IMG/VR virus record: IMGVR_UViG_3300028377_000007 | Span: 23,041 to 87,040 of that record | Length of the DNA stretch: 64,000 bases | Source of the DNA: a virus | Strand: one strand, 5' to 3' | Shown here: piece by piece, positions 1 through 64,000 of the stretch | Layout of the letters: every line of letters starts with the position of its first letter | Position numbering within the stretch: position 1 is the first letter of the stretch | The notes under the pieces: generated by a model | Database searches by the model: none | What the model saw: only the letters and a program-made list of their open reading frames with translations | What the model was told of the DNA's origin: nothing | Translations under genes and position numbers: made by a program

Positions 1-23
1 AAAGTCTTTTCAGGATAATAAGG

Positions 24-242
24 TTATTTTTTAGATTTTTTTCTCCTATTTTTCTTTGAGAACATCTTTGTTTCGATCCCGTTCTCTAGCTCTTCGATCA
101 CTACTCCTCCGAATGAATTAGCGTTTTGCTTTGCGTAATTGAAAGCAGAACCTCTTCCAAAGATCAAATCTAGATCTTTTGAATAACTGGCAACCAATTC
201 TTCGTGTTCGTTGTATACTTTGTATCTTAGTTTCTTGTTCAT
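24..242 (-). CDS. Small hypothetical protein, 72 aa
   Basis: The product is a short protein with a mixed first half and a very basic end (repeated K and R over the last 12 residues). No motif identifies a function. The basic tail could bind nucleic acid, but this is only inference. Its start is an ATG 80 bases downstream of the RNase Z-like gene's stop, and the same strand and base composition as its neighbours suggest a genuine phage gene. Confidence 0.55.
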   Translation of the reverse strand: MNKKLRYKVYNEHEELVASYSKDLDLIFGRGSAFNYAKQNANSFGGVVIEELENGIETKMFSKKNRRKKSKK

Positions 243-322
243 ATTTGTTTTTTAAAGTTCTTTGTATGATTCGTGTAATTTTAATGCTTTATAGGTTCTA
301 TGAATCTCTATAAATACTTTTT

Positions 323-1123
323 TCAAAACTTAAACTTAATAGGTTTGTCCAACAAGACCATGCCATTCGGCACTTTTACTTTTGGCGGTTCATTAAAATA
401 ACGACTGCTAACATGAGTGAGGATTGTATTTTTTGCGTCGATTTCATTGGCTTTATTAATAGCTTCACTTAAAGTATTATGGGTATTTCTTTCTTTGTCA
501 TCTGGATTAAGAAAATTAGCATCCTGAATGAACCAGTTACAACCATTAATTTCTTCAGAGAAGCCGCAATTATCCAAGGCATAAACAAAATCTGCAAATT
601 CATATTGTTCAGATATTTTTTCGCCAGAAGCCACGAGTCTTTTTATTTCGTGCTGATTACGATTTTTGTATTCTCTTTTTAATCTTGTACGCTTTTCATA
701 AATAATATACCCGAGGCTTTCTTTTGAGTGTCTTGTTTTAAAAGCTGTGATATAGTGTTTATTTGTTATATCTTGCTTGAAGTCTGGAAGGATTCCAACC
801 CATTTTACATGTTTGTTGAACTTGGTGAGCGTTTTAATTGCATCGATCTTTTCTTGCCCGTAAACACTAATCGGATAATAAATAGTTAGTTCTTTTTCTT
901 TGTCTCCACGAGCGGAAGTGCGAGAATTTAAAAATTGTGGAATTCCGCTTAAATGATCAGAATGTACATGGCTAAGGTAAAGACTATCCACCCCAAAGAT
1001 TTTATTTCTAAAATGAGTAGCAAAACCTTCTCCGCAATCAAACAAGGCTCGAAATGGTTTGTAATAGCACCAAGACGAATACCCGCCGATTGAGAAGATT
1101 TCTATGTTGTTGTTTTTGTTCAT
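323..1123 (-). CDS. RNase Z-like metallo-beta-lactamase, tRNA 3' processing
   Basis: The 266-residue protein has the zinc-binding metallo-beta-lactamase signature SHVHSDH near residue 52, an upstream LFDCGEG segment, and the late THVSSRY motif near residue 237, which matches the HFSxRY box of tRNase Z (ElaC/Trz1). That family cuts tRNA precursors just after the discriminator base. Length is close to short-form bacterial RNase Z. With a CCA-adding enzyme just downstream and a tRNA array elsewhere in the window, tRNA 3' maturation is the natural role. A related phosphodiesterase activity cannot be excluded. Confidence 0.8.
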   Translation of the reverse strand: MNKNNNIEIFSIGGYSSWCYYKPFRALFDCGEGFATHFRNKIFGVDSLYLSHVHSDHLSGIPQFLNSRTSARGDKEKELTIYYPISVYGQEKIDAIKTLTKFNKHVKWVGILPDFKQDITNKHYITAFKTRHSKESLGYIIYEKRTRLKREYKNRNQHEIKRLVASGEKISEQYEFADFVYALDNCGFSEEINGCNWFIQDANFLNPDDKERNTHNTLSEAINKANEIDAKNTILTHVSSRYFNEPPKVKVPNGMVLLDKPIKFKF

Positions 1124-1215
1124 TTATCAATTTTTTCTATAGATTCTGTTGTATATATCGGAATGATAAATAACCACCAAGTTTTTACTTTAAACGTGAT
1201 AACAATTGATACCAT
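1120..1215 (-). CDS. Short ORF, 31 aa, coupled to the RNase Z-like gene
   Basis: A 31-codon ORF whose stop overlaps the start of the RNase Z-like gene in an ATGA arrangement, which suggests translational coupling. The product has a hydrophobic stretch with two tryptophans (TWWLFIIPI) that could be a single membrane segment. No family is recognised and it may be only a leader ORF. Confidence 0.35.
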   Translation of the reverse strand: MVSIVITFKVKTWWLFIIPIYTTESIEKIDK

Positions 1216-1291
1216 CTAATTAACTGTTTTTTTTGCCTAGCGAATTATAATATTTTTTTATTATTTTTTCTGTTTTTTTTAATAATCATTT

Positions 1292-1531
1292 TTATATTTC
1301 TTCGTATAAAGATTTAATATAATCTTTGCGCTGTTTATTTAAAATATTTAAGGAAAAAAGCCCCAGTAAAATACCAGGGAGAAAAAAAGCTAGACCCAAA
1401 TAAGTTCCCTCCATAGATGCTGATATTACTATAAATAAAAAAAATAAAGTTATAAAAGAAGCTAAAAATGTATTCAATCTCCAATCTTCATAATCGAACT
1501 CAATTGCTATTTCTATTTTATTTGGATTCAT
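1292..1531 (-). CDS. Small membrane protein, two predicted TM segments
   Basis: 79 residues: an acidic N-terminus, two hydrophobic segments at about residues 22-38 and 45-62, and a charged C-terminus. This is the layout of a small two-pass inner-membrane protein. The start overlaps the end of the CCA-adding enzyme gene by 14 bases, so it is the next gene of that operon. Function is unknown; a holin-like role is possible from topology alone, but nothing specific supports it. Confidence 0.55.
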   Translation of the reverse strand: MNPNKIEIAIEFDYEDWRLNTFLASFITLFFLFIVISASMEGTYLGLAFFLPGILLGLFSLNILNKQRKDYIKSLYEEI

Positions 1532-2249
1532 TTGTTGGTTTTAGCCAGAGGCTTTTTACTTTGTCTTTGAAAAGGGAGTCTCTTAAATTTTTATATTCCT
1601 CAAGTTGGCACAATGTAGCGTGAGTGTCGAACAAAAAGCAACGAAAAAGTTCTTCTCTCACTCTTTCTTGGGAAACATTTTTTTCTAAAGCACCGCAATA
1701 ATATTTATCGCTCATACATTCTTTGATTTCGTTGGAAAGAAAAAAGCTTTTTGTGATAGCAAACCTGAAATATCTTAACAATCTAAGGTTATCCTCTTTG
1801 ATTCTTACTTTAGCAGAACCCACAGCATTAATTAAACTGTTTTTAATATCCTCTACCCCGTTAAAAGGATCAATGATTTCGCCATTCGATAAATCTACAG
1901 CAACAGCATTCATTGTCGCATCTCTACGCTTCAAATCCTCTTCAATCCTAGACGCCACCTTTACACTGTCTGGCCTTCTTGCATCGGTATAAGCTCCGTC
2001 CTTGCGAGCCATAGCAATATCTACAGATCCTAACTTTGGCAACTTGCAACGAACAGTTAGATATTCTGGTTTAGAAATAAAAACTTTGCCGCCGACTCTT
2101 TCAATTTCAGATTCTACTTCTGCGATTGAATCGCAAACCATACACAAATCAATATCCTTTGGCTTAGAATTTTCATTCATAATTTTATCCCTGACATAAC
2201 CGCCGACTATGTAAGTTGGATAATTAAAGCTTATATTTGGAATCTTCAT
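1518..2249 (-). CDS. cca: tRNA nucleotidyltransferase (CCA-adding enzyme)
   Basis: The 243-residue protein belongs to class II nucleotidyltransferases that add or repair the CCA end of tRNA. Visible motifs in order are YIVGGYVRD near residue 13, the metal-binding DIDL near 32-35, the EEDLKRRDATMNAVAVD stretch near residue 107 (RRDFTINA-type), IIDPFNG near 125, and DNLRLLRYFRFA near residue 152. It is shorter than cellular enzymes (about 400 aa), lacking most of the tail domain. One tRNA in this window (the amber suppressor) has no encoded CCA, so this enzyme would be needed for it and for repair of the others. Confidence 0.88.
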   Translation of the reverse strand: MKIPNISFNYPTYIVGGYVRDKIMNENSKPKDIDLCMVCDSIAEVESEIERVGGKVFISKPEYLTVRCKLPKLGSVDIAMARKDGAYTDARRPDSVKVASRIEEDLKRRDATMNAVAVDLSNGEIIDPFNGVEDIKNSLINAVGSAKVRIKEDNLRLLRYFRFAITKSFFLSNEIKECMSDKYYCGALEKNVSQERVREELFRCFLFDTHATLCQLEEYKNLRDSLFKDKVKSLWLKPTNESK

Positions 2250-2660
2250 TATAGTTTTTTTATCAATACAGACATATGATTAAAAATATAGTCTGATAAT
2301 TGTTCTTTTGTTACTAATAGGTATTTGTCCATTTCTGGATAATTTCTAAGCTCGACAGTGGTTGAACAGGTAAGCTTTGTCAAGTCTAAATCGTCTTTTC
2401 TACCAATAAAAAATACAAAGTTCTTTTTGTTTGTTGAATATTTGTGGAAGAATACTATTTCATCTTTTTCGAACAGCAAACCAGATTCTTCTTTCGTTTT
2501 TCGAATCGCCGCATCTTTCTCTGTTTCACCTTGTTCTATTTTTCCTTTTGTGAAACCCCCAAACTTCTCTTCCTTTGTTATCCTTAGAGAATGTAGAACG
2601 AGCTATTAGAAATTTATCTCCGCTTTTAACGATTATGCCGCATGATGTTTGTTTCGCCAT
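2249..2660 (-). pseudogene. Nudix (MutT-like) hydrolase with one-base frameshift
   Basis: The first frame starts at 2660 (MAKQTSCGIIV) and reads to a VWGF motif; the following frame then continues with TKGKIEQGETEKDAAIRKT, EESGL and a 76-residue tail ending at 2249. Joined, they give a normal Nudix fold with the GE(x)7REUxEExG-type box. The break lies at a run of five G (2556-2560); four would restore the frame. This is either an assembly error at a homopolymer or a real inactivation. The family hydrolyses NDP-X substrates such as oxidised nucleotides, NADH or ADP-ribose. Confidence 0.7.
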
Positions 2661-2674
2661 TATTTTAAATTTTA

Positions 2675-2824
2675 TTAAGCAAAAGGCATTGTGGGGCCAA
2701 TATAGGGCTCTTTATCAGTTTCTATCCTTTCTGGGTTATTTTTTTTGTCAATATATTCTTCGATTGTTTCGCAAAGTTTTTCATCATCTAAAATTTCCTC
2801 CATTTTTGATGTCATAAACTTCAT
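2675..2824 (-). CDS. Small acidic hypothetical protein, 49 aa
   Basis: An ORF of 49 codons beginning MKFMTSKMEEILDD and ending GPTMPFA. It is rich in acidic residues and fills the gap between the Nudix gene and the gene upstream without extra room. No family is recognised. Spacing and strand support a real small gene. Confidence 0.45.
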   Translation of the reverse strand: MKFMTSKMEEILDDEKLCETIEEYIDKKNNPERIETDKEPYIGPTMPFA

Positions 2825-2828
2825 GTAA

Positions 2829-2942
2829 TCAGATAAAGATATTTTTAGGTTCTTTTTTTTCTCTTCTTATTGCTTGTGTGTGGGAAATTATGTTTTTATC
2901 AAAATTATCCCCCAGACTTAATCCTATTTTTTCTTTTCTCAT
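2829..2942 (-). CDS. Small hypothetical protein, 37 aa
   Basis: A 37-residue basic product. The ATG at 2942 follows directly after the stop of the upstream gene and has a good ribosome-binding site (GAGGAAGT) five to eight bases ahead. That site sits inside the end of the upstream gene, so this start is preferred over an in-frame ATG 24 codons earlier. Function unknown. Confidence 0.45.
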   Translation of the reverse strand: MRKEKIGLSLGDNFDKNIISHTQAIRREKKEPKNIFI

Positions 2943-2943
2943 A

Positions 2944-3441
2944 TTACTTCCTCTTGTATACTTTTGTGGGTTTTCCTCTCCCGCCCTTAATTTCTCTTGA
3001 TATAACCCAATCATCGCGCTTCATAAGTTGATTATAAATATAGGAATTACTTTTACCGTATTCTTTTGCTAGGTCTTTGATGGTAAATTCTTTGTCTGGT
3101 AATTCCATAATGAATTGATTTGTTACTCCAGAGATTTTTTTATTGTCCTCGAACTTTTTCTTTTTCAACTCTTCATATTTAATTTTTGCGCTTTCTATAT
3201 TCGGGTAAGTAAAACCATACGTTCCCCACAATTCATTGCTTGGATACATTTCTGCTGGTTCAACCTTGTTTCCTGCAATTTCATATCCATCATGTTTACT
3301 AATTTTGATTACTTCGAAGGCAATAAATTCATCGTTATCTTTCTTTCTTTGTTCATAGATTGCGACATCCCCCTCTCTTTTTACTTGTGTAAAAGTGAAT
3401 TGCCATTTTGTGATTTTTTTCTCTAGTATTTTGTAGTTCAT
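2944..3441 (-). CDS. Hypothetical protein with C-terminal HTH-like segment
   Basis: 165 residues. The first half is beta-rich with tryptophans and charged turns. After residue 105 the pattern FTIKDLAKEYGKSNSYIYNQL resembles a helix-turn-helix, followed by a basic tail (GGRGKPTKVYKRK). It could be a DNA-binding protein, but the HTH reading is inference from pattern only. It lies between rIIB and a run of small genes. Confidence 0.5.
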   Translation of the reverse strand: MNYKILEKKITKWQFTFTQVKREGDVAIYEQRKKDNDEFIAFEVIKISKHDGYEIAGNKVEPAEMYPSNELWGTYGFTYPNIESAKIKYEELKKKKFEDNKKISGVTNQFIMELPDKEFTIKDLAKEYGKSNSYIYNQLMKRDDWVISREIKGGRGKPTKVYKRK

Positions 3442-3448
3442 CGTTTTG

Positions 3449-4447
3449 TTATTTTACAATAAGAACTTTAGACGGTGTATTATTATCGCCGCGAGTTTTA
3501 TAATTGTTCTCATTCACAATTCCAAGGATTTGTTCTGAAACAAAAGGTGTCTTGAAATTCTTTTTGATTGTTTTGATCATGATTGAGCCAGCTTCTTTTA
3601 GCTTTCTATCGATATAGACGATCAATTTTTCTTGGCTATTTTCAACCTTCTTTTCTTTTGCCACAGGAGACTTGTTTTCTGGTTTTTCTTTGTTCAATTC
3701 TTTAATAATTTCATAACGGCAAACTCTGCACTTATGAAAAGTGGAATTATTTGGAACACTAACGGCGTCTGCTGGATTGAATCTTACAAGAATAAATTTA
3801 GTCCCCCATCCTTTCGCAAAGGAATAAGATCCAACATGTAGCCCCTCCGCGCAACTTGCGTCTGGATTATCAACGCAAGATAGTCTGCTGATTTCAATTG
3901 TGGAACCCACCTTATTGAGAATTTGGCCCTTTTCATTTGTTTCTCCTTGTAGTACAATAGTGTTTGGATTTCCCATAACACTATAATCGTTTTCTTTAAT
4001 CCCCTTGAATGCTACAACAAAACCATCTTCATCAATAACTAAATTATGATGTTCTAAAAATCCGTATAGTTGGTCAACACTATTCTTTGACGGATTCTTG
4101 ATCAAATGATTAACAAATTTCAAAAGATGTTTAATGTTTTTATTTCCGCTGTTATACTCAGCTACAATATAATTTGTAACATATGTATTCAACAAAATCC
4201 ATTTGTTGTTGATAAAGATTTCAAGACCACTTGCGGTAACTCTTGTGTTTTCGTATTCAAAAACCCCGCTTTCATCCTCTTTTTCGAAAATGGTGCCTTT
4301 TAATAGACTCGGAATAACATCATACTTTGCCTTTCTCAAAGCCATTAAAATGTTATCAAAGTTTTTATGAGATTTGTTGATAATGGTTTGCTCCCCATCA
4401 ATAAAAAGCGTGATTTGATTAGTGGTAATTGTGTGTAGTATTTTCAT
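3449..4447 (-). CDS. rIIB: rIIB-like protein
   Basis: The 332-residue protein shows the conserved rIIB region: LVIDEDGFVVAFKGI near residue 135, CAEGLHVGSY near 198, and LVRFNPADAVSVPN followed by KCRVCRYEI near 223-248. The C-terminal 80 residues look like a separate DNA-binding-type helical domain. In T4, rIIA and rIIB affect lysis timing and protect against the RexAB exclusion system; their biochemical role is still unclear. The gene follows rIIA directly and has its own promoter-like sequence at the start. Confidence 0.8.
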   Translation of the reverse strand: MKILHTITTNQITLFIDGEQTIINKSHKNFDNILMALRKAKYDVIPSLLKGTIFEKEDESGVFEYENTRVTASGLEIFINNKWILLNTYVTNYIVAEYNSGNKNIKHLLKFVNHLIKNPSKNSVDQLYGFLEHHNLVIDEDGFVVAFKGIKENDYSVMGNPNTIVLQGETNEKGQILNKVGSTIEISRLSCVDNPDASCAEGLHVGSYSFAKGWGTKFILVRFNPADAVSVPNNSTFHKCRVCRYEIIKELNKEKPENKSPVAKEKKVENSQEKLIVYIDRKLKEAGSIMIKTIKKNFKTPFVSEQILGIVNENNYKTRGDNNTPSKVLIVK

Positions 4448-4456
4448 TGTTCGTGT

Positions 4457-4485
4457 ATATTGAATTATTTCTCTTGGATTGTCAA
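4457..4485 (-). promoter_or_regulatory. Promoter-like sequence ahead of rIIB
   Basis: On the coding strand TTGACA (4485-4480) is followed after exactly 17 bases by CAATAT (4462-4457), and the rIIB ATG begins ten bases later. The untranslated leader would therefore be very short. The same layout recurs at other genes in this window. Confidence 0.5.
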
Positions 4486-4493
4486 ATTTTTTC

Positions 4494-6662
4494 TTAGATA
4501 TTTAGGATTTTTTCTTTGTTTTTTCTTAGGTATTCGATGCTCCCAGATTTTTCAAAATCTATATACTTTAAAATCTCATATTTTTTAGATATGGATTCTG
4601 ATTGTTCTTTTAGGGCATCGTGCACGGATATTAAAGCTTTATGTATTTTATTCCCATTGATTTTTGGATACTCAAAAAACTTTTCTGTTGATATTTTTGA
4701 ATGCTTTAAATATGAATGATAACAATTTTCGCAATCATAAGAAAAGCTATAGTCCACACTTCTTTCGGATATTTCAATTTTTAATGGAGACTTGTCCTTT
4801 TTGATAATTGATTTATACAAAGAAAGACCAAACATTGAGCTATTTTCGTGGGAATAAATTCTAAAAGATGGGTGAGCATTAATAATAGATTTCCTGATAT
4901 CATACTTTTTGTGCTTAATTTCAGATTTGATCTTTTCATCTAGGTTAACCCAAGAAGATTCTAAGTCTTTGATGTCATTTTCTCTAATAATATAAATGTT
5001 TTTGATTTCAAAAGTAATTCTAGCGGTTTCGTATTCAAAAAACTCTAATCTAGCAGAGCTATTCTTTACAGAAAAATGCTTCGTTGGAATATAATACTTT
5101 TCCTCTAGTTCATCTAGTTCATCAATTTCATCTTCTGTTAATGGCTTTGAACATCTTCTATCTGAAACATCTGAGTACTTAAATTTAAAAAACTTAACCC
5201 CTGACTTTTTTTCCACCTTACTCAAGTTGCTAGCTTTTGCTCCTGTTCTTGTTTTTACTTCAAAACTCCAATTTGAAATATCTACAATCTCAATACCCAA
5301 TTTATCTTTCCCGCCAACAAGATTGATTAGGTTTTCCAACTCTTTTGGTTCTTTGATTTCAATATTGTCCTCTCTTGAATCAGATTCGATATTATCTTTG
5401 AATTTAGCTGCACTTCTTTTCCCTTCTATATTAATATATAGTTTCTCTATTTGGTCGAAGTGAATGCGGTCGGTGTTATCTGACTTTAAAACCCTTCCAT
5501 ACCCTCTGACTTTAGACCTAAAATAATAATTCTTTCCAGAAATCTTAAATGGGTGAAAAATATTCAAAAACACACCATTAAAAGAAAGTTCGTCATATAC
5601 TTTTCTATAGAATGGAAAAACTTTCTTAGATAATGCTAAAGCCTCTTTAAGCGTCTTTGTTGCGCTGATCTTTTTCGAATAATCCTCTACTAAATTATCA
5701 TATATTTTTAGAAAATAATTGCCAAGGTTAATTACAGTTTTCTTATCCAGCGTTAGGTTTTCTCTACTAGGAGGAAAAGAAACTTCTTTTGGTAAAACAT
5801 ACAAATGAATAGAAAAAGAGTTTAAAAGATCATCAATATTGTTATAATCTTTTTCGCTAAAAGAACTTTCTATTTTTCTGAGAAGTTCATGCTTATCAAA
5901 GTTATAGGCAATATTGGCCATGATAACTTTTTTCTGACCATCATTTTTTCTACGAATCTTATATTTAACTCCATCGCTCAAATCTTTTTCAAAATCAAAT
6001 TCAGGAATATGATCGTCAAAACTAAAAGAGGGATCATTTGTAATCACTGGCAACACAGAAAAGAAACTAAAACACTCTTTTGCTGTCCTATTAAAATAAT
6101 TTACTTCGCAATCACCGATTGAAAAAGAAATCTCTAATCCATTAGGTTGATCTGTATCGAATGTGCCGATGTTATAAACAGTATTATTGTTTTTATCATT
6201 AATTCTTACTTCATAGACGCCAAGCTTTCCATTTTGAAAAGTCTTAACAATAAAAGAGTCATTACCTTCGATTGCTAATGGGGCGAACCTACCAATCCCA
6301 AAACAACCAGCTTGATTTTCGCTTTGAAAATTATCCTCTCTTTTTGTACTTTTACCAAAGAGATTATATGCGGTATCCATTCTTTCAAACGAAATTCCGT
6401 TGCCAAAGTCTCTGATGGAACAAGTCTTATCTTCTAGAGTAGGAAGTTTAACATGAATTGGTTTATCTTGAATCCCAGAATCGAAGTGGGAATCCATAGC
6501 GTTTGTTGTGGTTTCTCTGATCGCCGCCAATTCTTTGTTGGAATAGATAAAATCCCTCAAAAGAGACGCCATATAACCGCTGTCCTCTGTATCAAAAGAA
6601 CAGTCCTTAGAACTGATTCCTTCGCTTGAGATAACTTTTTGCTTTGTGGTGATTACGTTCAT
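4494..6662 (-). CDS. rIIA: rIIA-like protein with GHKL ATPase domain
   Basis: The product (722 aa from the ATG at 6662) starts like T4 rIIA. It carries the N-box ELAAIRETTTNAMDSH near residue 45, an RDFGNGIS G1-type box near residue 85, and GCFGIGRFAPLAIEG near residue 120. These are GHKL-family ATP-binding motifs. The long C-terminal part has no clear domain. The ATG at 6743 would add 27 residues that do not match the family, so the inner start is chosen. It is followed by rIIB, the usual phage pairing. Confidence 0.78.
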   Translation of the reverse strand: MNVITTKQKVISSEGISSKDCSFDTEDSGYMASLLRDFIYSNKELAAIRETTTNAMDSHFDSGIQDKPIHVKLPTLEDKTCSIRDFGNGISFERMDTAYNLFGKSTKREDNFQSENQAGCFGIGRFAPLAIEGNDSFIVKTFQNGKLGVYEVRINDKNNNTVYNIGTFDTDQPNGLEISFSIGDCEVNYFNRTAKECFSFFSVLPVITNDPSFSFDDHIPEFDFEKDLSDGVKYKIRRKNDGQKKVIMANIAYNFDKHELLRKIESSFSEKDYNNIDDLLNSFSIHLYVLPKEVSFPPSRENLTLDKKTVINLGNYFLKIYDNLVEDYSKKISATKTLKEALALSKKVFPFYRKVYDELSFNGVFLNIFHPFKISGKNYYFRSKVRGYGRVLKSDNTDRIHFDQIEKLYINIEGKRSAAKFKDNIESDSREDNIEIKEPKELENLINLVGGKDKLGIEIVDISNWSFEVKTRTGAKASNLSKVEKKSGVKFFKFKYSDVSDRRCSKPLTEDEIDELDELEEKYYIPTKHFSVKNSSARLEFFEYETARITFEIKNIYIIRENDIKDLESSWVNLDEKIKSEIKHKKYDIRKSIINAHPSFRIYSHENSSMFGLSLYKSIIKKDKSPLKIEISERSVDYSFSYDCENCYHSYLKHSKISTEKFFEYPKINGNKIHKALISVHDALKEQSESISKKYEILKYIDFEKSGSIEYLRKNKEKILNI

Positions 6663-6751
6663 TTTTTGTTGATTAGTTGGTTTCCGATTTGATGCTGTCC
6701 ACAATGACAGGGAATCGGGGGTTGTCAAGCGTTTTTTCAACATTTATAATA

Positions 6752-7003
6752 TCAAGAATCTGGATCTGGATAACTGGGACAATCAATTGTAGGTATTTCA
6801 ACAGCCACGCAACCGCTAGACTCTTTGACGGGTTCGACATAGATTCCCGCTAACTTTTCAATATCACTTCTATAATAGCGTCTATGTCCGTCTTCTGTAT
6901 GGAATGGGGTTAATTTACCCACACGTTCCCAATTTCTAAGAGTTTTATCGGAGACTCCAAGGATGGATACGGCATCGCTGATTGATAGAATTTTCTTATC
7001 CAT
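6752..7003 (-). CDS. Stand-alone MerR-like HTH derived from IS607 TnpA
   Basis: Residues 1-63 are nearly identical to the N-terminus of the IS607 recombinase fragment at 17138 (ILSISDA.SILGVSD, LRNWER.GKLTPFHTE, RRYYRSDIEKLAGIYVEP). After KESSG the sequence departs into a short unrelated tail with two cysteines. The catalytic serine-recombinase domain is absent. It overlaps the end of the C5 methyltransferase gene by 8 bases and ends 90 bases before the preferred rIIA start. It is either a leftover or a domesticated DNA-binding regulator. Confidence 0.7.
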   Translation of the reverse strand: MDKKILSISDAVSILGVSDKTLRNWERVGKLTPFHTEDGHRRYYRSDIEKLAGIYVEPVKESSGCVAVEIPTIDCPSYPDPDS

Positions 7004-7925
7004 TTTTGAATTCTTGGGGTAAAAAAGAAAATATATGGGCTATTACATCTACTGTCCAACCGTTACCTAGAGCGGCTTTAGCTTTGTTAATTTGAATCGG
7101 TGATGTATAATTATCTGGAATGGTTTGTAATCTTTCGTGCTCGATTCTGGTAGTCTTCCTAACCCCATTTTTTGTTAAAATTTTTGCTCCATGTGGAGCG
7201 GAATGCGAAAGGCATCCCATTTTACCATCGAGAAAATACGCCCTATAGTTTTGAGAATTATATCCCTTGTTTGTGCCGTCATATTGCCACGATATACCTC
7301 TCTTTTCGCCGTTTTGGTAAATATCTTGGTGGACAAACTCAAAATCCCCGCTCGTCTCAATAATATCCTTAATAGTAATTTTTTTGTCTATTAGAGGCAA
7401 AATATTACCTTCGATATTTGTCCAATAGAGACGTTTTCTTTTTTGAGCAGAAACTAAAGAAGAGTCTATTTCTATAGGAGTTGTATTTAAGTTGTCTGAG
7501 ATTATTTTTTGAAATTCTTTTTTCATCTTTACGTTCTCAAGCAAGAATTTAATATCTGGATTTTTTACTTTTAATTCATTGAGTAATCTAACAAATTCAA
7601 AAAATAATTTACTTCTAGGGTCCAGAAAATTTAATTGTTTGCCAGCAAAACTAAACCCCTGACAAGGCGACCCTGCAATTATTAAATCTATTTTAGGTAA
7701 ATTCTTAACATTAACATCAACAACCGAGCCTAATTGAATCGCATCTGGCCAGTTATGCTGAGTTACTTTAATTGCATGTTTGCCAATTTCGCTTGCAAAA
7801 TATTGATTGACTTTAATTCCTGCCCGATGTAGCGCAATTTGCCCACAGGAAATACCGTCAAACAAACTCAATACATTAATTCCTTTGTTATAATTTGGTT
7901 CAATTGGTTTGCTCATAATATTCAA
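6996..7925 (-). CDS. DNA (cytosine-5) methyltransferase
   Basis: 309 residues with the C5-methyltransferase motifs: NVLSLFDGISCGQIAL (motif I, SAM binding) near residue 17, GSPCQGFSFAG (motif IV, catalytic Cys) near residue 85, LLENV (motif VI) near 127, QKRKRLYWTN (motif VIII) near 160, and ALGNGWTVDVI (motif X) near 286. No restriction endonuclease lies beside it, so protection from host restriction or genome marking is more likely than a full R-M system. Its last codons run into the start of the IS607-derived HTH, so the C-terminus may have been altered by that insertion. Confidence 0.85.
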   Translation of the reverse strand: MNIMSKPIEPNYNKGINVLSLFDGISCGQIALHRAGIKVNQYFASEIGKHAIKVTQHNWPDAIQLGSVVDVNVKNLPKIDLIIAGSPCQGFSFAGKQLNFLDPRSKLFFEFVRLLNELKVKNPDIKFLLENVKMKKEFQKIISDNLNTTPIEIDSSLVSAQKRKRLYWTNIEGNILPLIDKKITIKDIIETSGDFEFVHQDIYQNGEKRGISWQYDGTNKGYNSQNYRAYFLDGKMGCLSHSAPHGAKILTKNGVRKTTRIEHERLQTIPDNYTSPIQINKAKAALGNGWTVDVIAHIFSFLPQEFKNG

Positions 7926-7937
7926 GAGATTTTTTTA

Positions 7938-8270
7938 TTATTTTCCGAAGATTTTTAATGTTCTTCCATCATCTTGCACAGAAAAATCAAAATTGTCAAG
8001 GTATTTTACCAATTCTCTGCTATTTTCTCCAATAAATTCTACGCGGGTGATTTTTTGTGGATCGAATTCAATGGTTTTGTCTGCTTCGATTTCATATTCC
8101 TCTGTTTTAGTGAAATAATTATATCCCTCTGTTCTAAGGGTTTGTATATAATCGTTTATTTCGCCGATATTAATATATCCCTTTGAGCATATTAAACTAG
8201 ATAACATCTTTTTTTCAATAATATCATAAAATCCGTAACTAAACTTGTATCTTTTTTCCTTCTTACTCAT
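7938..8270 (-). CDS. Hypothetical protein, 110 aa
   Basis: Starts at the internal ATG (MSKKEKRYKF), because the 22 residues before it are unlike a protein start and lie in AT-rich leader. The product has alternating charged and aromatic residues and an EFIGENSRELVKYL helix. No family is recognised. Confidence 0.5.
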   Translation of the reverse strand: MSKKEKRYKFSYGFYDIIEKKMLSSLICSKGYINIGEINDYIQTLRTEGYNYFTKTEEYEIEADKTIEFDPQKITRVEFIGENSRELVKYLDNFDFSVQDDGRTLKIFGK

Positions 8271-8421
8271 AATTCTTTTAAAATATAAATGTATTAAATA
8301 AAACCGCCAAACACAAGAAATGAAGCATCTGGTCAAATCCGACTATAACGAACCCCATATGATAAATAGTGCGCTGATAAAACCATATAAACATTTATAA
8401 AGAAAAAATATAAGTCTAAAT

Positions 8422-8973
8422 TCATACGTACAAATATTCATAAATTGATATTGCTTTTATTAACATTTCTTTTTCTTGCTTTTCTTTGTTTGATTCTATC
8501 TCTTTGAGTTCTTTGTTCAGTTTCCTTTCCAATTCTTTGTCTGGAATTTCACGCAACATTTCTAATCCGCCGTTTTTACATGCTTCAGTTTCCACAAAAG
8601 AAGTTTTAAATGTTTCACTCCAATCTTTTAAAGCTTTTTCACACTTTATTTCATTGTTGTTTCTACCGTTTTTTGCGTACTCATAAACTTCGTTTAGGAT
8701 ATTGCCATATAAATCCATATCTACCAAAACCCGATCAAAGATTTTATCCTGTTCTACTATTTGGATAATTGACCCGAAAACAAAGTCTGGAATTAATCCG
8801 CTCGTGTCGCAATAAGTATTATAGCGGATATATTTCTTTATCCATCTTTGCCTTGGAAAAATAAAATACTTTGCAGCGTAATAAATTTCCCTTGGATATA
8901 GAAAATAAAATCTTATTGCTCTAAAAAAATTAGAGGGTCTATTTGGTATATGGTGTTTCCAGTGTGTTTTCAT
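8422..8973 (-). CDS. Hypothetical protein, paralogue of the product at 37253-37738
   Basis: 183 residues. A hydrophobic-aromatic N-terminus is followed by PRQRWIKKYIRYNTYCD, LIPDFVFG and a charged helical C-terminus. The core pattern PRQ-WIKK-I-YN--CD-LI-DF-FG is shared with the 161-residue protein at 37253-37738, so this is a phage paralogous family. Similar proteins occur in other large phages, but their function is not known to me. It overlaps the UV endonuclease gene by four bases. Confidence 0.55.
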   Translation of the reverse strand: MKTHWKHHIPNRPSNFFRAIRFYFLYPREIYYAAKYFIFPRQRWIKKYIRYNTYCDTSGLIPDFVFGSIIQIVEQDKIFDRVLVDMDLYGNILNEVYEYAKNGRNNNEIKCEKALKDWSETFKTSFVETEACKNGGLEMLREIPDKELERKLNKELKEIESNKEKQEKEMLIKAISIYEYLYV

Positions 8974-9875
8974 TTATTTAATATTTTTAAAATTGCTTTG
9001 TCTTTTGCTTTAACCTCGCACTCCCATATAATTTGTGGGTTGTCAAGGATAATTTGTGGAATATTTGAAAAATAATCTACATGGGAACGAATTTTTCCAT
9101 TAGCACCACCCTCAGACCAATGAAAAATTGGTGTAAAATCTCTCCATGTTTTTAAAAAATAACCAAATAAGTCTGATGGTTTATTGCACTCGTTATGAAG
9201 ATTATCGAACGTCAAAGGCAAATCTTGGTTTGTTGTATGATTATAGTATTGCCAAAACTCAAACAACTTTTCCATATTCCAATAAGCCTTATCACAATTT
9301 TCAAGAACCAATCTTTTTTTAGCGCTATCAGATAGTTTATTTAAGTTGTTGACAAAAATATCAAACGCATCTTGAACACTTTCGAATGTTCCTGTTGGGT
9401 GAATATTGATAGGATTAGAATAATCTTGCGGCAAATCCAAGCAATCATGAATCCATCCATGCAATTCTAAATCAATAATAGAATTATTTATAATCTTATC
9501 ATCTTTATTAAACATTACTATGTATTGCGATGGGTGAGTGGACACAGTTATGTTATTTTGTTTTAAAAGTTTACCACATTTTGACAATAAATCTTTATAT
9601 AAAGAATAACTTTTTACTTCCTCCCATGAATCAAAGCATTGTTGATCTGTATAAGCGGGAAACAAAGAACTAGAAAGCCTATAGTGTTTTATGTTATTTT
9701 GTGCGCAATGTTTTATTATTCTTGATGTTACTTGTAGATTGTTTATTGTTCGATCATGCACAACTTTTTTAGCTTCTTCTCTCGGCAAAGATAAAAACCG
9801 TTTGCGGGTAATGGTTTGGAAAGAAAACCCTTTGTCTTTAAGAATTTCCGATATGCAACATAATCCTAATTTCAT
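8970..9875 (-). CDS. uvsE: UV damage endonuclease (UvdE/UvsE family)
   Basis: The 301-residue protein begins LGLCCISE and contains HYRLSSSLFP, STHPSQYI, INIHPTG, LVLENCDK and FHWSEGG in the order seen in UV damage endonucleases. These form the TIM-barrel metal site (His and Glu ligands) that nicks DNA 5' to UV photoproducts and other distortions. Length matches the family. It gives the phage its own light-damage repair alongside RecA, DNA ligase and DNA polymerase. Confidence 0.88.
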   Translation of the reverse strand: MKLGLCCISEILKDKGFSFQTITRKRFLSLPREEAKKVVHDRTINNLQVTSRIIKHCAQNNIKHYRLSSSLFPAYTDQQCFDSWEEVKSYSLYKDLLSKCGKLLKQNNITVSTHPSQYIVMFNKDDKIINNSIIDLELHGWIHDCLDLPQDYSNPINIHPTGTFESVQDAFDIFVNNLNKLSDSAKKRLVLENCDKAYWNMEKLFEFWQYYNHTTNQDLPLTFDNLHNECNKPSDLFGYFLKTWRDFTPIFHWSEGGANGKIRSHVDYFSNIPQIILDNPQIIWECEVKAKDKAILKILNK

Positions 9876-9921
9876 GATAATTCTTTTATTTTTTCTGTGT
9901 TCATTTTATTATTTTTATTTA

Positions 9922-11007
9922 TTATTTTTTCAAAACTTGATATAGTAATTTTTTGTAATTTTCTTTTGTCAGCTCTTTTCCCTGCCTCAAACTAAAAACA
10001 AAGCCAGACCGATTTGTATCTCCCCATTTTTGAAATGTTTTTGCGGCAAAGGTTTTTTGATCTATTTCCTTATGATCCTGCACGAATTTTTTCATAAAGT
10101 CAACAATTTTTTTGACTTCTTTCCAACCGTCACAGATTCTAGAAATGCTTCCCTTCGTTTGTTCAGCAATTTCATAGTCTAAAGTATCAACAATTATTTG
10201 ATAAGCTTTATTATATTCTGGCATATCATGAGAAATCCAAAAATCAATAACCCTTTCAAAAGAACCGAGTTCTGATTTCATTCTATGTAAAGATAAATAG
10301 TGCTCGGCTTTTAGTTTTCTAATATCCTGGCCTTTATTACAATAAATACAAACTCCTTCCTTCCCTTCCCAAGAAGGTACGTCAGATAAAACATCTTTTA
10401 TGCTATTATAACTGTATGTTTTTGGGCGCTTAACTAGAATGTTATTTGCTTCTTCATCAATAATAAATTGTGATGCCATAGTATAATTCTCATGTTCTAT
10501 TATGCCAATTAAATAAAGTTCTGGCTCTTCTCCGTAGTCAAGTACAATCTTATTATTTGGAGTCACCCACTCATAAAGATAGGAGAGTTCAGAATTGATT
10601 TCAAAAGCTTTTGGATGCTTTTCTTTTAGATAATTTATTTCAAAACCGTTATCTAATTTTGTAGCATCAATTGTTCCTCTAGTTCTAACAATCAATTCAT
10701 TTTTATACTGCGAGACTATCAACGTAGAACCATCTATCTTTTCAATAATTTGGACCCCGCCGTTTGCAGTAGTAGAAAACGGAGTATAAGTTAATTCTGG
10801 TTGCTCTGAAAAGTTAAAGAATTTTTTAAATCCAGCGGAAATCAATTCACCATCAACATTCCAAATAGAAGATCTAAAAATTAGATTGTCTTTGGTCCAC
10901 TTTACACCTATATGTTTTGGGAAAATCAAAAAGCATTTATCGCCGCCAATTATTCCTTCTTTAAGAATAAAATCTGATAAATCATAGTCTGCTAAGTTTA
11001 TTTTCAT
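9922..11007 (-). CDS. rnlA: T4 Rnl1-like RNA ligase
   Basis: 361 residues. The nucleotidyl-transfer lysine lies in EKIDGST (KxDG motif I) near residue 91, preceded by the Rnl1-type KKFFNFSE. YEWVTP, LDYGEE, EGVCIY (motif IV) and LKAEHYLSLH (motif V) follow in order. T4 Rnl1 reseals tRNA cut by host anticodon nucleases after Pnkp heals the ends. The partner Pnkp is encoded at 34441-35331, so a complete tRNA-repair pair is present. Confidence 0.85.
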   Translation of the reverse strand: MKINLADYDLSDFILKEGIIGGDKCFLIFPKHIGVKWTKDNLIFRSSIWNVDGELISAGFKKFFNFSEQPELTYTPFSTTANGGVQIIEKIDGSTLIVSQYKNELIVRTRGTIDATKLDNGFEINYLKEKHPKAFEINSELSYLYEWVTPNNKIVLDYGEEPELYLIGIIEHENYTMASQFIIDEEANNILVKRPKTYSYNSIKDVLSDVPSWEGKEGVCIYCNKGQDIRKLKAEHYLSLHRMKSELGSFERVIDFWISHDMPEYNKAYQIIVDTLDYEIAEQTKGSISRICDGWKEVKKIVDFMKKFVQDHKEIDQKTFAAKTFQKWGDTNRSGFVFSLRQGKELTKENYKKLLYQVLKK

Positions 11008-11023
11008 TTTGTGGTATTTTGAG

Positions 11024-11117
11024 TTATTTTAATCTTTCAACGCAAATATCATAATATTCTTTCTCTTTTTCAATCCCTATAAATTGTCTATTGAGATTAT
11101 TTCTTTTTTCATTTCTG
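11024..11117 (-). pseudogene. C-terminal remnant of a DNA methyltransferase
   Basis: A frame out of phase with its neighbours reads RQFIGIEKE, EYYDICVERLK and then stop. This matches the last residues of many N6-adenine or N4-cytosine methyltransferases, where the SAM-site region ends the protein. There is no start codon and its beginning overlaps the end of the gene at 11109. It looks like the tail of a gene that was deleted or replaced. Confidence 0.45.
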
Positions 11118-11420
11118 TAATATTTCTAAATGGTATATACTATTAAATGTTTCAAAGATATATTCTTTATCTGATATTTTTTCTACATTTATAACGCATG
11201 AAGTACGAAAAATTCCGTCAACTTTTATGCCGTTTCTTTCTATTCTCTTGAGACAACAATGCTCATCTTTTTTGGGAATGCCAAGCGCATAACAAATAAC
11301 TTCGTAGCCAGACCAAATAGATTTTTCTGGATCGCTAAAGTCTTTATTTACATCCTTATCTGTTGAAGTCTCTACTGCGGGATTTTTTGACGCTGATTTT
11401 TTCTTAATTTTTACTATCAT
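11109..11420 (-). CDS. Hypothetical protein, 103 aa
   Basis: A lysine- and serine-rich N-terminus leads to a compact region with WSGYEVICYALGIPKKDEHCCLKRIERNG, which has a paired cysteine. No family recognised. Its end overlaps a methyltransferase-tail remnant in another frame, so its C-terminus may be a product of rearrangement. Confidence 0.45.
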   Translation of the reverse strand: MIVKIKKKSASKNPAVETSTDKDVNKDFSDPEKSIWSGYEVICYALGIPKKDEHCCLKRIERNGIKVDGIFRTSCVINVEKISDKEYIFETFNSIYHLEILQK

Positions 11421-11421
11421 T

Positions 11422-11673
11422 TTATTTACCCTCTTCTAACATACCCTTTTCAAAAAGCCACTCATCAAAATAAGTTGGTTTATCTCCCCCGTTAAAACAA
11501 TAATCAAAAAGCCATTCTTCTGTATTTTCTGTCAAGCCCTGAGATTTTAATTTTTCGACCATTTCATCATACTCTCGTTGTATGATTCTATTTAGGTTTA
11601 TCAAAAGCTCTTGCTTTGCCCAAATTTCGTCTAGCCACTCTGTTTTTAGCTCTGATTCTTTTACTTTGCTCAT
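11422..11673 (-). CDS. Hypothetical acidic protein, 83 aa
   Basis: A mainly helical, acidic product with many tryptophans and glutamates (TEWLDEIWAKQELL, EEWLFDY). Its ATG overlaps the stop of the upstream 59-aa gene. Function unknown; size and charge would fit a protein inhibitor or DNA mimic, but there is no direct evidence. Confidence 0.5.
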   Translation of the reverse strand: MSKVKESELKTEWLDEIWAKQELLINLNRIIQREYDEMVEKLKSQGLTENTEEWLFDYCFNGGDKPTYFDEWLFEKGMLEEGK

Positions 11674-11849
11674 ATTTTATTTTTAAGATTTTCCTTAGTT
11701 TCTCCCGTCGTCCAAGTATTTAATTCTCCGCAACAATCGCAGATATATTTTCCTTCGATATGTCTAATTTCCCTATAAATCGTAGTTCGATAAGCTTTTA
11801 TTCTTTTTTTGCTCATTTTATTTAAAACTTTATCTTCTATATATTTCAT
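11670..11849 (-). CDS. Small protein with CxxC-type cysteines, 59 aa
   Basis: A 59-codon ORF with a basic first half (KMSKKRIKAYRTTIYREIRH) and a GKYICDCCGELNTW segment that resembles half of a zinc ribbon. Start at 11849 or the inner ATG at 11816. It overlaps the next gene's start in an ATGA arrangement. Probably a nucleic-acid-binding small protein. Confidence 0.45.
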   Translation of the reverse strand: MKYIEDKVLNKMSKKRIKAYRTTIYREIRHIEGKYICDCCGELNTWTTGETKENLKNKI

Positions 11850-11870
11850 TTTTTTATTCCCCTTCTATTT

Positions 11871-12866
11871 TTAAAAGTTTCTATCAATAATATTTAAGAA
11901 ATTCTCTCTAATCAATGTTGACGAGGATTGATTAAGGCTTTTGAATAAAAGTTTTTGCTCTGACTTTTCAAGTTCATTATATTTCTGCGAGTTTTCGCGC
12001 ATATAATCTTCTAAAACATCTGAGTTTAATTCCTTCATAATCTTGCCGAAATCTTTATCAGTGACATCTCCAATTTTAGACAATGCACTTCTTAATCTAT
12101 TTTCATTAACAAAGCTTTCGAGTTCTTCAATTTCTTTGGATAGTTCGGGCGAATATTCGATTTTTTGTTTTTTCTTTTTTGTTTTTTCTTTCTCTGAGAA
12201 TTTGGGGTTCTTATTTTTAAGTATAACCCTAGAACCGCACCCAAAAAACTTTGGAATAAAAGATTTGATAACGATCCCCTCTGACATATTTCCTTCTACT
12301 TTTTCCAATCCAAAATCTTTGTAAATCGGGTCTTCAAAAATAGGACTAAATTCTAAACATTCGTCAAAAGTTCCAGTAAATAAAATTGGCGAATAAGGTA
12401 TATCCGAATTCTTAAAAACATCAATTTTATAATCAAAGTCTAAATAAAAAGTATCTACTTTAATATCAACAGCATAAAACTCTATTTCTGGGGAATATTT
12501 TACCCTGTTTTGAATTGCTTTGACATTTGATTTAATATTTGGGTATGAACCGCCAAATAATTCTCCGTAAATAGATAGACATTCAAATGTGACATATTTG
12601 CTTTTTAAATATGCCCAAGCTTTTTTTATGTAAGACTCTAATTTTTCTTCAATAGAGCGAAAATTATAAAAGTCTTCATTTCCGCCGATAAAACCAGACC
12701 TTTTAGCATATCTTATTTCTTTCCCATCATAATGAACGGAAAAGTTTGCTCCATCAATTTTATTTGATACTTCCCATAGACCATCTTCAAGGCCATCGAA
12801 CCTAATTTGTTCGATTGTTTTTTCTCTATAGGTGTTTTCGATTGAGTTATATTTTGTGAACTTCAT
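11871..12866 (-). CDS. rnlB: T4 Rnl2-like RNA ligase
   Basis: 331 residues from the ATG at 12866, which aligns with the T4 Rnl2 start (KYxSLEN-like KYNSIENTY). Motifs: NKIDGANFS (KxDG) near residue 34, YGELFGG (motif III) near 98, EGIVIK (motif IV) near 195, and LKNKNPKFSEK (motif V) near residue 214, followed by the helical C-terminal domain with KIGDVTDKDFGKIM. Rnl2 seals 3'-OH/5'-phosphate nicks in double-stranded RNA. It is the second RNA ligase in this window, with a different substrate preference expected from the Rnl1-like enzyme. Confidence 0.87.
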   Translation of the reverse strand: MKFTKYNSIENTYREKTIEQIRFDGLEDGLWEVSNKIDGANFSVHYDGKEIRYAKRSGFIGGNEDFYNFRSIEEKLESYIKKAWAYLKSKYVTFECLSIYGELFGGSYPNIKSNVKAIQNRVKYSPEIEFYAVDIKVDTFYLDFDYKIDVFKNSDIPYSPILFTGTFDECLEFSPIFEDPIYKDFGLEKVEGNMSEGIVIKSFIPKFFGCGSRVILKNKNPKFSEKEKTKKKKQKIEYSPELSKEIEELESFVNENRLRSALSKIGDVTDKDFGKIMKELNSDVLEDYMRENSQKYNELEKSEQKLLFKSLNQSSSTLIRENFLNIIDRNF

Positions 12867-13140
12867 GATTATTTTCTCTGTTTCTTGCAAACAACTTTGC
12901 TTGATATTTGAATCTGATTTTTTGTAAAGCTTCTAAATTATTGATAAGTAATGCTATATTTAATCCATCATCAAATATTTTATCTATTTGATTAAAAATA
13001 TCTTCCATATATTCGATTTGGGTTGCAATTTTAATTTCTGAAGATTTTGTAATTTTATCTGAAAATTCACATATGGTATGCGGATAATCCCCATCAGAAG
13101 TAGAAATCGGCGCAACTATTTTATTTTTGTGGTATTTCAT
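12847..13140 (-). CDS. Hypothetical protein, 97 aa
   Basis: A 97-residue product, mostly helical in its second half with an isoleucine/leucine-rich segment (IALLINNLEAL). It overlaps both the downstream RNA ligase and the upstream gene by about 20 bases, typical of this operon. No family recognised. Confidence 0.5.
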   Translation of the reverse strand: MKYHKNKIVAPISTSDGDYPHTICEFSDKITKSSEIKIATQIEYMEDIFNQIDKIFDDGLNIALLINNLEALQKIRFKYQAKLFARNRENNHEVHKI

Positions 13141-13489
13141 TTTGTATATTTTTTCCTAGTTGCAAAGCTGTTCTTGCATTTTCCAATGCTTTTTCTAAAT
13201 AATTAACCTGTCTTAATTTTCTAATTAAAAATGAATTTAAAGCCTCTTCTTTGGTGGGGTAAGCATATCTCTTTCGAGAGACTTTCGAAACCCATTTTTC
13301 TGTACACTTAAATATATAAAAATCTCCTTTATAAATTTCTTTTATCCAATAGCCCTTTGGGGTTTCTTTTGTTACATCAAACTCAATTAGTTTTACCTCT
13401 ATATTATCATAACTACATCTTACAAAATTATCAAATGGGTCTATTCCTCCTGTTGAGTGTATATCTTCTTGATATCTATAGTGTTTCAT
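13121..13489 (-). CDS. Hypothetical protein, 122 aa (MKHYRY start)
   Basis: 122 residues with an aromatic and charged N-terminal half and a helical C-terminal half. Its 5' leader, start and first codons (MKHYRY) are duplicated 550 bases upstream in front of another ORF. No family recognised. Confidence 0.5.
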   Translation of the reverse strand: MKHYRYQEDIHSTGGIDPFDNFVRCSYDNIEVKLIEFDVTKETPKGYWIKEIYKGDFYIFKCTEKWVSKVSRKRYAYPTKEEALNSFLIRKLRQVNYLEKALENARTALQLGKNIQNEIPQK

Positions 13490-13526
13490 TAAATTTTTAA
13501 AAAGTAAGTATAATCAGATTCATTTA
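13472..13526. repeat. Direct repeat copy A, 55 bp, identical to 14023-14077
   Basis: Fifty-five identical bases shared with 14023-14077. Each copy contains the leader and the codons for MKHYR of the ORF behind it. A second, shorter duplicated patch (cctgttg-gtgtatatcttcttg, 13448-13471 and 13721-13743) corresponds to the next codons of the 13121-13489 gene. Together they show that the DNA between was inserted by a duplication event. Confidence 0.85.
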
Positions 13527-13743
13527 GGGATTCTATTTGTTAAGAATTATTGTGGCGTCTTTTTTTTTAAAGTCAATACTTTTTTGAAAAATTTATTTTT
13601 TAAGTTTCTCGTGGGGCTTGGATATCGTCTTTTTCGCTTACATCGAACTCGTGGTTTTATTCGCTTATTCTGCCGTGAGAATATTCGCTTATTGCGCAGA
13701 AAAATAAAATAGATTCTCCTCCTGTTGGGTGTATATCTTCTTG
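13527..13743 (-). other. Gene-free spacer with promoter-like box
   Basis: No convincing ORF. On the minus strand TTGACT (13577-13572) is followed by an eight-A tract, and an upstream AAATTTTTCAAAAAA block is nearly identical to the promoter region of the tRNA/ncRNA unit at 44239. Probably a promoter carried in with, or split by, the duplication. Confidence 0.4.
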
Positions 13744-14040
13744 TTATAATTCACTGGAGAAGAAAAAATGGTCAGTATCGGCGGCAGCGTATTGCCCTAG
13801 TTTTTGGCTCACCCCATCCTTAGCTAAATGATAGCACAACCATCCCTTGTATTCATCGAGGTACCTGTTCGTGTAGGAAATGGAATGAGGGCGCTTGCCG
13901 TATTTTTCGATATACTTGTCCCAAGCCTTGCGGTCCTTACCTCTAGTCGGTCTCGATTCGTAATACATAATTATAACCAGCCAGATCAGGACAACTCGCT
14001 TCGCTAGCGCCTGTCTTCGAAAATATCTATAGTGTTTCAT
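13744..14040 (-). CDS. Hypothetical protein from a GC-richer insert, 98 aa
   Basis: The first six residues (MKHYRY) are copied from the neighbouring gene. The rest (MYYESRPTRGKDRKAWDKY onward) is encoded with clearly GC-richer codons than the surroundings. A native start could be the ATG of MYYESR, 24 codons in. The product is basic and aromatic with no recognised family. It is best seen as a recent insertion flanked by duplicated phage sequence. Confidence 0.5.
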   Translation of the reverse strand: MKHYRYFRRQALAKRVVLIWLVIIMYYESRPTRGKDRKAWDKYIEKYGKRPHSISYTNRYLDEYKGWLCYHLAKDGVSQKLGQYAAADTDHFFFSSEL

Positions 14041-14077
14041 TAAATTTTTAAAAAGTAAGTATAATCAGATTCATTTA
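14023..14077. repeat. Direct repeat copy B, 55 bp, identical to 13472-13526
   Basis: Second copy of the 55-bp repeat, spanning the start of the inserted ORF and the last codons of the metallophosphatase gene's frame. Confidence 0.85.
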
Positions 14078-14828
14078 AGGACTCAAACATCAAGCTTTTA
14101 CTCTTTACCACCATATAGGATTTTTGTAAATTGTCGAGGCAAAAATTCGTTTTTTCTTTTTCCCTCAACTCCGAAGTCCTTTTTGTTGTATGCCCGACTA
14201 TTTGGCGAATATTATCAACTGGAACAAATTCTTCCCAATCAACCCAAATCGGCGAAGAATAATGATCCGAGCCGCCCCTGTATGAACTCACATTCCAAAT
14301 CCAATGGAAAGGTTTGTGATGAAAAGAAAGCTTATCTTTCTCCCACTCATCGTAAAGATATTGTATATTATCTTCCTCGCTTAAATATGGCTTAAATTGA
14401 GCATATTGAAACCCAGCATGTACACAATAATATTCCCCGACTTTACAACACAACTTTAATTTTTTAAAAAACTTTGGGTCTATGTATTTGTTGAAATCAG
14501 TAGCTTTACTTCTTGTCCAACCAGAACAACAATAGAAAGTATTTTTTGACGGAATTATTTTTGGCGTATAAGATGCTAAATATGCTAAATCATGGTTTCC
14601 AAGTAAAAAATTAAACCTTTCATCGTCTAGTTTATCGTTTATCCACTTACAAACATTTTTAATAGAGAAATGCGTAGCATTGTTTATGTTATCGAATGTA
14701 TCAAAGAAATCCCCTAAAAATACAACATTATCAAAGTCCTTTTCTTTTTCAAGAATTGCGTCAGCGAAACCTAAATTTTGATGGATATCGGGGATTATGA
14801 TTGTTTTACCTTTGTTTATTTTTTTCAT
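14040..14828 (-). CDS. Calcineurin-like metallophosphoesterase
   Basis: 262 residues with the dinuclear metal motifs IIIPDIHQN (DxH) near residue 11, VFLGDFFDTFD (GDxxD) near 36, LLGNHDLAYL (GNHD) near 80, YCVHAGFQ near 136, and IVGHTTKR (GH) near residue 217. This is the Ser/Thr-phosphatase-type fold, acting on phosphoproteins or nucleotides. It is one of three phosphoesterase genes in the window; the substrate cannot be told from sequence. Confidence 0.75.
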   Translation of the reverse strand: MKKINKGKTIIIPDIHQNLGFADAILEKEKDFDNVVFLGDFFDTFDNINNATHFSIKNVCKWINDKLDDERFNFLLGNHDLAYLASYTPKIIPSKNTFYCCSGWTRSKATDFNKYIDPKFFKKLKLCCKVGEYYCVHAGFQYAQFKPYLSEEDNIQYLYDEWEKDKLSFHHKPFHWIWNVSSYRGGSDHYSSPIWVDWEEFVPVDNIRQIVGHTTKRTSELREKEKTNFCLDNLQKSYMVVKSKSLMFESLNESDYTYFLKI

Positions 14829-14908
14829 CTTCTTTTGTTGCTTTTTCTTCCGCTATATCCATTTACTGGTACAGGTTTCCGTTCTTTTAAACTTACAAAA
14901 ATCTAAAG

Positions 14909-16126
14909 TCATATTTTTAAGATATAAACTCTTGATTTTTTGTTAAATTCCTGCTTCACAGAACAGCTAACCAAACTTTCGTTTGATGAACTCTGTTCTC
15001 CACAGGCCGACACGGTAGAGCTTACCGCCAAATTCTTTAAATTGATAGAGGCATTAAAATCCCTATCCATTTTATTGTCACACACCTTACACTCAAATAC
15101 TCTATCCGTCAAGGTCAGACTTTCGTTTTTCCATCCGCAGCATGAACACAATTTAGAGCTAGCGAAGAAAGTATCGGCAAAGATAACTTTTCTATTGCTC
15201 CATTTTGCTTTATATTCGACCTGACGACGAAATTCGAATAGTCCAACATCACTGATAGCTTGCGCCAAACAATGATTCTTCATCATATTGCTTACTTTCA
15301 AATCTTCTAAAACTATTGTTTTATTTTCACGAACAATTTTAGTGGTTATTTTATGCAAGCAATCTTTACGAATATTTGATATGTGATTGTGTAGTTTTGC
15401 TAATTTTTGTTTTGCTTTTCCATAGTTTTTACTTCCTTTTTTCTTTCTTGATAATTGACGTTGTTTGAGCTTTAATTTATTGAGATTCTTCTTTAATGCT
15501 TTGGGATTTTCGTAAGTCGTCCCGTCTGAGCAAGTAGCCAGAGTCTTAATGCCTAAATCAACTCCAATTACATCATTAATGGCGTTTGTAGGCTCTCTAT
15601 CGGGCGTTTCTACTTGAACCGACACAAACCATCTGCCAGCTTTCTTGGACACTGTAGCAGATAAGATTTTACAATCGGTTGGAATATAATCTTTTTCGGC
15701 TAATTTCAGCTTACCGATTCGCGGCAATTTAATACATCCAGATTCAACCGAAATTGCTCCATCCAATCTAAAAGATTGTTTGTCATTCTTTTTGGATTTG
15801 AATTTCGGGAACCCTTTCTTGCCTTTAACTTTTTTCTTGCAACGAGTGAAGAAATTTTGAAATGCTTTATCACAATCTCTTAATGCGTTTTGTGGCGAAC
15901 TTTTGCTTGAATTATACATCCAAGGAATATCGGTTTTCTTTAGTTTGTTTAATTCTCTATGAAGTTCAATAGCATTAGGGGTTTTCTCTTTCTTATCAAA
16001 TGCCTCTTTCTTGATATTTAAAGCCCAATTATAAGCAAAACGCGCCGCGCCCAAAGATTTCATCAGGTCGGTTTTTTGTGCATTGTTGGTCACTACAATC
16101 TCGGTTTTATATGCTCGTAAAATCAT
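14909..16126 (-). CDS. tnpB: TnpB, RuvC-like RNA-guided nuclease
   Basis: 405 residues, full length. It begins with the usual helical/WED-like region (SLGAARFAYNWAL), then the RuvC-like core: VIGVDLGIKTLAT (catalytic Asp) near residue 188, IVLEDLKVSNMM (catalytic Glu) near 270, the zinc finger CSCCGWKN...CKVC near 325-347, and MDRDFNASINL (catalytic Asp) near residue 352. All three acidic residues are present, so it should be active. TnpB proteins use a guide RNA read from the element's right end to cut DNA. Its ATG overlaps the stop of the methyltransferase (ATGA). Confidence 0.9.
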   Translation of the reverse strand: MILRAYKTEIVVTNNAQKTDLMKSLGAARFAYNWALNIKKEAFDKKEKTPNAIELHRELNKLKKTDIPWMYNSSKSSPQNALRDCDKAFQNFFTRCKKKVKGKKGFPKFKSKKNDKQSFRLDGAISVESGCIKLPRIGKLKLAEKDYIPTDCKILSATVSKKAGRWFVSVQVETPDREPTNAINDVIGVDLGIKTLATCSDGTTYENPKALKKNLNKLKLKQRQLSRKKKGSKNYGKAKQKLAKLHNHISNIRKDCLHKITTKIVRENKTIVLEDLKVSNMMKNHCLAQAISDVGLFEFRRQVEYKAKWSNRKVIFADTFFASSKLCSCCGWKNESLTLTDRVFECKVCDNKMDRDFNASINLKNLAVSSTVSACGEQSSSNESLVSCSVKQEFNKKSRVYILKI

Positions 16127-16632
16127 ATCTTAAAAACCCTACCGAAATTAGAAAATATATGCTCAAATTCTGAAAATTTATTTCCCTTATAACATAAACA
16201 ACAAGCCATTGGAGCACCTTTTTTATCCTCTATTCCGTTGTTAAAAAAACGAAGTCTAGTGTCTGATAAAAAACAAATAGCGGTATATTTTTTAAAAACT
16301 ATTTCCTTAAAGTGTTTGGTGTTAGTAGCGACAGGAACTAAGAAAATTAATTCACCCTCTGTCTCAAGGGATTTTTTAAACCAGTCATATAGAGACTTCC
16401 CTTTACTTCTGCCGTAAGGAGGATTTACAAAGATGGTTTTAGCGTCCCATTTTTCAATTAATCCGTCCTTATTTGGGTATATTAGATTATTTCTCGCAGA
16501 AACCAGAGAATTCTGATTGGAACATGGGTCTAATTCGATTTCTCCACCAAAAAATGCTGTTATTGGAATTATGTATTTCGGAGGGGTATTCCAATCCTTT
16601 TTATCAGAATTATTTTTGCGACCAGCACTCAT
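16123..16632 (-). CDS. Phage-type DNA N6-adenine methyltransferase
   Basis: 169 residues of the phage Dam-like family: DWNTPPKYIIP near the start, ELDPCSNQNS (SAM-binding motif I equivalent) near residue 36, TIFVNPPYGRS (NPPY catalytic motif) near residue 66, and LFLVP/LRF segments later. The start ATG is preceded by a strong GGAGGA site that lies in the remains of tnpA. It is placed as a passenger between tnpA and tnpB and is translationally coupled to tnpB. It may protect the element or phage DNA from a nuclease with a GATC-like target, but the target is unknown. Confidence 0.8.
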   Translation of the reverse strand: MSAGRKNNSDKKDWNTPPKYIIPITAFFGGEIELDPCSNQNSLVSARNNLIYPNKDGLIEKWDAKTIFVNPPYGRSKGKSLYDWFKKSLETEGELIFLVPVATNTKHFKEIVFKKYTAICFLSDTRLRFFNNGIEDKKGAPMACCLCYKGNKFSEFEHIFSNFGRVFKI

Positions 16633-17138
16633 ACCAATTCCTCCATTTCTTTCTTAATTCATTTTCAAAGCCCTTAGACATCACTTCTTCAACTTTTTCA
16701 ATCCTAACTTTATATGAATTAAAATATGAAACCAAATAATTAAAGCAAAATCTCGACAATCTATCTTTATGCTCAATCAAAACCACATCAATTTCTTTCG
16801 CTTCCACCAATTCAAATAATTACAGCAATAATACTGTAACCGCGTTTAAGAGCTTCTGTAGTCATTCTACCAACCTGCCTCCCTAAGTCGCCTTTAGTCT
16901 TTTGTTCGTGCGGGCTAACGCGACAATAGATAGCTGCACGCTTACCGCTAGATTCTTTAATGGGTTCAACATAAATTCCCGCCAACTTCTCAATATCGCT
17001 GCGATAATAGCGTCTATGTCTGCCTTCGGTATGAAACGGCGTTAATTTGCCTGCACGTTCCCAATTCCTTAATGTTTCGTCGGAAACACCAAGAATAGAT
17101 GCGGCATCGCTGATAGATAGAATCTTTTTATCCATTTT
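16610..17138 (-). pseudogene. tnpA: IS607 TnpA serine recombinase, interrupted
   Basis: The first frame (from 17138) gives the MerR-type HTH (ILSISDAASILGVSD) and the recombinase start AIYCRVSPHEQK with the catalytic Ser, and stops after GYSIIAVII. A second frame (to 16610) resumes with EIDVVLIEHKDRLSRF and FNYLVSYFNSYKVRIE. About 20 residues expected between them (the SG...R segment) are missing and the C-terminus is also out of frame. The recombinase is therefore inactive unless the breaks are assembly errors. Confidence 0.75.
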
Positions 17139-17303
17139 ATCTATCAATCCTTTCTGTTGAAATAATCTAAACCATCCATCGTAGATTTTCTGAAATTCCT
17201 CAATTGTAGGAACCTCATCCAATTCAAACGGAATATCATGGATAACTCCATCATCGGTTTCAAATTCTGTTTTGGTAACTCTTGTAATCATTTTTGGTTT
17301 CAT
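17139..17303 (-). CDS. 5' part of a phage gene interrupted by the IS607 element
   Basis: Fifty-five codons (from MKPKMITRV, with EVPTIEEFQKIYDGWFRLFQQKG) read directly into the tnpA ATG without a stop. This is a normal-looking phage small protein whose end was lost to, or coincides with, the element's insertion. Function unknown. A promoter-like TTGAAA-N17-TAAATA lies just before the ATG. Confidence 0.5.
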
Positions 17304-17372
17304 ATATATTTACACTAAAAGTTTAGATTTTTCAAGAAAAAAGTTAAATTATTTTAATTTTATTTAGATATT

Positions 17373-17609
17373 TTAGATTATCGGGTAGCAGTTGTCAACC
17401 CCGTCATTTGCTAATTTTAATATTCTTCTTAGAATTTTTAACTCTGTTTTTGTAAAATTTATTTTATGCCATAGATCTATAATATCGTCGACTAAATATA
17501 AATTCTCACATTCTATATTTTTTAAAAAATTAAAAAGCTTTTCTGAATTGTTATATTTGCAACCCATATGGGAATCAGATATAAAAATATGCTTTGATTT
17601 TATCATCAC
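17373..17609 (-). pseudogene. N-terminal fragment of an LpxH-like metallophosphoesterase
   Basis: 78 residues beginning IFISDSHMGCKYNNSEKLFNFL, then LYLVDDIIDLWHK, which match the DxHLG and GDxxDLW motifs of UDP-diacylglucosamine pyrophosphohydrolase-like enzymes (about 240 aa). Only the first third remains and the normal GD is changed to DD. The remaining domains and the GNHD motif are missing, so this is a decayed gene next to the IS607 element. Confidence 0.6.
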
Positions 17610-17917
17610 CCAATTTTATTAAAGAATTCTATTATTTTATCTTGGAAATCTTTTTCTTCATAAATTTCTGAATGAACTACCCTTGCGGAGCCTTGCCCTA
17701 AAATACAAAACTTATATTTCCATGTTTTTTCATGGCATATCTCGTCAATAATAAAAAGAAATATTTCGCCGAAGCTTTGTTTGATTCTATGACCGCCGAA
17801 ATTAATTTCTCTGCTTCCTTGGTGTTGCCTTGTGAATCTATTAACTTTGCCGATTTTCTCTAACTCAAAGTTGTTTTCCAAGATTTTTTTGCGGAAGTCT
17901 GTTTTTTTTATTTTCAT
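17606..17917 (-). CDS. Hypothetical protein, 103 aa
   Basis: A basic protein with an IKQSFGEIFLFIIDEICHEKTWKYKFCILGQG core and a helical acidic end. No family recognised. It overlaps the phosphoesterase fragment by four bases in an ATGA arrangement, so both were once one operon. Confidence 0.45.
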   Translation of the reverse strand: MKIKKTDFRKKILENNFELEKIGKVNRFTRQHQGSREINFGGHRIKQSFGEIFLFIIDEICHEKTWKYKFCILGQGSARVVHSEIYEEKDFQDKIIEFFNKIG

Positions 17918-17926
17918 TTTAATAAT

Positions 17927-18183
17927 TTATAATTTATTTTTTAAAAGTTTTACAATAAAATCTACGGAGTCTTTTCCCTGAATTGCTATAACCGAATTAG
18001 CTCTTTTCATTTGTTTTGAAATTCTTGATGAATAAAAATTTTTAATCTCTAAATAAACATCGTATTCTGGTAAATAAAAATCTAAATGTAAAGATCCCTC
18101 TTGCTCATGAAGATATTTTATACCAGCTTGATCCAAGGATTCTGCTATTTTTTTTCAAGTGGGCATGTTATTCTATCATTCAT
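17927..18183 (-). pseudogene. Small PD-(D/E)XK-like nuclease with one-base frameshift
   Basis: A start at 18183 (MNDRITCPLEKK) meets a stop after eight A; adding one A joins it to the frame IAESLDQAGIKYLHEQEG, LDFYLPEYDVYLEIKNF, with IQGKDSVDFIVKLL to the end. The D...ExK pattern in DFYLPEYDVYLEIK is typical of small restriction-endonuclease-like folds. The full product would be about 84 aa. The break lies in a homopolymer (18152-18159), so an assembly error is possible. Confidence 0.5.
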
Positions 18184-18187
18184 TTTA

Positions 18188-18224
18188 TAAAAAAGGGGGC
18201 TGTAGATTTTACAAACCCCTTTGT
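18188..18224 (-). terminator. Intrinsic terminator after the 18247-18564 gene
   Basis: On the minus strand AAAGGGG and CCCCTTT form a perfect stem around a short loop with an inner TGTA/TACA pair, followed by a run of T. It lies 23 bases past the stop of the upstream gene. Confidence 0.7.
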
Positions 18225-18246
18225 ATTTTGTTATTCAGAAAAGTTG

Positions 18247-18564
18247 TTAAGCGTTAACTCTTTTCAATTCAGCCAATTCTTTTTTCAAATCGGCAAGCTC
18301 TCTTTCAGCGTAACGCACTTCAATAATGTACTTGACCAAATCAAGTTTCAAATTAAGAGTTGTGCTGCCTCTTTTTTCGGTCGCAGAATCTGGAATAAAG
18401 CTTTCTTGCTTTGTTTCTTTCAACTCTGCGTTGATACTTTGAGCCAAACGATCCAAATCTCTTAAAGACAAATCCCACAATTCTTCAATTATCAAATTGC
18501 CTTTTCCAGACATGAAACGTAGCTTGTTTCTTGTTGCTTTTTCGAACATTTGTTGTGTTTCCAT
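18247..18564 (-). CDS. Conserved phage protein, 105 aa
   Basis: The sequence MFEKATRNKLRF, LIIEELWDLSLRDLDRLAQ and a charged C-terminal coiled-coil (ADLKKELAELKR) follow a pattern I associate with a short conserved protein of many phages, whose role is not known. It stands as its own unit: an A-rich leader containing three AACAAT repeats upstream and a terminator downstream. This suggests separate, possibly strong expression. Confidence 0.6.
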   Translation of the reverse strand: METQQMFEKATRNKLRFMSGKGNLIIEELWDLSLRDLDRLAQSINAELKETKQESFIPDSATEKRGSTTLNLKLDLVKYIIEVRYAERELADLKKELAELKRVNA

Positions 18565-18605
18565 TTTTTTGTTTTTTATTGTTATTGTTATTGTTTAATA
18601 AAATT

Positions 18606-18775
18606 ACACTTTTACTTTGAGTGTTCTTTTAAATTTGCCTTCTACTTTTACGATGAAGTCGTTTCTTATTGTGTCAGAAAATCCGATTCCCGATAAAATT
18701 GTTTATTTGATATTTCTTTATTATATCCTTAAATCTTTTCTTTGCGTATATTATCTGTGCTAATTTTTTATTCAT
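18606..18775 (-). pseudogene. Short ORF (33 aa) with a possible frameshifted continuation
   Basis: An ORF from 18775 (ATG overlapping the NadE stop) codes 33 basic residues and stops at 18674. A different frame then reads ILSGIGFSDTIRNDFIVKVEGKF and ends at 18606 with a lysine-rich tail. The two may be one gene of about 55 residues with a frameshift, or two unrelated fragments. Function unknown. Confidence 0.3.
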
Positions 18776-20484
18776 TACATTATACTTTTAATACTTGTTT
18801 TATATTTTTTTGCGATTGGGATATTTCGGCCAAAACCAAAACTTCTTTTATTAACTCTTAAAATTGGCGGCATGATTCTCCTTTTGTACTCATTTTTCTC
18901 CACCATATTAATTATTTTTTCGATTTTGTCAATGGAAATTTCCTTAATTGCAGAAAAACACTGTTCTTTTTCTTTGAAACTAAGTAAATCCCCCTCTAAA
19001 TATAATTTTAAAACATTATCTAAAATATGATAAGGCGGTAGACTATCAGTGTCAACTTGCCCCCCCCATAATTCCGCGCTCGGTTCTTTATCAATAACAG
19101 ATTTTGGGACAACTTCACAACCATAATAATTATTCATCCATTTTGCGAGAGTATATACCTCTGTTTTGTAAAGATCCCCTATAACAGAAATTCCCCCAAC
19201 AGTATCCCCTAAAATTGAAAAATACCCCATAGAAGACTCTGATTTATTACTCGTATTTAATACTAAAGCCCCAAAATCATTGGAATATTCCATTAATTTT
19301 CTTGCGCGAATTCTTGGTTGAATATTCTCAATTGTTAATCTCTTGGGCTGTTGAAATGTTTCTGTGTAATTTTTAATTGCCAACTCTACTTCTTCGCCGA
19401 TTGGCATTGTATATAAATTAATACCCAACTCATCACATTGCTTTTTGCTATCTGTGATACTTCCTTCGCTAGAAAATTTTGATGGCATTGTAATACACTC
19501 AATATTATCTTCGCCTAATATTTTAGCTGCTAAAGCAATTACTAAAGCCGAATCAATTCCCCCACTCGCTCCGACAACAGCTTTTGTGAAGCCATTTTTC
19601 CGAAAATAATCTTTAAGTCCGATTTCTAAAGAATTAAAAATATAAGTATATTTGTCGGAAGTAACCGTACTAATTTGTGTATTAGGAGATTTTGTACTTA
19701 CAACTTGGGGAGATTTTGTACTTACAACTTGATTTGCTTCTCTAATTTCTTCTCTAAATCCGCACATAGTAATAACATCATCCCCATCAACATAAAAAGA
19801 ATGCCCATCAAAAATTAATTCGTCATTTCCGCCGACTTGATTAACATAAACAAACGGAACCTTATAAATTTTAGAAAGCTTTCGATACATATCATAACGG
19901 TCATTATGTTTAAGAATATTACTAGGAGAAGCGTTTAGGGTTATAATGGCTTCGATATTTTCGCTAGAATTTTTATACGGGGAAAGGGGCTCTGCATTGT
20001 ATATTTTTCTACTAACAAAATTAGAATCATCAAAACAATCTTCGCATATTAAGATTCCAACATCTCCATATTTACTATTGAAAACAACGCCGCTTTCTTT
20101 CCCAACTTCAAAGTATCTGCTTTCATCAAAGATATTATAAGTTGGTAACAATTGTTTGTTGTATGTTTTGGAAATTTTTCCGTCTTTAATATGAACTGCC
20201 GAATTAAAAAGAGGTTTGCCTATTTTATTGTTTTCTGTGATGCATCCCACGATTATTTCTGCGGGATTATTAAACGTTAATTCTACAAGTTTTTCAAGAT
20301 AACAGTTTTGTTCTTCAATAAAATCTTTACGAAGCAACAAATCATTCGGTGGATACCCTGTTAAAGCTAATTCGCTATATACATGAACCCCTTGGAAATT
20401 TGGACTGTAATTTTGCTTTATTTTTAGAAAATTATTTTCTATATCTCCAACTGTGAAGTTTAATTGGTGTATTTTGAGGTTCAT
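18775..20484 (-). CDS. nadE: Glutamine-dependent NAD synthetase
   Basis: 569 residues from the ATG at 20484 (MNLKIHQLNFTVGDIENN), the usual start for this family. The N-terminal nitrilase-type glutaminase shows the Glu (YSELALTGYPP), Lys (NKQLLPTYNIFDE) and Cys (ILICEDCFDD) triad. The C-terminal synthetase shows the ATP P-loop GASGGIDSAL near residue 310, and NTSNKSESSMGY and GGISVIGDLYKTEVY later. It converts nicotinate adenine dinucleotide to NAD using glutamine, the last step of the deamidating salvage route. The linker carries a duplicated QVVSTKSP unit. Bacterial enzymes have the same length. Confidence 0.92.
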   Translation of the reverse strand: MNLKIHQLNFTVGDIENNFLKIKQNYSPNFQGVHVYSELALTGYPPNDLLLRKDFIEEQNCYLEKLVELTFNNPAEIIVGCITENNKIGKPLFNSAVHIKDGKISKTYNKQLLPTYNIFDESRYFEVGKESGVVFNSKYGDVGILICEDCFDDSNFVSRKIYNAEPLSPYKNSSENIEAIITLNASPSNILKHNDRYDMYRKLSKIYKVPFVYVNQVGGNDELIFDGHSFYVDGDDVITMCGFREEIREANQVVSTKSPQVVSTKSPNTQISTVTSDKYTYIFNSLEIGLKDYFRKNGFTKAVVGASGGIDSALVIALAAKILGEDNIECITMPSKFSSEGSITDSKKQCDELGINLYTMPIGEEVELAIKNYTETFQQPKRLTIENIQPRIRARKLMEYSNDFGALVLNTSNKSESSMGYFSILGDTVGGISVIGDLYKTEVYTLAKWMNNYYGCEVVPKSVIDKEPSAELWGGQVDTDSLPPYHILDNVLKLYLEGDLLSFKEKEQCFSAIKEISIDKIEKIINMVEKNEYKRRIMPPILRVNKRSFGFGRNIPIAKKYKTSIKSIM

Positions 20485-20485
20485 A

Positions 20486-20923
20486 TTATTGTAATTTTTC
20501 TTTAACCATAGAGGAAATTTTCTTAATGTCAACACTAATCCCGAATTTTTCCTTGATTTTCCCAATCACCTTGCCCATATCTCTCATAGACTCTGCCCCA
20601 ACCTCTTTAATATATTGGTCTATCATATCTGGGTATTCAGATTCTAAAACTTTTTCTGGCAACAAATCGTCTAATACTTCTGATTTTTCAAAAAATAACA
20701 AAGACTCCGATGGTTTTTTATCTTTGAATAACTCATAAGAATCTAAGAATGCTTTCTTCTCTTTTTCGATAACAGAATAAATTTCGTCCTCTGAAAGCGT
20801 TTTGTTTTCTCTATTTTCCCTTTCTTGAATCGCGGATAAAACAGATTGGTATGCCAACATTTTTGTTGGTTCTTTATTTTTGCGCGAAGCAAAGATATAG
20901 TCTTGGATTGTTTTTTTGTTCAT
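20486..20923 (-). CDS. YqeY/GatB-domain protein
   Basis: 145 residues with the YqeY pattern: RKNKEPTKMLAYQSVLSAI near the start, LLPEKVLESEY in the middle, and SMRDMGKVIGKIKEKFG followed by DIKKISSMVKEKL at the end. The fold is the tRNA-binding tail domain of GatB and occurs alone in bacteria with an uncertain tRNA-linked role. In a phage with its own tRNAs, an effect on tRNA aminoacylation is plausible but unproven. It sits two bases from nadE. Confidence 0.75.
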   Translation of the reverse strand: MNKKTIQDYIFASRKNKEPTKMLAYQSVLSAIQERENRENKTLSEDEIYSVIEKEKKAFLDSYELFKDKKPSESLLFFEKSEVLDDLLPEKVLESEYPDMIDQYIKEVGAESMRDMGKVIGKIKEKFGISVDIKKISSMVKEKLQ

Positions 20924-21017
20924 TTTTTTATTTTCCTTTCTTTATTAATTGTTTCTGCAACCATAGAATGTATTTTAGATTCTTTCGACTAATACAAGCC
21001 TAACTGTTTCTAGCACT

Positions 21018-22139
21018 TCACTCATAATTTCTAATTATTAAATTTGTATAAGGAATCAAAGGCACCCCATATTCTGAATACTCTTGAAAATCAACTGTAA
21101 TCACTTCGCCAATATATTTTTCTTTGTTTTCTAAAACCTCTCTTAAAAATTCCATTGTTCCACGAACATTAGACTCGAAAGTTTCTCCGTTGTCAAGCTC
21201 ACAAACAATCTTTTTTGCACAACCGCCCCAGTTTCCTTTTCCCCCTAGAATATCAACAATTTTAAACTCAGCGTCAATAAAGTTCTTTACTTTTAAAAGA
21301 TCATGGGTTCTTTTGTGTTGATAAGGCATATCCTTGATTCTAAGAATTGCACCTTCATGGCCTTCGTTGATAATTTTTTCGGCAAATTCTTTTACTTCTA
21401 TTTCATCGTTTGCGTATTCCCAAATAACTTCTTTGCAGTATTTTGATTCTTTGGCTATTTCTGTTATTTGCTGAAATCTTTTTTCATAAGGAACGCCTTC
21501 TTTCCCTTTAAAGTATCCGTCATAAACATAAAAACGAACTATTTCCTCTGATTCTTTTATTAAATCATCTGTTAGATCTTTTTCTTTTCTTGTTACGGCT
21601 ACTAATTTAATCAATCTATTTAAATTGTTGCGCAAGTCTTCGTTAAAAAGTTCCCCATCCAAAACTAAATCTGGATACTTTTCAAAAATAGGTTTTAAGG
21701 ATTCTTTTATGTGTTTTATATTAAAAAATTCCTCCCCCTTTCTTGAGTTTGCGGAATCTTTACTTATTACGCATCTTACCCCGTTATATTTTATGTTCAT
21801 TATAACGGGCCAAATGATTTCTTTTTTTCGATTTTTAAATGGTTTTGCTAAAACAGGTTGAATCCAAGACTCTTTATCTATGTCTTCAATGTTTTCGTAA
21901 TGCTTTTGTTTCTTTTTCTTTTTGAATTTTGCCTCTGCTTCTATAAATGCTTGTTCTTCTGGAGTTGTTTCGTTCTTTTTACCGATATTTTTTACCTCGC
22001 AGAAAGTCGGTTTATCAATAACAATAGATCCACCTTGAATTCCATGTTCTGACCAGAATTTATTATCTTCGACTACAATAGTCCATTCTTGGATTGAGCC
22101 GCTTGTATTGCGCTTGTAAAGTGTTGGAAATTTTTTCAT
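21018..22139 (-). CDS. ATP-dependent DNA ligase with WGR-like N-terminus
   Basis: 373 residues. The N-terminal ~80 residues (EWTIVVEDNKFWSEHGIQGG, then KNIGKKNETTPEEQA) resemble a WGR-like DNA-binding segment often fused to phage ligases. The nucleotidyltransferase core has the adenylation lysine in NIKYNGVR near residue 117, VLDGELF (motif III) near 160, HEGAILRIKD (motif IV) near 266, and LLKVKNF (motif V) near residue 283, with an OB-fold end. It seals nicks in replication and repair. Confidence 0.83.
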   Translation of the reverse strand: MKKFPTLYKRNTSGSIQEWTIVVEDNKFWSEHGIQGGSIVIDKPTFCEVKNIGKKNETTPEEQAFIEAEAKFKKKKKQKHYENIEDIDKESWIQPVLAKPFKNRKKEIIWPVIMNIKYNGVRCVISKDSANSRKGEEFFNIKHIKESLKPIFEKYPDLVLDGELFNEDLRNNLNRLIKLVAVTRKEKDLTDDLIKESEEIVRFYVYDGYFKGKEGVPYEKRFQQITEIAKESKYCKEVIWEYANDEIEVKEFAEKIINEGHEGAILRIKDMPYQHKRTHDLLKVKNFIDAEFKIVDILGGKGNWGGCAKKIVCELDNGETFESNVRGTMEFLREVLENKEKYIGEVITVDFQEYSEYGVPLIPYTNLIIRNYE

Positions 22140-22214
22140 TATTTTAGTTCCTTGATTATCTTTTCTAATCTATCGAAAGATTTTCCTGTTATATTTGTAA
22201 GGCTGTAATTATTA

Positions 22215-23384
22215 TTAATAGTTTTCTATGGCGTGAATTAAATATTTAAGGTATAAAGGATCTTCACAACTAGCCTTCCCAGAGTCAGCCGATAACTTTG
22301 CCACTGGTTGATCATTGTTCTTCGTAACCTTCATTACAATAGACGGAACTTTAATTCCAACATCATTAGTTAAATCTGTTCCTATTCCAAAAATTGGCTC
22401 TATTTTCCCGCGACAATATTTTTCTATTTCAATTGCTTTTGGAATATTTAAGCCATCTGAGAATACAATTTTTTTAAACATAGGATCAATATTAAAATCT
22501 CTATACATTTTAACAATCATATCTGTATATTCAAAAGGACAACCACTGTCATGCCTTACTCCATCATACCCTTTTGCTAAGTCAAAGGAAAAATCCTTCA
22601 AAAACTTTTCATCCCCAAAGGTATCTGTCAAACAAATAGCTAATTTTCCCTTATATTGATTTAACCATTGTTCAAAGATTTCTTTTTGGGAATTTTGAAT
22701 TGGATATAAACTCTGAACGCCCATAAAAATTTCATGTCCCATTGTACCAATCGGAGTAGAGTCATATTTTCGCGCCAGATTAACATTTGAAGTCCCAGAA
22801 ATAAGATTGTTTGAATTAAGCATAGAAAAGATATATTCTTGCCATTCCGCGCTGAATCTTCTTCTTGTTCCAAATTCTATTAAATTAATTTGGCTTTCTT
22901 TAAGGTACTTGATTTTTTCAATTATTTTTTCTGTACCATAATGTATTTCGAATGGAGTCCCATATTTAAAACTTTTCTCGCCATAAATTTCATTCACTAT
23001 GCTCAAAACGATTGTCTCAAATAATATAACAGACAACCAACTACCTTTTGCTCGTAATTTCCAAGGCTCTGATTCATCATCGTTCTTTTCGAAAACCAAT
23101 TGCGATGGATTAAATCTAAAATCTTGCAACCACCTTATAAAGCTATCGCTAAAATAACCCAAAGATTGCAAATATTTTTTTTCTTCATTAGTAAGTTTTA
23201 GGATTTTTAGTTTATTAAATTCTTCCAAAAGATCTGATGGCCTGATAATATTATAAAAATCAGTGGCTTCCGCATTACGGCATTTAAACGTGTATTCAAT
23301 TTCTACATTACTGAACCTATCATAAACCATTTGCGCAACGGTTAATTTATAAAGATCTAAATCTAGTATGCTTTTTATAATCAT
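22215..23384 (-). CDS. pncB: Nicotinate phosphoribosyltransferase
   Basis: 389 residues matching PncB over its length: LDLDLYKLTVAQ at the start, EYTFKCRN near residue 30, FGTRRRFSAEWQEY near residue 172, GTSNVNLARKYDSTPIGTMGHE near 198, DGVRHDSGCPFEYTD near residue 278, and FGIGTDLTND near 343. It joins nicotinate and PRPP to give nicotinate mononucleotide. The FGTRRRFS and GTSNV motifs favour nicotinate over nicotinamide as substrate. Together with PncA, the NadM-type enzyme and NadE it completes the Preiss-Handler path. Confidence 0.92.
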   Translation of the reverse strand: MIIKSILDLDLYKLTVAQMVYDRFSNVEIEYTFKCRNAEATDFYNIIRPSDLLEEFNKLKILKLTNEEKKYLQSLGYFSDSFIRWLQDFRFNPSQLVFEKNDDESEPWKLRAKGSWLSVILFETIVLSIVNEIYGEKSFKYGTPFEIHYGTEKIIEKIKYLKESQINLIEFGTRRRFSAEWQEYIFSMLNSNNLISGTSNVNLARKYDSTPIGTMGHEIFMGVQSLYPIQNSQKEIFEQWLNQYKGKLAICLTDTFGDEKFLKDFSFDLAKGYDGVRHDSGCPFEYTDMIVKMYRDFNIDPMFKKIVFSDGLNIPKAIEIEKYCRGKIEPIFGIGTDLTNDVGIKVPSIVMKVTKNNDQPVAKLSADSGKASCEDPLYLKYLIHAIENY

Positions 23385-23385
23385 A

Positions 23386-23937
23386 TTAGTGGTGGGTCAT
23401 TGTTTTTTTGTTTTTTGCTAAGTTAATTATAGTATCTAAATTCACTGGAGTATAATCCCAAAGATTTACTCCCATGTCAAACACTTTATGTTGATAATAG
23501 TCTTTTTGCTTGCCGATGAGGTTTCCATGAACATGACCGTGAAGATGAATTGCGTCCCTATGGCATTTGTTCCACTCCAAAATCGGGAAATGAAACATAC
23601 AAAACATCTGTCCTTTATATTTCAACTCATAATAGTCTTTTACCCAAACAAGTCTATCTCTAAAATCTTTATTATTTAAAGCTTTAAAATCGTGGTTGCC
23701 TTTAATAAAATGAATATTACCATTAAGTCTTTCAATTATTTTAATAGCTTTTTGTGCAGAAAAACAAAAATCCCCAAGATAATAAACATCTTCATTTGGT
23801 TCGACTACTTTATTCCAATTGGCGATATTAATTTCATCATGTTCTTGAATATCTTTGAACGGCCTATTATCATATTTCATGATATTGACATGAGAAAAGT
23901 GTATGTCGGAGATTGCGAATTTATTGTTTTCTTGCAT
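23386..23937 (-). CDS. Metallophosphoesterase
   Basis: 183 residues with FAISDIHFSH (DxH), VYYLGDFCFS (GDxxx), FIKGNHD, FHFPILEW and HLHGHVHG motifs in order, typical of YfcE-like short phosphoesterases. The metal-binding residues are all present. It lies directly upstream of pncB in the operon. Phosphodiester or nucleotide substrates are likely; a link to NAD or tRNA metabolism is only suggested by position. Confidence 0.75.
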   Translation of the reverse strand: MQENNKFAISDIHFSHVNIMKYDNRPFKDIQEHDEINIANWNKVVEPNEDVYYLGDFCFSAQKAIKIIERLNGNIHFIKGNHDFKALNNKDFRDRLVWVKDYYELKYKGQMFCMFHFPILEWNKCHRDAIHLHGHVHGNLIGKQKDYYQHKVFDMGVNLWDYTPVNLDTIINLAKNKKTMTHH

Positions 23938-24035
23938 TTTATAGAGTTGTTTTAAATACTAAATTTCATTGTAAATCTTTCTGGCCTCTTTTATTTCACG
24001 AAGTCGTTTATATTTCTCTCGGATTGGTCTCCGTA

Positions 24036-24167
24036 TTAATGAATAAGGGGTCCCGCTTCAACTGGAAAATGGAGTGTTTCCGTATTCCAAGTTTTTGCGC
24101 CATTTAATACTCTTCTAATGTAGGGGATTATTTTGGATTTTTCTTCTTTTGTTAAAATCTTTTTCAT
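24036..24167 (-). CDS. Small hypothetical protein, 43 aa
   Basis: A 43-codon ORF (MKKILTKEEKSKIIPYIRRV) with an ATG overlapping the macro-domain stop (ATGA). Codons past its middle are GC-richer. Past its stop another frame stays open for 20 codons (RREKYKRLREIKEARKIY-like), so the end may be frameshifted. No family known. Confidence 0.4.
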   Translation of the reverse strand: MKKILTKEEKSKIIPYIRRVLNGAKTWNTETLHFPVEAGPLIH

Positions 24168-24694
24168 ACTAGTTTCTCCTGATTAGAAAGTCTACAAATT
24201 ACAACATCAATACCATAATCCGCCGCTAATACTTCGATCATTTTCAAAATAATAGGAAATCTAGCCCCAGCCAAATTACTTGCAATTCCGTAGGGCACTA
24301 AAATCTTATATTCTTTATCTTTGATACACGAAAACAAGCCTTTCACGCAATCGTGAAAAGCATCATAACTTGTGTCTCTATCCCCTAAACTATCTCTTGT
24401 AAATTTATATTGACTATAAAAATTGACTATAATCTTGTTTTCTGCAACTTTGGCGAAAGAATAAGTTCCCAATTTGTTGCTATCGCCTTTTCTTGTTGAA
24501 CAATCTGCTTGGTATGCTTCTGGGTATTTTTCGCGAATTAAGCGAGCAACACCACTCCCCATTGTATGAAAACAATTTGCTTGATGAATTATTACAGCTT
24601 TTTCTGACTCCTCAAAAACCTCAAAAATATCTGCTTCTATAATTTTGCAAGTTCCTGATTCATAAAGTGTATGGTATTTACTTAATTCTTTCAT
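24164..24694 (-). CDS. Macro domain protein
   Basis: 176 residues with the macro fold pattern: CKIIEADIFEV, AVIIHQANCFHTMGSGVARLIREKYPEAY (the ADP-ribose-binding asparagine and glycine loop) near residue 34, NFYSQYKF near residue 92, and VPYGIASNLAGARF (second glycine-rich loop) near residue 134. Macro domains bind or hydrolyse ADP-ribose and its derivatives. The phage encodes full NAD salvage nearby, so removal of ADP-ribose products or of ADP-ribosyl marks made by defence enzymes is a reasonable role. Confidence 0.82.
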   Translation of the reverse strand: MKELSKYHTLYESGTCKIIEADIFEVFEESEKAVIIHQANCFHTMGSGVARLIREKYPEAYQADCSTRKGDSNKLGTYSFAKVAENKIIVNFYSQYKFTRDSLGDRDTSYDAFHDCVKGLFSCIKDKEYKILVPYGIASNLAGARFPIILKMIEVLAADYGIDVVICRLSNQEKLV

Positions 24695-24695
24695 T

Positions 24696-24998
24696 TCATT
24701 TATTAGTGAGTATTTCTTTGCCTCTTTTTGTTATTGCTATCCATCTTCCCCATCCAGTAATAAATCCATCGCTTTCTAATTTTGGCAATAGTATTTTATA
24801 AAAAAAATTTTCATTCAACCAATAATCATTCTTTTTAATGGTATTAAATGTTTTCTTTTTTGTGGTAAATGGAAATCTTTTTTTTGATAATTCTTCAAGA
24901 ATAAGGACGTTCAATGTTCTCATTGTATATTCTAGGTAATAACCAGAATGGCTACTATAGAAATTATCTTTTTCTGGTTTTTTTCTTTTGCTTTTCAT
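24696..24998 (-). CDS. Hypothetical protein with winged-helix-like C-terminus
   Basis: 100 residues with a very basic N-terminus. The end (NYWLNENFF-like helix, LLPKLESDGFITGWGRWIAITKRGKEIL) has the look of a winged helix: helix, beta turn, and ITKRGKEIL as the final strand and helix. A DNA-binding role is possible. Confidence 0.5.
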   Translation of the reverse strand: MKSKRKKPEKDNFYSSHSGYYLEYTMRTLNVLILEELSKKRFPFTTKKKTFNTIKKNDYWLNENFFYKILLPKLESDGFITGWGRWIAITKRGKEILTNK

Positions 24999-25159
24999 TG
25001 ATTCTCAGGATATTTCCACTTATGGGTTACTTTATATTTTTCGTATGGAGTAATTAACTCATATTTATCATTCTCTGTCAAGCGTAAAATCCAAACTTTT
25101 CCATTCGATGGGTTCTTTATTTCCTCAAACTGCTCAACGGTCAAATGCAAAAACTTCAT
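24995..25159 (-). CDS. Small hypothetical protein, 54 aa
   Basis: A 54-codon ORF starting MKFLHLTVEQFEEI and ending KWKYPENQ, with an ATGA overlap to the next gene. The pattern (FEEIKNPSNGKVWILRLT) is regular and globular. No family recognised. Confidence 0.5.
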   Translation of the reverse strand: MKFLHLTVEQFEEIKNPSNGKVWILRLTENDKYELITPYEKYKVTHKWKYPENQ

Positions 25160-25220
25160 AAACTTTTATCAACATTTCCCTCTGATTGTCCGTGTCTGAT
25201 TATGTATATGTATTTTGGCT

Positions 25221-26912
25221 TCATTTGCTATTCAATTTATATAATTTATTCGCACAAGCTACTAACGTTTGATTTTTGTCGGAAAAAAGTAGATCCTCCG
25301 AATTCAATGGCGAGTCTAACACTTTTATGCGCGAATTGTCAACAAAAATCTCTATATTTTGGCCGTTTTTCGCAACAGAAACCCCTTTTTCTAAAACTGT
25401 AAAATCAAAATCGTCCAAATCAACTTTCTCACTTCTATATGTATATGTTCCATCTTTATTGAAACAAAAAACACATCTAAAATAATAACCACTTTTTTCT
25501 ATAGTAAAGACAGCAACATTATTTAAGTATTTTACTTCAAGAATTTTTAATCCATTCAACTCTTTTAAATAGGTCTTTTTCGCTGTATTGTTTTTCGGCG
25601 TAATAATATTAACCTTATTAAAAATCTTATTTCCATCGTCAAAAGGCCAATATTCGACAACACAGCCATCAAATAATTCATAGTTCCAAAAAAGATTTGC
25701 CACTGGTTTATTTGAAGCCAGCAACTTTTTCATTTTGCTTATTTTAACTTCATAAAGGCTGTCTGCTTTTTCAATATAAATATTATTTTCATAAACAAAG
25801 AAATTTTTCGCCGCTATACTGCATTTATCTTGTTTTGTGATATTAAAAACTTCTATTGTTGACTTAGCTTTATCTAATTCTACAATATATGGTTCATTAT
25901 TTAAAAATAAGAAGTCCCTTTTTATATTAGAATTTGCGTTTAATGATAGATTGAACTTGTTGCCATTTTTATAAAAACTATTTTTCGTTAATACATATTG
26001 AATCCCGAAATCATATTTTACAGATGCGATTATAGAATCAAAATCTTTTATTAATTCTAAAGAAAAACTTCCATTACTAGAAATTATTTTTGGCGTTACT
26101 TTTCCAATTTTGATTTCTTCGTCGTCTGACTTTGGCGGCTTTATTCTTTCCCCATGCTCGAAAACCTTTTGAAACCATTTTAAATGACTTTTCGGAATGA
26201 CATCCCAATCTTGTGAGGCTGGCGGCAATTTGCTTTTATTATTAAAAACAGAAATTCCATCCTCCAATCTTTTCAACCAATCTTTTATTCCGTAGTCTGG
26301 GTGTCTGCCTTTGTATGGATGCGAACCCATATACAATTCAAACATAACTATTCCCCAAGAAAACCAATCGCTTTCTTCTGTAAATTTTTTATTTTTAACA
26401 AGCGGGTCGCGGATACTATCCATGATTGCAGTTGCTGGGTAGTTCTTTGTTTGATAGCTATCTACGTCTATATGATAAGGTGTTTTATAATCTCTGCTTA
26501 CAAGAAAATTAAATGGATTGTAATCTACCACCAAAGTTTCATTTTTATGTACAAACTCTAATACTTCTCTAAAGCCATCTACCAATGCTTTAATATTTTC
26601 TGGCGATACGTTGTTTTTATTTCTGTATCCTTTGTTAAAAAGTTTTACTAAATATTCGTTGTTTTTTATATAGGGCATCGAAAAACCTATATTTTCGCCC
26701 TTTGTATTTTGGATGGGAAATTTCGGGCATAGAATTTCTTTTCTATTTAACTTGGCAAGTTCGCCGATTTTTCCAGAAGAGATACATTTATTTTTTTCAT
26801 GGTAAATCTTATAAGCAAATCCATCTTTCGTATAAATAGAAGCTTCTCCGCCTTGAGAAAGATAATTATTTTTTGATAAAAATATCTCTCTATTGTTTTC
26901 TATTATTTTCAC
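25221..26912 (-). CDS. Protein kinase-like protein with C-terminal beta-repeat domain
   Basis: 563 residues. The N-terminal 270 residues form a kinase-like domain: glycine loop LSQGGEASIY near residue 19, the ATP lysine in FAYKIYHEK near 35, a catalytic-loop equivalent VVDYNPFNFLV near residue 129, HIDVDSY in place of DFG near residue 147, and DWFSWGIVMFELYMGSHPYKG (APE/F-helix region) near residue 180. The rest is beta-strand-rich with repeated motifs, like a propeller or sensor domain. It closes an operon with PP2C, MoxR and VWA genes, as in TerY-P-type phospho-signalling modules. Confidence 0.75.
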   Translation of the reverse strand: MKIIENNREIFLSKNNYLSQGGEASIYTKDGFAYKIYHEKNKCISSGKIGELAKLNRKEILCPKFPIQNTKGENIGFSMPYIKNNEYLVKLFNKGYRNKNNVSPENIKALVDGFREVLEFVHKNETLVVDYNPFNFLVSRDYKTPYHIDVDSYQTKNYPATAIMDSIRDPLVKNKKFTEESDWFSWGIVMFELYMGSHPYKGRHPDYGIKDWLKRLEDGISVFNNKSKLPPASQDWDVIPKSHLKWFQKVFEHGERIKPPKSDDEEIKIGKVTPKIISSNGSFSLELIKDFDSIIASVKYDFGIQYVLTKNSFYKNGNKFNLSLNANSNIKRDFLFLNNEPYIVELDKAKSTIEVFNITKQDKCSIAAKNFFVYENNIYIEKADSLYEVKISKMKKLLASNKPVANLFWNYELFDGCVVEYWPFDDGNKIFNKVNIITPKNNTAKKTYLKELNGLKILEVKYLNNVAVFTIEKSGYYFRCVFCFNKDGTYTYRSEKVDLDDFDFTVLEKGVSVAKNGQNIEIFVDNSRIKVLDSPLNSEDLLFSDKNQTLVACANKLYKLNSK

Positions 26913-26914
26913 TT

Positions 26915-27091
26915 TTAATATCCAAATTTAGTATATAAATTTTTTTTATCGCCGACTTCTTTTTCCCCATCAATGAATTTTTTTATATCTGCCATGACAC
27001 TTTCGTTTTCCAAAATTTCTTTAGCTGTTAAACCAGAGATTTTTAATGTTAGTTTTTTCTGTGGCTGTAATGGTTTTAATTTAGAGTTCAT
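26915..27091 (-). CDS. Small hypothetical protein, 58 aa
   Basis: A 58-codon ORF (LKPLQPQKKLTLKISGLT, then a charged helix) in the kinase/VWA operon, overlapping the upstream gene by 11 bases. It could be a small accessory subunit; no family recognised. Confidence 0.5.
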   Translation of the reverse strand: MNSKLKPLQPQKKLTLKISGLTAKEILENESVMADIKKFIDGEKEVGDKKNLYTKFGY

Positions 27092-27437
27092 CGTATAAAT
27101 CTCTTAGTTTTAACTTTTCTTTCAGGTCTTCTAAACTTGAAAATTCAATCTCGAATTCTTGATTGCTATCTTCTTTTATTGTGCTCATATTTTTTATTAA
27201 TATTTTTTCTTGCGATTCTATTGTGGATTCTATAAGTTTTTTGGGATAATAAAATCCAGACATAAGTCGGTAGCTGTAAAAACCACTATTTCCATAATTT
27301 TGAGACGGTTTATTCTTCGGGACTTGGCTGGCTATTATTTTGGCGAAATCTTCATTCTTATCATATTTTTTAGCAAAAAGATTAATAAATCCATCACTAA
27401 TTGCTTTTTCTGCTTCAACATACAAATCTTTTATCAT
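27081..27437 (-). CDS. Hypothetical protein in the kinase-VWA operon, 118 aa
   Basis: Starts at the inner ATG (MIKDLYVEAEKAI), whose ATGA overlaps the stop of the VWA gene; the longer ORF would overlap it heavily. The product is helical with a central GNSGFYSYRLMSGFYYPKK segment and an acidic C-terminus. No family recognised. Position suggests a partner of the VWA protein. Confidence 0.5.
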   Translation of the reverse strand: MIKDLYVEAEKAISDGFINLFAKKYDKNEDFAKIIASQVPKNKPSQNYGNSGFYSYRLMSGFYYPKKLIESTIESQEKILIKNMSTIKEDSNQEFEIEFSSLEDLKEKLKLRDLYDEL

Positions 27438-28576
27438 ATATAAATATTCCTTCCAAATGGGGCTGGACCGACATTCTCTGTCAACAAAGTAATTTGTTTT
27501 GCGCGGGTTCTTTTCACATTCCAATCTGTATAACCATCTGTAATTGTTAATATAACATTCGGCTTTAATTTGTCAACATCCTCAATCGCTTTTCTCATCG
27601 AAGTTCCGCCGCCACCTAAAGCACAAATACTTTCGATGCTTTTAACTTGCTGTATGTTGTGTATTTCACAATCGGCGGAAATTATTTTTACATCATCGAA
27701 TCTTTTTAATATAGCATTGACCTCCGACAAAACTTTGTTTCCTTCTGAATTCATTGACCCAGAAGTGTCTAGAATTACTGCGATAGATGGTTGCCTAGAA
27801 TATGGAGAAGGAAAAATTAAATCGCCGCAATTTCTTCTATGATTAATTTTTGAATAAGTGACATCATCATAGCCTCTTTTGATTATGCTTGCTATTCTAC
27901 TTTTTAATTCTTTTCTATAATCGACTTTTGGCGGGGCCAATTGAAAATCTGCCCATATTTTCATTCCAATTGGAACATTCCCCTTTTCTTTAGAATGAGA
28001 CTTTATGGCTTTTGCGGTTTCTTTTATAATACAATCAGCCATATACCCATCTATCCCTTCATATTCCTCTGGTGTTCCTCCGTCTTTTGCCTCATTATAT
28101 TCCCATTCCCTTTTTATACCATCCGAACAAGATCCTCCAAAAGTTGATTCCCCGCTTTCTTTCTCGCTCTTTCCTTTCTTTTTTTCTTCTCTATAATACT
28201 CTTCAGCGGTTAATCCATCCTCCATCGAAATTTGGTGGGGAAGACAAAAATCGAAAGGAAAAGGGAGGTCTTTTATGTCATCGTTTATTTCTCTATCTGT
28301 GGCATGATTCCAAGCCATAGCTTCTCTATTTGAAATTCTTTCGTGGTGTTTTCTTAGTAAGTGGGATAGCTCATGAATTAAAACTGTGGCAGTTACTTTT
28401 TCCCCCCATTTTTCAATTGTTTCTTCGGAATAATAACATCTCCAGAATTTATCTACACCCATTGTTTCCAAGCCGTCAACTTTGATCATTTTCATAGAAA
28501 ACAATCCAGTAGAGTAATAGGGGAACTTATGGGCCGCATAATATCGGGCCATTCTTATTTTTTCACTTTTATCCAT
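27434..28576 (-). CDS. VWA-like protein with N-terminal HExxH metallopeptidase domain
   Basis: 380 residues. The N-terminal part has TVLIHELSHLLRKHH (HExxH zinc site with downstream His) near residue 66 and MAWNHATDREIND near 86. The C-terminal part has PSIAVILDTSGSM, the DxSxS metal-ion-dependent adhesion site, near residue 264, and GGGGTSM and ITDGYTD further on. This matches the metallopeptidase plus VWA-like family that works with MoxR-type AAA ATPases, encoded directly upstream. Confidence 0.82.
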   Translation of the reverse strand: MDKSEKIRMARYYAAHKFPYYSTGLFSMKMIKVDGLETMGVDKFWRCYYSEETIEKWGEKVTATVLIHELSHLLRKHHERISNREAMAWNHATDREINDDIKDLPFPFDFCLPHQISMEDGLTAEEYYREEKKKGKSEKESGESTFGGSCSDGIKREWEYNEAKDGGTPEEYEGIDGYMADCIIKETAKAIKSHSKEKGNVPIGMKIWADFQLAPPKVDYRKELKSRIASIIKRGYDDVTYSKINHRRNCGDLIFPSPYSRQPSIAVILDTSGSMNSEGNKVLSEVNAILKRFDDVKIISADCEIHNIQQVKSIESICALGGGGTSMRKAIEDVDKLKPNVILTITDGYTDWNVKRTRAKQITLLTENVGPAPFGRNIYI

Positions 28577-28577
28577 T

Positions 28578-29648
28578 TTAAGAACCCTCTAGGGACTTTC
28601 TTACTTCAACGAATTTTCTTATAAGACTTTTTTCAAAAATCTTGGGAATACCATAGTTTTTATTGATATTTTTTAGATTTTTAGAAGACATAACGGCGAT
28701 ATCAGACTTCTTATTTTGGCAAAGATGTTCTAATACTTCCCATCCTTTGTTCCATCTTTCCTCACTATTATTATCTCTAATTCTATTAATCACGCTATTA
28801 ATAGTTAACATAGAAATATCATCTCTTTTTGAAATTTTCCAGCTTCTTGGCTTTCTTAGAATTTCTTCTGGATCTGGCAAATCCAATGTTTTTTTCCAAT
28901 TTACAAATTCAATTGCTGCTGATTCTCCAACGCAACCAGCAATAAAAGGGAAGGGATCTTCATTTAAAGATTCTGAAGCCGCAATAACAGTCGCCACGTT
29001 TGTCCAAGAGCGATACGAAGGCCAAGCCTCCCCTTGATTATCTCTGTCTTCTGGCATTTTGTTTGCTAGATCAGAATTTAAATTCAAGAAAGACGCCACA
29101 TAATTTCTTGCGTCTTGAATCCCGTCTTTCCAATTTTTCGGCAAATCAAAATAATCCTCTGATTCAAAATTAGAAAGTAGTTTATTTGTCCACGTATTTA
29201 GATCCATTTTCCAATCCAAGTGACAAAACCTATTCGCCATAGGCGGTTCCAAATCGCTTCCATCTGCCGCTTCTTCTGGTGGATTTGACGCCGCTATAAT
29301 AATAGTAGAATCTGGAAGAGAAAAAGAGTGAATTTTGCGACTTTGAATTAATGTCAAAGCTGGAGCTTGAACGCTTGGCCTTGCAGTCGTCAATTCATCA
29401 AAAAACAAAATACTTTTCTCTGCTTTCTCTAGCCTTTCCAACCAATCTGGCGGAGCAAAAACTGTTCTTCCGTTTTTAATAAAAGGAATGCCACCGACAT
29501 CTGATGGGTCTCTTTGGCTTAGAACCAATGTTTCACAATGATAGCCGAGTTTTCTAGCTATGCTTTCTATCGCCGATGATTTTCCTTGACCGGGACTTGA
29601 CCAATAAATTGTAGGTATACCCGCAAATGCTGGAATTAGTTGTTTCAT
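28578..29648 (-). CDS. MoxR-type AAA+ ATPase
   Basis: 356 residues from the ATG at 29648. Walker A is SSPGQGKSSAI near residue 17, Walker B is SILFFDELTTA near 80, and AASNPPEEAADG (sensor 1) near residue 122 is followed by ANRFCHLDW. This is the MoxR subgroup, which remodels protein complexes together with VWA partners. The VWA-metallopeptidase gene follows after one base, the usual pairing. Confidence 0.83.
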   Translation of the reverse strand: MKQLIPAFAGIPTIYWSSPGQGKSSAIESIARKLGYHCETLVLSQRDPSDVGGIPFIKNGRTVFAPPDWLERLEKAEKSILFFDELTTARPSVQAPALTLIQSRKIHSFSLPDSTIIIAASNPPEEAADGSDLEPPMANRFCHLDWKMDLNTWTNKLLSNFESEDYFDLPKNWKDGIQDARNYVASFLNLNSDLANKMPEDRDNQGEAWPSYRSWTNVATVIAASESLNEDPFPFIAGCVGESAAIEFVNWKKTLDLPDPEEILRKPRSWKISKRDDISMLTINSVINRIRDNNSEERWNKGWEVLEHLCQNKKSDIAVMSSKNLKNINKNYGIPKIFEKSLIRKFVEVRKSLEGS

Positions 29649-29664
29649 ATTCTTATGTTTTAGT

Positions 29665-30471
29665 TTATTGTTTGTTATTGAATACCACAAGACTCAAATC
29701 ATCGAAATGGCTCAGGTTTTCTTTTTTTTGAGTTTTTTCGAATTTTTCTAATCTTCTTTCAACGAATTTGCCAGAAAAGTTCTTAAAGTCAAGCATTTTT
29801 TGTATGGAAATTATAGATTTTTCATCTGAAAAGGATTCTATCCCGTCACTCGTTAGAGCTATCCATTCGTAATCAAGGCAACCTGAATAAAAATGCGTTT
29901 GGTTTTTGTCCGAGAAATTTAAATCTTGTTCTGGAACGCTTTCGCATTTAAGGTTACTAAAAAAACTTTCTTGCTTTCTTTTATATTCCCCACTTAAAAA
30001 TTCACCCCTATTATTTTTAAAAAAAGAATAAAACGGATAAAAAGGAGCAGAATTTTCAAACTCGATTGTTGTTCTTTCTATATGACCACTTTTGTATTTA
30101 ACAACAATATTTCCGTCTCCAAATATGCCATATTGTGTGATATTTTTTTTCTTGTGGTGCAAGACACATAAAAGAGTAGAAGAAAGGTTTTCTTCTAATT
30201 CTGAAACAATAAATTGACTATTCTCTAATCTAGTAAAAATGTTTATCAAAAACATATCCCAGAAGTTTTTCGTTTCAAAGATTTTTTCTAAACTATCTAA
30301 ATTATTTTTTGCGGCATGAGCAACCAATCTTGCGCCGAAATCTGTATTTTTAGCTCCACTACAACCGTCACAAAGAAAACCATAAACAAAATGTTCTGTT
30401 TCTCCATGAAGCGCATAATCTTGACAAATTTTATGTTTATCACCGATAATATAATGCGAATCTATATTCAT
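29665..30471 (-). CDS. PP2C-type protein phosphatase
   Basis: 268 residues with PP2C metal-binding motifs: KICQDYALHG near residue 14, FLCDGCSGAKNTDFGA (DGxG) near residue 32, IFGDGNIVV near 120, and WIALTSDGIESFSDE near residue 205. It would reverse phosphorylation by the kinase encoded downstream in the same operon. The stop lies 16 bases before the MoxR start. Confidence 0.8.
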   Translation of the reverse strand: MNIDSHYIIGDKHKICQDYALHGETEHFVYGFLCDGCSGAKNTDFGARLVAHAAKNNLDSLEKIFETKNFWDMFLINIFTRLENSQFIVSELEENLSSTLLCVLHHKKKNITQYGIFGDGNIVVKYKSGHIERTTIEFENSAPFYPFYSFFKNNRGEFLSGEYKRKQESFFSNLKCESVPEQDLNFSDKNQTHFYSGCLDYEWIALTSDGIESFSDEKSIISIQKMLDFKNFSGKFVERRLEKFEKTQKKENLSHFDDLSLVVFNNKQ

Positions 30472-30477
30472 TTTTAC

Positions 30478-30552
30478 TCAGATAAAATATCTTTTTTGTT
30501 CTGCAAACTTTTCTCTTTTTATTTTTGCAATTACTTTGTCGCCTATTTTCAT
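30478..30552 (-). CDS. Very short ORF, 24 aa, coupled to the adenylyltransferase gene
   Basis: MKIGDKVIAKIKREKFAEQK and four more residues. The ATG overlaps the stop of the gene upstream in a TAATG arrangement, and the ORF ends seven bases before the PP2C start. It may be a real micro-protein or only a coupling ORF. Confidence 0.3.
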   Translation of the reverse strand: MKIGDKVIAKIKREKFAEQKRYFI

Positions 30553-31475
30553 TATATTATCCCATTCCACAAAAGCCTTTCAATAATCGGATTATGCAAT
30601 TTCTCTATTTCTGGCAATTTTTTTGTTTTAAACCACTTTAATTTTTGTATGTCGTCTTGGGCTTTAAACTTAGTGCCTTCTTTTATGGAAACTTGAAAAA
30701 CGGAAGTTCTAATCTTGTTTTTTGTTTTATTGTATCTTGGATCATCAATGTTTATATTTCCTAGATAACGAAGGTCTTCTTCTTTTACTGTAATATTTGT
30801 TTCCTCGAATAATTCCCTTATCGCGTCTTCTTCATAATCTTCGCTATTTGGATCGGCAAAACCGCCAACGATGCGCCAAGAAGTTTGATTTGTTTTTTGT
30901 GCCAAAAGAACCTTTGTTTGCTCCAAATTAGTTATTACAATATCAACCGTTGGAATAACCGTTGGAAATTGATTATTTAAACAATAAACTATTCCTTTTT
31001 GGAAATCCTCATTAAGAATCTCTTTGTTTATTGATTCTCTGACCTCTGTTGCGGAAATGTTTTCCTCTGCTTGAATGTCTTTTTTCTCGAAAGAACCGTT
31101 ATAAGGAAAGGAATCTCTGCTTCCATAAAGGGTAATTTTGTCGTAGCCTTTTATTTTCTTGATTTGGGAATCTAAATTTTTAGACCAAATATCTAAATTG
31201 TATACATCTTTAATTTCTAGAAAATGTAGTTTTGGACTTTTCTTTAATAACAGTATGCTTTTTATGTATAGCAAACACCTTTTTATGATGCATTTTCTGT
31301 AATTAAATGATAAAGGATTTCTATTGGTTTTGCCATCTAATTTCGATGAGCCAATAAAAACTGCTATGCCATCGACCTTATTTTTTAAAATAACTTCTCT
31401 AAATAAATTTTCGTGCCCTTCTGTTAAAAATGGGGACTGAAATCTACCGACTATTACTGCTAGTTTTTTTGACAT
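30552..31475 (-). CDS. nadM: Bifunctional NMN/NaMN adenylyltransferase-Nudix (NadM type)
   Basis: 307 residues. The N-terminal domain has VGRFQSPFLTEGHENLF (nucleotidyltransferase GRFxPxHxGH-type motif) near residue 10, the GSS/GSRDS segments, and ISATEVRESI (ISxTxxR motif) near residue 142. The C-terminal half is a Nudix domain: WRIVGGFAD near residue 210 and AIRELFEETNI near residue 227. This fusion is known from cyanobacteria and phages; it makes NaAD or NAD from the mononucleotide. It is the third step of the phage NAD salvage route. Confidence 0.88.
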   Translation of the reverse strand: MSKKLAVIVGRFQSPFLTEGHENLFREVILKNKVDGIAVFIGSSKLDGKTNRNPLSFNYRKCIIKRCLLYIKSILLLKKSPKLHFLEIKDVYNLDIWSKNLDSQIKKIKGYDKITLYGSRDSFPYNGSFEKKDIQAEENISATEVRESINKEILNEDFQKGIVYCLNNQFPTVIPTVDIVITNLEQTKVLLAQKTNQTSWRIVGGFADPNSEDYEEDAIRELFEETNITVKEEDLRYLGNINIDDPRYNKTKNKIRTSVFQVSIKEGTKFKAQDDIQKLKWFKTKKLPEIEKLHNPIIERLLWNGII

Positions 31476-31496
31476 TTTTTTATGTATTTATTATAT

Positions 31497-31664
31497 TTAC
31501 GGATTCCACTCGGGAATTTTTTCATATTCTTCTTTAGACATAGAAACTTCTTGTATTTCGACAATTGATTCTTTCCCTATTAAATCGAAAAGCTCTTTAA
31601 TTGTCGAGTTTTTTGGGAGTATCAAATCTTGAATTCCTCCGTCGAATATGATTTTGTAATACAT
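31497..31664 (-). CDS. Small hypothetical protein, 55 aa
   Basis: A 55-codon ORF (MYYKIIFDGGIQDLILPKNS, then an acidic helix and SKEEYEKIPEW). Regular alternation suggests a small folded protein. It lies three bases from the next ORF. No family recognised. Confidence 0.45.
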   Translation of the reverse strand: MYYKIIFDGGIQDLILPKNSTIKELFDLIGKESIVEIQEVSMSKEEYEKIPEWNP

Positions 31665-31668
31665 AATA

Positions 31669-31788
31669 TTAGTCGAAATGTATCTTGATTTTTTTTACTT
31701 CTGAGATCGGGAAAATAATAATATCTTTTTCATCCCAAAAAGAAACAACTTCATTATTATCGCCAAAAGGAGTAGTTTGTCTTATCAT
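31669..31788 (-). CDS. Small hypothetical protein, 39 aa
   Basis: A 39-codon ORF, MIRQTTPFGDNNEVVSFWDE followed by a hydrophobic strand and lysines. The ATG and stop fit neatly between neighbours. No family recognised. Confidence 0.4.
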   Translation of the reverse strand: MIRQTTPFGDNNEVVSFWDEKDIIIFPISEVKKIKIHFD

Positions 31789-31799
31789 TTTTCTATTAT

Positions 31800-32228
31800 T
31801 TAAATACTAAGATTTGTGCTAGGACCACCAGTTCCAAGGCTTTGGCTCGAACTAGAAATAGACCTAGAAACGAAATCTGCTAATTTAGCCAAGCTTTTTG
31901 CGGTAACTCCGTTGATGAAAATGAATTGAGTTCTTGCATTTTTTTATCAGATTCTGAATCTATTTTTATAATACCGCTATTTGGTATATCTATAAACTTA
32001 ATTAAATTATTAAATTGTTTAAAAGCGTTCGGATTTTTTTCTGTGTCATAACACTTTTTAAAACAAAACATCGTTGTCGGGACATTATTCTCTGATAGAG
32101 TCTTCATACATTCTTGAATAATGTCTTCCTTTTCTTTTTCTTCTGGAAATTTTTCAAGAAACTCTCTGTTCTTTTTATCCGCTTCTGCCTGTTCTGCCTC
32201 GAATTGCTCTATATTTATATTTTTTCAT
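31800..32228 (-). pseudogene. Hypothetical gene with two homopolymer frameshifts
   Basis: One continuous protein pattern is spread over frames. Near the start (ATG at 32228) a run of six A breaks the frame before NINIEQFEAEQ. The middle frame contains MKTLSENNVPTTMFCFKKCY and ends at a run of seven A (31939-31945). After it another frame gives ARTQFIFINGVTAKSLAKLA and a serine-rich end (SSSSQSLGTGGPSTNLSI). A product of about 140 aa is expected. The tail recalls the end of VWA-type proteins, but this is uncertain. Confidence 0.4.
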
Positions 32229-32229
32229 T

Positions 32230-32556
32230 TTATTTTTCTTCTACTGAGATAATATTTCTGTATTTTGAAAAGATAGGGAGTCTAAAGCCGTATACGGATG
32301 CTTCGTATTCTTCATTTTTTTGAATATTTCCGTAAATATCTGAACTATCGAATTTAAAATACATAATAGAATCGGTATTCTCAAACGTTTCTTCTTTCGT
32401 GTAGATTAAATATTTTGAATCACCGCTTTTAACAATTCTTTCTTTATCTGTAACTACTATATTTAGAGTTTCCTTTGTTATATATGGATAGCTAATAAAA
32501 GCTGCCACAACAAATAAAATAATAGCTACTACAATATATACTTCTTTGTTTTTCAT
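32230..32556 (-). CDS. Membrane-anchored DUF1523-like protein
   Basis: 108 residues from the ATG at 32556, which overlaps the nicotinamidase stop (ATGA). One N-terminal membrane segment (VYIVVAIILFVVAAFISY) is followed by VTDKERIVK, KYLIYTKEETFENTDS, FKFDSSDIYG and YGFRLPIFSKYRNI. The pattern matches a small single-pass family found in phages and bacteria, facing the periplasm or cytoplasm with unknown role. Confidence 0.65.
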   Translation of the reverse strand: MKNKEVYIVVAIILFVVAAFISYPYITKETLNIVVTDKERIVKSGDSKYLIYTKEETFENTDSIMYFKFDSSDIYGNIQKNEEYEASVYGFRLPIFSKYRNIISVEEK

Positions 32557-33344
32557 GAAAAGAATTTGTCGGAAGTTGTAATTTGGATTCCCTTGCTTTT
32601 TGCCCAATTCATAAAATCATCATGAAAAGACTCAAAACCAGTTACTGGACTCATACAATCTTCGAGAAGGACTAATTTTTTGGCTTGTTCTTCTCCGAAT
32701 TGATCAACACAATCTTCTATTGTTGTTTTAACACAGTGGGAGCTTGCTTGACCCGACACAAGGATTCTGTCTGCTTCTTGTAACCTTTGAATAAAAGATG
32801 TATTAATATCTGTGCTTGGGTCTTCTGGGTCAAGAACATCAGCTTGAATAGCGGAATAATGTTCTGTAAATGGATTTGAACCCTTCGTTACCCAATCTAC
32901 CAAAGCAAATTCTTTTTGCCATTCAATCAACGCATCAGAAAAAGAAGGAAAAACAGCATAACCTTTTGTGCCGATCAAACAATGTTCTGGCCAAATAAAC
33001 AAACTATACCTGCCGTTTTCTTCTAGCTTTCTAACATAGGATTCTGCCCTTGATTGAAAAGAGGGATTATAAGTCTTATATTTACCGTTTTTAACATCTT
33101 CTAGACTGATTGGGGTAAATGGCGAAGGATGGTTCCCATTACTATCAACCCAAAAAATAGGGTGAGCAACATGAACCACTTGATGACTATCCAATGTTAC
33201 TCGAACATCATCAATTTTTTCTTTATGCTTGATTAGCATCGAAGCCAATCTATCCATATCTTTTTCCGCCCCATTGACATAAAGCGAACCGTTTGGATCG
33301 CAGAAATCATTTTGCGGATCAATTGTTAATAGTGTGATTTTCAT
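32553..33344 (-). CDS. pncA: Nicotinamidase (isochorismatase fold)
   Basis: 263 residues. LLTIDPQNDFCDPNGSLYV holds the catalytic Asp near residue 9; DSHQ, HPIFW and WPEHCLIGTKG follow (metal-site and catalytic Lys region), and VSGQASSHCVKTTIEDC carries the nucleophilic Cys near residue 205. This is the PncA arrangement and length is slightly longer than bacterial PncA. It converts nicotinamide, the product of NAD-cleaving defence enzymes, to nicotinate for PncB. Another hydrolase of the same fold is less likely given the neighbours. Confidence 0.85.
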   Translation of the reverse strand: MKITLLTIDPQNDFCDPNGSLYVNGAEKDMDRLASMLIKHKEKIDDVRVTLDSHQVVHVAHPIFWVDSNGNHPSPFTPISLEDVKNGKYKTYNPSFQSRAESYVRKLEENGRYSLFIWPEHCLIGTKGYAVFPSFSDALIEWQKEFALVDWVTKGSNPFTEHYSAIQADVLDPEDPSTDINTSFIQRLQEADRILVSGQASSHCVKTTIEDCVDQFGEEQAKKLVLLEDCMSPVTGFESFHDDFMNWAKSKGIQITTSDKFFS

Positions 33345-33358
33345 ATTTTTATTAGTGA

Positions 33359-33547
33359 TTAGTTATTAGTTTTTGATGTATAAATTTTAAAAATTACTAT
33401 ATCTTTTTCTTTGTCTACAAAGTAATCATATTTATAAACTTCAACGTTCTTTTCTTTGGCGGAAAATTCATCCCCGAAATTTGTAATTATATCGCTTAGT
33501 TTTATTTCTTGGTATTGAATGTAAAGATTTTGTTTTTCTTTTGGCAT
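33359..33547 (-). CDS. Small hypothetical protein, 62 aa
   Basis: A short globular-looking product (IQYQEIKLSDIITNFGDEF, then VDKEKDIVIFKIYT). It starts one base after the stop of the KNKE-repeat gene. No family recognised. Confidence 0.45.
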   Translation of the reverse strand: MPKEKQNLYIQYQEIKLSDIITNFGDEFSAKEKNVEVYKYDYFVDKEKDIVIFKIYTSKTNN

Positions 33548-33548
33548 T

Positions 33549-33809
33549 TTATTCCTCTTCGTTTTTTTCTTTGTTTTTTTCTTTGTTTTTTTCTTTGTTT
33601 TTTTCTTCGTTTTTAATGTGTTCTTCTAGTAATCCAGTAATAAAATCAGAAACCTCCTGATCTGTCAAATCTTTTTTTTCTTTGCCCAATTTTTCTGCAA
33701 CCATTTGGTCAAATTCGTCAGTAGTTTCTACTTCAGCATTAACGCTTCCGTCTTTATTCTCTCGAACGTTTAGAAACTTGATAAGTTTTTTATTTTTGCT
33801 ATCTTTCAT
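33549..33809 (-). CDS. Small acidic protein with C-terminal KNKE repeats, 86 aa
   Basis: The N-terminal 70 residues look globular (LIKFLNVRENKDGSVNAEVE, DQEVSDFITGLLEEH). The last 17 residues are a charged repeat of EKNK units encoded by a 12-base tandem repeat. Length variation of the tail by slippage would be expected. Function unknown. It has its own promoter-like sequence. Confidence 0.5.
   Translation of the reverse strand: MKDSKNKKLIKFLNVRENKDGSVNAEVETTDEFDQMVAEKLGKEKKDLTDQEVSDFITGLLEEHIKNEEKNKEKNKEKNKEKNEEE
33553..33610. repeat. Tandem 12-bp repeat coding KNKE
   Basis: Four near-perfect copies of tttttctttgtt (plus strand) in the 3' end of the 33549-33809 gene. It is a coding microsatellite-type repeat, not a CRISPR array. 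Confidence 0.8.
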
Positions 33810-33815
33810 GGTTTT

Positions 33816-33844
33816 TATTATGAATTTTTTTTCGGTTTAGTCAA
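33816..33844 (-). promoter_or_regulatory. Promoter-like TTGAC/A-tract box before the 33549-33809 gene
   Basis: TTGACT (33844-33839), then an eight-A tract within the spacer, and ATAATA at a 17-base spacing; the ATG follows six bases later. Same layout as at 4485, 35367, 41315 and 56178. Confidence 0.5.
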
Positions 33845-33950
33845 GGGTTTTTTGCGGGGTTTCTTATTTTTTTTGAAAATATTGTCGTAGTTGTCTCTGA
33901 ATTTAGAAAAATTAGTTACTCTGTTTTTATCGCCTTTGCCGTTCATATCT

Positions 33951-34098
33951 GGTTGCCGTTCTTTTAAACCTACAAAAATCTAAAGCCATCTTTTTAAGAT
34001 ATAAACTCTCGATTTTTTGTTAAATTCCTGCTTCGCGTTTCATCAGAAACTCCTAGAATAGATGCGGCATCACTAATTGATAGAATTTTTTTATTCAT
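33951..34098 (-). mobile_element. Deleted IS607 copy: tnpA start joined to right end
   Basis: Bases 34035-34098 encode a tnpA start (KKILSISDAASILGVSDET). Directly after it, 33951-34034 match the right end of the main element (14874-14957) with only a few differences. Everything between has been lost. The result is a short, non-coding (MITE-like) remnant. Confidence 0.75.
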
Positions 34099-34190
34099 CC
34101 ACCCCCTCCATATTTGCAAAAAAACTTATCGTATTTTTAAATTTTTCATTTGACGGCATCCCTTCTGGTACAAATATTTGCACCCCAAAG

Positions 34191-34454
34191 TCAAGAAGAT
34201 TTTTGGGATTTTTTTATTAAATCAATTATTTCCTGCTTGTCAGATTCTTTGAAGATTATTTCGTCAAAATTTCCGTATTTAGATTTATAACCAAAAATAT
34301 ACTTGACTCCAAGAAAAACCCTTTTTAAAAATCTTTTTTCTAACAAATGAAAGGTAAGATAAAAATCTTCTCCATCCCAAGTAAAAATCACTTGATGCTC
34401 TGGGGAAAAACAAGAACAAATAAATAATTTCTGTTCCATATTAAAAGTTCCCAA
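34191..34454 (-). CDS. Hypothetical protein, 87 aa
   Basis: 87 residues with CSCFSPEHQVIFTWDGEDFY, a hydrophobic region and FKESDKQEIIDLIKK. Similar short proteins with an EHQ-x-F-x-W pattern are found in other phages, without known role. Its start overlaps the Pnkp stop. Beyond its stop, another frame stays open (LLDFGVQIFVPEGMPSNEK) up to the IS607 remnant, likely a gene cut by that insertion. Confidence 0.5.
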   Translation of the reverse strand: MGTFNMEQKLFICSCFSPEHQVIFTWDGEDFYLTFHLLEKRFLKRVFLGVKYIFGYKSKYGNFDEIIFKESDKQEIIDLIKKSQKSS

Positions 34455-35331
34455 AGTTTACTTGAAAACATGGTACCCCCAATCTATTGCGAACCATTTC
34501 AACAACTTGGTCCCTGTCATCGAACCACAACAATACGTTTTCTTTGTCTGTAATATTTTTCATAAACATCTCATATTTAACAAGAGAATCTTTTCTATGA
34601 TCCTTTGTATCTCTGAGTATCAAGTGAGGGTTTTCGATCCCGCATTTTACCTCTAAAAATCTGATTGTTTCATCGCGGCAAATACCAACATCTTCTCTTG
34701 CTGAGAAAAAGATAATTTTATATTGCGGCGAATCCATTTTGCCCAACACAACTAATAAGGCTTGGTTTGCTTCGTCTTCAAAAACCCTGTCTCCATCGTA
34801 AGGACTTCTATCTGTAACTCTGTTTGCAATAGTACCATCCAAATCACAGATAATAAACTTTTCATATGAACCCAAAGAAACCTTATTTGTTTCTCCATGC
34901 CAAACTACTTTATTACCTTCTGGCAAAGTCAAGCCCAACCATTGTCTTTTAATAATATCTTCTGGGGCTTTCCTTTCCCTGTTTGAATTTCTTTCGCAAG
35001 CCTCATTCAAGGAAACGGGAAAATAGTGCCATTCAATCAAAGCATCATTTTGTTTTGCAACACTTTCTAAACCAATTCTGTTTTTTGGATTGTAATGTGT
35101 CGCATCTACAATTGGAGTTTTATCTAATTGCAAAGACTTGACCACGCGAGAATAAAGGGTATCGAAAACAAGTTTCCCGTTTGACTGGTTATTTTCGTCG
35201 CCAAAAAGTTCCTTCCTGATCGAATCACTAGAAATATAATCGGTGAATCCACTGATATTATTATTTTCGTTGGACGCCCAAGTACTTTTGCCAGAACACG
35301 AACATCCGATTGTTGCTACGATTGTTTTCAT
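34441..35331 (-). CDS. pseT: Polynucleotide 5'-kinase / 3'-phosphatase (T4 PseT-like)
   Basis: 296 residues from the ATG at 35331. The kinase domain has the P-loop IGCSCSGKSTWA near residue 7 and VDATHYNPKNR near residue 75. The phosphatase domain has the haloacid-dehalogenase motif FIICDLDGTIANR near residue 151 and LLWFDDRDQVVEMVR near residue 268. T4 Pnkp removes 2',3'-cyclic phosphate and phosphorylates 5'-OH ends of cut tRNA so that Rnl1 can seal them. The Rnl1-like ligase is present at 9922-11007. Confidence 0.9.
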   Translation of the reverse strand: MKTIVATIGCSCSGKSTWASNENNNISGFTDYISSDSIRKELFGDENNQSNGKLVFDTLYSRVVKSLQLDKTPIVDATHYNPKNRIGLESVAKQNDALIEWHYFPVSLNEACERNSNRERKAPEDIIKRQWLGLTLPEGNKVVWHGETNKVSLGSYEKFIICDLDGTIANRVTDRSPYDGDRVFEDEANQALLVVLGKMDSPQYKIIFFSAREDVGICRDETIRFLEVKCGIENPHLILRDTKDHRKDSLVKYEMFMKNITDKENVLLWFDDRDQVVEMVRNRLGVPCFQVNFGNF

Positions 35332-35337
35332 TATTGG

Positions 35338-35367
35338 ATAGAATGCTGATTTTTTCGCAGAAGTCAA
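35338..35367 (-). promoter_or_regulatory. Promoter-like TTGAC/A-tract box before pseT
   Basis: TTGACT (35367-35362) followed by TCTGCG and a six-A tract; ATTCTA lies at 17 bases and the pseT ATG is 30 bases after the box. A second TTGACA lies about 30 bases further upstream. Confidence 0.45.
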
Positions 35368-35410
35368 GAACAAAAAAATCATTACCTGTCAAGAAAAATT
35401 ATTTTTCAAC

Positions 35411-35800
35411 TTATTGTTTTAATTTTTTCTGTTTTTTTGTTTCTGCGTTTATAAGATAGTAGTTTTTTTGTTTCTTTAACTCTTTTTTTGATTTATAGTT
35501 ATCGAAAGAATCTAGTGCGGCTTTTTCACTTTGGTATTTTGAGCCGTTAATAAAATCGTAAAGATATATGGAATCTTCTTTTCTGTTGTTTAGTTCTTTG
35601 CCAGTTTTTGTTTTTACTATTTCCTCTGTAAATTTACCATTTTTGAAAATTACGCTTTTAAAAGTAATAATCGCGTCATCTTTCCACTCAGAAATAATAA
35701 TCCAAGGTTTTTTCTTGGATTTTTTTAACTTTTTGCCGAATTTCTTTTCTTCGGCGGGAAGTTGTTTTTTCTTTTTGAACTCTGCTTTTTCTAAAGACAT
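35411..35800 (-). CDS. Lysine-rich hypothetical protein, 129 aa
   Basis: A highly basic protein (LEKAEFKKKKQLPAEEKKFG and a KKQKKLKQ end) around a central IISEWKDDAIITFKSVIF region. The charge suggests nucleic-acid binding. It overlaps the ATP-grasp gene by ten bases. No family recognised. Confidence 0.45.
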   Translation of the reverse strand: MSLEKAEFKKKKQLPAEEKKFGKKLKKSKKKPWIIISEWKDDAIITFKSVIFKNGKFTEEIVKTKTGKELNNRKEDSIYLYDFINGSKYQSEKAALDSFDNYKSKKELKKQKNYYLINAETKKQKKLKQ

Positions 35801-36591
35801 GCTATTTTTGTTACCTCTTCTATAATTGCTTTTTTATTACATGCATATGTACCACAAGTAGAAAAAGCGTTAAATTCTAACAAATAAAACTCTTCGTCTT
35901 GACCTTGGCAAATATCCACTGAGAATACTTTATCTGGCATATTACCACGCTTTAAGATCTTGTCAACTAAATTTGTTGCTTTTATTGGTGCGGAAGGAAT
36001 TTTAGTATCCAATCCGTGAAATTTATAAGAGCTAACAGCAATAATCTTTTCTTCGGAGCAAATAAATCTCCATTCTCCAATAATATTTTTGGGAGTAGAA
36101 ATAATAACTAATTCGTCACTTTTCATTCCATACTGTAGATTCTGTTCAAAAACGCTATCGAAGTCTTTTAAATCAATTACCTGACCCGCGAAAGATTTTA
36201 ATCCATTATCTGGTCGAACAAAAATACAAGCTTCTTTTCCATATTTAGAATAAACATCCCATTTTTGGCGCATAAGCTCTGATGCGGGAAGAATTATATA
36301 TTTATCATTAAACAATAAATCTCCAAATCTTGGATAATATTTTGAACATAAATAATTTTCTTCTGTTAGCCAAACTATGGGCCAGCATGTTTTTAATTCT
36401 TCTTTTAGTTTTAACCCAAGTTGTATGCTTCCGTTGAAAATAATGCATCTGTTTTCTGGTTTATATTTTAATTCATAAGCGCACCAGCTATTTAAAACAA
36501 CACATTCTAAATTTTGATTTTTTACTTCCGCGATAAGTTCTTTATAATTATTATCGTTAGTAAAATCTTCTATTATCCAAAGTGGCTTCAT
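35791..36591 (-). CDS. ATP-grasp domain protein
   Basis: 266 residues. After an N-terminal alpha/beta part (LWIIEDFTNDNNYKELI), the pattern ACIFVRPDNGLKSFAGQVI (ATP-binding lysine strand), GEWRFICSEEKIIAVSSY, and FSVDICQGQDEEFYLLEFNAF (metal-binding D and E-x-N) near residue 225-245 fits an ATP-grasp ligase fold. Related phage proteins are uncharacterised. It could join an amino acid or peptide to a carrier, but the substrate is unknown. Confidence 0.65.
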   Translation of the reverse strand: MKPLWIIEDFTNDNNYKELIAEVKNQNLECVVLNSWCAYELKYKPENRCIIFNGSIQLGLKLKEELKTCWPIVWLTEENYLCSKYYPRFGDLLFNDKYIILPASELMRQKWDVYSKYGKEACIFVRPDNGLKSFAGQVIDLKDFDSVFEQNLQYGMKSDELVIISTPKNIIGEWRFICSEEKIIAVSSYKFHGLDTKIPSAPIKATNLVDKILKRGNMPDKVFSVDICQGQDEEFYLLEFNAFSTCGTYACNKKAIIEEVTKIACL

Positions 36592-36935
36592 CTTCTAACC
36601 AATTTTCCTGTTTTTTCAAAAAGTTCTACATTAAAATAAAATGCCCCATGATCTTCTATATTTGAATATATTGAATAAGTTTCATTGGTATACGAATTGA
36701 ATTTCCTATAAACAGGATACACTACGTACCTCTCTTTGTTACTCCATATATATGAATGCGAAAATTGTGTTGTTCCGATTTCCTCTATCTTTGACGGCGG
36801 TTTGTGAAAAATTCTCTTGTACCAAGGTTGTTTTTTGAATTTCATTTCGCCATTTTTATCAATATAACCATCTTTTCTTTCTCCAGTTATAGAATCTACC
36901 GAAACGAATCTTAAACCATTATTTTCTTTACTCAT
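36588..36935 (-). CDS. Hypothetical protein, 115 aa
   Basis: 115 residues, rich in aromatic residues and beta-turn patterns (GLRFVSVDSITGERKDGYID, YIWSNKERYVVYPVYRKF). It overlaps the ATP-grasp gene in an ATGA arrangement. No family recognised. Confidence 0.45.
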   Translation of the reverse strand: MSKENNGLRFVSVDSITGERKDGYIDKNGEMKFKKQPWYKRIFHKPPSKIEEIGTTQFSHSYIWSNKERYVVYPVYRKFNSYTNETYSIYSNIEDHGAFYFNVELFEKTGKLVRR

Positions 36936-36936
36936 A

Positions 36937-37251
36937 TTAATATCCCCGACACATTCTACAAAGAATTTCGCTTATTCTAGGAATGTCTTTTTTATCTATA
37001 TCTGTTTGACTTATGTTAAAAAGTGGCGAGTAAATACTATAAAGCTCTCCCGCCATTTGATATTTATATTTTGATTCTGAATTTAAAAAGTTATCTAGAA
37101 ATTTTTTGTCCTCTTCTTTTATTTTGTATTTAGAAAAAAGGTCTTTTATTAGATCTTTAGAGTCTTCTGTCAAAGAAATTAAAGAACGCTTGCTATTCTT
37201 TTTTTCTATTCTTTCGGGCGTAACAAATACTGTTGTTTCTACTATTGACAT
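36937..37251 (-). CDS. Hypothetical protein, 104 aa
   Basis: Mostly helical product (SLTEDSKDLIKDLFSKYKIK, MAGELYSIYSPLFN) with a final cysteine pair near LCRMCRGY. One base separates it from each neighbour. No family recognised. Confidence 0.45.
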   Translation of the reverse strand: MSIVETTVFVTPERIEKKNSKRSLISLTEDSKDLIKDLFSKYKIKEEDKKFLDNFLNSESKYKYQMAGELYSIYSPLFNISQTDIDKKDIPRISEILCRMCRGY

Positions 37252-37252
37252 A

Positions 37253-37738
37253 TTAGGTCCACATTTGTTCTTTATATTTAACGATTTTTGTTAAATATTT
37301 CATGTCTTTTTCCTCTAGCTCTTTTTGAAATTCCTTCCATTCTCCGTAATTGACACTAAAAGAATTTTCTATTTTCTCCTCTAGAGCGGGTCTATCAACT
37401 TTGATATAATTGTAACATTCTTTTATAAAATCACCGAATTCTTTCCAAGGGGGTTCATCCATAACCGTCATTTCAAAAGTTTTTTCTTCCTCAATAAAAT
37501 GAACCACACACCCAAAAAGAAAATCTGTTATTAATTCTGGCTTATCGCACCATTCGTTGTAAGAAATATGTTTTTTGATCCATTTTTGGCGCGGATTAAA
37601 AAAGAATCTAATCTTCCATGCCCAATTTGTAAAATGTGTTGGAAAAATAAGTTCCCAACACCAAAAAATAAACATCAATGGTTTTTCTATAATAAAGGGA
37701 TACTCTCCGCAGATCAGTTTTAATTTTATGTTATACAT
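37253..37738 (-). CDS. Hypothetical protein, paralogue of the product at 8422-8973
   Basis: 161 residues with an aromatic N-terminus (MFIFWCWELIFPTHF) followed by NPRQKWIKKHISYNEWCD and ELITDFLFGCVVHFIEEE, the same core as the 183-residue protein at 8422-8973. The aromatic start could be a membrane-associated helix. Function unknown. Confidence 0.55.
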   Translation of the reverse strand: MYNIKLKLICGEYPFIIEKPLMFIFWCWELIFPTHFTNWAWKIRFFFNPRQKWIKKHISYNEWCDKPELITDFLFGCVVHFIEEEKTFEMTVMDEPPWKEFGDFIKECYNYIKVDRPALEEKIENSFSVNYGEWKEFQKELEEKDMKYLTKIVKYKEQMWT

Positions 37739-37979
37739 TTTCTTGTTTTATTATTTTGTCGTCGAACCATTCCCAGTTTTTTGAGAAAATTGGTATTTCC
37801 TTGTCCAATTCATCTTTGTAAATTGCCGATCCGCGTTTAATATGGGTTGCTAGATCGTTCCAGTTTTTGCCACTTTTTTGAAAAATCAATTCCTGTAATT
37901 CATCTGTGTTTTTATTATTGCATTCTTTGTGGCGTAATTTATCTGCCCAATTTTGCATTTTTTCTTTACTCGCTCTCAT
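37731..37979 (-). CDS. Hypothetical protein, 82 aa
   Basis: A charged helical product (KEKMQNWADKLRHKECN, NWEWFDDKIIKQENV) overlapping the next gene by eight bases. No family recognised. Confidence 0.45.
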   Translation of the reverse strand: MRASKEKMQNWADKLRHKECNNKNTDELQELIFQKSGKNWNDLATHIKRGSAIYKDELDKEIPIFSKNWEWFDDKIIKQENV

Positions 37980-37981
37980 TT

Positions 37982-38272
37982 CTAATACGCTATCGATTTT
38001 TTAACCTTTGTCAATGCTTTTCCCAAAAGATTTTGCCCATCCCAATTTTTGGAATCACAGTGAATTTCAGAAATATAATCCAATCCAATCCCTATCCCCC
38101 AAATTTTATCAATCGGCGATGCCTCTACAAATTCATCCCCCGAATTTATGAGAATTTTTCTTAGATGAGGATTCTGCGTGAACTTCAATAAATTCCCATA
38201 AAAAACAATCTTTTCTTTATGATTATCCCATGTTGATTGTTTGTAATCAAAAATTTGCCGCCCTATTCTCCA
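37982..38272 (-). pseudogene. NADAR/YbiA-like domain, N-terminally truncated
   Basis: The frame reads IGRQIFDYKQSTWDNHKEKI, then FYGNLLKFTQNPHLRKILIN, VEASPIDKIWGIGIG and NWDGQNLLGKALTKV. This is the second half of the NADAR family (KFxQNxxLxxxL, EASPxDxIWGIG, NxxGxNLLG), which removes ADP-ribose from nucleic acids or riboflavin-type substrates. The first half (FSNFY...EHYFQ) is missing, and no ATG lies before the KFTQ methionine. It may be translated only as a 68-residue fragment from 38188. Confidence 0.65.
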
Positions 38273-38364
38273 TTATGCGACCTTGCCTCAATTACATCAA
38301 TTTTGTTTTGATTTGTTGAACAACCTATGACCGCAAATAATAATGTTAGTATAATATATTTCAT
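38263..38364 (-). CDS. Short lipoprotein-like ORF, 33 aa
   Basis: MKYIILTLLFAVIGCSTNQN has a lysine, a hydrophobic core and a VIGC lipobox, so the cysteine would be lipid-modified after cleavage. The mature part is only about 18 residues. It starts one base after the reverse transcriptase stop and ends in the region of the NADAR remnant. Confidence 0.4.
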   Translation of the reverse strand: MKYIILTLLFAVIGCSTNQNKIDVIEARSHNGE

Positions 38365-38365
38365 T

Positions 38366-39736
38366 TTAAGTATATAGTTTGTAATAATAGTTTTCTTTTC
38401 CGCAAATTGATACTTTTATTTTTTTCTTTTTTATTCCGCCATACATTGATGATTTTTTTTCAATCATTGGCGCATACCCAACAACTCCGATTCCCGACGA
38501 TGATTTAGAGGATTTTATATTTTTAGAAATTAAGAATTCCTGTAAATCGCTTGTGTTATTGCCATAAAATCTAGAGTTAAAAATATATTCTCCGTTGTCC
38601 AACAAATACACAATAGCTCTATTTTTTAATATGTGTCTATTTAATCTGCCGAACCTTCTTGTTTTTTCTGATACTTCGCCGCATATATAAACTCCTTTAA
38701 TAAAAGAAAGAAATATCGGCGCATTAGAATTGCAACCACTACTTGAATAACAGCTCGTCCAACCATCGCCAAGATTCGACATATTTATCTTGTATAAAAC
38801 ATCATTCGTTATGATATACTTTTTATCATTAAATTTATAAAACTTTTGATCTAATTCAAAGTCTTCTAATTCATAAGTTTTTAGAATATATTTTATATTA
38901 TTCTTTTTTCTGGATAAATATTGTTTTAGAATGTCTATCTGTTTTTTTTGTTGTATTATTTTCTTTGAGCTTGTCGGGATTTTTAATTTTGAAAATTCTA
39001 GTAGCCCATTTAAAGAATCTTCATTTTTTTGAAATCTTGCTGCTCGTATTTTTCTTTTTGTTTTTCTTCCAACATGAATTTCTGAATCAACTTTTATGCC
39101 AGTGATATTTCGCCTTCCGTATTTTGAGCTTTGGAAGTGTATTTTCTTTTTATTGGATTTAAAGCCCACTTTAGAAATTATATTTGGAATATTATTTTTT
39201 AAAAATTCAAAAATTGTTTTTTCAGAATGATCTACTAAGAATTTTTCATTTTCACTTTCTTTGTATGAAAAAGATAAATCATCTGCGTATCTTGTATAAA
39301 CAATATCTAATTTATGTTTTTTAATAAACCGCAAAATAGCCCGATCTAATTTCAAGGCTGCTATATTTGCCACAAGTGGGCTTGTCGGCAATCCCTGCCT
39401 CGGCGCTAAGTCTATAAAACATTTATTTATTAAATCGTCGCTTATTAATTGTTTAACCATATTTGGTTTTACCGAATCAAAAAAATCTGTCAAATCAAAA
39501 TTAACAGTGTAATCATATCCTTTGTGGCAAATAGAATTTGTTATAATTGATCTTTTTGGGATAAAGCCGTGAACTATAATGTTCTTTGTTGCCCCTAAAA
39601 TAATCTTTTCTTGCGCGAAAAAACATTCTTCTAGTTCTGAGAGATATTCTTGGTATTTGTAAGATTCAGAACCAGACAATGAATATATCGTTCTATATTC
39701 TCCCTTTGTTTTTTTTGGTATTTTTATTATTTTCAT
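38366..39736 (-). CDS. Retron-like reverse transcriptase with unknown C-terminal domain
   Basis: 456 residues. The reverse transcriptase core has the palm motifs FDLTDFFDSV (residues 80-89), PRQGLPTSPLVAN (112-124) and YADD (150-153). Two retron-type signatures are present: N67-S-I-C-H71 in the NAxxH position and ITG at 211-213 in the VTG position. The thumb region ends near residue 285. A further ~165 residues contain GDGWTSCYSSSGCN, RFGRLNRHIL and NSRFYGN and match no domain I can name. A structured RNA with msr/msd-like layout lies directly upstream, so the enzyme probably makes a short DNA from it. Confidence 0.85.
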   Translation of the reverse strand: MKIIKIPKKTKGEYRTIYSLSGSESYKYQEYLSELEECFFAQEKIILGATKNIIVHGFIPKRSIITNSICHKGYDYTVNFDLTDFFDSVKPNMVKQLISDDLINKCFIDLAPRQGLPTSPLVANIAALKLDRAILRFIKKHKLDIVYTRYADDLSFSYKESENEKFLVDHSEKTIFEFLKNNIPNIISKVGFKSNKKKIHFQSSKYGRRNITGIKVDSEIHVGRKTKRKIRAARFQKNEDSLNGLLEFSKLKIPTSSKKIIQQKKQIDILKQYLSRKKNNIKYILKTYELEDFELDQKFYKFNDKKYIITNDVLYKINMSNLGDGWTSCYSSSGCNSNAPIFLSFIKGVYICGEVSEKTRRFGRLNRHILKNRAIVYLLDNGEYIFNSRFYGNNTSDLQEFLISKNIKSSKSSSGIGVVGYAPMIEKKSSMYGGIKKKKIKVSICGKENYYYKLYT

Positions 39737-39758
39737 TCGCTATTCGCGAATAGCGAAT
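39735..39758. promoter_or_regulatory. Perfect 24-bp palindrome over the reverse transcriptase start
   Basis: The 24 bases are their own reverse complement, centred on TTCGCGAA. The last two bases are the A and T of the start codon. In RNA it would fold to a ten-pair hairpin that hides the start region; as DNA it could be an operator for a dimeric repressor. Confidence 0.75.
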
Positions 39759-39761
39759 TAA

Positions 39762-39944
39762 GAATTTTTATATGCTATAATAACTATATTAAATATATAA
39801 TTAGGCGGAGCGATTAATAGTGTAGAATAATTATATATTTAATATAGTTATTATAACAAAATACATCGTAAAACTTTAATAAGCCGAGCTAGACGATAAC
39901 ATCTAAGGCAATAAAGTCTCCTTTTATTCCATATAAATTTATTC
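39762..39944 (-). ncRNA. Retron-like msr-msd RNA
   Basis: Read on the minus strand. A possible a1 arm (39944-39930, GAATAAATTTATATG) can pair with a possible a2 arm (39774-39762, CATATAAAAATTC) over about 12 base pairs. Between them lie a small hairpin at 39928-39910 (AATAAA/TTTATT around GGAGA), a second at 39905-39890 (TAGATG/CGTCTA with a TTAT loop), a 34-base linker, and a 28-bp perfect long hairpin at 39855-39776. This order (a1, short msr stems, long msd stem, a2, then RT) is that of retrons. A guanosine right after a1 could be the branch point. Confidence 0.7.
39776..39855. repeat. 28-bp perfect inverted repeat with 24-base loop
   Basis: Arms 39776-39803 and 39828-39855 are exact reverse complements. 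The loop (39804-39827) is the only GC-rich part of the structure. It forms the presumed msd stem of the retron-like RNA. Confidence 0.95.
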
Positions 39945-40118
39945 CTTGTTGATTATTTTTAACATCTTGTCCTTTTCTGAAAAAGAAAGCTTACAGTTAG
40001 AATTAATAAATTGCGTATACTGCCAATCTTCCATAAAAACTGGTATTTTTTTAGATAGATCTTTTCTGCCTAGTGACGACAAGAAGATCTTTAATTTTTT
40101 TTGTTTATTTGCTGACAT
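39939..40118 (-). CDS. Small basic protein, 59 aa, next to the retron-like RNA
   Basis: A 59-codon ORF starting MSANKQKKLKIFLSSLGRKD and ending DKMLKIINKE. It is basic at the start and helical at the end. Its stop overlaps the presumed a1 arm, so it may be cotranscribed with the retron RNA. No family recognised. Confidence 0.5.
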   Translation of the reverse strand: MSANKQKKLKIFLSSLGRKDLSKKIPVFMEDWQYTQFINSNCKLSFSEKDKMLKIINKE

Positions 40119-40160
40119 GGTTTGTATATTGCTGTTTTTTTTGAAGGAGTCAAGAGAGAA

Positions 40161-40700
40161 TTAACGATATTCTTCTTTAAAAAGTCTCCATTTTTTTGAG
40201 TCGATTTCTTTTTCGCCGCTGTCGATTTTTCTAATTACCTCAATAGCATCTACCACAGAAGAGTAAATATAATTATGTTGAAGCATCCAAAAAATCCAAA
40301 AAGGGCATTCCTTCTTTCCTTCTCCCCAAACAAAGAATATAGGTTTTTGGCATCTGTTAGCCCAAGATAATTCTTCTATTGTACCAATGGTAAAAGTTTT
40401 TTTCTCGAATACGCAAAGAACAAAATCACAGCGATCAATTAATGCTAAATCCTGTCGGCGAATATCTTTATAATCTGCAATTTTTTCATACTGCTCATTT
40501 TCACGGTATTGTTTTAGTAGATCATGTGTTTCGCTACTTTCTTCAATAAATCCTTCGTATGGTCTATTATAATGGTCCCATACAACAATATTCATTTTTG
40601 ATAATTCTTTTTTTATCTCTTGTCTTAATTGTTTGCCCCTTTCATTATCAGACTCCATTGGCCCAATGACTACTGTTTTTGTATTTTTTAATTTGTTCAT
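40161..40700 (-). CDS. Nucleoside 2-deoxyribosyltransferase-like protein
   Basis: 179 residues. TVVIGPMESDNERGKQLRQE at the start, YKDIRRQDLALIDRCDFVLC near residue 76, and TFTIGTIEELSWANRCQKPI near residue 101 match the nucleoside deoxyribosyltransferase fold (GPM, Asp, GTxxEL...KP). Members cut N-glycosidic bonds of nucleosides. A deoxyribosyltransferase-like toxin is the effector of some retrons (for example the Ec86 type), and this gene lies upstream of the retron-like unit. Similar stand-alone phage proteins also exist, so the link is a hypothesis. Confidence 0.65.
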   Translation of the reverse strand: MNKLKNTKTVVIGPMESDNERGKQLRQEIKKELSKMNIVVWDHYNRPYEGFIEESSETHDLLKQYRENEQYEKIADYKDIRRQDLALIDRCDFVLCVFEKKTFTIGTIEELSWANRCQKPIFFVWGEGKKECPFWIFWMLQHNYIYSSVVDAIEVIRKIDSGEKEIDSKKWRLFKEEYR

Positions 40701-41278
40701 TTGTTAAAAGTAAAACCTCTCCATTCTTCTCTAATATTTTTTTCTTCAATAAAAAGAAAATTTGCAGGAATTTTTGTTCCACTCAAAACTCTACCATCTT
40801 TATCATAATAAGGCGTAGTAGAACCTTTCCTTGAGTTACATCTTTTGCAAGTCAAAGTTAAATTGTTAGAAATATTTGTACCATGATTTGATTTTGGATC
40901 AACGTGTTCAATAGTCAATTTGCTTCTAGGAAACTTTCCCCAACAAAGCTGGCAAGTATTTTTGTAATAAATGCATAATTCATGAAAATTATATTCCTTC
41001 TTTCTTGGCTTGCGAAAAAACCTATCAGTAACAGCCGCAACTGTTGGTAACATCCAAACATCTTTCGCGCTTCTGATACATGGCTGATCTTTATGAAAAT
41101 CAACGCCGTTTCCCTCATTCCAAGATTCAAATTCAAAAGGTAATAAATTTTTATCCAAGCCCCTTATTCTATTTCTTAAAAAATGATGAAAGCAAGCTCT
41201 AGCGGTGATCGCGCTTATTGGTAAATAAGCAAAATCAAGCAATAAACACACTCGGTCCTCTGGTTTAACTATTTTCAT
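40697..41278 (-). CDS. HNH endonuclease-like protein
   Basis: 193 residues. The HNH core is CQLCWGKFPRSKLTIEHVDP, GTNISNNLTLTCKRCNSRKG near residues 112-155, with CxxC zinc pairs (CQLC, CKRC). The N-terminal part (FAYLPISAITARACFHHFL) resembles phage HNH proteins acting near DNA-processing genes. It overlaps the deoxyribosyltransferase-like gene in an ATGA arrangement, so the two are one operon, with a promoter-like box just upstream. Confidence 0.75.
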   Translation of the reverse strand: MKIVKPEDRVCLLLDFAYLPISAITARACFHHFLRNRIRGLDKNLLPFEFESWNEGNGVDFHKDQPCIRSAKDVWMLPTVAAVTDRFFRKPRKKEYNFHELCIYYKNTCQLCWGKFPRSKLTIEHVDPKSNHGTNISNNLTLTCKRCNSRKGSTTPYYDKDGRVLSGTKIPANFLFIEEKNIREEWRGFTFNK

Positions 41279-41284
41279 TGTTTA

Positions 41285-41315
41285 GTAATGATGTGGATTT
41301 TTTTTGGTTTGTCAA
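41285..41315 (-). promoter_or_regulatory. Promoter-like TTGAC/A-tract box before the HNH/NDT-like operon
   Basis: TTGACA (41315-41310), AACC, then an eight-A tract; the ATG of the HNH gene is 31 bases from the box. It would drive the HNH and deoxyribosyltransferase-like genes and possibly the retron-like unit. Confidence 0.5.
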
Positions 41316-41326
41316 TGCTAAGAAAA

Positions 41327-41491
41327 TTAAAGTTCCTCAAAAAGAAAGAAACTTTTTGAAATTTCTTCTATTTTACGATTAAAATTTGCAAAACTTGTTG
41401 ATTCTTTATAAGCTTTTACTAAATCTTTTTCTTTGTATTTTTTTATTATTTTAATATCTTTGTTGTTTATTAGATTAAAGAAAAATATCAT
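41327..41491 (-). CDS. Small hypothetical protein, 54 aa
   Basis: A 54-codon ORF beginning MIFFFNLINNKDIKIIKKYK and ending SFFLFEEL. The frame is open further upstream to the IS605-like end, so it may be the tail of a gene cut there. No family recognised. Confidence 0.4.
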   Translation of the reverse strand: MIFFFNLINNKDIKIIKKYKEKDLVKAYKESTSFANFNRKIEEISKSFFLFEEL

Positions 41492-41510
41492 TAGATCTGA
41501 ATCTCTAGAT

Positions 41511-41551
41511 GTGAACTACCCACCCACGCCAGAGGCGATGGGATGGGCTTC
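41511..41551 (-). mobile_element. IS200/IS605-type right end (hairpin and TTCAC)
   Basis: On the minus strand GAAGCCCATCCC is followed by an imperfect GC-rich hairpin (ATCGCC/GGCGTGGG) and ends GGTAGTTCAC. This matches the typical right-end hairpin of IS200/IS605 elements and of TnpB guide RNAs, where the element ends just after TTCAC. No tnpA or tnpB remains; an HNH gene lies where the transposon genes would be. Confidence 0.6.
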
Positions 41552-41619
41552 GGGTTTCATAGAGTGTGCGTTATTACTAACGTCTAATTTCCTCTCCACC
41601 TTTGTATAGTAGATAGTTC

Positions 41620-42189
41620 CTACCTACTCAATCTATTTTCATAGATTAATTTTATATATTTCAGAAAATCTTCTTCTAAATGATTTTTCTTCATTAGGTT
41701 TATGTCTATGTGAACCCATTGAAGATTCTCTATTCTATTATGTTGTTCTGCATCTACAGATAGTGGTATTTTATGGTCAATACTCGCATTCAAACCTATT
41801 GTTAATATCAATCCAGTGTAAGCACATTTATATTCTTGTTTTTCAAGAAGTTCTTTTAATTCTCCACTTCTTTTCATTGTACCTAAATGGTGTTTAGATG
41901 CATATCCAAACCAATGCCTCTCACATAACCCATTGCTATTTTTTAATCTTTTTGTATTGCAATTTCTACAAAGTCCATTTTTTAACCTATTTAATGTTAA
42001 TTCTTTAGCTCTTGTTATATTATTAACTCTGTATTTATCACCTCTTTTTTCTCTATAATCTTTACTTATTAAATTTACACAAGATTTACATCTACCGTCA
42101 AAACCGTCTGCGGATTTTTTACTATGTGCAAAGTTATCGTTGTTTAACAACAGTTTCTTTCTGCACTTATAACATACTTTATTCTCCAT
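41620..42189 (-). CDS. HNH homing-type endonuclease
   Basis: 189 residues. N-terminal zinc-binding pairs CYKCRKKLLL and RCKSCVNLISKDY, then a second set CRNCNTKR, and the HNH region YKCAYTGLILTIGLNASIDH, KIPLSVDAEQHNRIENLQWV near residue 130-165. This is the domain order of phage and intron-borne HNH nucleases. It lies between a promoter-like region and an IS605-type right end, so it is probably part of a selfish element. Confidence 0.75.
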   Translation of the reverse strand: MENKVCYKCRKKLLLNNDNFAHSKKSADGFDGRCKSCVNLISKDYREKRGDKYRVNNITRAKELTLNRLKNGLCRNCNTKRLKNSNGLCERHWFGYASKHHLGTMKRSGELKELLEKQEYKCAYTGLILTIGLNASIDHKIPLSVDAEQHNRIENLQWVHIDINLMKKNHLEEDFLKYIKLIYENRLSR

Positions 42190-42381
42190 ATTCCGTGTAT
42201 TAGATTACATATACTGTTATACAAAAATCATACCAAATCATCTATTCCTGACGATATTCAAATTGATATGTCCGAAATATTGTTTTCACTCTATTATTAA
42301 ATAGTCTAGTATTTTGTAAAGATACACATTTTTATACGAATTGTCAAGTATTTTGTAAATATATTTTAAGTCAATGGTAAT
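42190..42381 (-). promoter_or_regulatory. Gene-free leader of the HNH gene with promoter-like sequence
   Basis: TTGACA (42347-42342), a 17-base spacer and TATCTT (42324-42319) form a good promoter match, giving a leader of about 125 bases ahead of the HNH gene. The leader has no ORF. It may be the left part of the same element. Confidence 0.5.
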
Positions 42382-42618
42382 TTAACTACATTTGTCGCTT
42401 ACATCCCATCCACGCAAAAGCGATGAATGGGTTTTACGCTCCGTTTTATAAAAAGTTCCATTGTTACATTTTGTACAATGCCATTCATGATAAATTGGTT
42501 TCTCTTTTTGAAGTTTATCCCATTTTTTTTCTAATTTTTCTCTTCTAAAAAGGCGACTTTCAAATCCTCCCTCAGTTTGTTCGACGATTACTGGAAATTC
42601 TTTTTTTATCATTTTCAT
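42382..42618 (-). CDS. Small protein with CxxC motif, 78 aa
   Basis: 78 residues, basic, with HEWHCTKCNNGTFYKTERK as a possible half zinc finger and a final DKCS. No family recognised. Confidence 0.45.
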   Translation of the reverse strand: MKMIKKEFPVIVEQTEGGFESRLFRREKLEKKWDKLQKEKPIYHEWHCTKCNNGTFYKTERKTHSSLLRGWDVSDKCS

Positions 42619-42644
42619 TATTCAATGTATACTACATCTTCATT

Positions 42645-42688
42645 AAAAAAGCCCCCATCATAAAAATACTTTAATTATGAAAGGGGCT
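42645..42688 (-). terminator. Intrinsic terminator after the 42702-42836 ORF
   Basis: AGCCCC and GGGGCT pair around a loop with an inner TCATAA/TTATGA pairing, followed by six T on the minus strand. Confidence 0.65.
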
Positions 42689-42701
42689 AATCGACTAGTA
42701 A

Positions 42702-42836
42702 CTACTCAGACTTATTAGACTCTTTTCTATCTTCTGCACTATAACTCGCATTATAACCAGATCTTGCGCTTGTGATATAAGTAGACAATGATTTTGAAGT
42801 TCCATCAATAGAGCTAGAATTTGTTCCAAACGTCAT
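42702..42836 (-). CDS. Serine-rich small protein, 44 aa
   Basis: MTFGTNSSSIDGTSKSLSTY, then alternating S, Y and charged residues, 44 codons ending in TAG. A terminator follows directly. Composition suggests a flexible protein. No family recognised. Confidence 0.4.
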   Translation of the reverse strand: MTFGTNSSSIDGTSKSLSTYITSARSGYNASYSAEDRKESNKSE

Positions 42837-42842
42837 ACTCTT

Positions 42843-43175
42843 TCAGTTGTCAACCCTTGAATAGAAGGCTAGCTTTTCAAGCTGACTCCCCACCTTTCTC
42901 TCTAGCCAGTCGTCGTGGGGTCGTTGGCCTTTAGCGTTAGCGGGGATTACTTTGAATCGCGCTCCTGCGGCTTTGTCTTCATCGCCGCCGAAAGTGAATT
43001 GAAGGCCGCTCGATCTGGATAGGTCGTCCACTTCGCAGATTCCCCAAGTCCAGCGGTCGGCATTATCAGGTTCATTGAGAGTCATCATCTCGCATTCCGC
43101 CTTCATCAGTTCGATGAGCGCGGCTTTGAATCGTGGCGTGATTTTGATTTCTTCGGTGTCGTATTGTGCTTTCAT
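42843..43175 (-). CDS. Hypothetical protein from a GC-rich island, 110 aa
   Basis: 110 residues encoded with GC-rich codons unlike the surrounding phage genes. The sequence (FKAALIELMKAECEMMTL, WTWGICEVDDLSRSSGLQF, GDEDKAAGARFKVIP) looks like a well-behaved globular protein. No family recognised. It was probably acquired recently from a different source. Confidence 0.5.
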   Translation of the reverse strand: MKAQYDTEEIKITPRFKAALIELMKAECEMMTLNEPDNADRWTWGICEVDDLSRSSGLQFTFGGDEDKAAGARFKVIPANAKGQRPHDDWLERKVGSQLEKLAFYSRVDN

Positions 43176-43284
43176 AATTTTTCAGTTTGTTCGGGACTAA
43201 CTGCGCGTCCCAGCAAGAGTACCGGTGTTATTTTTTCTATCTCAGTTTTATTTTTTTCATATTATTTTTTAGGTTAAAATTTAT

Positions 43285-43357
43285 TGGAGTCCCGTAACGG
43301 AATCTAACCGTGTATCAAGGGTTGCAACCTTGCGCATAAACATTCTGCCAACGAGAC
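43285..43357 (-). tRNA. tRNA-Cys (GCA)
   Basis: G1-C72 pair, discriminator U and encoded CCA. Anticodon loop TTGCAAC in the stem CAAGG/CCTTG. Last gene of the array in the direction of transcription. Confidence 0.85.
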
Positions 43358-43361
43358 TTAA

Positions 43362-43648
43362 AAACTAGCTTGAGATTAAAGCTTTATAAGTAAGATCTTT
43401 AAAAAGATTATTGTTTCCTTTCTTATCCACGGATTTTAGCCCGTATCCTTACACGACTGCCTTTTTAAACTTGTGGCGTTTCAAGCATATCTAAGACTAT
43501 TCTACCGTTTTTATTCTCCGTTAAAGCCGCTAAACCCTAACGAATTTTACTCCACGATAAAACTAAGATTCCTTGTGAGAATACTTAGCACCAAATTCCC
43601 TTTCGAGTGTGGCATTAAGCCGCTTTCATCTTAGATTGGACGAGATTT
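43362..43648 (-). ncRNA. 3' part of a large structured RNA (GOLLD/ROOL-like candidate)
   Basis: No ORF. The base composition is less AT-rich than the genome. Hairpins read on the minus strand: GGC-TTAAT-GCC, CTC-GAAA-GGG (GNRA loop), TAAGTATTC/GAATCTTA, CGTTA/TAACG and ACGG/CCGT. It lies between the suppressor tRNA and tRNA-Cys. It may be one RNA with 43730-44205. Confidence 0.4.
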
Positions 43649-43650
43649 TT

Positions 43651-43722
43651 ACATAATAATTGGGATTGAACCAATATACTATTCCTTTAGATGGAATTGC
43701 TATACCATTTAGCTATATTATT
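43651..43722 (-). tRNA. Amber suppressor tRNA (CTA)
   Basis: Complete cloverleaf: D stem GCTA/TAGC, anticodon stem ATTCC/GGAAT with loop ATCTAAA (anticodon CUA, reads UAG), T arm ATTGG-TTCAATC-CCAAT. Position 1-72 is a mismatch (A-G) and CCA is not encoded. It sits inside the structured RNA region. Confidence 0.8.
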
Positions 43723-43728
43723 TTTTCC

Positions 43729-43845
43729 CTACTGAATGGTACTCGTCCAATCGCTTTCTTCCCTTTTGGAGAAAACTATACGATACCGCCCATTATCCTC
43801 TTCTTGCCGAAGTTTAGACCATACTTCACGAAAATTTCTTTCCAT
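43729..43845 (-). CDS. Possible 38-aa ORF inside the structured RNA region
   Basis: MERNFREVWSKLRQEEDNGR and 18 more residues, ending in TAG just before the suppressor tRNA. The composition is protein-like, but the same bases form hairpins, and the region has several other open short frames. More likely chance than a gene. Confidence 0.2.
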   Translation of the reverse strand: MERNFREVWSKLRQEEDNGRYRIVFSKREESDWTSTIQ

Positions 43846-44205
43846 TTGTATTACCAAGAACCATTTACCTGCAAAGTTTACAGAACTTGATTACCGTTAA
43901 TTGATGCTATCTACTTATTTTGCATCCCTTAGAAATTTGCGGTTTCGCGACTCTCACCGTTGGCCTGAGTCTTAGGATAAATAAATAACTACTTCTATTT
44001 CCATAAAAGTTTAGCTTTTCAGCTTCACAATCTTGGCTTGCGTAAATAACCTTTGGTTTATGACTTCCAAGGCGATAAAGTGTAGGCTTTATCTTTCCGA
44101 TACTCTCATACCGCCATTTTCCTCCACAACTTTGTTTGTTGCTTCAATGGTGGATCTCACGCGACCCGTTTAAAACTGTTAAAGAACAAAATCCTCTTTT
44201 GAAGA
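43730..44205 (-). ncRNA. 5' part of a large structured RNA (GOLLD/ROOL-like candidate)
   Basis: About 475 bases without a convincing gene but with many perfect local stems. Examples are GATAAAG/CTTTATC (44074-44093), AGCT-GAAA-AGCT with a GNRA loop (44013-44024), GACTC/GAGTC, GCG-AAAC-CGC, GATGC/GCATC, CAAC/GTTG and GAAGT/ACTTC. It follows a promoter-like box and an rrn-type boxA, and leads into the suppressor tRNA. GOLLD and ROOL are giant phage RNAs found beside tRNA genes, GOLLD sometimes with a tRNA inside, which fits this position. Confidence 0.45.
44176..44187 (-). promoter_or_regulatory. boxA-like antitermination site
   Basis: GTTCTTTAACAG on the minus strand is close to the E. coli rrn boxA (TGCTCTTTAACA). 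It lies about 50 bases after the promoter-like box at 44239 and ahead of the long untranslated RNA. Confidence 0.55.
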
Positions 44206-44238
44206 TTATGATAATGACTATGACGTTTTTTTTTGCAA

Positions 44239-44262
44239 AGTCAATGCTTTTTTTGAAAAATT
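44239..44262 (-). promoter_or_regulatory. Promoter-like box of the structured RNA/tRNA unit
   Basis: TTGACT (44244-44239) is followed downstream by TTGC and a nine-A tract. The upstream AAATTTTTCAAAAAA block matches the one near 13572. The most likely start of the unit that includes the structured RNA, the suppressor tRNA and tRNA-Cys. Confidence 0.5.
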
Positions 44263-44275
44263 TGTTTTTTTAAAA

Positions 44276-44350
44276 TGGGGCGACTAACGGGGATTGAACC
44301 CGTACTCCAATCGTCACAGGATTGTACTCTACCTTTGAGTTATAGCCGCC
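44276..44350 (-). tRNA. tRNA-His (GTG)
   Basis: Anticodon loop CTGTGAC in CAATC/GATTG. The extra G-1 opposite C73, typical for tRNA-His, is encoded, and CCA is encoded. Confidence 0.88.
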
Positions 44351-44355
44351 ATAAA

Positions 44356-44431
44356 TGGTAGTCCCAACAGAACTTGAATCTGTATCTTCCGATTATCGGT
44401 CGGATGCTCTAACCATTTGAGCTATAGGACT
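44356..44431 (-). tRNA. tRNA-Ile (GAT)
   Basis: Stem TCCGA/TCGGA with loop CCGATAA; position 33 is C rather than U. T arm ACAGA-TTCAAGT-TCTGT, CCA encoded. Confidence 0.8.
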
Positions 44432-44455
44432 ATATTAAAACCATTGCTATAATCG

Positions 44456-44467
44456 GCCAAATGTCAA
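44456..44467 (-). promoter_or_regulatory. Possible promoter before tRNA-Ile
   Basis: TTGACA (44467-44462) lies 30 bases before the tRNA-Ile 5' end, with TATAGC in between. A similar TTGACA/TATAGCAA pair occurs before tRNA-Glu near 45735. Confidence 0.35.
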
Positions 44468-44493
44468 TAAAAAAACCCTTTTTGGCCACTTAT

Positions 44494-44526
44494 AAAAAAA
44501 TAACGGGAAAGATATCTCGTCTTTCT
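44494..44526 (-). terminator. Probable terminator after tRNA-Val
   Basis: GAAAGA/TCTTTC stem, then CCGTTATTTTTTT on the minus strand, 43 bases past tRNA-Val. It would divide the array into more than one transcription unit. Confidence 0.45.
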
Positions 44527-44568
44527 CAAAGTTTGTCCTTTTAACAAACACTTGTGTCCGCTATATAA

Positions 44569-44645
44569 TGGTAGGCGATGTAGGATTCAAACCTACGGCT
44601 TCTTCCGTGTAAAGGAAACACTCTAATCAACTGAGTTAATCGCCC
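44569..44645 (-). tRNA. tRNA-Val (TAC)
   Basis: Stem TTTCC/GGAAG with loop TTTACAC. T arm GTAGG-TTTGAAT-CCTAC. CCA encoded. Confidence 0.88.
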
Positions 44646-44657
44646 ATAAATATTGAT

Positions 44658-44749
44658 TGGCGGATAGTGCGGGATTCGAACTCGCGGGGGCTTTTAAACC
44701 CCATTTCTTTAGCAAAGAAACGCCTTAAACCTAACTCAGCCAACTATCC
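44658..44749 (-). tRNA. tRNA-Ser (GCT)
   Basis: Stem TTTCT/AGAAA with loop TTGCTAA, long class II variable arm (GGGG/CCCC), discriminator G and encoded CCA. Confidence 0.9.
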
Positions 44750-44757
44750 ATTTATAT

Positions 44758-44831
44758 TGGTGCAACTAGAGAGAATCGAACTCTCATACTAGACTTGGCA
44801 AGCCCATATCATGCCTTTAGATCATAGTTGC
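44758..44831 (-). tRNA. tRNA-Gly (GCC)
   Basis: Loop TTGCCAA; acceptor GCAACTA/TAGTTGC; T arm GAGAG-TTCGATT-CTCTC; CCA encoded. Confidence 0.88.
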
Positions 44832-44837
44832 AAATTT

Positions 44838-44922
44838 TGGTGCGGATAAAGAGATTTGAACTCTTACGCCTTTCGACAATAGCTTTTGAAACTATCATGG
44901 CTACCAATTACATCATATCCGC
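44838..44922 (-). tRNA. tRNA-Leu (CAA)
   Basis: Stem ATAGT/GCTAT with loop TTCAAAA, extended variable arm (TGTCGAAAGGCGT), CCA encoded. Confidence 0.88.
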
Positions 44923-44926
44923 AAAA

Positions 44927-45004
44927 TGGAGCAAGATAGGGATTAGGAACCCCTAACGCTCACTTGGAAGGCGAGAACTTTTAACCTATTTAAGCTAATC
45001 TTGC
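44927..45004 (-). tRNA. tRNA-Gly (TCC), copy 1
   Basis: Stem CTCGC/GTGAG with loop CTTCCAA; the T loop TTCCTAAT region is slightly irregular; CCA encoded. Confidence 0.8.
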
Positions 45005-45011
45005 ATAAAAA

Positions 45012-45103
45012 TGGCGGAGAGTGTAGGATTCGAACCCACGGAGGCTTTTACACCCCTTTTGTTTTCAAGACAAACGCAATAACCCAGACTCTGCCAACTC
45101 TCC
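45012..45103 (-). tRNA. tRNA-Ser (TGA)
   Basis: Stem TTTGT/ACAAA with loop CTTGAAA, long variable arm, T loop TTCGAAT, CCA encoded. Confidence 0.9.
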
Positions 45104-45251
45104 AGATATACCCATATAAACCGCCGTTTACTAAACCCAAGGGTTGTGAGCTTGGATTACTTCTTTCAATAGTGCAATTACCCATACCCGAACGCATATC
45201 CTTGATTCGGAACCGAAATTTTTATTAAATTAATTATTTATATTTTTTTTC
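45104..45251 (-). other. Gene-free spacer with stem-loops in the tRNA array
   Basis: No tRNA cloverleaf or ORF. It contains TTCGG-TT-CCGAA, CCAAG/CTTGG and GGAT/ATCC stems on the minus strand. It may be a decayed tRNA or a separate small RNA. Confidence 0.35.
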
Positions 45252-45338
45252 TGGTCGATGCGGCGAGAATCCAACTCGCACTCTTTTTACGGAACCAGAG
45301 CCTAAATCTGGCGGGTCTAGCAATTCCCCCACGCACCG
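45252..45338 (-). tRNA. tRNA-Leu (TAG)
   Basis: Acceptor CGGTGCG/CGCATCG, stem CCAGA/TCTGG with loop TTTAGGC, long variable arm, CCA encoded. Confidence 0.88.
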
Positions 45339-45435
45339 CTTTCTATTTTAAATCAAAGCCTTTTTCTTCGTTTAATTTAATCCACAAAAAATAGTCTGTT
45401 TCGCTAATAGCAAGCTTTAAAGTTTGTTTTTTTGT

Positions 45436-45511
45436 TGGTGCTTGCTATGGGATTCGAACCCATAAACCTCGCATTTTAAGTGCGATCCATAAACCGTTCT
45501 GGTAAGCAAGC
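45436..45511 (-). tRNA. tRNA-Leu-like (TAA) with short variable loop
   Basis: Acceptor GCTTGCT/AGCAAGC and stem TCGCA/TGCGA with loop CTTAAAA (anticodon TAA, UUA codon). The variable loop is only GGTTT, so it lacks the long arm expected for leucine tRNA. CCA encoded. Identity by anticodon only. Confidence 0.75.
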
Positions 45512-45518
45512 TTATATA

Positions 45519-45595
45519 TGGTGTATTAGCCGAGAATCGAACTCGGAACATTTTGCTTGGAAGGCAAACACTCTACCTAATTGAGTTACTAATAC
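45519..45595 (-). tRNA. tRNA-Gly (TCC), copy 2
   Basis: Acceptor GTATTAG/CTAATAC, stem TTTGC/GCAAA with loop CTTCCAA, CCA encoded. Its body differs from copy 1, so the pair is not a recent duplicate. Confidence 0.85.
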
Positions 45596-45623
45596 ATTGT
45601 TTTGTATTTATTATTACAAATTA

Positions 45624-45698
45624 TGGCGTTACAACGGAAATTCGAATTCCGATCCTATAGGTGAAAGCCATAGTGTCCTACCATTAGACGATTGTAAC
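45624..45698 (-). tRNA. tRNA-Glu (TTC)
   Basis: Acceptor GTTACAA/TTGTAAC, stem TATGG/CTATA with loop CTTTCAC, discriminator G and CCA encoded. A TTGACA box lies about 40 bases upstream. Confidence 0.88.
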
Positions 45699-45752
45699 AT
45701 ATTTATTAATTTTTAAAACTTGCTATACTTTTTATAACTTGTCAAGTTTTTT

Positions 45753-45828
45753 TGGCGGGATAGATTGGATTTGAACCAATAACGCCGAATTCTTCAGACT
45801 CGCGCTCTACCGTTGGAGCTACTATCCC
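45753..45828 (-). tRNA. tRNA-Phe (GAA)
   Basis: Acceptor GGGATAG/CTATCCC, stem CGAGT/ATTCG with loop CTGAAGA, CCA encoded. Confidence 0.88.
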
Positions 45829-45838
45829 ATTTTTTAAA

Positions 45839-45913
45839 TGGCTCTGGAGCAGGGAATCGAACCCCGTTCAATTGGTTAACAGCCAATCCGCTCAACCGTG
45901 TGCGTTCACCAGA
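45839..45913 (-). tRNA. tRNA-Asn (GTT)
   Basis: U1-A72 with discriminator G as usual for tRNA-Asn, anticodon loop CTGTTAA in TTGG/CCAA, CCA encoded. One T-T mismatch in the acceptor. Confidence 0.86.
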
Positions 45914-45920
45914 ACAAAAA

Positions 45921-45996
45921 TGGCGGGTATGAGGGGACTGGAACCCCAATTGGAAAAGTAGACAGCCTTCCGCATTACCATATATGCTGCATGCCC
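45921..45996 (-). tRNA. tRNA-Asp (GTC)
   Basis: Acceptor GGGCATG/CATACCC (one mismatch), loop CTGTCTA with a wobble-rich stem, CCA encoded. Confidence 0.75.
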
Positions 45997-46017
45997 AAAA
46001 TTTTAAAATAATTAAAC

Positions 46018-46078
46018 AAGAACAATAAACCTTTTTTCTATATACATTTCAATAAGAGAGTTTTGGTTTATTGTTTTA
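46018..46078 (-). other. 11-bp perfect stem-loop in the tRNA array
   Basis: AACAATAAACC and GGTTTATTGTT are exact complements around a 33-base loop. Too short and lacking tRNA arms, so another small structured RNA or processing signal. Confidence 0.45.
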
Positions 46079-46095
46079 AATTTTTTTTTAAAAAT

Positions 46096-46180
46096 TAATA
46101 ACACAAAGAAGAGTCATGTTATCTAGGATTACAAATCCCGTGCTTAGACCTTTAATATTTTTAAATACTTCTTGTGTTAA
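46096..46180 (-). other. tRNA-like stem-loop element, not a canonical tRNA
   Basis: A terminal stem of 11 pairs (AACACAAGAAG/CTTCTTTGTGTT, one bulge), longer than a tRNA acceptor, encloses a GGGAT/ATCCT hairpin. No T arm can be drawn. May be a decayed tRNA-Thr or a distinct small RNA. Confidence 0.4.
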
Positions 46181-46256
46181 TGGTGGGGGTAGACGGATTC
46201 GAACCGACTGCCAATTGGTTAAAAGCCAACTGCTCGACCACATGAGCTTTACCCCC
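46181..46256 (-). tRNA. tRNA-Lys (TTT)
   Basis: Acceptor GGGGGTA/TACCCCC, loop CTTTTAA in TTGG/CCAA, T loop TTCGAAT, CCA encoded. Confidence 0.9.
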
Positions 46257-46367
46257 TTTTATAATTAATCTGGCTGGAGAACCGAGATGAAAACTCCGTA
46301 ACATTTGTTTCGCCGCCCTTAAAACGGTCCCAGTTCTGCTTCTGGTTTGATTGTCGGTTTTTTTCGG

Positions 46368-46444
46368 TGGAGCCGCATGGGTAGATTTGAACTCCCGACC
46401 TTCTCTTTACAAGAGAGATGCTCTACCATCTGAGCTAATGCGGC
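46368..46444 (-). tRNA. tRNA-Thr (TGT)
   Basis: Acceptor GCCGCAT/ATGCGGC, loop CTTGTAA in TCTCT/AGAGA, T loop TTCAAAT, CCA encoded. Confidence 0.9.
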
Positions 46445-46452
46445 ATAATATT

Positions 46453-46528
46453 TGGTACTCCTATCGAGACTCTAACTCGAAACGCATTGTTCGTAGCAAT
46501 ACATGATATACAATTTCAACATAGGAGC
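46453..46528 (-). tRNA. tRNA-Arg (ACG)
   Basis: Loop CTACGAA in ATTG/CAAT, T arm TCGAG-TTAGAGT-CTCGA, CCA encoded. ACG is normally deaminated to ICG by TadA of the host. Confidence 0.85.
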
Positions 46529-46529
46529 T

Positions 46530-46606
46530 TGGTACGAACGGTGGGACTCGAACCCACATATATACAGCTTAGAAGGCTGTTGCCTCTCCAATTAGACTAC
46601 GCTCGC
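46530..46606 (-). tRNA. tRNA-Arg (TCT)
   Basis: Loop CTTCTAA in ACAGC/GCTGT, T arm GTGGG-TTCGAGT-CCCAC, CCA encoded. Confidence 0.9.
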
Positions 46607-46617
46607 ATAAAATAAAA

Positions 46618-46725
46618 AGCTCTCATAACTCTTGTACGCGCAATACCAAAAGGATATTAACGGAGCAAACATATCCGAGATTATAATTTGTTAAAAGTTT
46701 GTTGATTTCATACTCGATGAGCTTT
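46618..46725 (-). other. Stem-loop element in the tRNA array
   Basis: The ends pair as AAAAGCTCAT with ATGA(GA)GCTTTT, and an inner GGATA/TATCC hairpin is present. No tRNA arms. Same kind of element as at 46018, 46096 and 47130. Confidence 0.4.
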
Positions 46726-46801
46726 TGGCTGGTTAGACACGACTTGAACGCGCAACAAGAGGGTTTGGAAGCCTCTGCTCTACCAATTGAGCTACTAACC
46801 A
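46726..46801 (-). tRNA. tRNA-Trp (CCA)
   Basis: Acceptor TGGTTAG/CTAACCA, discriminator G as in bacterial tRNA-Trp, loop TTCCAAA with a C-C mismatch at 31-39, CCA encoded. Confidence 0.8.
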
Positions 46802-46810
46802 ATATAATAA

Positions 46811-46884
46811 TGGCAGATCTACCCCGATTTGAACGAGGACAAAATGGACCAAAACCATTTGTGCTACCATTACACTATAGATCT
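46811..46884 (-). tRNA. tRNA-Gln (TTG)
   Basis: Acceptor AGATCTA/TAGATCT, loop TTTTGGT in AATGG/CCATT, discriminator G and CCA encoded. Confidence 0.88.
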
Positions 46885-46892
46885 GTGAAAAT

Positions 46893-46970
46893 GGGTGCAG
46901 GAGCGGGATTCGAACACCGCGTCCTTCTGGTTATGAGCCAGATATCCTAGACCAGACTAGACCATCCTGC
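46893..46970 (-). tRNA. tRNA with CAT anticodon, copy 1 (Met or Ile2)
   Basis: Acceptor GCAGGA/TCCTGC, loop CTCATAA in TCTGG/CCAGA. It lacks the three G-C pairs of initiators. The encoded 3' end is ACCCA, one C more than CCA. Confidence 0.82.
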
Positions 46971-46971
46971 A

Positions 46972-47046
46972 TGGTAGTAACGGTATGATTCGAACATACA
47001 ACCTACTGTTAATGAGACAGTCGCACTTCCATTGTGCTACGCTACT
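46972..47046 (-). tRNA. tRNA with CAT anticodon, copy 2 (Met or Ile2)
   Basis: Acceptor AGTAGCG/CGTTACT, loop CTCATTA in CTGT/ACAG, CCA encoded. One of the two CAT tRNAs may be lysidine-modified to read AUA. Confidence 0.82.
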
Positions 47047-47049
47047 ATA

Positions 47050-47125
47050 TGGTGGAGCCAGACGGATTTGAACCGACGACATCTTGCTTGCAAAGCAAGC
47101 GCTCTTCCTACTGAGCTATGGCCCC
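47050..47125 (-). tRNA. tRNA-Ala (TGC)
   Basis: Acceptor GGGGCCA/TGGCTCC, loop TTTGCAA in CTTGC/GCAAG, CCA encoded. Confidence 0.9.
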
Positions 47126-47129
47126 ATAT

Positions 47130-47223
47130 TATCTAAAATACACCCACATCAAAAATATTTTACTATTTCTCGGACTTCGAACCCGATATAGTGTCCCGCT
47201 GAATTTATTTATACACATATTTT
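47130..47223 (-). other. Stem-loop element with 10-bp terminal stem
   Basis: ATCTAAAATA pairs with TATTTTAGAT at the ends; ACTAT/ATAGT and TCGG/CCGA form an inner arm with a T-loop-like GTTCGAAGT. Not a cloverleaf. Possibly a small structured RNA. Confidence 0.45.
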
Positions 47224-47228
47224 AGATA

Positions 47229-47305
47229 TGGTCGCCGTAGTAGGATTTGAACCTACGATCTTTTGCTCCCAAAGCAAACGCGATACCAAGCTACGCCATA
47301 CGACG
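47229..47305 (-). tRNA. tRNA-Pro (TGG)
   Basis: Acceptor CGTCGTA/TACGGCG, loop TTTGGGA in TTTGC/GCAAA, T arm GTAGG-TTCAAAT-CCTAC, CCA encoded. Confidence 0.9.
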
Positions 47306-47386
47306 ATAATAATTAACCCAAGTATAAATGCGAATATAACAGAAACGCCAATCTATAAGTCTTTCTGATCACACTGATTAATTAAA

Positions 47387-47772
47387 TGGTGGAGATAAAG
47401 GGAGTCGAACCCTTGTCTTATATCTTTTTAATATATTTATTTCTTACAAGCTTAGTTTATTTTTAATTTTAAAATTCATATTTAAATAAACAAATAAATA
47501 TAAACTCGATTTTCTATTATGATTATAGACGAAAAAACTCTATAAAAATTTTACTATTCTGATTAAGCACCGCAACAATTAATAGTGATCCTTGTTTTTT
47601 GATGAGGTTTTACCCAAAGCTTACTAAGCTGCGATTGCTACTGGAGCAACTTCATCTTGGAAGCTTACGATTTTGTTGTTATCGCCAACTATGCGTGTTT
47701 TGAACTTTAAAGATGTATCTTTCTGCTTGTAAAATATACCTAGAAAATACAATCGAATCCAAGTATATCCCC
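47387..47772 (-). ncRNA. ssrA: tmRNA
   Basis: The 5' end GGGGATA pairs with the 3' end TATCTCC-ACCA as a tRNA-like acceptor, and the 3' T arm is AAGGG-TTCGACT-CCCTT. Near the 5' end TTGGATTCGATT matches the conserved tmRNA sequence. The tag frame begins GDNNK after a TAGTTGGC context and ends PVAIAA before TAG TAA; it is long (20 codons) with a protease-type AA end. It rescues stalled ribosomes and marks the product for degradation. Confidence 0.88.
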
Positions 47773-47783
47773 AAATAATTTTA

Positions 47784-47870
47784 TGGTGTAGGCAGACGGA
47801 ATTGAACCGCCGAGGGTTTCCCCGACTGTTTTACAGACAGTTGCCACGAACCAACAGTGACCTTGCCCAC
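47784..47870 (-). tRNA. tRNA-Tyr (GTA)
   Basis: Acceptor GTGGGCA/TGCCTAC, loop CTGTAAA in ACTGT/ACAGT, long variable arm (CGGGGAAACCCTCG), CCA encoded. First tRNA of the array. Confidence 0.92.
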
Positions 47871-47911
47871 ATAAAATTTTAACCTGTCAAATAACTATAC
47901 GAATGACCCTA

Positions 47912-47933
47912 CCGTTTTTTTTAAGAATGTCAA
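47912..47933 (-). promoter_or_regulatory. Promoter-like TTGAC/A-tract box before the tRNA array
   Basis: TTGACA (47933-47928), TTCTT, then an eight-A tract, 58 bases ahead of tRNA-Tyr. A second TTGACA lies closer to the tRNA. The likely start of the tRNA/tmRNA transcript. Confidence 0.45.
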
Positions 47934-47943
47934 TGGTAAAAAC

Positions 47944-47972
47944 AAAAAAACCCAAGTTTTTTTTCTTGGGCT
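47944..47972 (-). terminator. Strong intrinsic terminator
   Basis: CCCAAG and CTTGGG form a perfect stem around eight A, followed by seven T on the minus strand. It separates the cupin operon from the tRNA array. Confidence 0.85.
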
Positions 47973-48001
47973 TATTTTTTCTATATCTATTCCTAAAAAG
48001 A

Positions 48002-48082
48002 TTAAACAAGCCCATAAAAACTATCGCGAAAATTAGGTCTTCCCGCTTTAGTTTCAATAGATTTATATAACTGATAAAACAT
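48002..48082 (-). CDS. Very short ORF, 26 aa
   Basis: MFYQLYKSIETKAGRPNFRD and six more residues. The frame stays open upstream through the cupin stop, so it could be a decayed gene tail. Low support. Confidence 0.25.
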   Translation of the reverse strand: MFYQLYKSIETKAGRPNFRDSFYGLV

Positions 48083-48125
48083 CGTGCTAATATTTACACT
48101 ATTTTTTAAAAAAGAGACAAAAAAA

Positions 48126-48545
48126 TTAAATATCTTGCAATTTATAAGCTGGTTGCCATGTTACTGTCAACAAACAATAGTCGCTTTTTGATGCGTGTAA
48201 AGTATTTGCGGGGATTTCTTGGGTGTCACCCTTTTTAAATGTTTTTTCACAAATTGGATCAAAATACTCTCCGTCTAAAACATAAGTTCTTTCTACTCTA
48301 TCGTGGGTATGTGGGGCAATATATCCACCTTTGTTATAAATAACATTAACAACTGCCATATTTTGTTTATCAGACAAAGAACACAATCTTTGGTGTACAT
48401 TTTTTATTTCAGAAGCATATTGGTCAGATGGAACAGAAAGACATATAGATTCTTTATCGCCTTTCCATTTCATGGCAACATTTGCTTTTCTTTTTATACC
48501 ATTTCTTATTTCTAATAACTCTTGTCTATTACATTTAGCTTCCAT
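48126..48545 (-). CDS. Cupin-like protein
   Basis: 139 residues with NVIYNKGGYIAPHTHDRVERTYVLDGEYFDP (the HxH...E...G cupin motif 1) near residue 80 and KGDTQEIPANTLHA (motif 2) near residue 112. The metal-binding pattern is intact. Small cupins include sugar isomerases, dioxygenases and binding proteins, so the role is open. It overlaps the upstream gene by 11 bases. Confidence 0.65.
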   Translation of the reverse strand: MEAKCNRQELLEIRNGIKRKANVAMKWKGDKESICLSVPSDQYASEIKNVHQRLCSLSDKQNMAVVNVIYNKGGYIAPHTHDRVERTYVLDGEYFDPICEKTFKKGDTQEIPANTLHASKSDYCLLTVTWQPAYKLQDI

Positions 48546-48843
48546 TTCTATTCCTTATGCTTGCTTCTAAAATTTTAATATTATTTTCCACTTGTTTTCT
48601 TGTGTTATTTGCTTCTGTTGTAACTTTATCGACTATTTCTTCTTTATTTCTATCTATTTTAGAAAAGAAACCATCAAGCAAATTTTTAAGGTCTTTAAGA
48701 GTTTCTAAGTTATCCTTTTCCCTCTCGCGGTTGTTATTTCTTTCTTCTTTAAGTTCTTTGTACATAAAAAAGATAACAATACCCATTATACCAATAACTG
48801 GTGCTACTTCCCACAAAAAATTAAACATGCTACTTTCAAACAT
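48535..48843 (-). CDS. Small membrane protein with coiled coil
   Basis: 102 residues: an N-terminal membrane segment (VAPVIGIMGIVIFFMY, residues 12-28) and a long charged coiled coil after it. The start has a strong ribosome-binding site (GAGGAGGGG). The topology could fit a holin-associated or membrane anchor protein, but there is no family evidence. Confidence 0.55.
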   Translation of the reverse strand: MFESSMFNFLWEVAPVIGIMGIVIFFMYKELKEERNNNREREKDNLETLKDLKNLLDGFFSKIDRNKEEIVDKVTTEANNTRKQVENNIKILEASIRNRNGS

Positions 48844-48911
48844 AATTATATCCCCTCCTCTTTATAAATAAATTTAATATCAAACATTACGCAGAATGTT
48901 TTACACTGATA

Positions 48912-51341
48912 CTATTTAGTATAGAAATATATCTGGTCGTTTTTGATTTTTGAATGTAGTTTATTTTTATTGGATTTTTCTTCTAATAAGTGGTTGGACA
49001 ATGGATTAAAAAATTCTTTTTGAGTTGTCTTTTTAATATTTCTACCACCATATTTTTTAAAGTCGCTTTTTTCTATAATAAAGTCCACAACTTCTTTGCT
49101 ATAAGATATATCTTTAGATTGTAAATCCGCATAATTTAAGAATTTTATTATTTCTTTGTCAACTATTTCTTCGGCTTCTTTAAGCTCCAATTTGTTGAAA
49201 ATTAATATTTCATCTAATCTATTAAGAAATTCTGGCCTGAAATTCTTTTTTATTTCTGAGAGAACCTTTTCCTCTTTGTCCTCTGATTTGGATACAAAGC
49301 CCACCGAATGATTGTCTTTATCAAAGAAATTTGAGCCAATATTACTCGTCAAAATAATCAAAAAGTTTGAAAAATTAACAATTGTTCCATCTCCCAAAGC
49401 TAGTTGCCCCTCTTCAAATATTTGTAGAAAGATATTAAATACTTTTTCGTGAGCTTTTTCTATTTCGTCAAATAATATAACGCCGTCTTTATGCTTTTCA
49501 AGAAAGTCTAATAATATATTAGAATCATCATATCCAATATAACCCGGATTTGCGCCAATTAATCTAGATATAGAGTGTCTTTCATTATATTCACTCATAT
49601 TTATCTGCAAAAAAGAATCTTCTGAAAAATAATTCTTTGCCAATTCTTTTGATAAAAATGTTTTTCCTACTCCCGTTGGACCAACAAACATATAAACACC
49701 CAATGGTTGATGCGGATCTTTAAAACCAAATAACGATCTATTAAGGTTTTTACAAACAGTTTTTATTTGATTGTCTTGGCCAAAAATTGTTTCCCTTATG
49801 GTTTCATGTTTATCTGATATTTTTTTATTTTTTTCTTCTTGTGAACTTACGAATCTATTAACTTGATTGGATGAAACTCCAGAATAAGAACAAAAATCAG
49901 ATATAATGTCTTTTTTGGTAATAGTCCTTTTTCTGTCTGATATATTTTTTACATAAGAAAGAAAGTCTGTATTATATTTCTTTTGTAAATCAGAAAGGTT
50001 TTTTTGTATTTCAACAAAATCAGAGTCAATGTTTATTTCACTAATTATCTTTTCGGTTACTTTTTTGTACTCATCCTTATCTTTGCTTGGAAGATTAAAA
50101 ATGCTTATTTTCTTGGAAGATGATATAAAATCAAGAAACTTAAAAGCCTTTCTCGGAAAATTATCTTTCACCAAAAATTTATCGCACAAATCAACCAACA
50201 AATCTATATTGTTTTTTGAAATTTTAATTCCGTGAAAGCTATTGTATTCTTGTGAACATTTACTGATTATATCTTTGCAAAGCTTTTTACTCGGCTCTTC
50301 TAAATCTATCAACGAAAATCTATTAGAAAAAGCGGCATCTCTTCTTATACTAGAAAAGTATTCTTTATCGGTGGTTGTGCCTATTATTTTAATAGACCCA
50401 TTAGATATATAGGGTTTTAAAATATTCTGAAAATTCAATAAAGATTCGCCGCTAGTACCCATATTAAATATTGTATGAATTTCATCTATAAAAACAATAC
50501 AATTACCAATGCTTTTTATTGCCTCTAAAACGCTTATTAATCTTTTCTCAAACTCGCCTCTTAATGAAGCTCCAGATATTAATAAGGGTGGGTCAATTTG
50601 TATAACAGAAGACTCGTTAAAAATACAATATCTTTTATCTAGGATTTCTTTTACAAAACCTTCTACTAAATTAGTTTTACCTATCCCCGCTTTTCCTAAA
50701 ACTAAAACATTAGAATTTTCTTTTTGACCAATTATTTTAAAAATATTATCTATGTCAGATGATCTATGATAACATTTTTTATCGAGAAAATCTGGGCTAT
50801 TAAGTATTTTGCAGTATTTTTGTATTGTGCTAATATGCGATTCATTTTTGCTTTCAAAATATTTTCTAAAATCTTCGGAACTTTCTCTTCTATTTTCTTT
50901 TGTTTTCTTAGAAAGATCGACTTTTTTAGGGTTTTTTGGTTTATTTATTTGAAAAAGAATTTTTTCTTTTATCTCTGTATGGGGAATACTTAAATCTTCG
51001 CAAATACTTTGTATCTTTTTATACTCTAAAAGCCCCAATAAAAGATTGTTAGCGTTAATGTAGGAAAGATTATTTTCTTCCGCCTGTTTCTTTACTTTTT
51101 TTAATAGACTTGAGACGATAGAAGAATAATTATACTCTTTATTTTCTGGTATTTTAATTGATTTCTTTTTCTTATTATTTTTTTTGTATTGTTTTAAGAT
51201 GCTGCTGTTTTCAATCTCAAAAAAAGAATTAAATATATGTTCTATAGATATTAGACCATTATTTTCATTTATCGCTATTAGAATAGAATTCCTTAGAATG
51301 TTTTTAACTTCTGGATTATAAATAATTTCTTTCACTCTCAT
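48912..51341 (-). CDS. ClpA/ClpB-like double AAA+ ATPase
   Basis: 809 residues. A short N-terminal Clp-like repeat region is followed by AAA domain 1 with Walker A VLGKAGIGKTNLV near residue 217 and Walker B VFIDEIHTI near 285, and AAA domain 2 with Walker A FVGPTGVGKTFLS near residue 555 and Walker B ILFDEIEKAH near 625. The IGANPGYIG pore loop is present. It unfolds proteins, either for host ClpP or as a remodeller. Its gene follows the polymerase gene after three bases and ends in TAG. Confidence 0.87.
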   Translation of the reverse strand: MRVKEIIYNPEVKNILRNSILIAINENNGLISIEHIFNSFFEIENSSILKQYKKNNKKKKSIKIPENKEYNYSSIVSSLLKKVKKQAEENNLSYINANNLLLGLLEYKKIQSICEDLSIPHTEIKEKILFQINKPKNPKKVDLSKKTKENRRESSEDFRKYFESKNESHISTIQKYCKILNSPDFLDKKCYHRSSDIDNIFKIIGQKENSNVLVLGKAGIGKTNLVEGFVKEILDKRYCIFNESSVIQIDPPLLISGASLRGEFEKRLISVLEAIKSIGNCIVFIDEIHTIFNMGTSGESLLNFQNILKPYISNGSIKIIGTTTDKEYFSSIRRDAAFSNRFSLIDLEEPSKKLCKDIISKCSQEYNSFHGIKISKNNIDLLVDLCDKFLVKDNFPRKAFKFLDFISSSKKISIFNLPSKDKDEYKKVTEKIISEINIDSDFVEIQKNLSDLQKKYNTDFLSYVKNISDRKRTITKKDIISDFCSYSGVSSNQVNRFVSSQEEKNKKISDKHETIRETIFGQDNQIKTVCKNLNRSLFGFKDPHQPLGVYMFVGPTGVGKTFLSKELAKNYFSEDSFLQINMSEYNERHSISRLIGANPGYIGYDDSNILLDFLEKHKDGVILFDEIEKAHEKVFNIFLQIFEEGQLALGDGTIVNFSNFLIILTSNIGSNFFDKDNHSVGFVSKSEDKEEKVLSEIKKNFRPEFLNRLDEILIFNKLELKEAEEIVDKEIIKFLNYADLQSKDISYSKEVVDFIIEKSDFKKYGGRNIKKTTQKEFFNPLSNHLLEEKSNKNKLHSKIKNDQIYFYTK

Positions 51342-51344
51342 ATT

Positions 51345-53960
51345 TTACACTTCCAAGTCTCTCAAAGACATAAAAATTTTTGTTTCAAGCACAGAAAGCT
51401 CATTAACGAATAAAGCTGTACCTGAATCTGCTACTGTTGCAGTTATTACGGCTATGTCATCTTTCTTGGGTTTTTTGCTAAATTCTAAAAAATTAGTCAA
51501 CTTTTTTTCTCTTTTATTGTCCATTAAAATTGCCAAATTATTGCCAGTTTCGTCTGAAATATATAGTTGTAACATTTTTGAGCCAGTATTCTTGCTGTTT
51601 TTTTGTTTTACCGATGTAATTCTCGAAACAATTTTAACCTCTTGATTTTTTTTATTTTTTAAATCGTTTAAGTCTGTAAATATTTCTGGCTTGCTAAAGC
51701 ACTCTTTTAATTTATATTTATAACTGTAACCAAGTAATTCATTTTCAAAAAACCAATTGGCAAATTTTTCTTTTTTCTTGTTTTGCTCATATATTAGCTT
51801 GAATTGGTCGTATTTTTTCTTGAATGTAGAAAATCTTTTATCTGGCATGAACAATTTATTGTCAGACATATTCTTTTTTTCTTTTCTCAAAACGCTTATA
51901 ATTTTCAAAACATCATAATCATAATCTTTAGAAAATTGTAGTATGAATTTCTTTTCTCTATCAGTTAAAATATTAAAAGTTTGGCACTCAAGAACCAACC
52001 TGCATCTGCTATCTTGATAGTCATTCAGAGTCCCAGCTTGTATCAAAGAAGAAAGCGCCCCAATATTTAGACCCGACTCTTTTGCAATAAGAAATAATTC
52101 CACCTTATTCTCGGAATCCCTTTTTCTAAACTTATTAAGGTTTTCCATAGACTTATCGCTTATTTTCTTAATATGCAACAATCCATATCTAACCCCCTCA
52201 TTTTCCACCGAGAAATCCATTTCTGATTTTAATAGGTTTGGCGGAAAAAGTTTAAATCCAGAGTTTTTCATTTCTTGGGCAATGTAAGAAATGGCTTCCT
52301 GTGGTTTTTGCTTGTGCCTTGTCATTTTCAAAAGAGAACAATAAAATTCTTTTGGATAATTAATCTTTAGGTAAGTTGTTAAAGCTGAAAGATTTGCATA
52401 GCTACATGAATGGCTCAAATTAAAAGAATAAGATGCACTTTCATTCGCAACTTTCCACAATACCTTCGCGATATTTTCTCCATCTTCTAGATCTTTGCAT
52501 TTTTCAAAAATCTTTTCTTCCCAAGCTTCCATCTCTTTGATTTTTTTCTTGCCGACACAACGCCTAATTTGTTCAGAATCATCAAGAGAAAACCCGACTT
52601 TATTAATCATCGCCATTAATTGTTCTTGATATAATGGAAGTCCACCTGTGGTATTTAAAATGCTATCAAAGAATGGGTGAACAGATTGTGGTTCTCCAGT
52701 CTCTGAAAATTTAGAATATTCATCTAAGTATGATAAAGCTCCCGGTCTAGCGATTGCTATTACGGCTGATAATTTATCAAAGCTTTTTGGTTTTACTTTT
52801 TGTGTTACCCTGTAATTTGTATCTGCTTCAATTTGAAAAATACCCAACCTATTAAAGTCTTCATTTTGAAAAAAACGATATATTTCTGGGTCATTAACAT
52901 CAATTTTAGAAATGTCTACCCCAGTCTGTCTAATTATATCGTCGATAACACCCAAGGTTTGAAGCCCCAATGCATCAAATTTAAGACTTATCTCTGAAAC
53001 AGTCCTCATATCATAACCACTGATCAAATCTCCTTCTTTGGTTTTTTGAATCGGCATTATTTCATCTACTGGATAATAACTAATCACAACGCCAGAAGCG
53101 TGTACAGAATAATTTTTATTTAATTCGATAAGCTTTAATGCTACATCGAAAATTTCTTTGTTTGTGTCTGCCCATTGCCTGAACTTTTCGTTTGATTGGT
53201 ATATACCCTTTTTGTTTTCATCTTCTGATTCTTTGAACAAAGGTCTTACAACCCCATGAATTTTATCAACATAATCTGAAATTTTATTGGCTTCCTCTTC
53301 TGAATATCCGCCAACAATTTTACATGATTCTTTTAAACAAGCTTTGGTCGCTAAAGTTGAAATATTTAAAATTTTGCAAGTTTTTCCTTTATATTTTTCA
53401 TTTATATACTCAATTATTTTTTGCCTTTTATCGTAAGAAAAGTCTGTATCGACATCTGGCATCAAGCCACCATCAAAAAATGTAATGCCATCTATTTTAC
53501 CTTTTGGCTTTGCTCTTTGTTTGGAAATAAATCTTTCAAAAAACAAATTATGTTCTATTGGATCAATCCCAGTAACATCAATTAAATATAGAATTAAACT
53601 ACCAGCAGCAGAACCACGACCCGCGCCGAAAGGAATTTTAGCTTCCTTGGCATACCTAATAATATCCCAAACAATCAAAAAATAATCAACAAAACCCAAC
53701 TCTTTGATTGTTTCTAGTTCATATTTCGCCCTTTCATAATAATCTTTTTTATTAGCACGATCATTTATTTTCTTGGACTTTATACCAGCGTGACATAATT
53801 TTCTAAGAAATTCATAATTATCTACTTCCTCGCTAATTCCTAATTCTTTGTAAAACCTCTTTTCAATTTTAATCTCTGGCATTCTCACACCAATTGGCAA
53901 GAAGCCATTGTAGGATGAGGTTTTTGTTTTAAAAAAATCTTCTTTGGTTATTTCGCTCAT
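51345..53960 (-). CDS. dnaE: DNA polymerase III alpha subunit, catalytic part
   Basis: 871 residues covering the polymerase core without the PHP domain. Motifs are FGAGRGSAAGSLI near residue 109, PDVDTDFSYDKR with the catalytic aspartates near 166, SVHASGVVIS near 296, and LKFDALGLQTLGVID with the third aspartate near 337. YSFNLSHSCSYANLS lies near residue 520, and an OB-fold end (VKIVSRITSVKQK, LAILMDN) near 780-830. Cellular DnaE is about 1100-1200 residues with PHP first; here PHP is a separate gene at 55400. This is the replicative polymerase of the phage. Confidence 0.88.
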   Translation of the reverse strand: MSEITKEDFFKTKTSSYNGFLPIGVRMPEIKIEKRFYKELGISEEVDNYEFLRKLCHAGIKSKKINDRANKKDYYERAKYELETIKELGFVDYFLIVWDIIRYAKEAKIPFGAGRGSAAGSLILYLIDVTGIDPIEHNLFFERFISKQRAKPKGKIDGITFFDGGLMPDVDTDFSYDKRQKIIEYINEKYKGKTCKILNISTLATKACLKESCKIVGGYSEEEANKISDYVDKIHGVVRPLFKESEDENKKGIYQSNEKFRQWADTNKEIFDVALKLIELNKNYSVHASGVVISYYPVDEIMPIQKTKEGDLISGYDMRTVSEISLKFDALGLQTLGVIDDIIRQTGVDISKIDVNDPEIYRFFQNEDFNRLGIFQIEADTNYRVTQKVKPKSFDKLSAVIAIARPGALSYLDEYSKFSETGEPQSVHPFFDSILNTTGGLPLYQEQLMAMINKVGFSLDDSEQIRRCVGKKKIKEMEAWEEKIFEKCKDLEDGENIAKVLWKVANESASYSFNLSHSCSYANLSALTTYLKINYPKEFYCSLLKMTRHKQKPQEAISYIAQEMKNSGFKLFPPNLLKSEMDFSVENEGVRYGLLHIKKISDKSMENLNKFRKRDSENKVELFLIAKESGLNIGALSSLIQAGTLNDYQDSRCRLVLECQTFNILTDREKKFILQFSKDYDYDVLKIISVLRKEKKNMSDNKLFMPDKRFSTFKKKYDQFKLIYEQNKKKEKFANWFFENELLGYSYKYKLKECFSKPEIFTDLNDLKNKKNQEVKIVSRITSVKQKNSKNTGSKMLQLYISDETGNNLAILMDNKREKKLTNFLEFSKKPKKDDIAVITATVADSGTALFVNELSVLETKIFMSLRDLEV

Positions 53961-54799
53961 TATCTAAAACAAGCTCCTGCCAAATAATCAGCTTTATCAT
54001 TCCATTTATCACTAGAATGTGCTTTTACTTTTACAAAATTAAATATATGTTCTTTGTTTTCTTCTATGAATTTTCTATACTTCTCAGAATATTCGTTGTT
54101 TCTTTCCCAAGCTTTTGCATCCTCTTTGAAAAAATCTGAAACCCATTTGTATATTCCTTCATAATCGTAGTGGATTGAGACTTTCTGATTATTTTTTTTA
54201 GCCCACTGTACGGCCCTAATGGACGCTGTAAGTTCTCCAACAATCTGTCTGTGCTTACTGGCCCCTTCGCCGTCTACAATACCAGAATAAGATTTTAATT
54301 CGTTTTCTTTGTCTTTATCGGTAATACACAATCCCCAACTTGTTTTATTTAATTCCTCATTAAAAGATCCATCAACATAAGCATGAACATAGTCTTGTGA
54401 TAACTTTGATTCAAAATCATAAATATGATACTTTACTTTCTTTTCCTCACATAAATCAATGGATAATTTTGTTCCTTTACTTTCTCTATCCCAAAATGCA
54501 ATCAAAAAATCTGCCTCTTCTACAATTTGAGCATTTCTTTTCATTCCCGCTCCTTTAAAATATACTCTCTGCCCACCAGCTACTAAAGGATGCCAATTTG
54601 GATAAAAAATCTTAATTGGTTTCCCATATTCTTTGCACCATTCCATAGACATTTCATCTGCCCCTTTTGCTCCGCCAGAAACTATATATTCTATTCTGTG
54701 TTTTTCATTTATTTTATTGAGAATTGAAAACAATCTCTCTTTATCATCAAATTCTCTCGAACCTACTACTGCTAATTTCATTATATATTTAATCTCCAA
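53960..54799 (-). CDS. SLOG-domain protein fused to RNase HI
   Basis: 279 residues. Residues 1-130 are a SLOG/YspA-like domain (LAVVGSREFDDKERLF, IVSGGAKGADEMSMEW, ADFLIAFWDRESKGTK) that binds nucleotides. Residues 140-279 are RNase HI: HAYVDGSFN (Asp), GELTASIRAVQWA (Glu), IHYDYEGIYKWV (Asp), VKAHSSDKWNDKADYLA (His, Asp). The active residues are present, so it can remove RNA primers. The fusion sits between the exonuclease and polymerase genes of the replisome operon. Start may be the ATG of MKLAVVG, six residues in. Confidence 0.8.
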   Translation of the reverse strand: MEIKYIMKLAVVGSREFDDKERLFSILNKINEKHRIEYIVSGGAKGADEMSMEWCKEYGKPIKIFYPNWHPLVAGGQRVYFKGAGMKRNAQIVEEADFLIAFWDRESKGTKLSIDLCEEKKVKYHIYDFESKLSQDYVHAYVDGSFNEELNKTSWGLCITDKDKENELKSYSGIVDGEGASKHRQIVGELTASIRAVQWAKKNNQKVSIHYDYEGIYKWVSDFFKEDAKAWERNNEYSEKYRKFIEENKEHIFNFVKVKAHSSDKWNDKADYLAGACFR

Positions 54800-55413
54800 A
54801 TTTGTTTTTTGAATACCTCGAAATTCTTTCTTATATCGTACTTTGCATCATGGGCCTTTTTATCGTCAAAGTCAATATCAAAATGTTTACAACAAGCCCC
54901 TAGATTTGTTTTTAAGCCCCTTTGAACAATATCTTTTAACTTAAACTGCCATTTCGACAAAGACTTTTCGTTGAACGAGATTTCTTTTAGAATAGCTTTC
55001 TGTAAACAATTAGTGTCAATTATTCTATTTTCGTTAATATAAGAATAATCTGTTTTAAAACCCAAAAGATTTCTATATATCATATGTATATATGTATCGA
55101 AGCCCATAAAATTATGGCCTATAACAATATAATCCTTATTATAACAATAAGAATCTAGTTTCTTTAATACGGGAAGCGGGTCTTCGGCAATTTGTTTATA
55201 TTTTTCCTCATTGAACTTTGTAATCCTTTTTGCTTCTGGGGAAATATTCAAATCATCCCACCAAAGATAATGATCTTTTATTTCAGAAATTTTTCCATTT
55301 TCAACGATCAAATAGGATAGTTGCCAAGGTTTATTATCTTTACTATAAAGATTTAAATTGCATGTTTCAAAATCCGCAATTATATATTTTTGTTTAAAAT
55401 TATTTATTAGCAT
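54781..55413 (-). CDS. DnaQ-like 3'-5' exonuclease
   Basis: 210 residues of the DEDD family: IIADFETCNLNLY (ExoI, DxE) near residue 12, VIGHNFMGFDTYI (ExoII) near 96, and KKAHDAKYDIRKNF (ExoIIIepsilon, HxAxxD) near 182. It proofreads for the DnaE-type polymerase and lies between the split polymerase genes. Confidence 0.85.
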   Translation of the reverse strand: MLINNFKQKYIIADFETCNLNLYSKDNKPWQLSYLIVENGKISEIKDHYLWWDDLNISPEAKRITKFNEEKYKQIAEDPLPVLKKLDSYCYNKDYIVIGHNFMGFDTYIHMIYRNLLGFKTDYSYINENRIIDTNCLQKAILKEISFNEKSLSKWQFKLKDIVQRGLKTNLGACCKHFDIDFDDKKAHDAKYDIRKNFEVFKKQIWRLNI

Positions 55414-56143
55414 CTAAATAGCTCTCCCAGCAAAATTCTTTTGAAGAAAAGTCGTTCAAGTTTGGCTTTTCCAAAGTAGTTGAACCAAATTTTCTGTTTG
55501 TTAACAATTTGTAGGCGGTCAATGTATTTATATCAGATCTTTTATTATAATATATGCTTTTCGATTCTAAAACTTTTAAGTCATTCTTTTTGCAAAATTT
55601 AACCACTGATTCTCTCAACAAAAAATCAAATGATAAACAATTATCTTCTAAGAAAAAAACGGGGCCATTCAACTTTGCTAAATCTGGCGGCATACAAAAA
55701 CTAAATTTAAAATTATTATAGTAAATAAAACTATCATAGAAAGGAAAGCATACCGATATTAAATCTTTATCAAATACACTTAGCAAATAATTATTATCTA
55801 TACACCCTTCCTCTCTTTCTCTGGAATATGAGAATATTTTATTTAACAATTTAATACCATCTCTGTTTTTTGCAAATATAATAATCTTGCTGGTAGTATT
55901 CTCTTCAATTTTTTCTAATTCTTTTAGATCATTGCAAATAGAAACTCTTAGCCCAAAAATAACATTAACCCCCAATTCTTCCGCATTTTCTAATAGTCCG
56001 ACAGATTGAGATAAATTATCCTCCACAACACAAATATCTTTTAGTCCAAAGCTAAAAATACTGGTTTTGTTTTCTTCTTCCGCCACAGAGCTTGTCAATA
56101 AAGAATTCCCAATTGATGCGTGTGTTTTAAAAATTGGCAACAT
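55400..56143 (-). CDS. Separate PHP domain of DNA polymerase III alpha
   Basis: 247 residues. The order FKTHASIGNSLLTSS (PHP start, degenerate LHxHSxYS), SFGLKDICVVEDNLSQSVGLLEN, LGVNVIFGLRVSI, IIIFAKNRDGIKLLNKIFS, and LKVLESKSIYYNKRSDINTLTAYKLL follows the N-terminal domain of DnaE. Several PHP metal ligands are replaced, so it is probably structural. It starts 20 bases after the nuclease gene and three genes before the polymerase core, giving a split alpha subunit. Confidence 0.72.
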   Translation of the reverse strand: MLPIFKTHASIGNSLLTSSVAEEENKTSIFSFGLKDICVVEDNLSQSVGLLENAEELGVNVIFGLRVSICNDLKELEKIEENTTSKIIIFAKNRDGIKLLNKIFSYSREREEGCIDNNYLLSVFDKDLISVCFPFYDSFIYYNNFKFSFCMPPDLAKLNGPVFFLEDNCLSFDFLLRESVVKFCKKNDLKVLESKSIYYNKRSDINTLTAYKLLTNRKFGSTTLEKPNLNDFSSKEFCWESYLDANK

Positions 56144-56149
56144 TTAATA

Positions 56150-56178
56150 TACCTTATCTTTTTTTTACTCAAAGTCAA
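56150..56178 (-). promoter_or_regulatory. Promoter-like TTGAC/A-tract box before the PHP gene
   Basis: TTGACT (56178-56173), TTGAGT, then an eight-A tract and GGTATATTAA; the PHP ATG is 29 bases from the box. It lies over the last codons of the upstream nuclease gene. Confidence 0.5.
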
Positions 56179-57259
56179 GTCTCAAATCTTTATCATTATG
56201 AAAACCTGCTGCTCGATCTGATTCTTTCCAGTAGGGACAACCCTCATAATGAAATAATTTAATTTTTTGGCCTTTTTTGGCTTTTTTCTTTAATTTCTCT
56301 AAATCTTTTGCAAAAACGCTTGTTCCAACAATCATTTTATCATTTTCATCAACCAAAGCATAATAATCAAATGGCAATCTTGCAGAACACATATAAGATT
56401 TAATCTTTTTGCCATTTTCTAATTTAAAATCCCATTGCCCCGTTGTTTTATTTTTTGTTTGTCGATATGGTTTTCCGCACTTTAGAATTCCGCTAAAACC
56501 CTCTTTGGGATATCCTTTTGTTCCTGCAAAATTGGAATGCGCCGCTTCAATATCAAAAGAATCAAGAAATTCAGATATTTCTAATAACTCGTATTTCGCG
56601 CCAAGCAATTCTACATCGCTAATTCTTTCCATCAAAACATATCCCTTTTTATTTAAATCAAACTTAATAAAAAGAAATTCAAAATCAATGTCATTTACCT
56701 CTGGAAACAATTCTTTAACAGCCATTCTATACATTAAATCCTGAATGTTATTATTTAAATCCTCCCCTTTGAATGTTTCTTTGCTTGTTTTAAAGTCCCT
56801 GATAATTGCGGTGTTATTATCTTTCAAAAATAACTTATCAATAAAACCTCTCATTCTGAATTTTTTATCTTCCACGGAAACGACTGTATCAAAATCAATT
56901 TCCGAATAATGTTTTTTTAAACCTTTTATTTTTTCGCCAAAGAAGTCGTACTTTAAAGCTCTGAAAAGCATCTTTTCTATGAGATCCATGTTTTCTTGAT
57001 TTAAGAAATTATTGTCAGACAACCTTTTTTCTGCTTCTTTTAAAAACTCTTTGTCAGAAGATAATTTGTTTACCGCAATCATTTTATCATAACGACCTTT
57101 GTTTTCTGGTTTGGATAATTCTTCACAAATATGGTGAACAATATCTCCTCGACAGGAACCCTCATTATGTGTTCTTGGGATATTTAAAATGTATGTAGCA
57201 TGATATAGCCAGTGGCATTCTTTTAATGTTTTAATTCTACTTGGTGATAAAGGGATCAT
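56165..57259 (-). CDS. PD-(D/E)XK nuclease (Cas4/RecB-like)
   Basis: 364 residues. SPSRIKTLKECHWLYHATYI at the start, CRGDIVHHICEEL near residue 37, FRMRGFIDKLFLKDN (Asp) near 140, and AIIRDFKTSKETF (D-x-K) near residue 154 make the RecB-like nuclease site. Such single-domain nucleases process DNA ends in phage replication or recombination. It overlaps the primase gene by 23 bases. A FeS cluster is possible but its cysteines are not clearly arranged. Confidence 0.75.
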   Translation of the reverse strand: MIPLSPSRIKTLKECHWLYHATYILNIPRTHNEGSCRGDIVHHICEELSKPENKGRYDKMIAVNKLSSDKEFLKEAEKRLSDNNFLNQENMDLIEKMLFRALKYDFFGEKIKGLKKHYSEIDFDTVVSVEDKKFRMRGFIDKLFLKDNNTAIIRDFKTSKETFKGEDLNNNIQDLMYRMAVKELFPEVNDIDFEFLFIKFDLNKKGYVLMERISDVELLGAKYELLEISEFLDSFDIEAAHSNFAGTKGYPKEGFSGILKCGKPYRQTKNKTTGQWDFKLENGKKIKSYMCSARLPFDYYALVDENDKMIVGTSVFAKDLEKLKKKAKKGQKIKLFHYEGCPYWKESDRAAGFHNDKDLRLDFE

Positions 57260-58322
57260 TGATTTGATATTTGATTTTTGATATTGTTTCTTTTACTTCT
57301 TCTGTTTTTAAATGTGATTGCCTAATAATTTCTTTATCTCTTAATAAAGATAAAATGTATTTTTTATTTTCTATGCCTAAATTATCTGTATTTTTAAAAT
57401 TAAAAAAGTCTTCCCTTCTTTCTTGCATATCCCCGAAGTCTCCATCTGTTGGTAATTGAATGTATATTTTTTCAATTGGGATTATTTCTGACGCTTTTAC
57501 TAAATTAACTATTGATTTTACTAATCCAGAATTTACTTTAGAGTTACAATCATTGTTAAAAGATATAATTATCTTTTCAAGATTTAATGAAGCTAAATAA
57601 CAAAGCAATTTTGAATTTATATAAGTTGTAAAACATACCGCTTGATTAAATATATTATTTTCTGATAAAGCCAAACTATCCCCAATGCTCTCAACTAATC
57701 GAACAGACCTTTTTTCTATTATTGATTTTAGAAATATATCAGATAAAAAGGCTGGATAAATAAAATTAACCACATCTTTTGTGTGCATCCACTTTATAGA
57801 CTTTTTATTATCTTTGTTGTATCTAAGATTTCTACCTGAAAAACCATGTATTTTTCCAAATTGATTATATATTGGAAAAACAAAAAAGTTCTTAAAGTTA
57901 TTCTTCTTTCCAACGCCACCTTTATAAAGTTCTAATGTTTTTTTTGATATGTTTCTTTTTAAATAAAAATCATATTCTTTGTATAAATTATCTAAAATAG
58001 AATCATCGAATATTTTATTTATTTCAATATTCTTTCTATATGAATCCAAAGACAAATCTATACTCGTATCATTTGATTCTAAATTTTCACAATACTTGTC
58101 TATTATATTTTTATCTTTTGTGTTTAATATTTTAGAAACTAAAGCTCTAAATGGTAGATACTGAGTTCCAGAAACAAAATCTTTCCAAACGCCAGAATTT
58201 TTATAAACTCTAATAGCGGTTGGATTATCGCCGCCCCTATATTTGGCTTTTACATGATAATAATCCCCTCTTTCAACTAGATCGCATTCTAGGTTTTTTA
58301 ATATTGTTTTTATTTTATCCAT
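57237..58322 (-). CDS. DNA primase, DnaG-type (TOPRIM)
   Basis: 361 residues. The middle has KTLELYKGGVGKK, FFVFPIYNQFGKIHGFSGRNL (RNA polymerase domain, like DnaG GRI..R) near residue 168, then the TOPRIM part VRLVESIGDSLAL (Glu) near residue 213 and KIIISFNNDCNS (acidic pair reduced to NND) near 250. No cysteine-rich zinc finger precedes it. It is next to the DnaB helicase gene, the usual primase-helicase pair. Confidence 0.78.
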   Translation of the reverse strand: MDKIKTILKNLECDLVERGDYYHVKAKYRGGDNPTAIRVYKNSGVWKDFVSGTQYLPFRALVSKILNTKDKNIIDKYCENLESNDTSIDLSLDSYRKNIEINKIFDDSILDNLYKEYDFYLKRNISKKTLELYKGGVGKKNNFKNFFVFPIYNQFGKIHGFSGRNLRYNKDNKKSIKWMHTKDVVNFIYPAFLSDIFLKSIIEKRSVRLVESIGDSLALSENNIFNQAVCFTTYINSKLLCYLASLNLEKIIISFNNDCNSKVNSGLVKSIVNLVKASEIIPIEKIYIQLPTDGDFGDMQERREDFFNFKNTDNLGIENKKYILSLLRDKEIIRQSHLKTEEVKETISKIKYQINDPFITK

Positions 58323-59827
58323 TAAAAATCTGGTAAATCATTATTGCCCGAGGAAGCTGGTTCATTTTCTTCTTCTATTTTTCTAACTATATCTCTTAAA
58401 TCACCTTTTTCTTGAATATCAAAATTTGAGAAATCTAAATTAATAAAATTCTGCTGCAATGACCCGTCTGGCATTTTTATTGGAACTAAAGCCCCCTCAA
58501 CATCTTGTCCCAAGTGTCTAGGTTTTAAATTGATTAGTTTATGGGTTCCAAATTCTTTGCCTTCTTTTTTTGCAATCTCATCTAATGTCTTTTTACGCAA
58601 AAGAAACATATGAGAACAATATTGTTGGATCATATCAGAAAGTCCAATAATTCCCTCGTCTTCTTGGACATCCTTGGAATGTTTATTTGTGACAATGCCT
58701 GATCTATTAGCTTGAACACTTGTAAAACATGATATCAGCGGCTCAGAACCATCTACAATGTCTTTTTGAATTGTTTGTTTTATTCGATTTACTAATTGGC
58801 CAACTGCAATCCAATGGTCGGATCTACCTTCTGGCAACTTAATGTAATCGAATGAAAAAAAAGCATTTTTTCCTCTACCCACTTTTGAATAATATGTATG
58901 TTTTAAAGTATTGCATATTTCATCAGCACTTTTCCCTGCTACATTAAAATAATAAAATTTTTCCTGTTCTTGAATGACTTTATAAGTTTTTCTGACTCTA
59001 TTAACGATTTCTTCTCCAGACGATGACCACCTACCAGTTCTTATTAAATATATAGGAACCCCAGATAAGGCTGAGAACCTTCTAAACTGCAATTCTTTTT
59101 TACTCATTTCTCCATTATCAAAGTGAATTACTGGAACATTATACTTATTTGCTGTATAAGAACAATATTCTAAAGCCAATGAGGTTTTTCCTACCCCAGA
59201 CCTACTTACAATTACAGTTATATTTCCGGGTAATAATAGTGATCCATAAATTTTGTTTAATGTCGGAAATGGACCCATAAACCCATCTTCCTCAATTGGG
59301 TTCTTGCCTAATTCCTCGATCATATCAATCATTCCATCATAAAGATTTTCTATTCTATCTTCACCTAATTCAAAAGAATTTATGACAGAATTGAATGATT
59401 CATCACAAATAGAAATTATATCTTGATAAGATGCGTCATTTGATATATTTTTTACCTTTGAATGGGTTGTTCTCGCCGCGTTGCAAATTTCTCTTTTTAC
59501 GGTATACTTCTTTAATTCTTGCACCAAAGAATCAATACTTTCCTCCGAAATTTGTCTCAAATATAGGCTGTCTATATAATCAGCTTTATTTGTTTTATTG
59601 GCGAATGATACATCCAAAGAATTAATTCTATCCAATACCAAAGACCGATCAATCTTTCCGCCATTCTCTAATATTTGTTTTATTACATAATATATTTTTC
59701 CATTTACATTATTTTTTGTTGAATCAAAATCGTTTGACGATATGATTGCATTATATTTAAAATAATGATTTGGGTGTTGTAAAAAAGCGGCAAGAACTTG
59801 TTGTTCTATTTCTAAAGAATATAACAT
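58322..59827 (-). CDS. dnaB: Replicative DNA helicase, DnaB-like
   Basis: 501 residues with the DnaB layout: an N-terminal helical domain (LEIEQQVLAAFLQHPNHYF), then the RecA-type motor with Walker A VSRSGVGKTSLALEY near residue 208, NGEMSKKELQFRR (H1a/E) near 238, FSFDYIKLPEGR (Walker B) near residue 315, and VQANRSG (sensor glutamine) near 360. The arginine finger region SDMIQQYCSHMFLLRKK is also seen. It unwinds the fork with primase and the split polymerase. Confidence 0.87.
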   Translation of the reverse strand: MLYSLEIEQQVLAAFLQHPNHYFKYNAIISSNDFDSTKNNVNGKIYYVIKQILENGGKIDRSLVLDRINSLDVSFANKTNKADYIDSLYLRQISEESIDSLVQELKKYTVKREICNAARTTHSKVKNISNDASYQDIISICDESFNSVINSFELGEDRIENLYDGMIDMIEELGKNPIEEDGFMGPFPTLNKIYGSLLLPGNITVIVSRSGVGKTSLALEYCSYTANKYNVPVIHFDNGEMSKKELQFRRFSALSGVPIYLIRTGRWSSSGEEIVNRVRKTYKVIQEQEKFYYFNVAGKSADEICNTLKHTYYSKVGRGKNAFFSFDYIKLPEGRSDHWIAVGQLVNRIKQTIQKDIVDGSEPLISCFTSVQANRSGIVTNKHSKDVQEDEGIIGLSDMIQQYCSHMFLLRKKTLDEIAKKEGKEFGTHKLINLKPRHLGQDVEGALVPIKMPDGSLQQNFINLDFSNFDIQEKGDLRDIVRKIEEENEPASSGNNDLPDF

Positions 59828-59833
59828 TACTAA

Positions 59834-60103
59834 TTATTCTTCTCCGAATTCTGCGTCTGGGTTTTCGCCTATGCTATACAATTTTTCTTTTGTTTCACAA
59901 TATTTGAAAAGATCAAATAAAAATGCCTTTTCAATACAAAGGTGGGAAAACTTTTCCACTATCTTTGTTTCTCCTTTTTCATCTAGGGTTATCATAAAAA
60001 TACCTTTGATATTTCCATCTCCAGAATTATTATAAATTTCCTCTATCATCTCTAGTGGAATTTGAAAATTTGTATTTTCTATATCTTCTATTTCGTCGCT
60101 CAT
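59834..60103 (-). CDS. Acidic hypothetical protein, 89 aa
   Basis: 89 residues, acidic at both ends (SDEIEDIENTNFQIPLEM, NPDAEFGEE). The core GIFMITLDEKGETKIVEKF looks like a small beta sheet. It lies between a nuclease-like gene and dnaB, possibly a replication accessory. No family recognised. Confidence 0.5.
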   Translation of the reverse strand: MSDEIEDIENTNFQIPLEMIEEIYNNSGDGNIKGIFMITLDEKGETKIVEKFSHLCIEKAFLFDLFKYCETKEKLYSIGENPDAEFGEE

Positions 60104-60516
60104 AATATTAATCCTTGTTTTTTAAATATTTGTTTATTCAATCCTTTTCTTATTTCGTCTTCTGTTATTTCGAAAAGTTCTATGTCGTTTATTTCGCAAA
60201 ACTTTCTTTTTTCTCTGTCTCTTTTTAATTGCATTAGAAAGTTTGCTTTATTTTTATTATGGAAATGTCCAACATATTCGAAATGTTGTCTCCCTTGGAC
60301 TTCTATTGCTATATTTCTGTTTGCATTAAAAAAATCTAGAGTATATCTTGTTCCTAAAACTGGAAACTCTTCAAATACAACGTGATTTTTCCAGTATTTT
60401 TGCAAATATTTTTTTGTGGTAAATTGAACTTTACTTCTGCTTTTAGCATCCCAGTCTATTAAATATTTATGTATTTTAGCGTTTTTTTCTCTGCCATCTA
60501 TAGTTTTAAAAACCAT
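60100..60516 (-). CDS. PD-(D/E)XK endonuclease-like protein
   Basis: 138 residues with TRYTLDFFNANRNIAIEVQGRQHF near residue 56 (the D...ExQ-G pattern of Vsr/MTH-type nucleases), QLKRDREKRKFCEIND and LFEITEDEI at the end. Related genes are common in large phages beside recombination genes and may resolve or cut branched DNA. It overlaps the RecA-like gene by one base. Confidence 0.7.
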   Translation of the reverse strand: MVFKTIDGREKNAKIHKYLIDWDAKSRSKVQFTTKKYLQKYWKNHVVFEEFPVLGTRYTLDFFNANRNIAIEVQGRQHFEYVGHFHNKNKANFLMQLKRDREKRKFCEINDIELFEITEDEIRKGLNKQIFKKQGLIL

Positions 60517-61670
60517 TATTCTACACTAGAAAAAATCTTTCTAAAATATTTATAAAAATGATCCACAAATTTTTTATTTTCTTTTTGCTCTAACCATTTT
60601 ACAACTGATTCCTCTCCTTGAATTTTATCAAATGTTGGAACGTTTTCTTTTTCTAGCTCTTCTTTTAAAGATTTTTCTATGCTAAACCAAGACCCCTTTT
60701 TCTCTAAACAAGCCCAATCCAAACACGTTTCTAATATTTCTCTTTCTAGCCAAATTGATTCTCCGTCCTCTGAATCATATCTAATCGGATATTGAACAAT
60801 TGCGCCAGTTTTTTGATTATCACTTTTTCTAAATTTAACTACACATTTATGACCAAGCATTTTTCTATCGTTATCAAAAGGGTTTGTTTTTTTATCCTTT
60901 TTCTTATCGTAGATAGTAAAATTCTCCCCGAAATATCTTCTAAAATCTAAACTAAAATTAGAATAGTGATCAATCGATTTTCCACCAGCCTGACTTTCTT
61001 TTGGGGGTTTTCCGCCGTGCCCCATATCTATTGTGATTCTTACTTGCGAAATAAGAATTATTCTATGCCCCAATTTATTTGTTGGTAAAGAAAACTTTTT
61101 TAAGAATACGCTATTAGTTAAAGCCCCACCAGCAACTTTTTCTGAATCGGAGAACGGCCTCTTTAAATCCTCTTTCCTAACTAAAGCATCAGAGCTATCG
61201 ATTATAATAAAATACTTATTGTTGTTGGGGTTGTTTTCTATCAAATCTTTGATAAAATCAAAAACAACTTCTGTAACATTGCTGTCTAATATAAAAAATT
61301 TATCTTTAGAAATATCTATTCCCGCCCTTTTCAGCATTGATTTTTTTAATCTACCCTCCGCTTTAACATAAACAACTATATTTTTATCTGATGCTTTTTG
61401 AAAATTTTTAGCAAAAGATAAAGCTTGGCTAGTTTTTCCACTTTCATATGGCCCACCATGTCTATGTATACCAACTGGCAAACCGCCATCCATAGCAATA
61501 TCAAGAAGTAAGCTCCCACTTGGGATTCTACTTTCATCGTCGATAATATTATTATAATGATAATCTTTATTATTTTTGTCGTTTAAGAACTTTTGGGTTT
61601 GTTCGTAAAAAGATACATTGTTATCTTCTTTTGTTTTGGTTTTGGTTTCGGTTTTAGTTTTATTTGTCAT
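60516..61670 (-). CDS. RecA/UvsX-like recombinase
   Basis: 384 residues. SGSLLLDIAMDGGLPVGIHR precedes the P-loop GGPYESGKTSQA near residue 73; VVYVKAEGRL near 99, NKYFIIIDSSDALV (Walker B) near 148 and ILISQVRI (L1/sensor) near 205 follow. AGGKSIDHYSNFSLDFRR near residue 228 matches RecA motor features. The N-terminus has a KTET/KTKT threonine-lysine repeat. It promotes strand exchange in phage recombination-dependent replication and repair. Confidence 0.85.
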   Translation of the reverse strand: MTNKTKTETKTKTKEDNNVSFYEQTQKFLNDKNNKDYHYNNIIDDESRIPSGSLLLDIAMDGGLPVGIHRHGGPYESGKTSQALSFAKNFQKASDKNIVVYVKAEGRLKKSMLKRAGIDISKDKFFILDSNVTEVVFDFIKDLIENNPNNNKYFIIIDSSDALVRKEDLKRPFSDSEKVAGGALTNSVFLKKFSLPTNKLGHRIILISQVRITIDMGHGGKPPKESQAGGKSIDHYSNFSLDFRRYFGENFTIYDKKKDKKTNPFDNDRKMLGHKCVVKFRKSDNQKTGAIVQYPIRYDSEDGESIWLEREILETCLDWACLEKKGSWFSIEKSLKEELEKENVPTFDKIQGEESVVKWLEQKENKKFVDHFYKYFRKIFSSVE

Positions 61671-61673
61671 TTG

Positions 61674-62057
61674 TCATTTGTCATTTTTAAAAATTTGTTT
61701 TGTTGTTGTAATTTTTTTATGGGGCATTTCTAGCGGCTTGAAATAAGAAGAATTGTCCTCATCAAAAACTATAGCTTCTTTTCTTTCGAAGTCAAGTCCA
61801 AATTCAAAATATTTGTCTTCTAAATACCTATCTCCGTCTTCCGACCTGAACCAAGCAAGTGAATTTAATTTGAATTTGCATGTTGTTTTAATCCAAAAAT
61901 TCTCATCTGGATATTTTTCTAAAAGATAATTTAATATCTTCATTTCTCTCGGCCAAAAACCCTTTTGTTTTTGATTAGAAGTTTCCGTGAATTTTTTTAC
62001 GATTTCTCTTTTATTGAATTTATTTTCTTTCTTTTTATATGTTCTTTTTTTTGTCAT
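61674..62057 (-). CDS. Hypothetical protein, 127 aa
   Basis: A basic product (KKRTYKKKENKFNKREIVKK, then FWPREMKILNYLLEKYPDENFW) with a conserved-looking middle LAWFRSEDGDRYLEDKYFEF. It overlaps the GMP reductase gene and is followed by a triplicated TGACAAA leading to the RecA start. Function unknown; could be a DNA-binding accessory. Confidence 0.5.
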   Translation of the reverse strand: MTKKRTYKKKENKFNKREIVKKFTETSNQKQKGFWPREMKILNYLLEKYPDENFWIKTTCKFKLNSLAWFRSEDGDRYLEDKYFEFGLDFERKEAIVFDEDNSSYFKPLEMPHKKITTTKQIFKNDK

Positions 62058-63010
62058 ATAATTGAGTACTTTATGTTTTTCATTTTAGTTATATCTATTA
62101 TATTGTGATAACTCATACAAGATTGTATTCCTTGTTTTATTTTTTCATAATATTCGGTGTAGGTCAAATTATTACAATCTAATATAATCTCATCAAAACC
62201 CTCTGAATAATCATCCGATCCTTTATTTACACTACTTGCCGAACCAAAATATATTTTTTTATTTGGAAGTCCACCATTTTTATGAGAATATGTTTCTGCT
62301 GGGCTATCAACGCATTTAACAAATTCAGATCCAGACATAACCATTGTGGCTCCAGCAACAAGAGCCTTTGAATAATCTCCTATTTCTCTGATTCCGCCGT
62401 CTGCTATAACTGGTAAAACATTATCTCTAGCGCAAGATAAAACAGCAGAAAACTGCGGAAGTCCGACCCCTGTTTTATTATAAGTTGAACACGCCCCGCC
62501 CTGAGCTATTCCGACTTTCGCAATATCAACGTCCCAATCTTTAAAATCTTTTACGGCAGATGAAGTAATAATATTCCCAGCTATAATTTTTATTTTATCT
62601 CCGAAAGTATTTTTTATAAAACTTACAATATGTTTCATTTTCAAACAATGACCATGTGCAATATCGATAGTTATATAATCTACTCTTAAATTTTTTTCCT
62701 TTATTTTATCTAATAAATTATAGTCTTTTTCATTTGCTCCTATTGATATTGAAATTAAAGATAGGTTTTGATTGTTTTCTATCCACTCTAATATTTGATC
62801 ATACTCATAAAACCTGTGCAAAATATAAAAATAACCAAGCTCTGATAATTCCTTTGCTTTTTCAAAAGAAATAGAACACACCATATTTGCTGGTATTGCT
62901 GGAGAAAGAAATTTTCTACCGCATAATTCTGTTGATACAGACAAACCTCTTCTAGAAGGTATTTTTGAAAAAACTGGATTTGCAAAAAATATATCTTTAT
63001 AATGGTACAT
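62054..63010 (-). CDS. guaC: GMP reductase (GuaC/IMPDH family)
   Basis: 318 residues of the IMPDH/GMPR barrel: FLSPAIPANMVCSISFEKA near residue 35, YITIDIAHGHCLKMKHIV near residue 110, IIAGNIITSSA near 140, the active-site loop KVGIAQGGACSTYNKTGVG (catalytic Cys) near 165, and IADGGIREIGDYSKALVAGATMVMSG near residue 203. The lack of CBS domains and the GIAQG...CSTxxxTGVG form favour GMP reductase. It would turn GMP into IMP, tuning purine pools during infection. Confidence 0.83.
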   Translation of the reverse strand: MYHYKDIFFANPVFSKIPSRRGLSVSTELCGRKFLSPAIPANMVCSISFEKAKELSELGYFYILHRFYEYDQILEWIENNQNLSLISISIGANEKDYNLLDKIKEKNLRVDYITIDIAHGHCLKMKHIVSFIKNTFGDKIKIIAGNIITSSAVKDFKDWDVDIAKVGIAQGGACSTYNKTGVGLPQFSAVLSCARDNVLPVIADGGIREIGDYSKALVAGATMVMSGSEFVKCVDSPAETYSHKNGGLPNKKIYFGSASSVNKGSDDYSEGFDEIILDCNNLTYTEYYEKIKQGIQSCMSYHNIIDITKMKNIKYSII

Positions 63011-63060
63011 ATGTTATTTATTTTTAAAAGTAAATTCTAACTCTTCGTTACTCACAATCC

Positions 63061-63312
63061 TCATTCTTCGGATGAGAGAGCAGAACTATTCGACAGGAGA
63101 TTATCAAAGTCTTCATTCGTCTTTAGAATCTCAGCAACCACAGGGCAAGGTTCGTCGCTGTTGTGGTATTCCGTTTTACGGTGGGACAGTTCGTGGCAGC
63201 CTGATACGTGCCGATTGAGGCAACGAGAAAGCCTGACAGCCATATCTTTCCACGCTTTAGCTTTTTGTTTATCTGTCATAATAAAAATGTCGAACAAGTC
63301 GCTGGACATCAA
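63061..63312 (-). CDS. Hypothetical protein from a GC-rich island, 83 aa
   Basis: 83 residues with GC-rich codons; the start may be the inner ATG (MTDKQKAKAWKDMAVRLSRC). The HVSGCHELSHR and serine-rich SSNALSSEE segments do not match a known family. It is the first of three genes in a GC-richer block. Confidence 0.45.
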   Translation of the reverse strand: MMSSDLFDIFIMTDKQKAKAWKDMAVRLSRCLNRHVSGCHELSHRKTEYHNSDEPCPVVAEILKTNEDFDNLLSNSSALSSEE

Positions 63313-63315
63313 CGC

Positions 63316-63699
63316 TCATTCTTCGCGTGAGTCAGCTTGAGCGTTAGATTTAAGAGAATCGAATCTCCAATTTCCAACTCGCCGCACTTTTTCGTAGCCG
63401 TATCGCTCACCAAAAAGAGGCTTACTTTTGGTTATCAAAACATTTCCAAAGCGGAAACTTTCCCTCCTCCATAGGCGGGGAGACCATGCGTAACCGTTTC
63501 CAGTGTCCCAAGTCCCCCCGAACACTTTCGCGTACAGCACAGGTCTACACCACTCGTTTTTACTTCTTGTCCTATGCGGGACGTGGCGAAGATAAAGACG
63601 ACGTAGAAACGAAGTTTTATCCCCACAACCCCTAGAGCATGGTATGTCCTCAAAGGTGTCAGCTTTGCACTTCGGGCAGATTCCAAATGACCTACTCAT
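63316..63699 (-). CDS. Hypothetical zinc-ribbon-like protein, 127 aa
   Basis: From the ATG at 63699 (MSRSFGICPKCKADTFEDIP), with CPKC and CSRGC as a possible zinc site, then an arginine-, tryptophan- and tyrosine-rich body (WDTGNGYAWSPRLWRRESF). GC-rich codons. The next gene's stop overlaps its start. Function unknown. Confidence 0.45.
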   Translation of the reverse strand: MSRSFGICPKCKADTFEDIPCSRGCGDKTSFLRRLYLRHVPHRTRSKNEWCRPVLYAKVFGGTWDTGNGYAWSPRLWRRESFRFGNVLITKSKPLFGERYGYEKVRRVGNWRFDSLKSNAQADSREE

Positions 63700-63889
63700 T
63701 TTTACCCCCCGTTTCATGATAGCAGCCCTCTTCTTCAAGCTGTCTGATCACTTCGAGTTCTAGTGTTTCAACACTTTCAAGAGTGCAGAATCTATCACAT
63801 CCCCATTCGGATGATTTGCGAGTATCCCACCCCAATATTTTGTGTTTTTTAATGGCGGCGTGAACCGCCGAGTTTCCTGCTGATGTCAT
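63692..63889 (-). CDS. Hypothetical protein from a GC-rich island, 65 aa
   Basis: 65 residues (SAVHAAIKKHKILGWDTRKS, LESVETLELEVIRQLEEEGC) ending TAG within the start region of the next gene. The opening VHAAIKKHKILGW is helical and basic. GC-rich codons. No family recognised. Confidence 0.45.
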   Translation of the reverse strand: MTSAGNSAVHAAIKKHKILGWDTRKSSEWGCDRFCTLESVETLELEVIRQLEEEGCYHETGGKNE

Positions 63890-64000
63890 ATTTTACCTTT
63901 CATCTTTCATTTTTTGTTAAAAATCTAACCAGTCAGTGCTCACAATTCCGTTCGTGCCTCACTCCATGCGAGACTGTGGTGTTAAAAATACATATCTTTT
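63890..64000 (-). other. Window edge, no gene resolved
   Basis: A GC-richer stretch (63930-63980) stays open in one minus frame but has no start in the window; it may be the end of a further small island gene. Confidence 0.3.

Follow-up and report, generated by a model that had tools for sequence, protein, structure and literature searches.

The question raised by this locus is whether a large tailed phage carries a retron, that is, an RNA together with a reverse transcriptase (RT) that should copy it into a small DNA, and if so, whether the phage has put this machinery to its own use. The window investigated in this study is a stretch of 64,000 nucleotides, bases 23041-87040 of the 87,040-base IMG/VR virus record IMGVR_UViG_3300028377_000007. 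It has 32% G+C, with nearly all genes on the minus strand, and encodes a DNA polymerase, a DnaB-like helicase, RIIA, NAD synthetase, PNKP, an array of tRNA genes and a tmRNA, and it is a fragment of a large tailed phage. A preliminary description of the sequence alone had proposed a candidate retron, with an RT carrying YADD, NSICH in the NAxxH position and ITG in the VTG position, preceded by a structured RNA and possibly used in phage-phage conflict or against the host. We confirmed the sequence features, and the retron interpretation is supported by our analysis. Handles of the form L009 denote the contigs or loci compared with the window, and the features are collected in Table 1.

Table 1. 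Positions of the retron-like locus, its surroundings and comparison loci.
Sequence	Position	Strand	Feature
Window	38366-39736	-	RT-WxSC fusion protein, 456 aa; residues about 1-255 retron-type RT, about 296-456 C-terminal WxSC domain
Window	38366-38851	-	C-terminal WxSC domain (conserved S..W[TR]SC, RA.V, R.YG)
Window	39735-39758	-	24-nt perfect palindrome ATTCGCTATTCGCGAATAGCGAAT overlapping the RT start codon; possible operator or translational control of RT synthesis
Window	39760-39775	-	candidate a2 arm
Window	39776-39855	-	msd-type hairpin, 28-bp perfect stem, 24-nt loop; predicted template for msDNA
Window	39872-39920	-	msr-type compound hairpin; its tip TTAGATG-TTAT-CGTCTAG (39889-39906) corresponds to the UUU-loop hairpin of relatives
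Window	39930-39947	-	candidate a1 arm; candidate branch G just after it (39930 or 39929, inferred)
Window	39942-40118	-	small ORF (59 aa) that ends inside a1
Window	40161-40700	-	NDT-like protein, upstream of the ncRNA
Window	40161-42189	-	NDT-like protein and two HNH endonuclease genes (one above, one below the Pfam cut-off); may mark an insertion hot spot
Window	43285-47870	-	array of 27 tRNA genes (counting the one inside GOLLD) and a tmRNA with tag GDNNKIVSFQDEVAPVAIAA
Window	43367-43793	-	GOLLD RNA (161.6 bits)
Window	43650-43723		tRNA-like gene with anticodon CUA, overlapped by the GOLLD RNA; possible amber suppressor (only 4 of 56 checked ORFs end in TAG)
L018	3658-4962		CsrA-like ORF and unknown 196-aa gene between the msr-like RNA and the RT
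L172	2966-3501		sequence upstream of the RT that looks like two retron ncRNAs in tandem
L208	1753-4182		WxSC-domain protein beside an M20-type peptidase
L209	271-2519		WxSC-domain protein beside an M20-type peptidase
L210	489-2876		WxSC-domain protein beside an M20-type peptidase

With reference to the protein, it can be observed that its relatives by profile, fold and phylogeny are retron RTs. In PADLOC it matches retron RT families, led by types XI, XIII, XII and III-A at 1e-37 to 1e-34, though most of them match only part of the protein, chiefly residues about 50-250, and Pfam recognizes RVT_1 only. All 12 sequence hits in the PDB are retron RTs, including Ec86/Eco1 (phmmer 4e-13). The AlphaFold model has pLDDT above 90 over most of the RT and its best 18 Foldseek hits are retron RTs, with group II, DRT, Abi and DGR structures coming later. 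The NCBIfam retron models match at 1e-30 to 1e-33, but far under their cut-offs, against 1.3e-8 for the group II model TIGR04416. The window displays NSICH instead of the NAxxH of region X, which speaks against a retron, and ITG instead of the VTG that starts region Y (PMC6868368); most of the clade members checked have NAxxH and ITG/VTG, and validated retrons also show single substitutions in these motifs.

To place the RT, relatives were mined from IMG/VR and GTDB genomes. Single-protein scans of viral and genome contigs found nothing, whereas alignment-based scans brought relatives. In a 160-row tree, the window RT falls in a 23-row clade with support 99, comprising the window, 19 rows of viral contigs and three bacterial contigs from Pseudomonadota. 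A 57-row tree under a mixture model, with group II RTs as outgroup, gives support 100 for the 15 clade rows used and separates retron from group II RTs at 99. The last scan shows a gap after about 19 viral contigs and adds one, L221, on a 170-kb contig; the clade amounts to about 21 phage contigs plus three bacterial contigs. Most clade members are 30-45% identical and no close relative of this very locus was at hand; no phage in the INPHARED set carries a close relative (best 34% identity). RTs of this clade can be short (243-263 aa in L089, L091 and L012), with the signature TR..RRKLRAA.HQ...GL.EW.KLK.P. Comparatively, five RTs from other retron branches score 380-630 bits to their best PADLOC type, while clade members score about 80-155 bits to many types with no dominant one. 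The lineage is therefore untyped by the PADLOC and NCBIfam models, and it is mostly phage-borne.

Upstream of the RT, on the same strand, the sequence folds with z = -5.3 over 264 nt and z = -7.3 for the best 170-nt window. The 28-bp perfect hairpin is the only one with arms of 14 bp or more and a loop of 3-60 nt in the 64 kb, whereas five Markov-1 sequences of the same size reach 12-13 bp. Two details differ from the preliminary description: what it took as two short hairpins fold as one compound hairpin around 39919-39872, and the matching a1 and a2 arms it noted form a stem of 14 pairs that is not better than shuffled flanks taken alone (96 of 1000 shuffles as low), and gains weight only from relatives. 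Rfam has no retron match at this place.

The relatives give the support that this locus alone cannot. A hairpin with a loop UUU, AUU or UUAU, closed by UG..CG or CG..CG, lies 138-173 nt before the RT in the window (UUAU loop), L009, L011, L013, L089, L091 and L122, and elsewhere in L010 (just after the RT), L014, L017 and L018; UUU or AUU loops were seen in 11 relatives. In 12 aligned hairpins, 93% of cells pair, with 11 double-change cells (0 of 500 shuffles reaching that), and the third pair occurs as G-C, A-U, C-G and U-A with no break. Four of these rows were chosen with a pattern that favours pairing, which inflates the count, while the other eight were first noticed by position and loop motif. 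Moreover, L013 has an a1/a2 stem of 30 pairs (0/1000 shuffles), with 2/1000 for L122 and 11/1000 for L017, though the stems tested in L009, L010, L011, L018 and L091 are not significant. L122 and L173 share a consensus of 55 pairs with 6 compensatory changes and none broken. Region Y of the Ec86 RT is known to bind an msr stem with a UUU loop (PMC6868368). Nevertheless, several clade members (L015, L016, L019-L022 and L024) show no clear msr near the RT. The content of L018 suggests that the cargo of these phage retrons may vary.

The preliminary description noted that the RT is unusually long but did not see that the extra length is a separate domain that large phages also use elsewhere. This C-terminal domain, called WxSC here, has no Pfam, PHROG or PDB sequence match. 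It is also found at the end of the RTs of the phage contigs L009, L010 and L013, and is a separate 286-aa protein directly after a retron RT in the bacterial contigs L122/L123 and in two loci of another genome, L172 and L173. The L122/L123 RT lies outside the phage clade, so the link arose more than once or was exchanged. A scan with WxSC alone returned only L010, and no WxSC was found in 369 genomes of the class of the L089 host. Distant relatives are stand-alone phage proteins, in Cellulophaga phages, Thermus phage TSP4 (QAY18141) and phages of 634-735 kb, in which WxSC-family proteins match at 15, 11, 8 and 6 places (L205; records LR756501, LR756504, LR745206, LR756502), the 15 places being in one 735-kb phage. 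These proteins, such as phi38:1 gp037, share the conserved SC, RA.V and R-x-Y positions, but have no RT fused and differ in their N-terminal parts. An M20-type peptidase lies beside the domain in phi38:1 (gp038, annotated PF01546), TSP4, one 634-kb phage, L010, L122, L172 and L173, with weak PepT-like hits; the pair in L208, L209, L210, L010, L122, L172 and L173 is a conserved uncharacterised two-gene module in unrelated phages and retron loci. The window lacks this peptidase, and only chance-level hits were obtained in the 87-kb record. No enzymatic fold could be assigned to WxSC with confidence; Foldseek only hints at a GNAT-like core, not significantly (best PDB hit, a GNAT, E 0.07).

Taken as a whole, the locus is best explained, with fair confidence, as a two-part retron of one ncRNA and one fused protein carried by a large tailed phage. 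While the retron ancestry of the RT, the RNA anatomy with support from relatives and the repeated physical linkage of WxSC to retron RTs rest on our data, the working is inferred from retron biology: the RT part would bind the UUU-type msr hairpin, prime from a guanosine just 3' of a1 and copy the msd hairpin into a short msDNA of about 80-95 nt that stays attached to the RNA, and the resulting RNP would hold the WxSC domain in check, as in RT-effector fusion retrons of types I-C, XI and XII. When the msDNA or RNP is disturbed during infection, most plausibly by a rival phage or by a host defence, the WxSC domain would act. We read WxSC as the effector or output domain, although the stand-alone phage relatives that we looked at are not retron-linked, so it need not be a toxin. 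For a phage, the likeliest benefit is exclusion of rivals or resistance to a host defence, but use in phage-phage conflict remains a conjecture.

A serious, if more tentative, alternative is that the retron makes msDNA but serves phage biology or counter-defence rather than a toxin programme, with the msDNA acting as a decoy or sensor for host ssDNA-handling proteins or host retrons, or timing a phage-encoded WxSC/M20 activity during infection. The clade sits almost only on phage contigs and WxSC is a domain of large phages themselves, which looks like a phage function and not a defence-island toxin; yet known retrons with a fused C-terminal domain (types I-C, XI and XII) are abortive-infection systems, and there is no direct evidence for a decoy or timing role. 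It is very unlikely that the locus is a type II-A-like retron with the NDT-like protein as effector. Though that protein scores just under the Pfam cut-off for nucleoside 2-deoxyribosyltransferase (28.3 against 28.8 bits), lies on the same strand just upstream, and effectors of the NDT type generally go with type II-A retrons, no PADLOC NDT effector model matches it (only an unrelated hit at 0.023), the RT does not type as II-A, no such gene was seen beside the RT of the nearest relative L009, and such proteins are probably common in large phages.

Least likely of all is a DGR, group II intron or Abi/DRT-type enzyme beside an unrelated element such as a terminator or recombination site. All RTs share a core, the hairpin is AT-rich and the group II model gives a weak hit, but the profile, structure and tree evidence places the RT with retrons, the ncRNA position, loop type and covariation recur in relatives, and no terminator-like site was found. 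DGR and Abi RTs were compared by profile and fold only and not in the tree; a DGR structure came only at Foldseek rank 35, without a search for TR/VR repeats. The two observations named in the preliminary description as able to overturn the retron reading, an RT grouping with DGR, Abi or group II intron clades and a lack of covariation in homologous loci, were thus not encountered within these comparisons.

In comparison with known systems, the fusion retrons of type I-C (Ec67/Eco2 RT-Toprim), XI (RT-protease) and XII (RT-TIR) likewise consist of a single protein of retron RT plus a C-terminal domain working with an ncRNA, but their C-terminal domain is different and the RT clade of the window is separate from the typed references. 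Ec86/Eco1 (type II-A) shares the msr hairpin with a UUU-type loop, the long msd hairpin, YADD, and the X and Y regions (with NSICH and ITG in the window), while the window differs in a shorter RT N-terminus, the WxSC fusion and the absence of a PADLOC NDT effector. Retrons on viral genomes have been noted before, in Pf filamentous phages (PfAC01, PMC11878078), a Vibrio inovirus (PQ189325) and three cold-seep viruses (PMC10504277); those of the filamentous phages are annotated with known effectors (St85-type effector; type I-A ATPase and PtuB) and show only about 28% identity over half of the RT. No report of this RT lineage or of the WxSC fusion was found in a literature survey that was incomplete.

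Retrons are known as bacterial anti-phage systems, and here the retron machinery appears to have been taken over by viruses. It is possible, though slightly less likely than not, that phages have coupled retron msDNA sensing to a phage-specific effector module (WxSC, often with an M20-type peptidase) used against rival phages or host defences, the association having arisen at least twice, by fusion in the phage clade and as separate genes beside a different retron RT in bacteria. A well-supported RT lineage found almost only on tailed-phage contigs, with its own ncRNAs and a phage-type output domain, would show that phages turned this machinery to their own use. It would give a direct test of what retrons do for a virus, add a retron type with RTs as short as about 243-263 aa, and put a testable role on an uncharacterised domain that is multicopy in some of the largest known phages.
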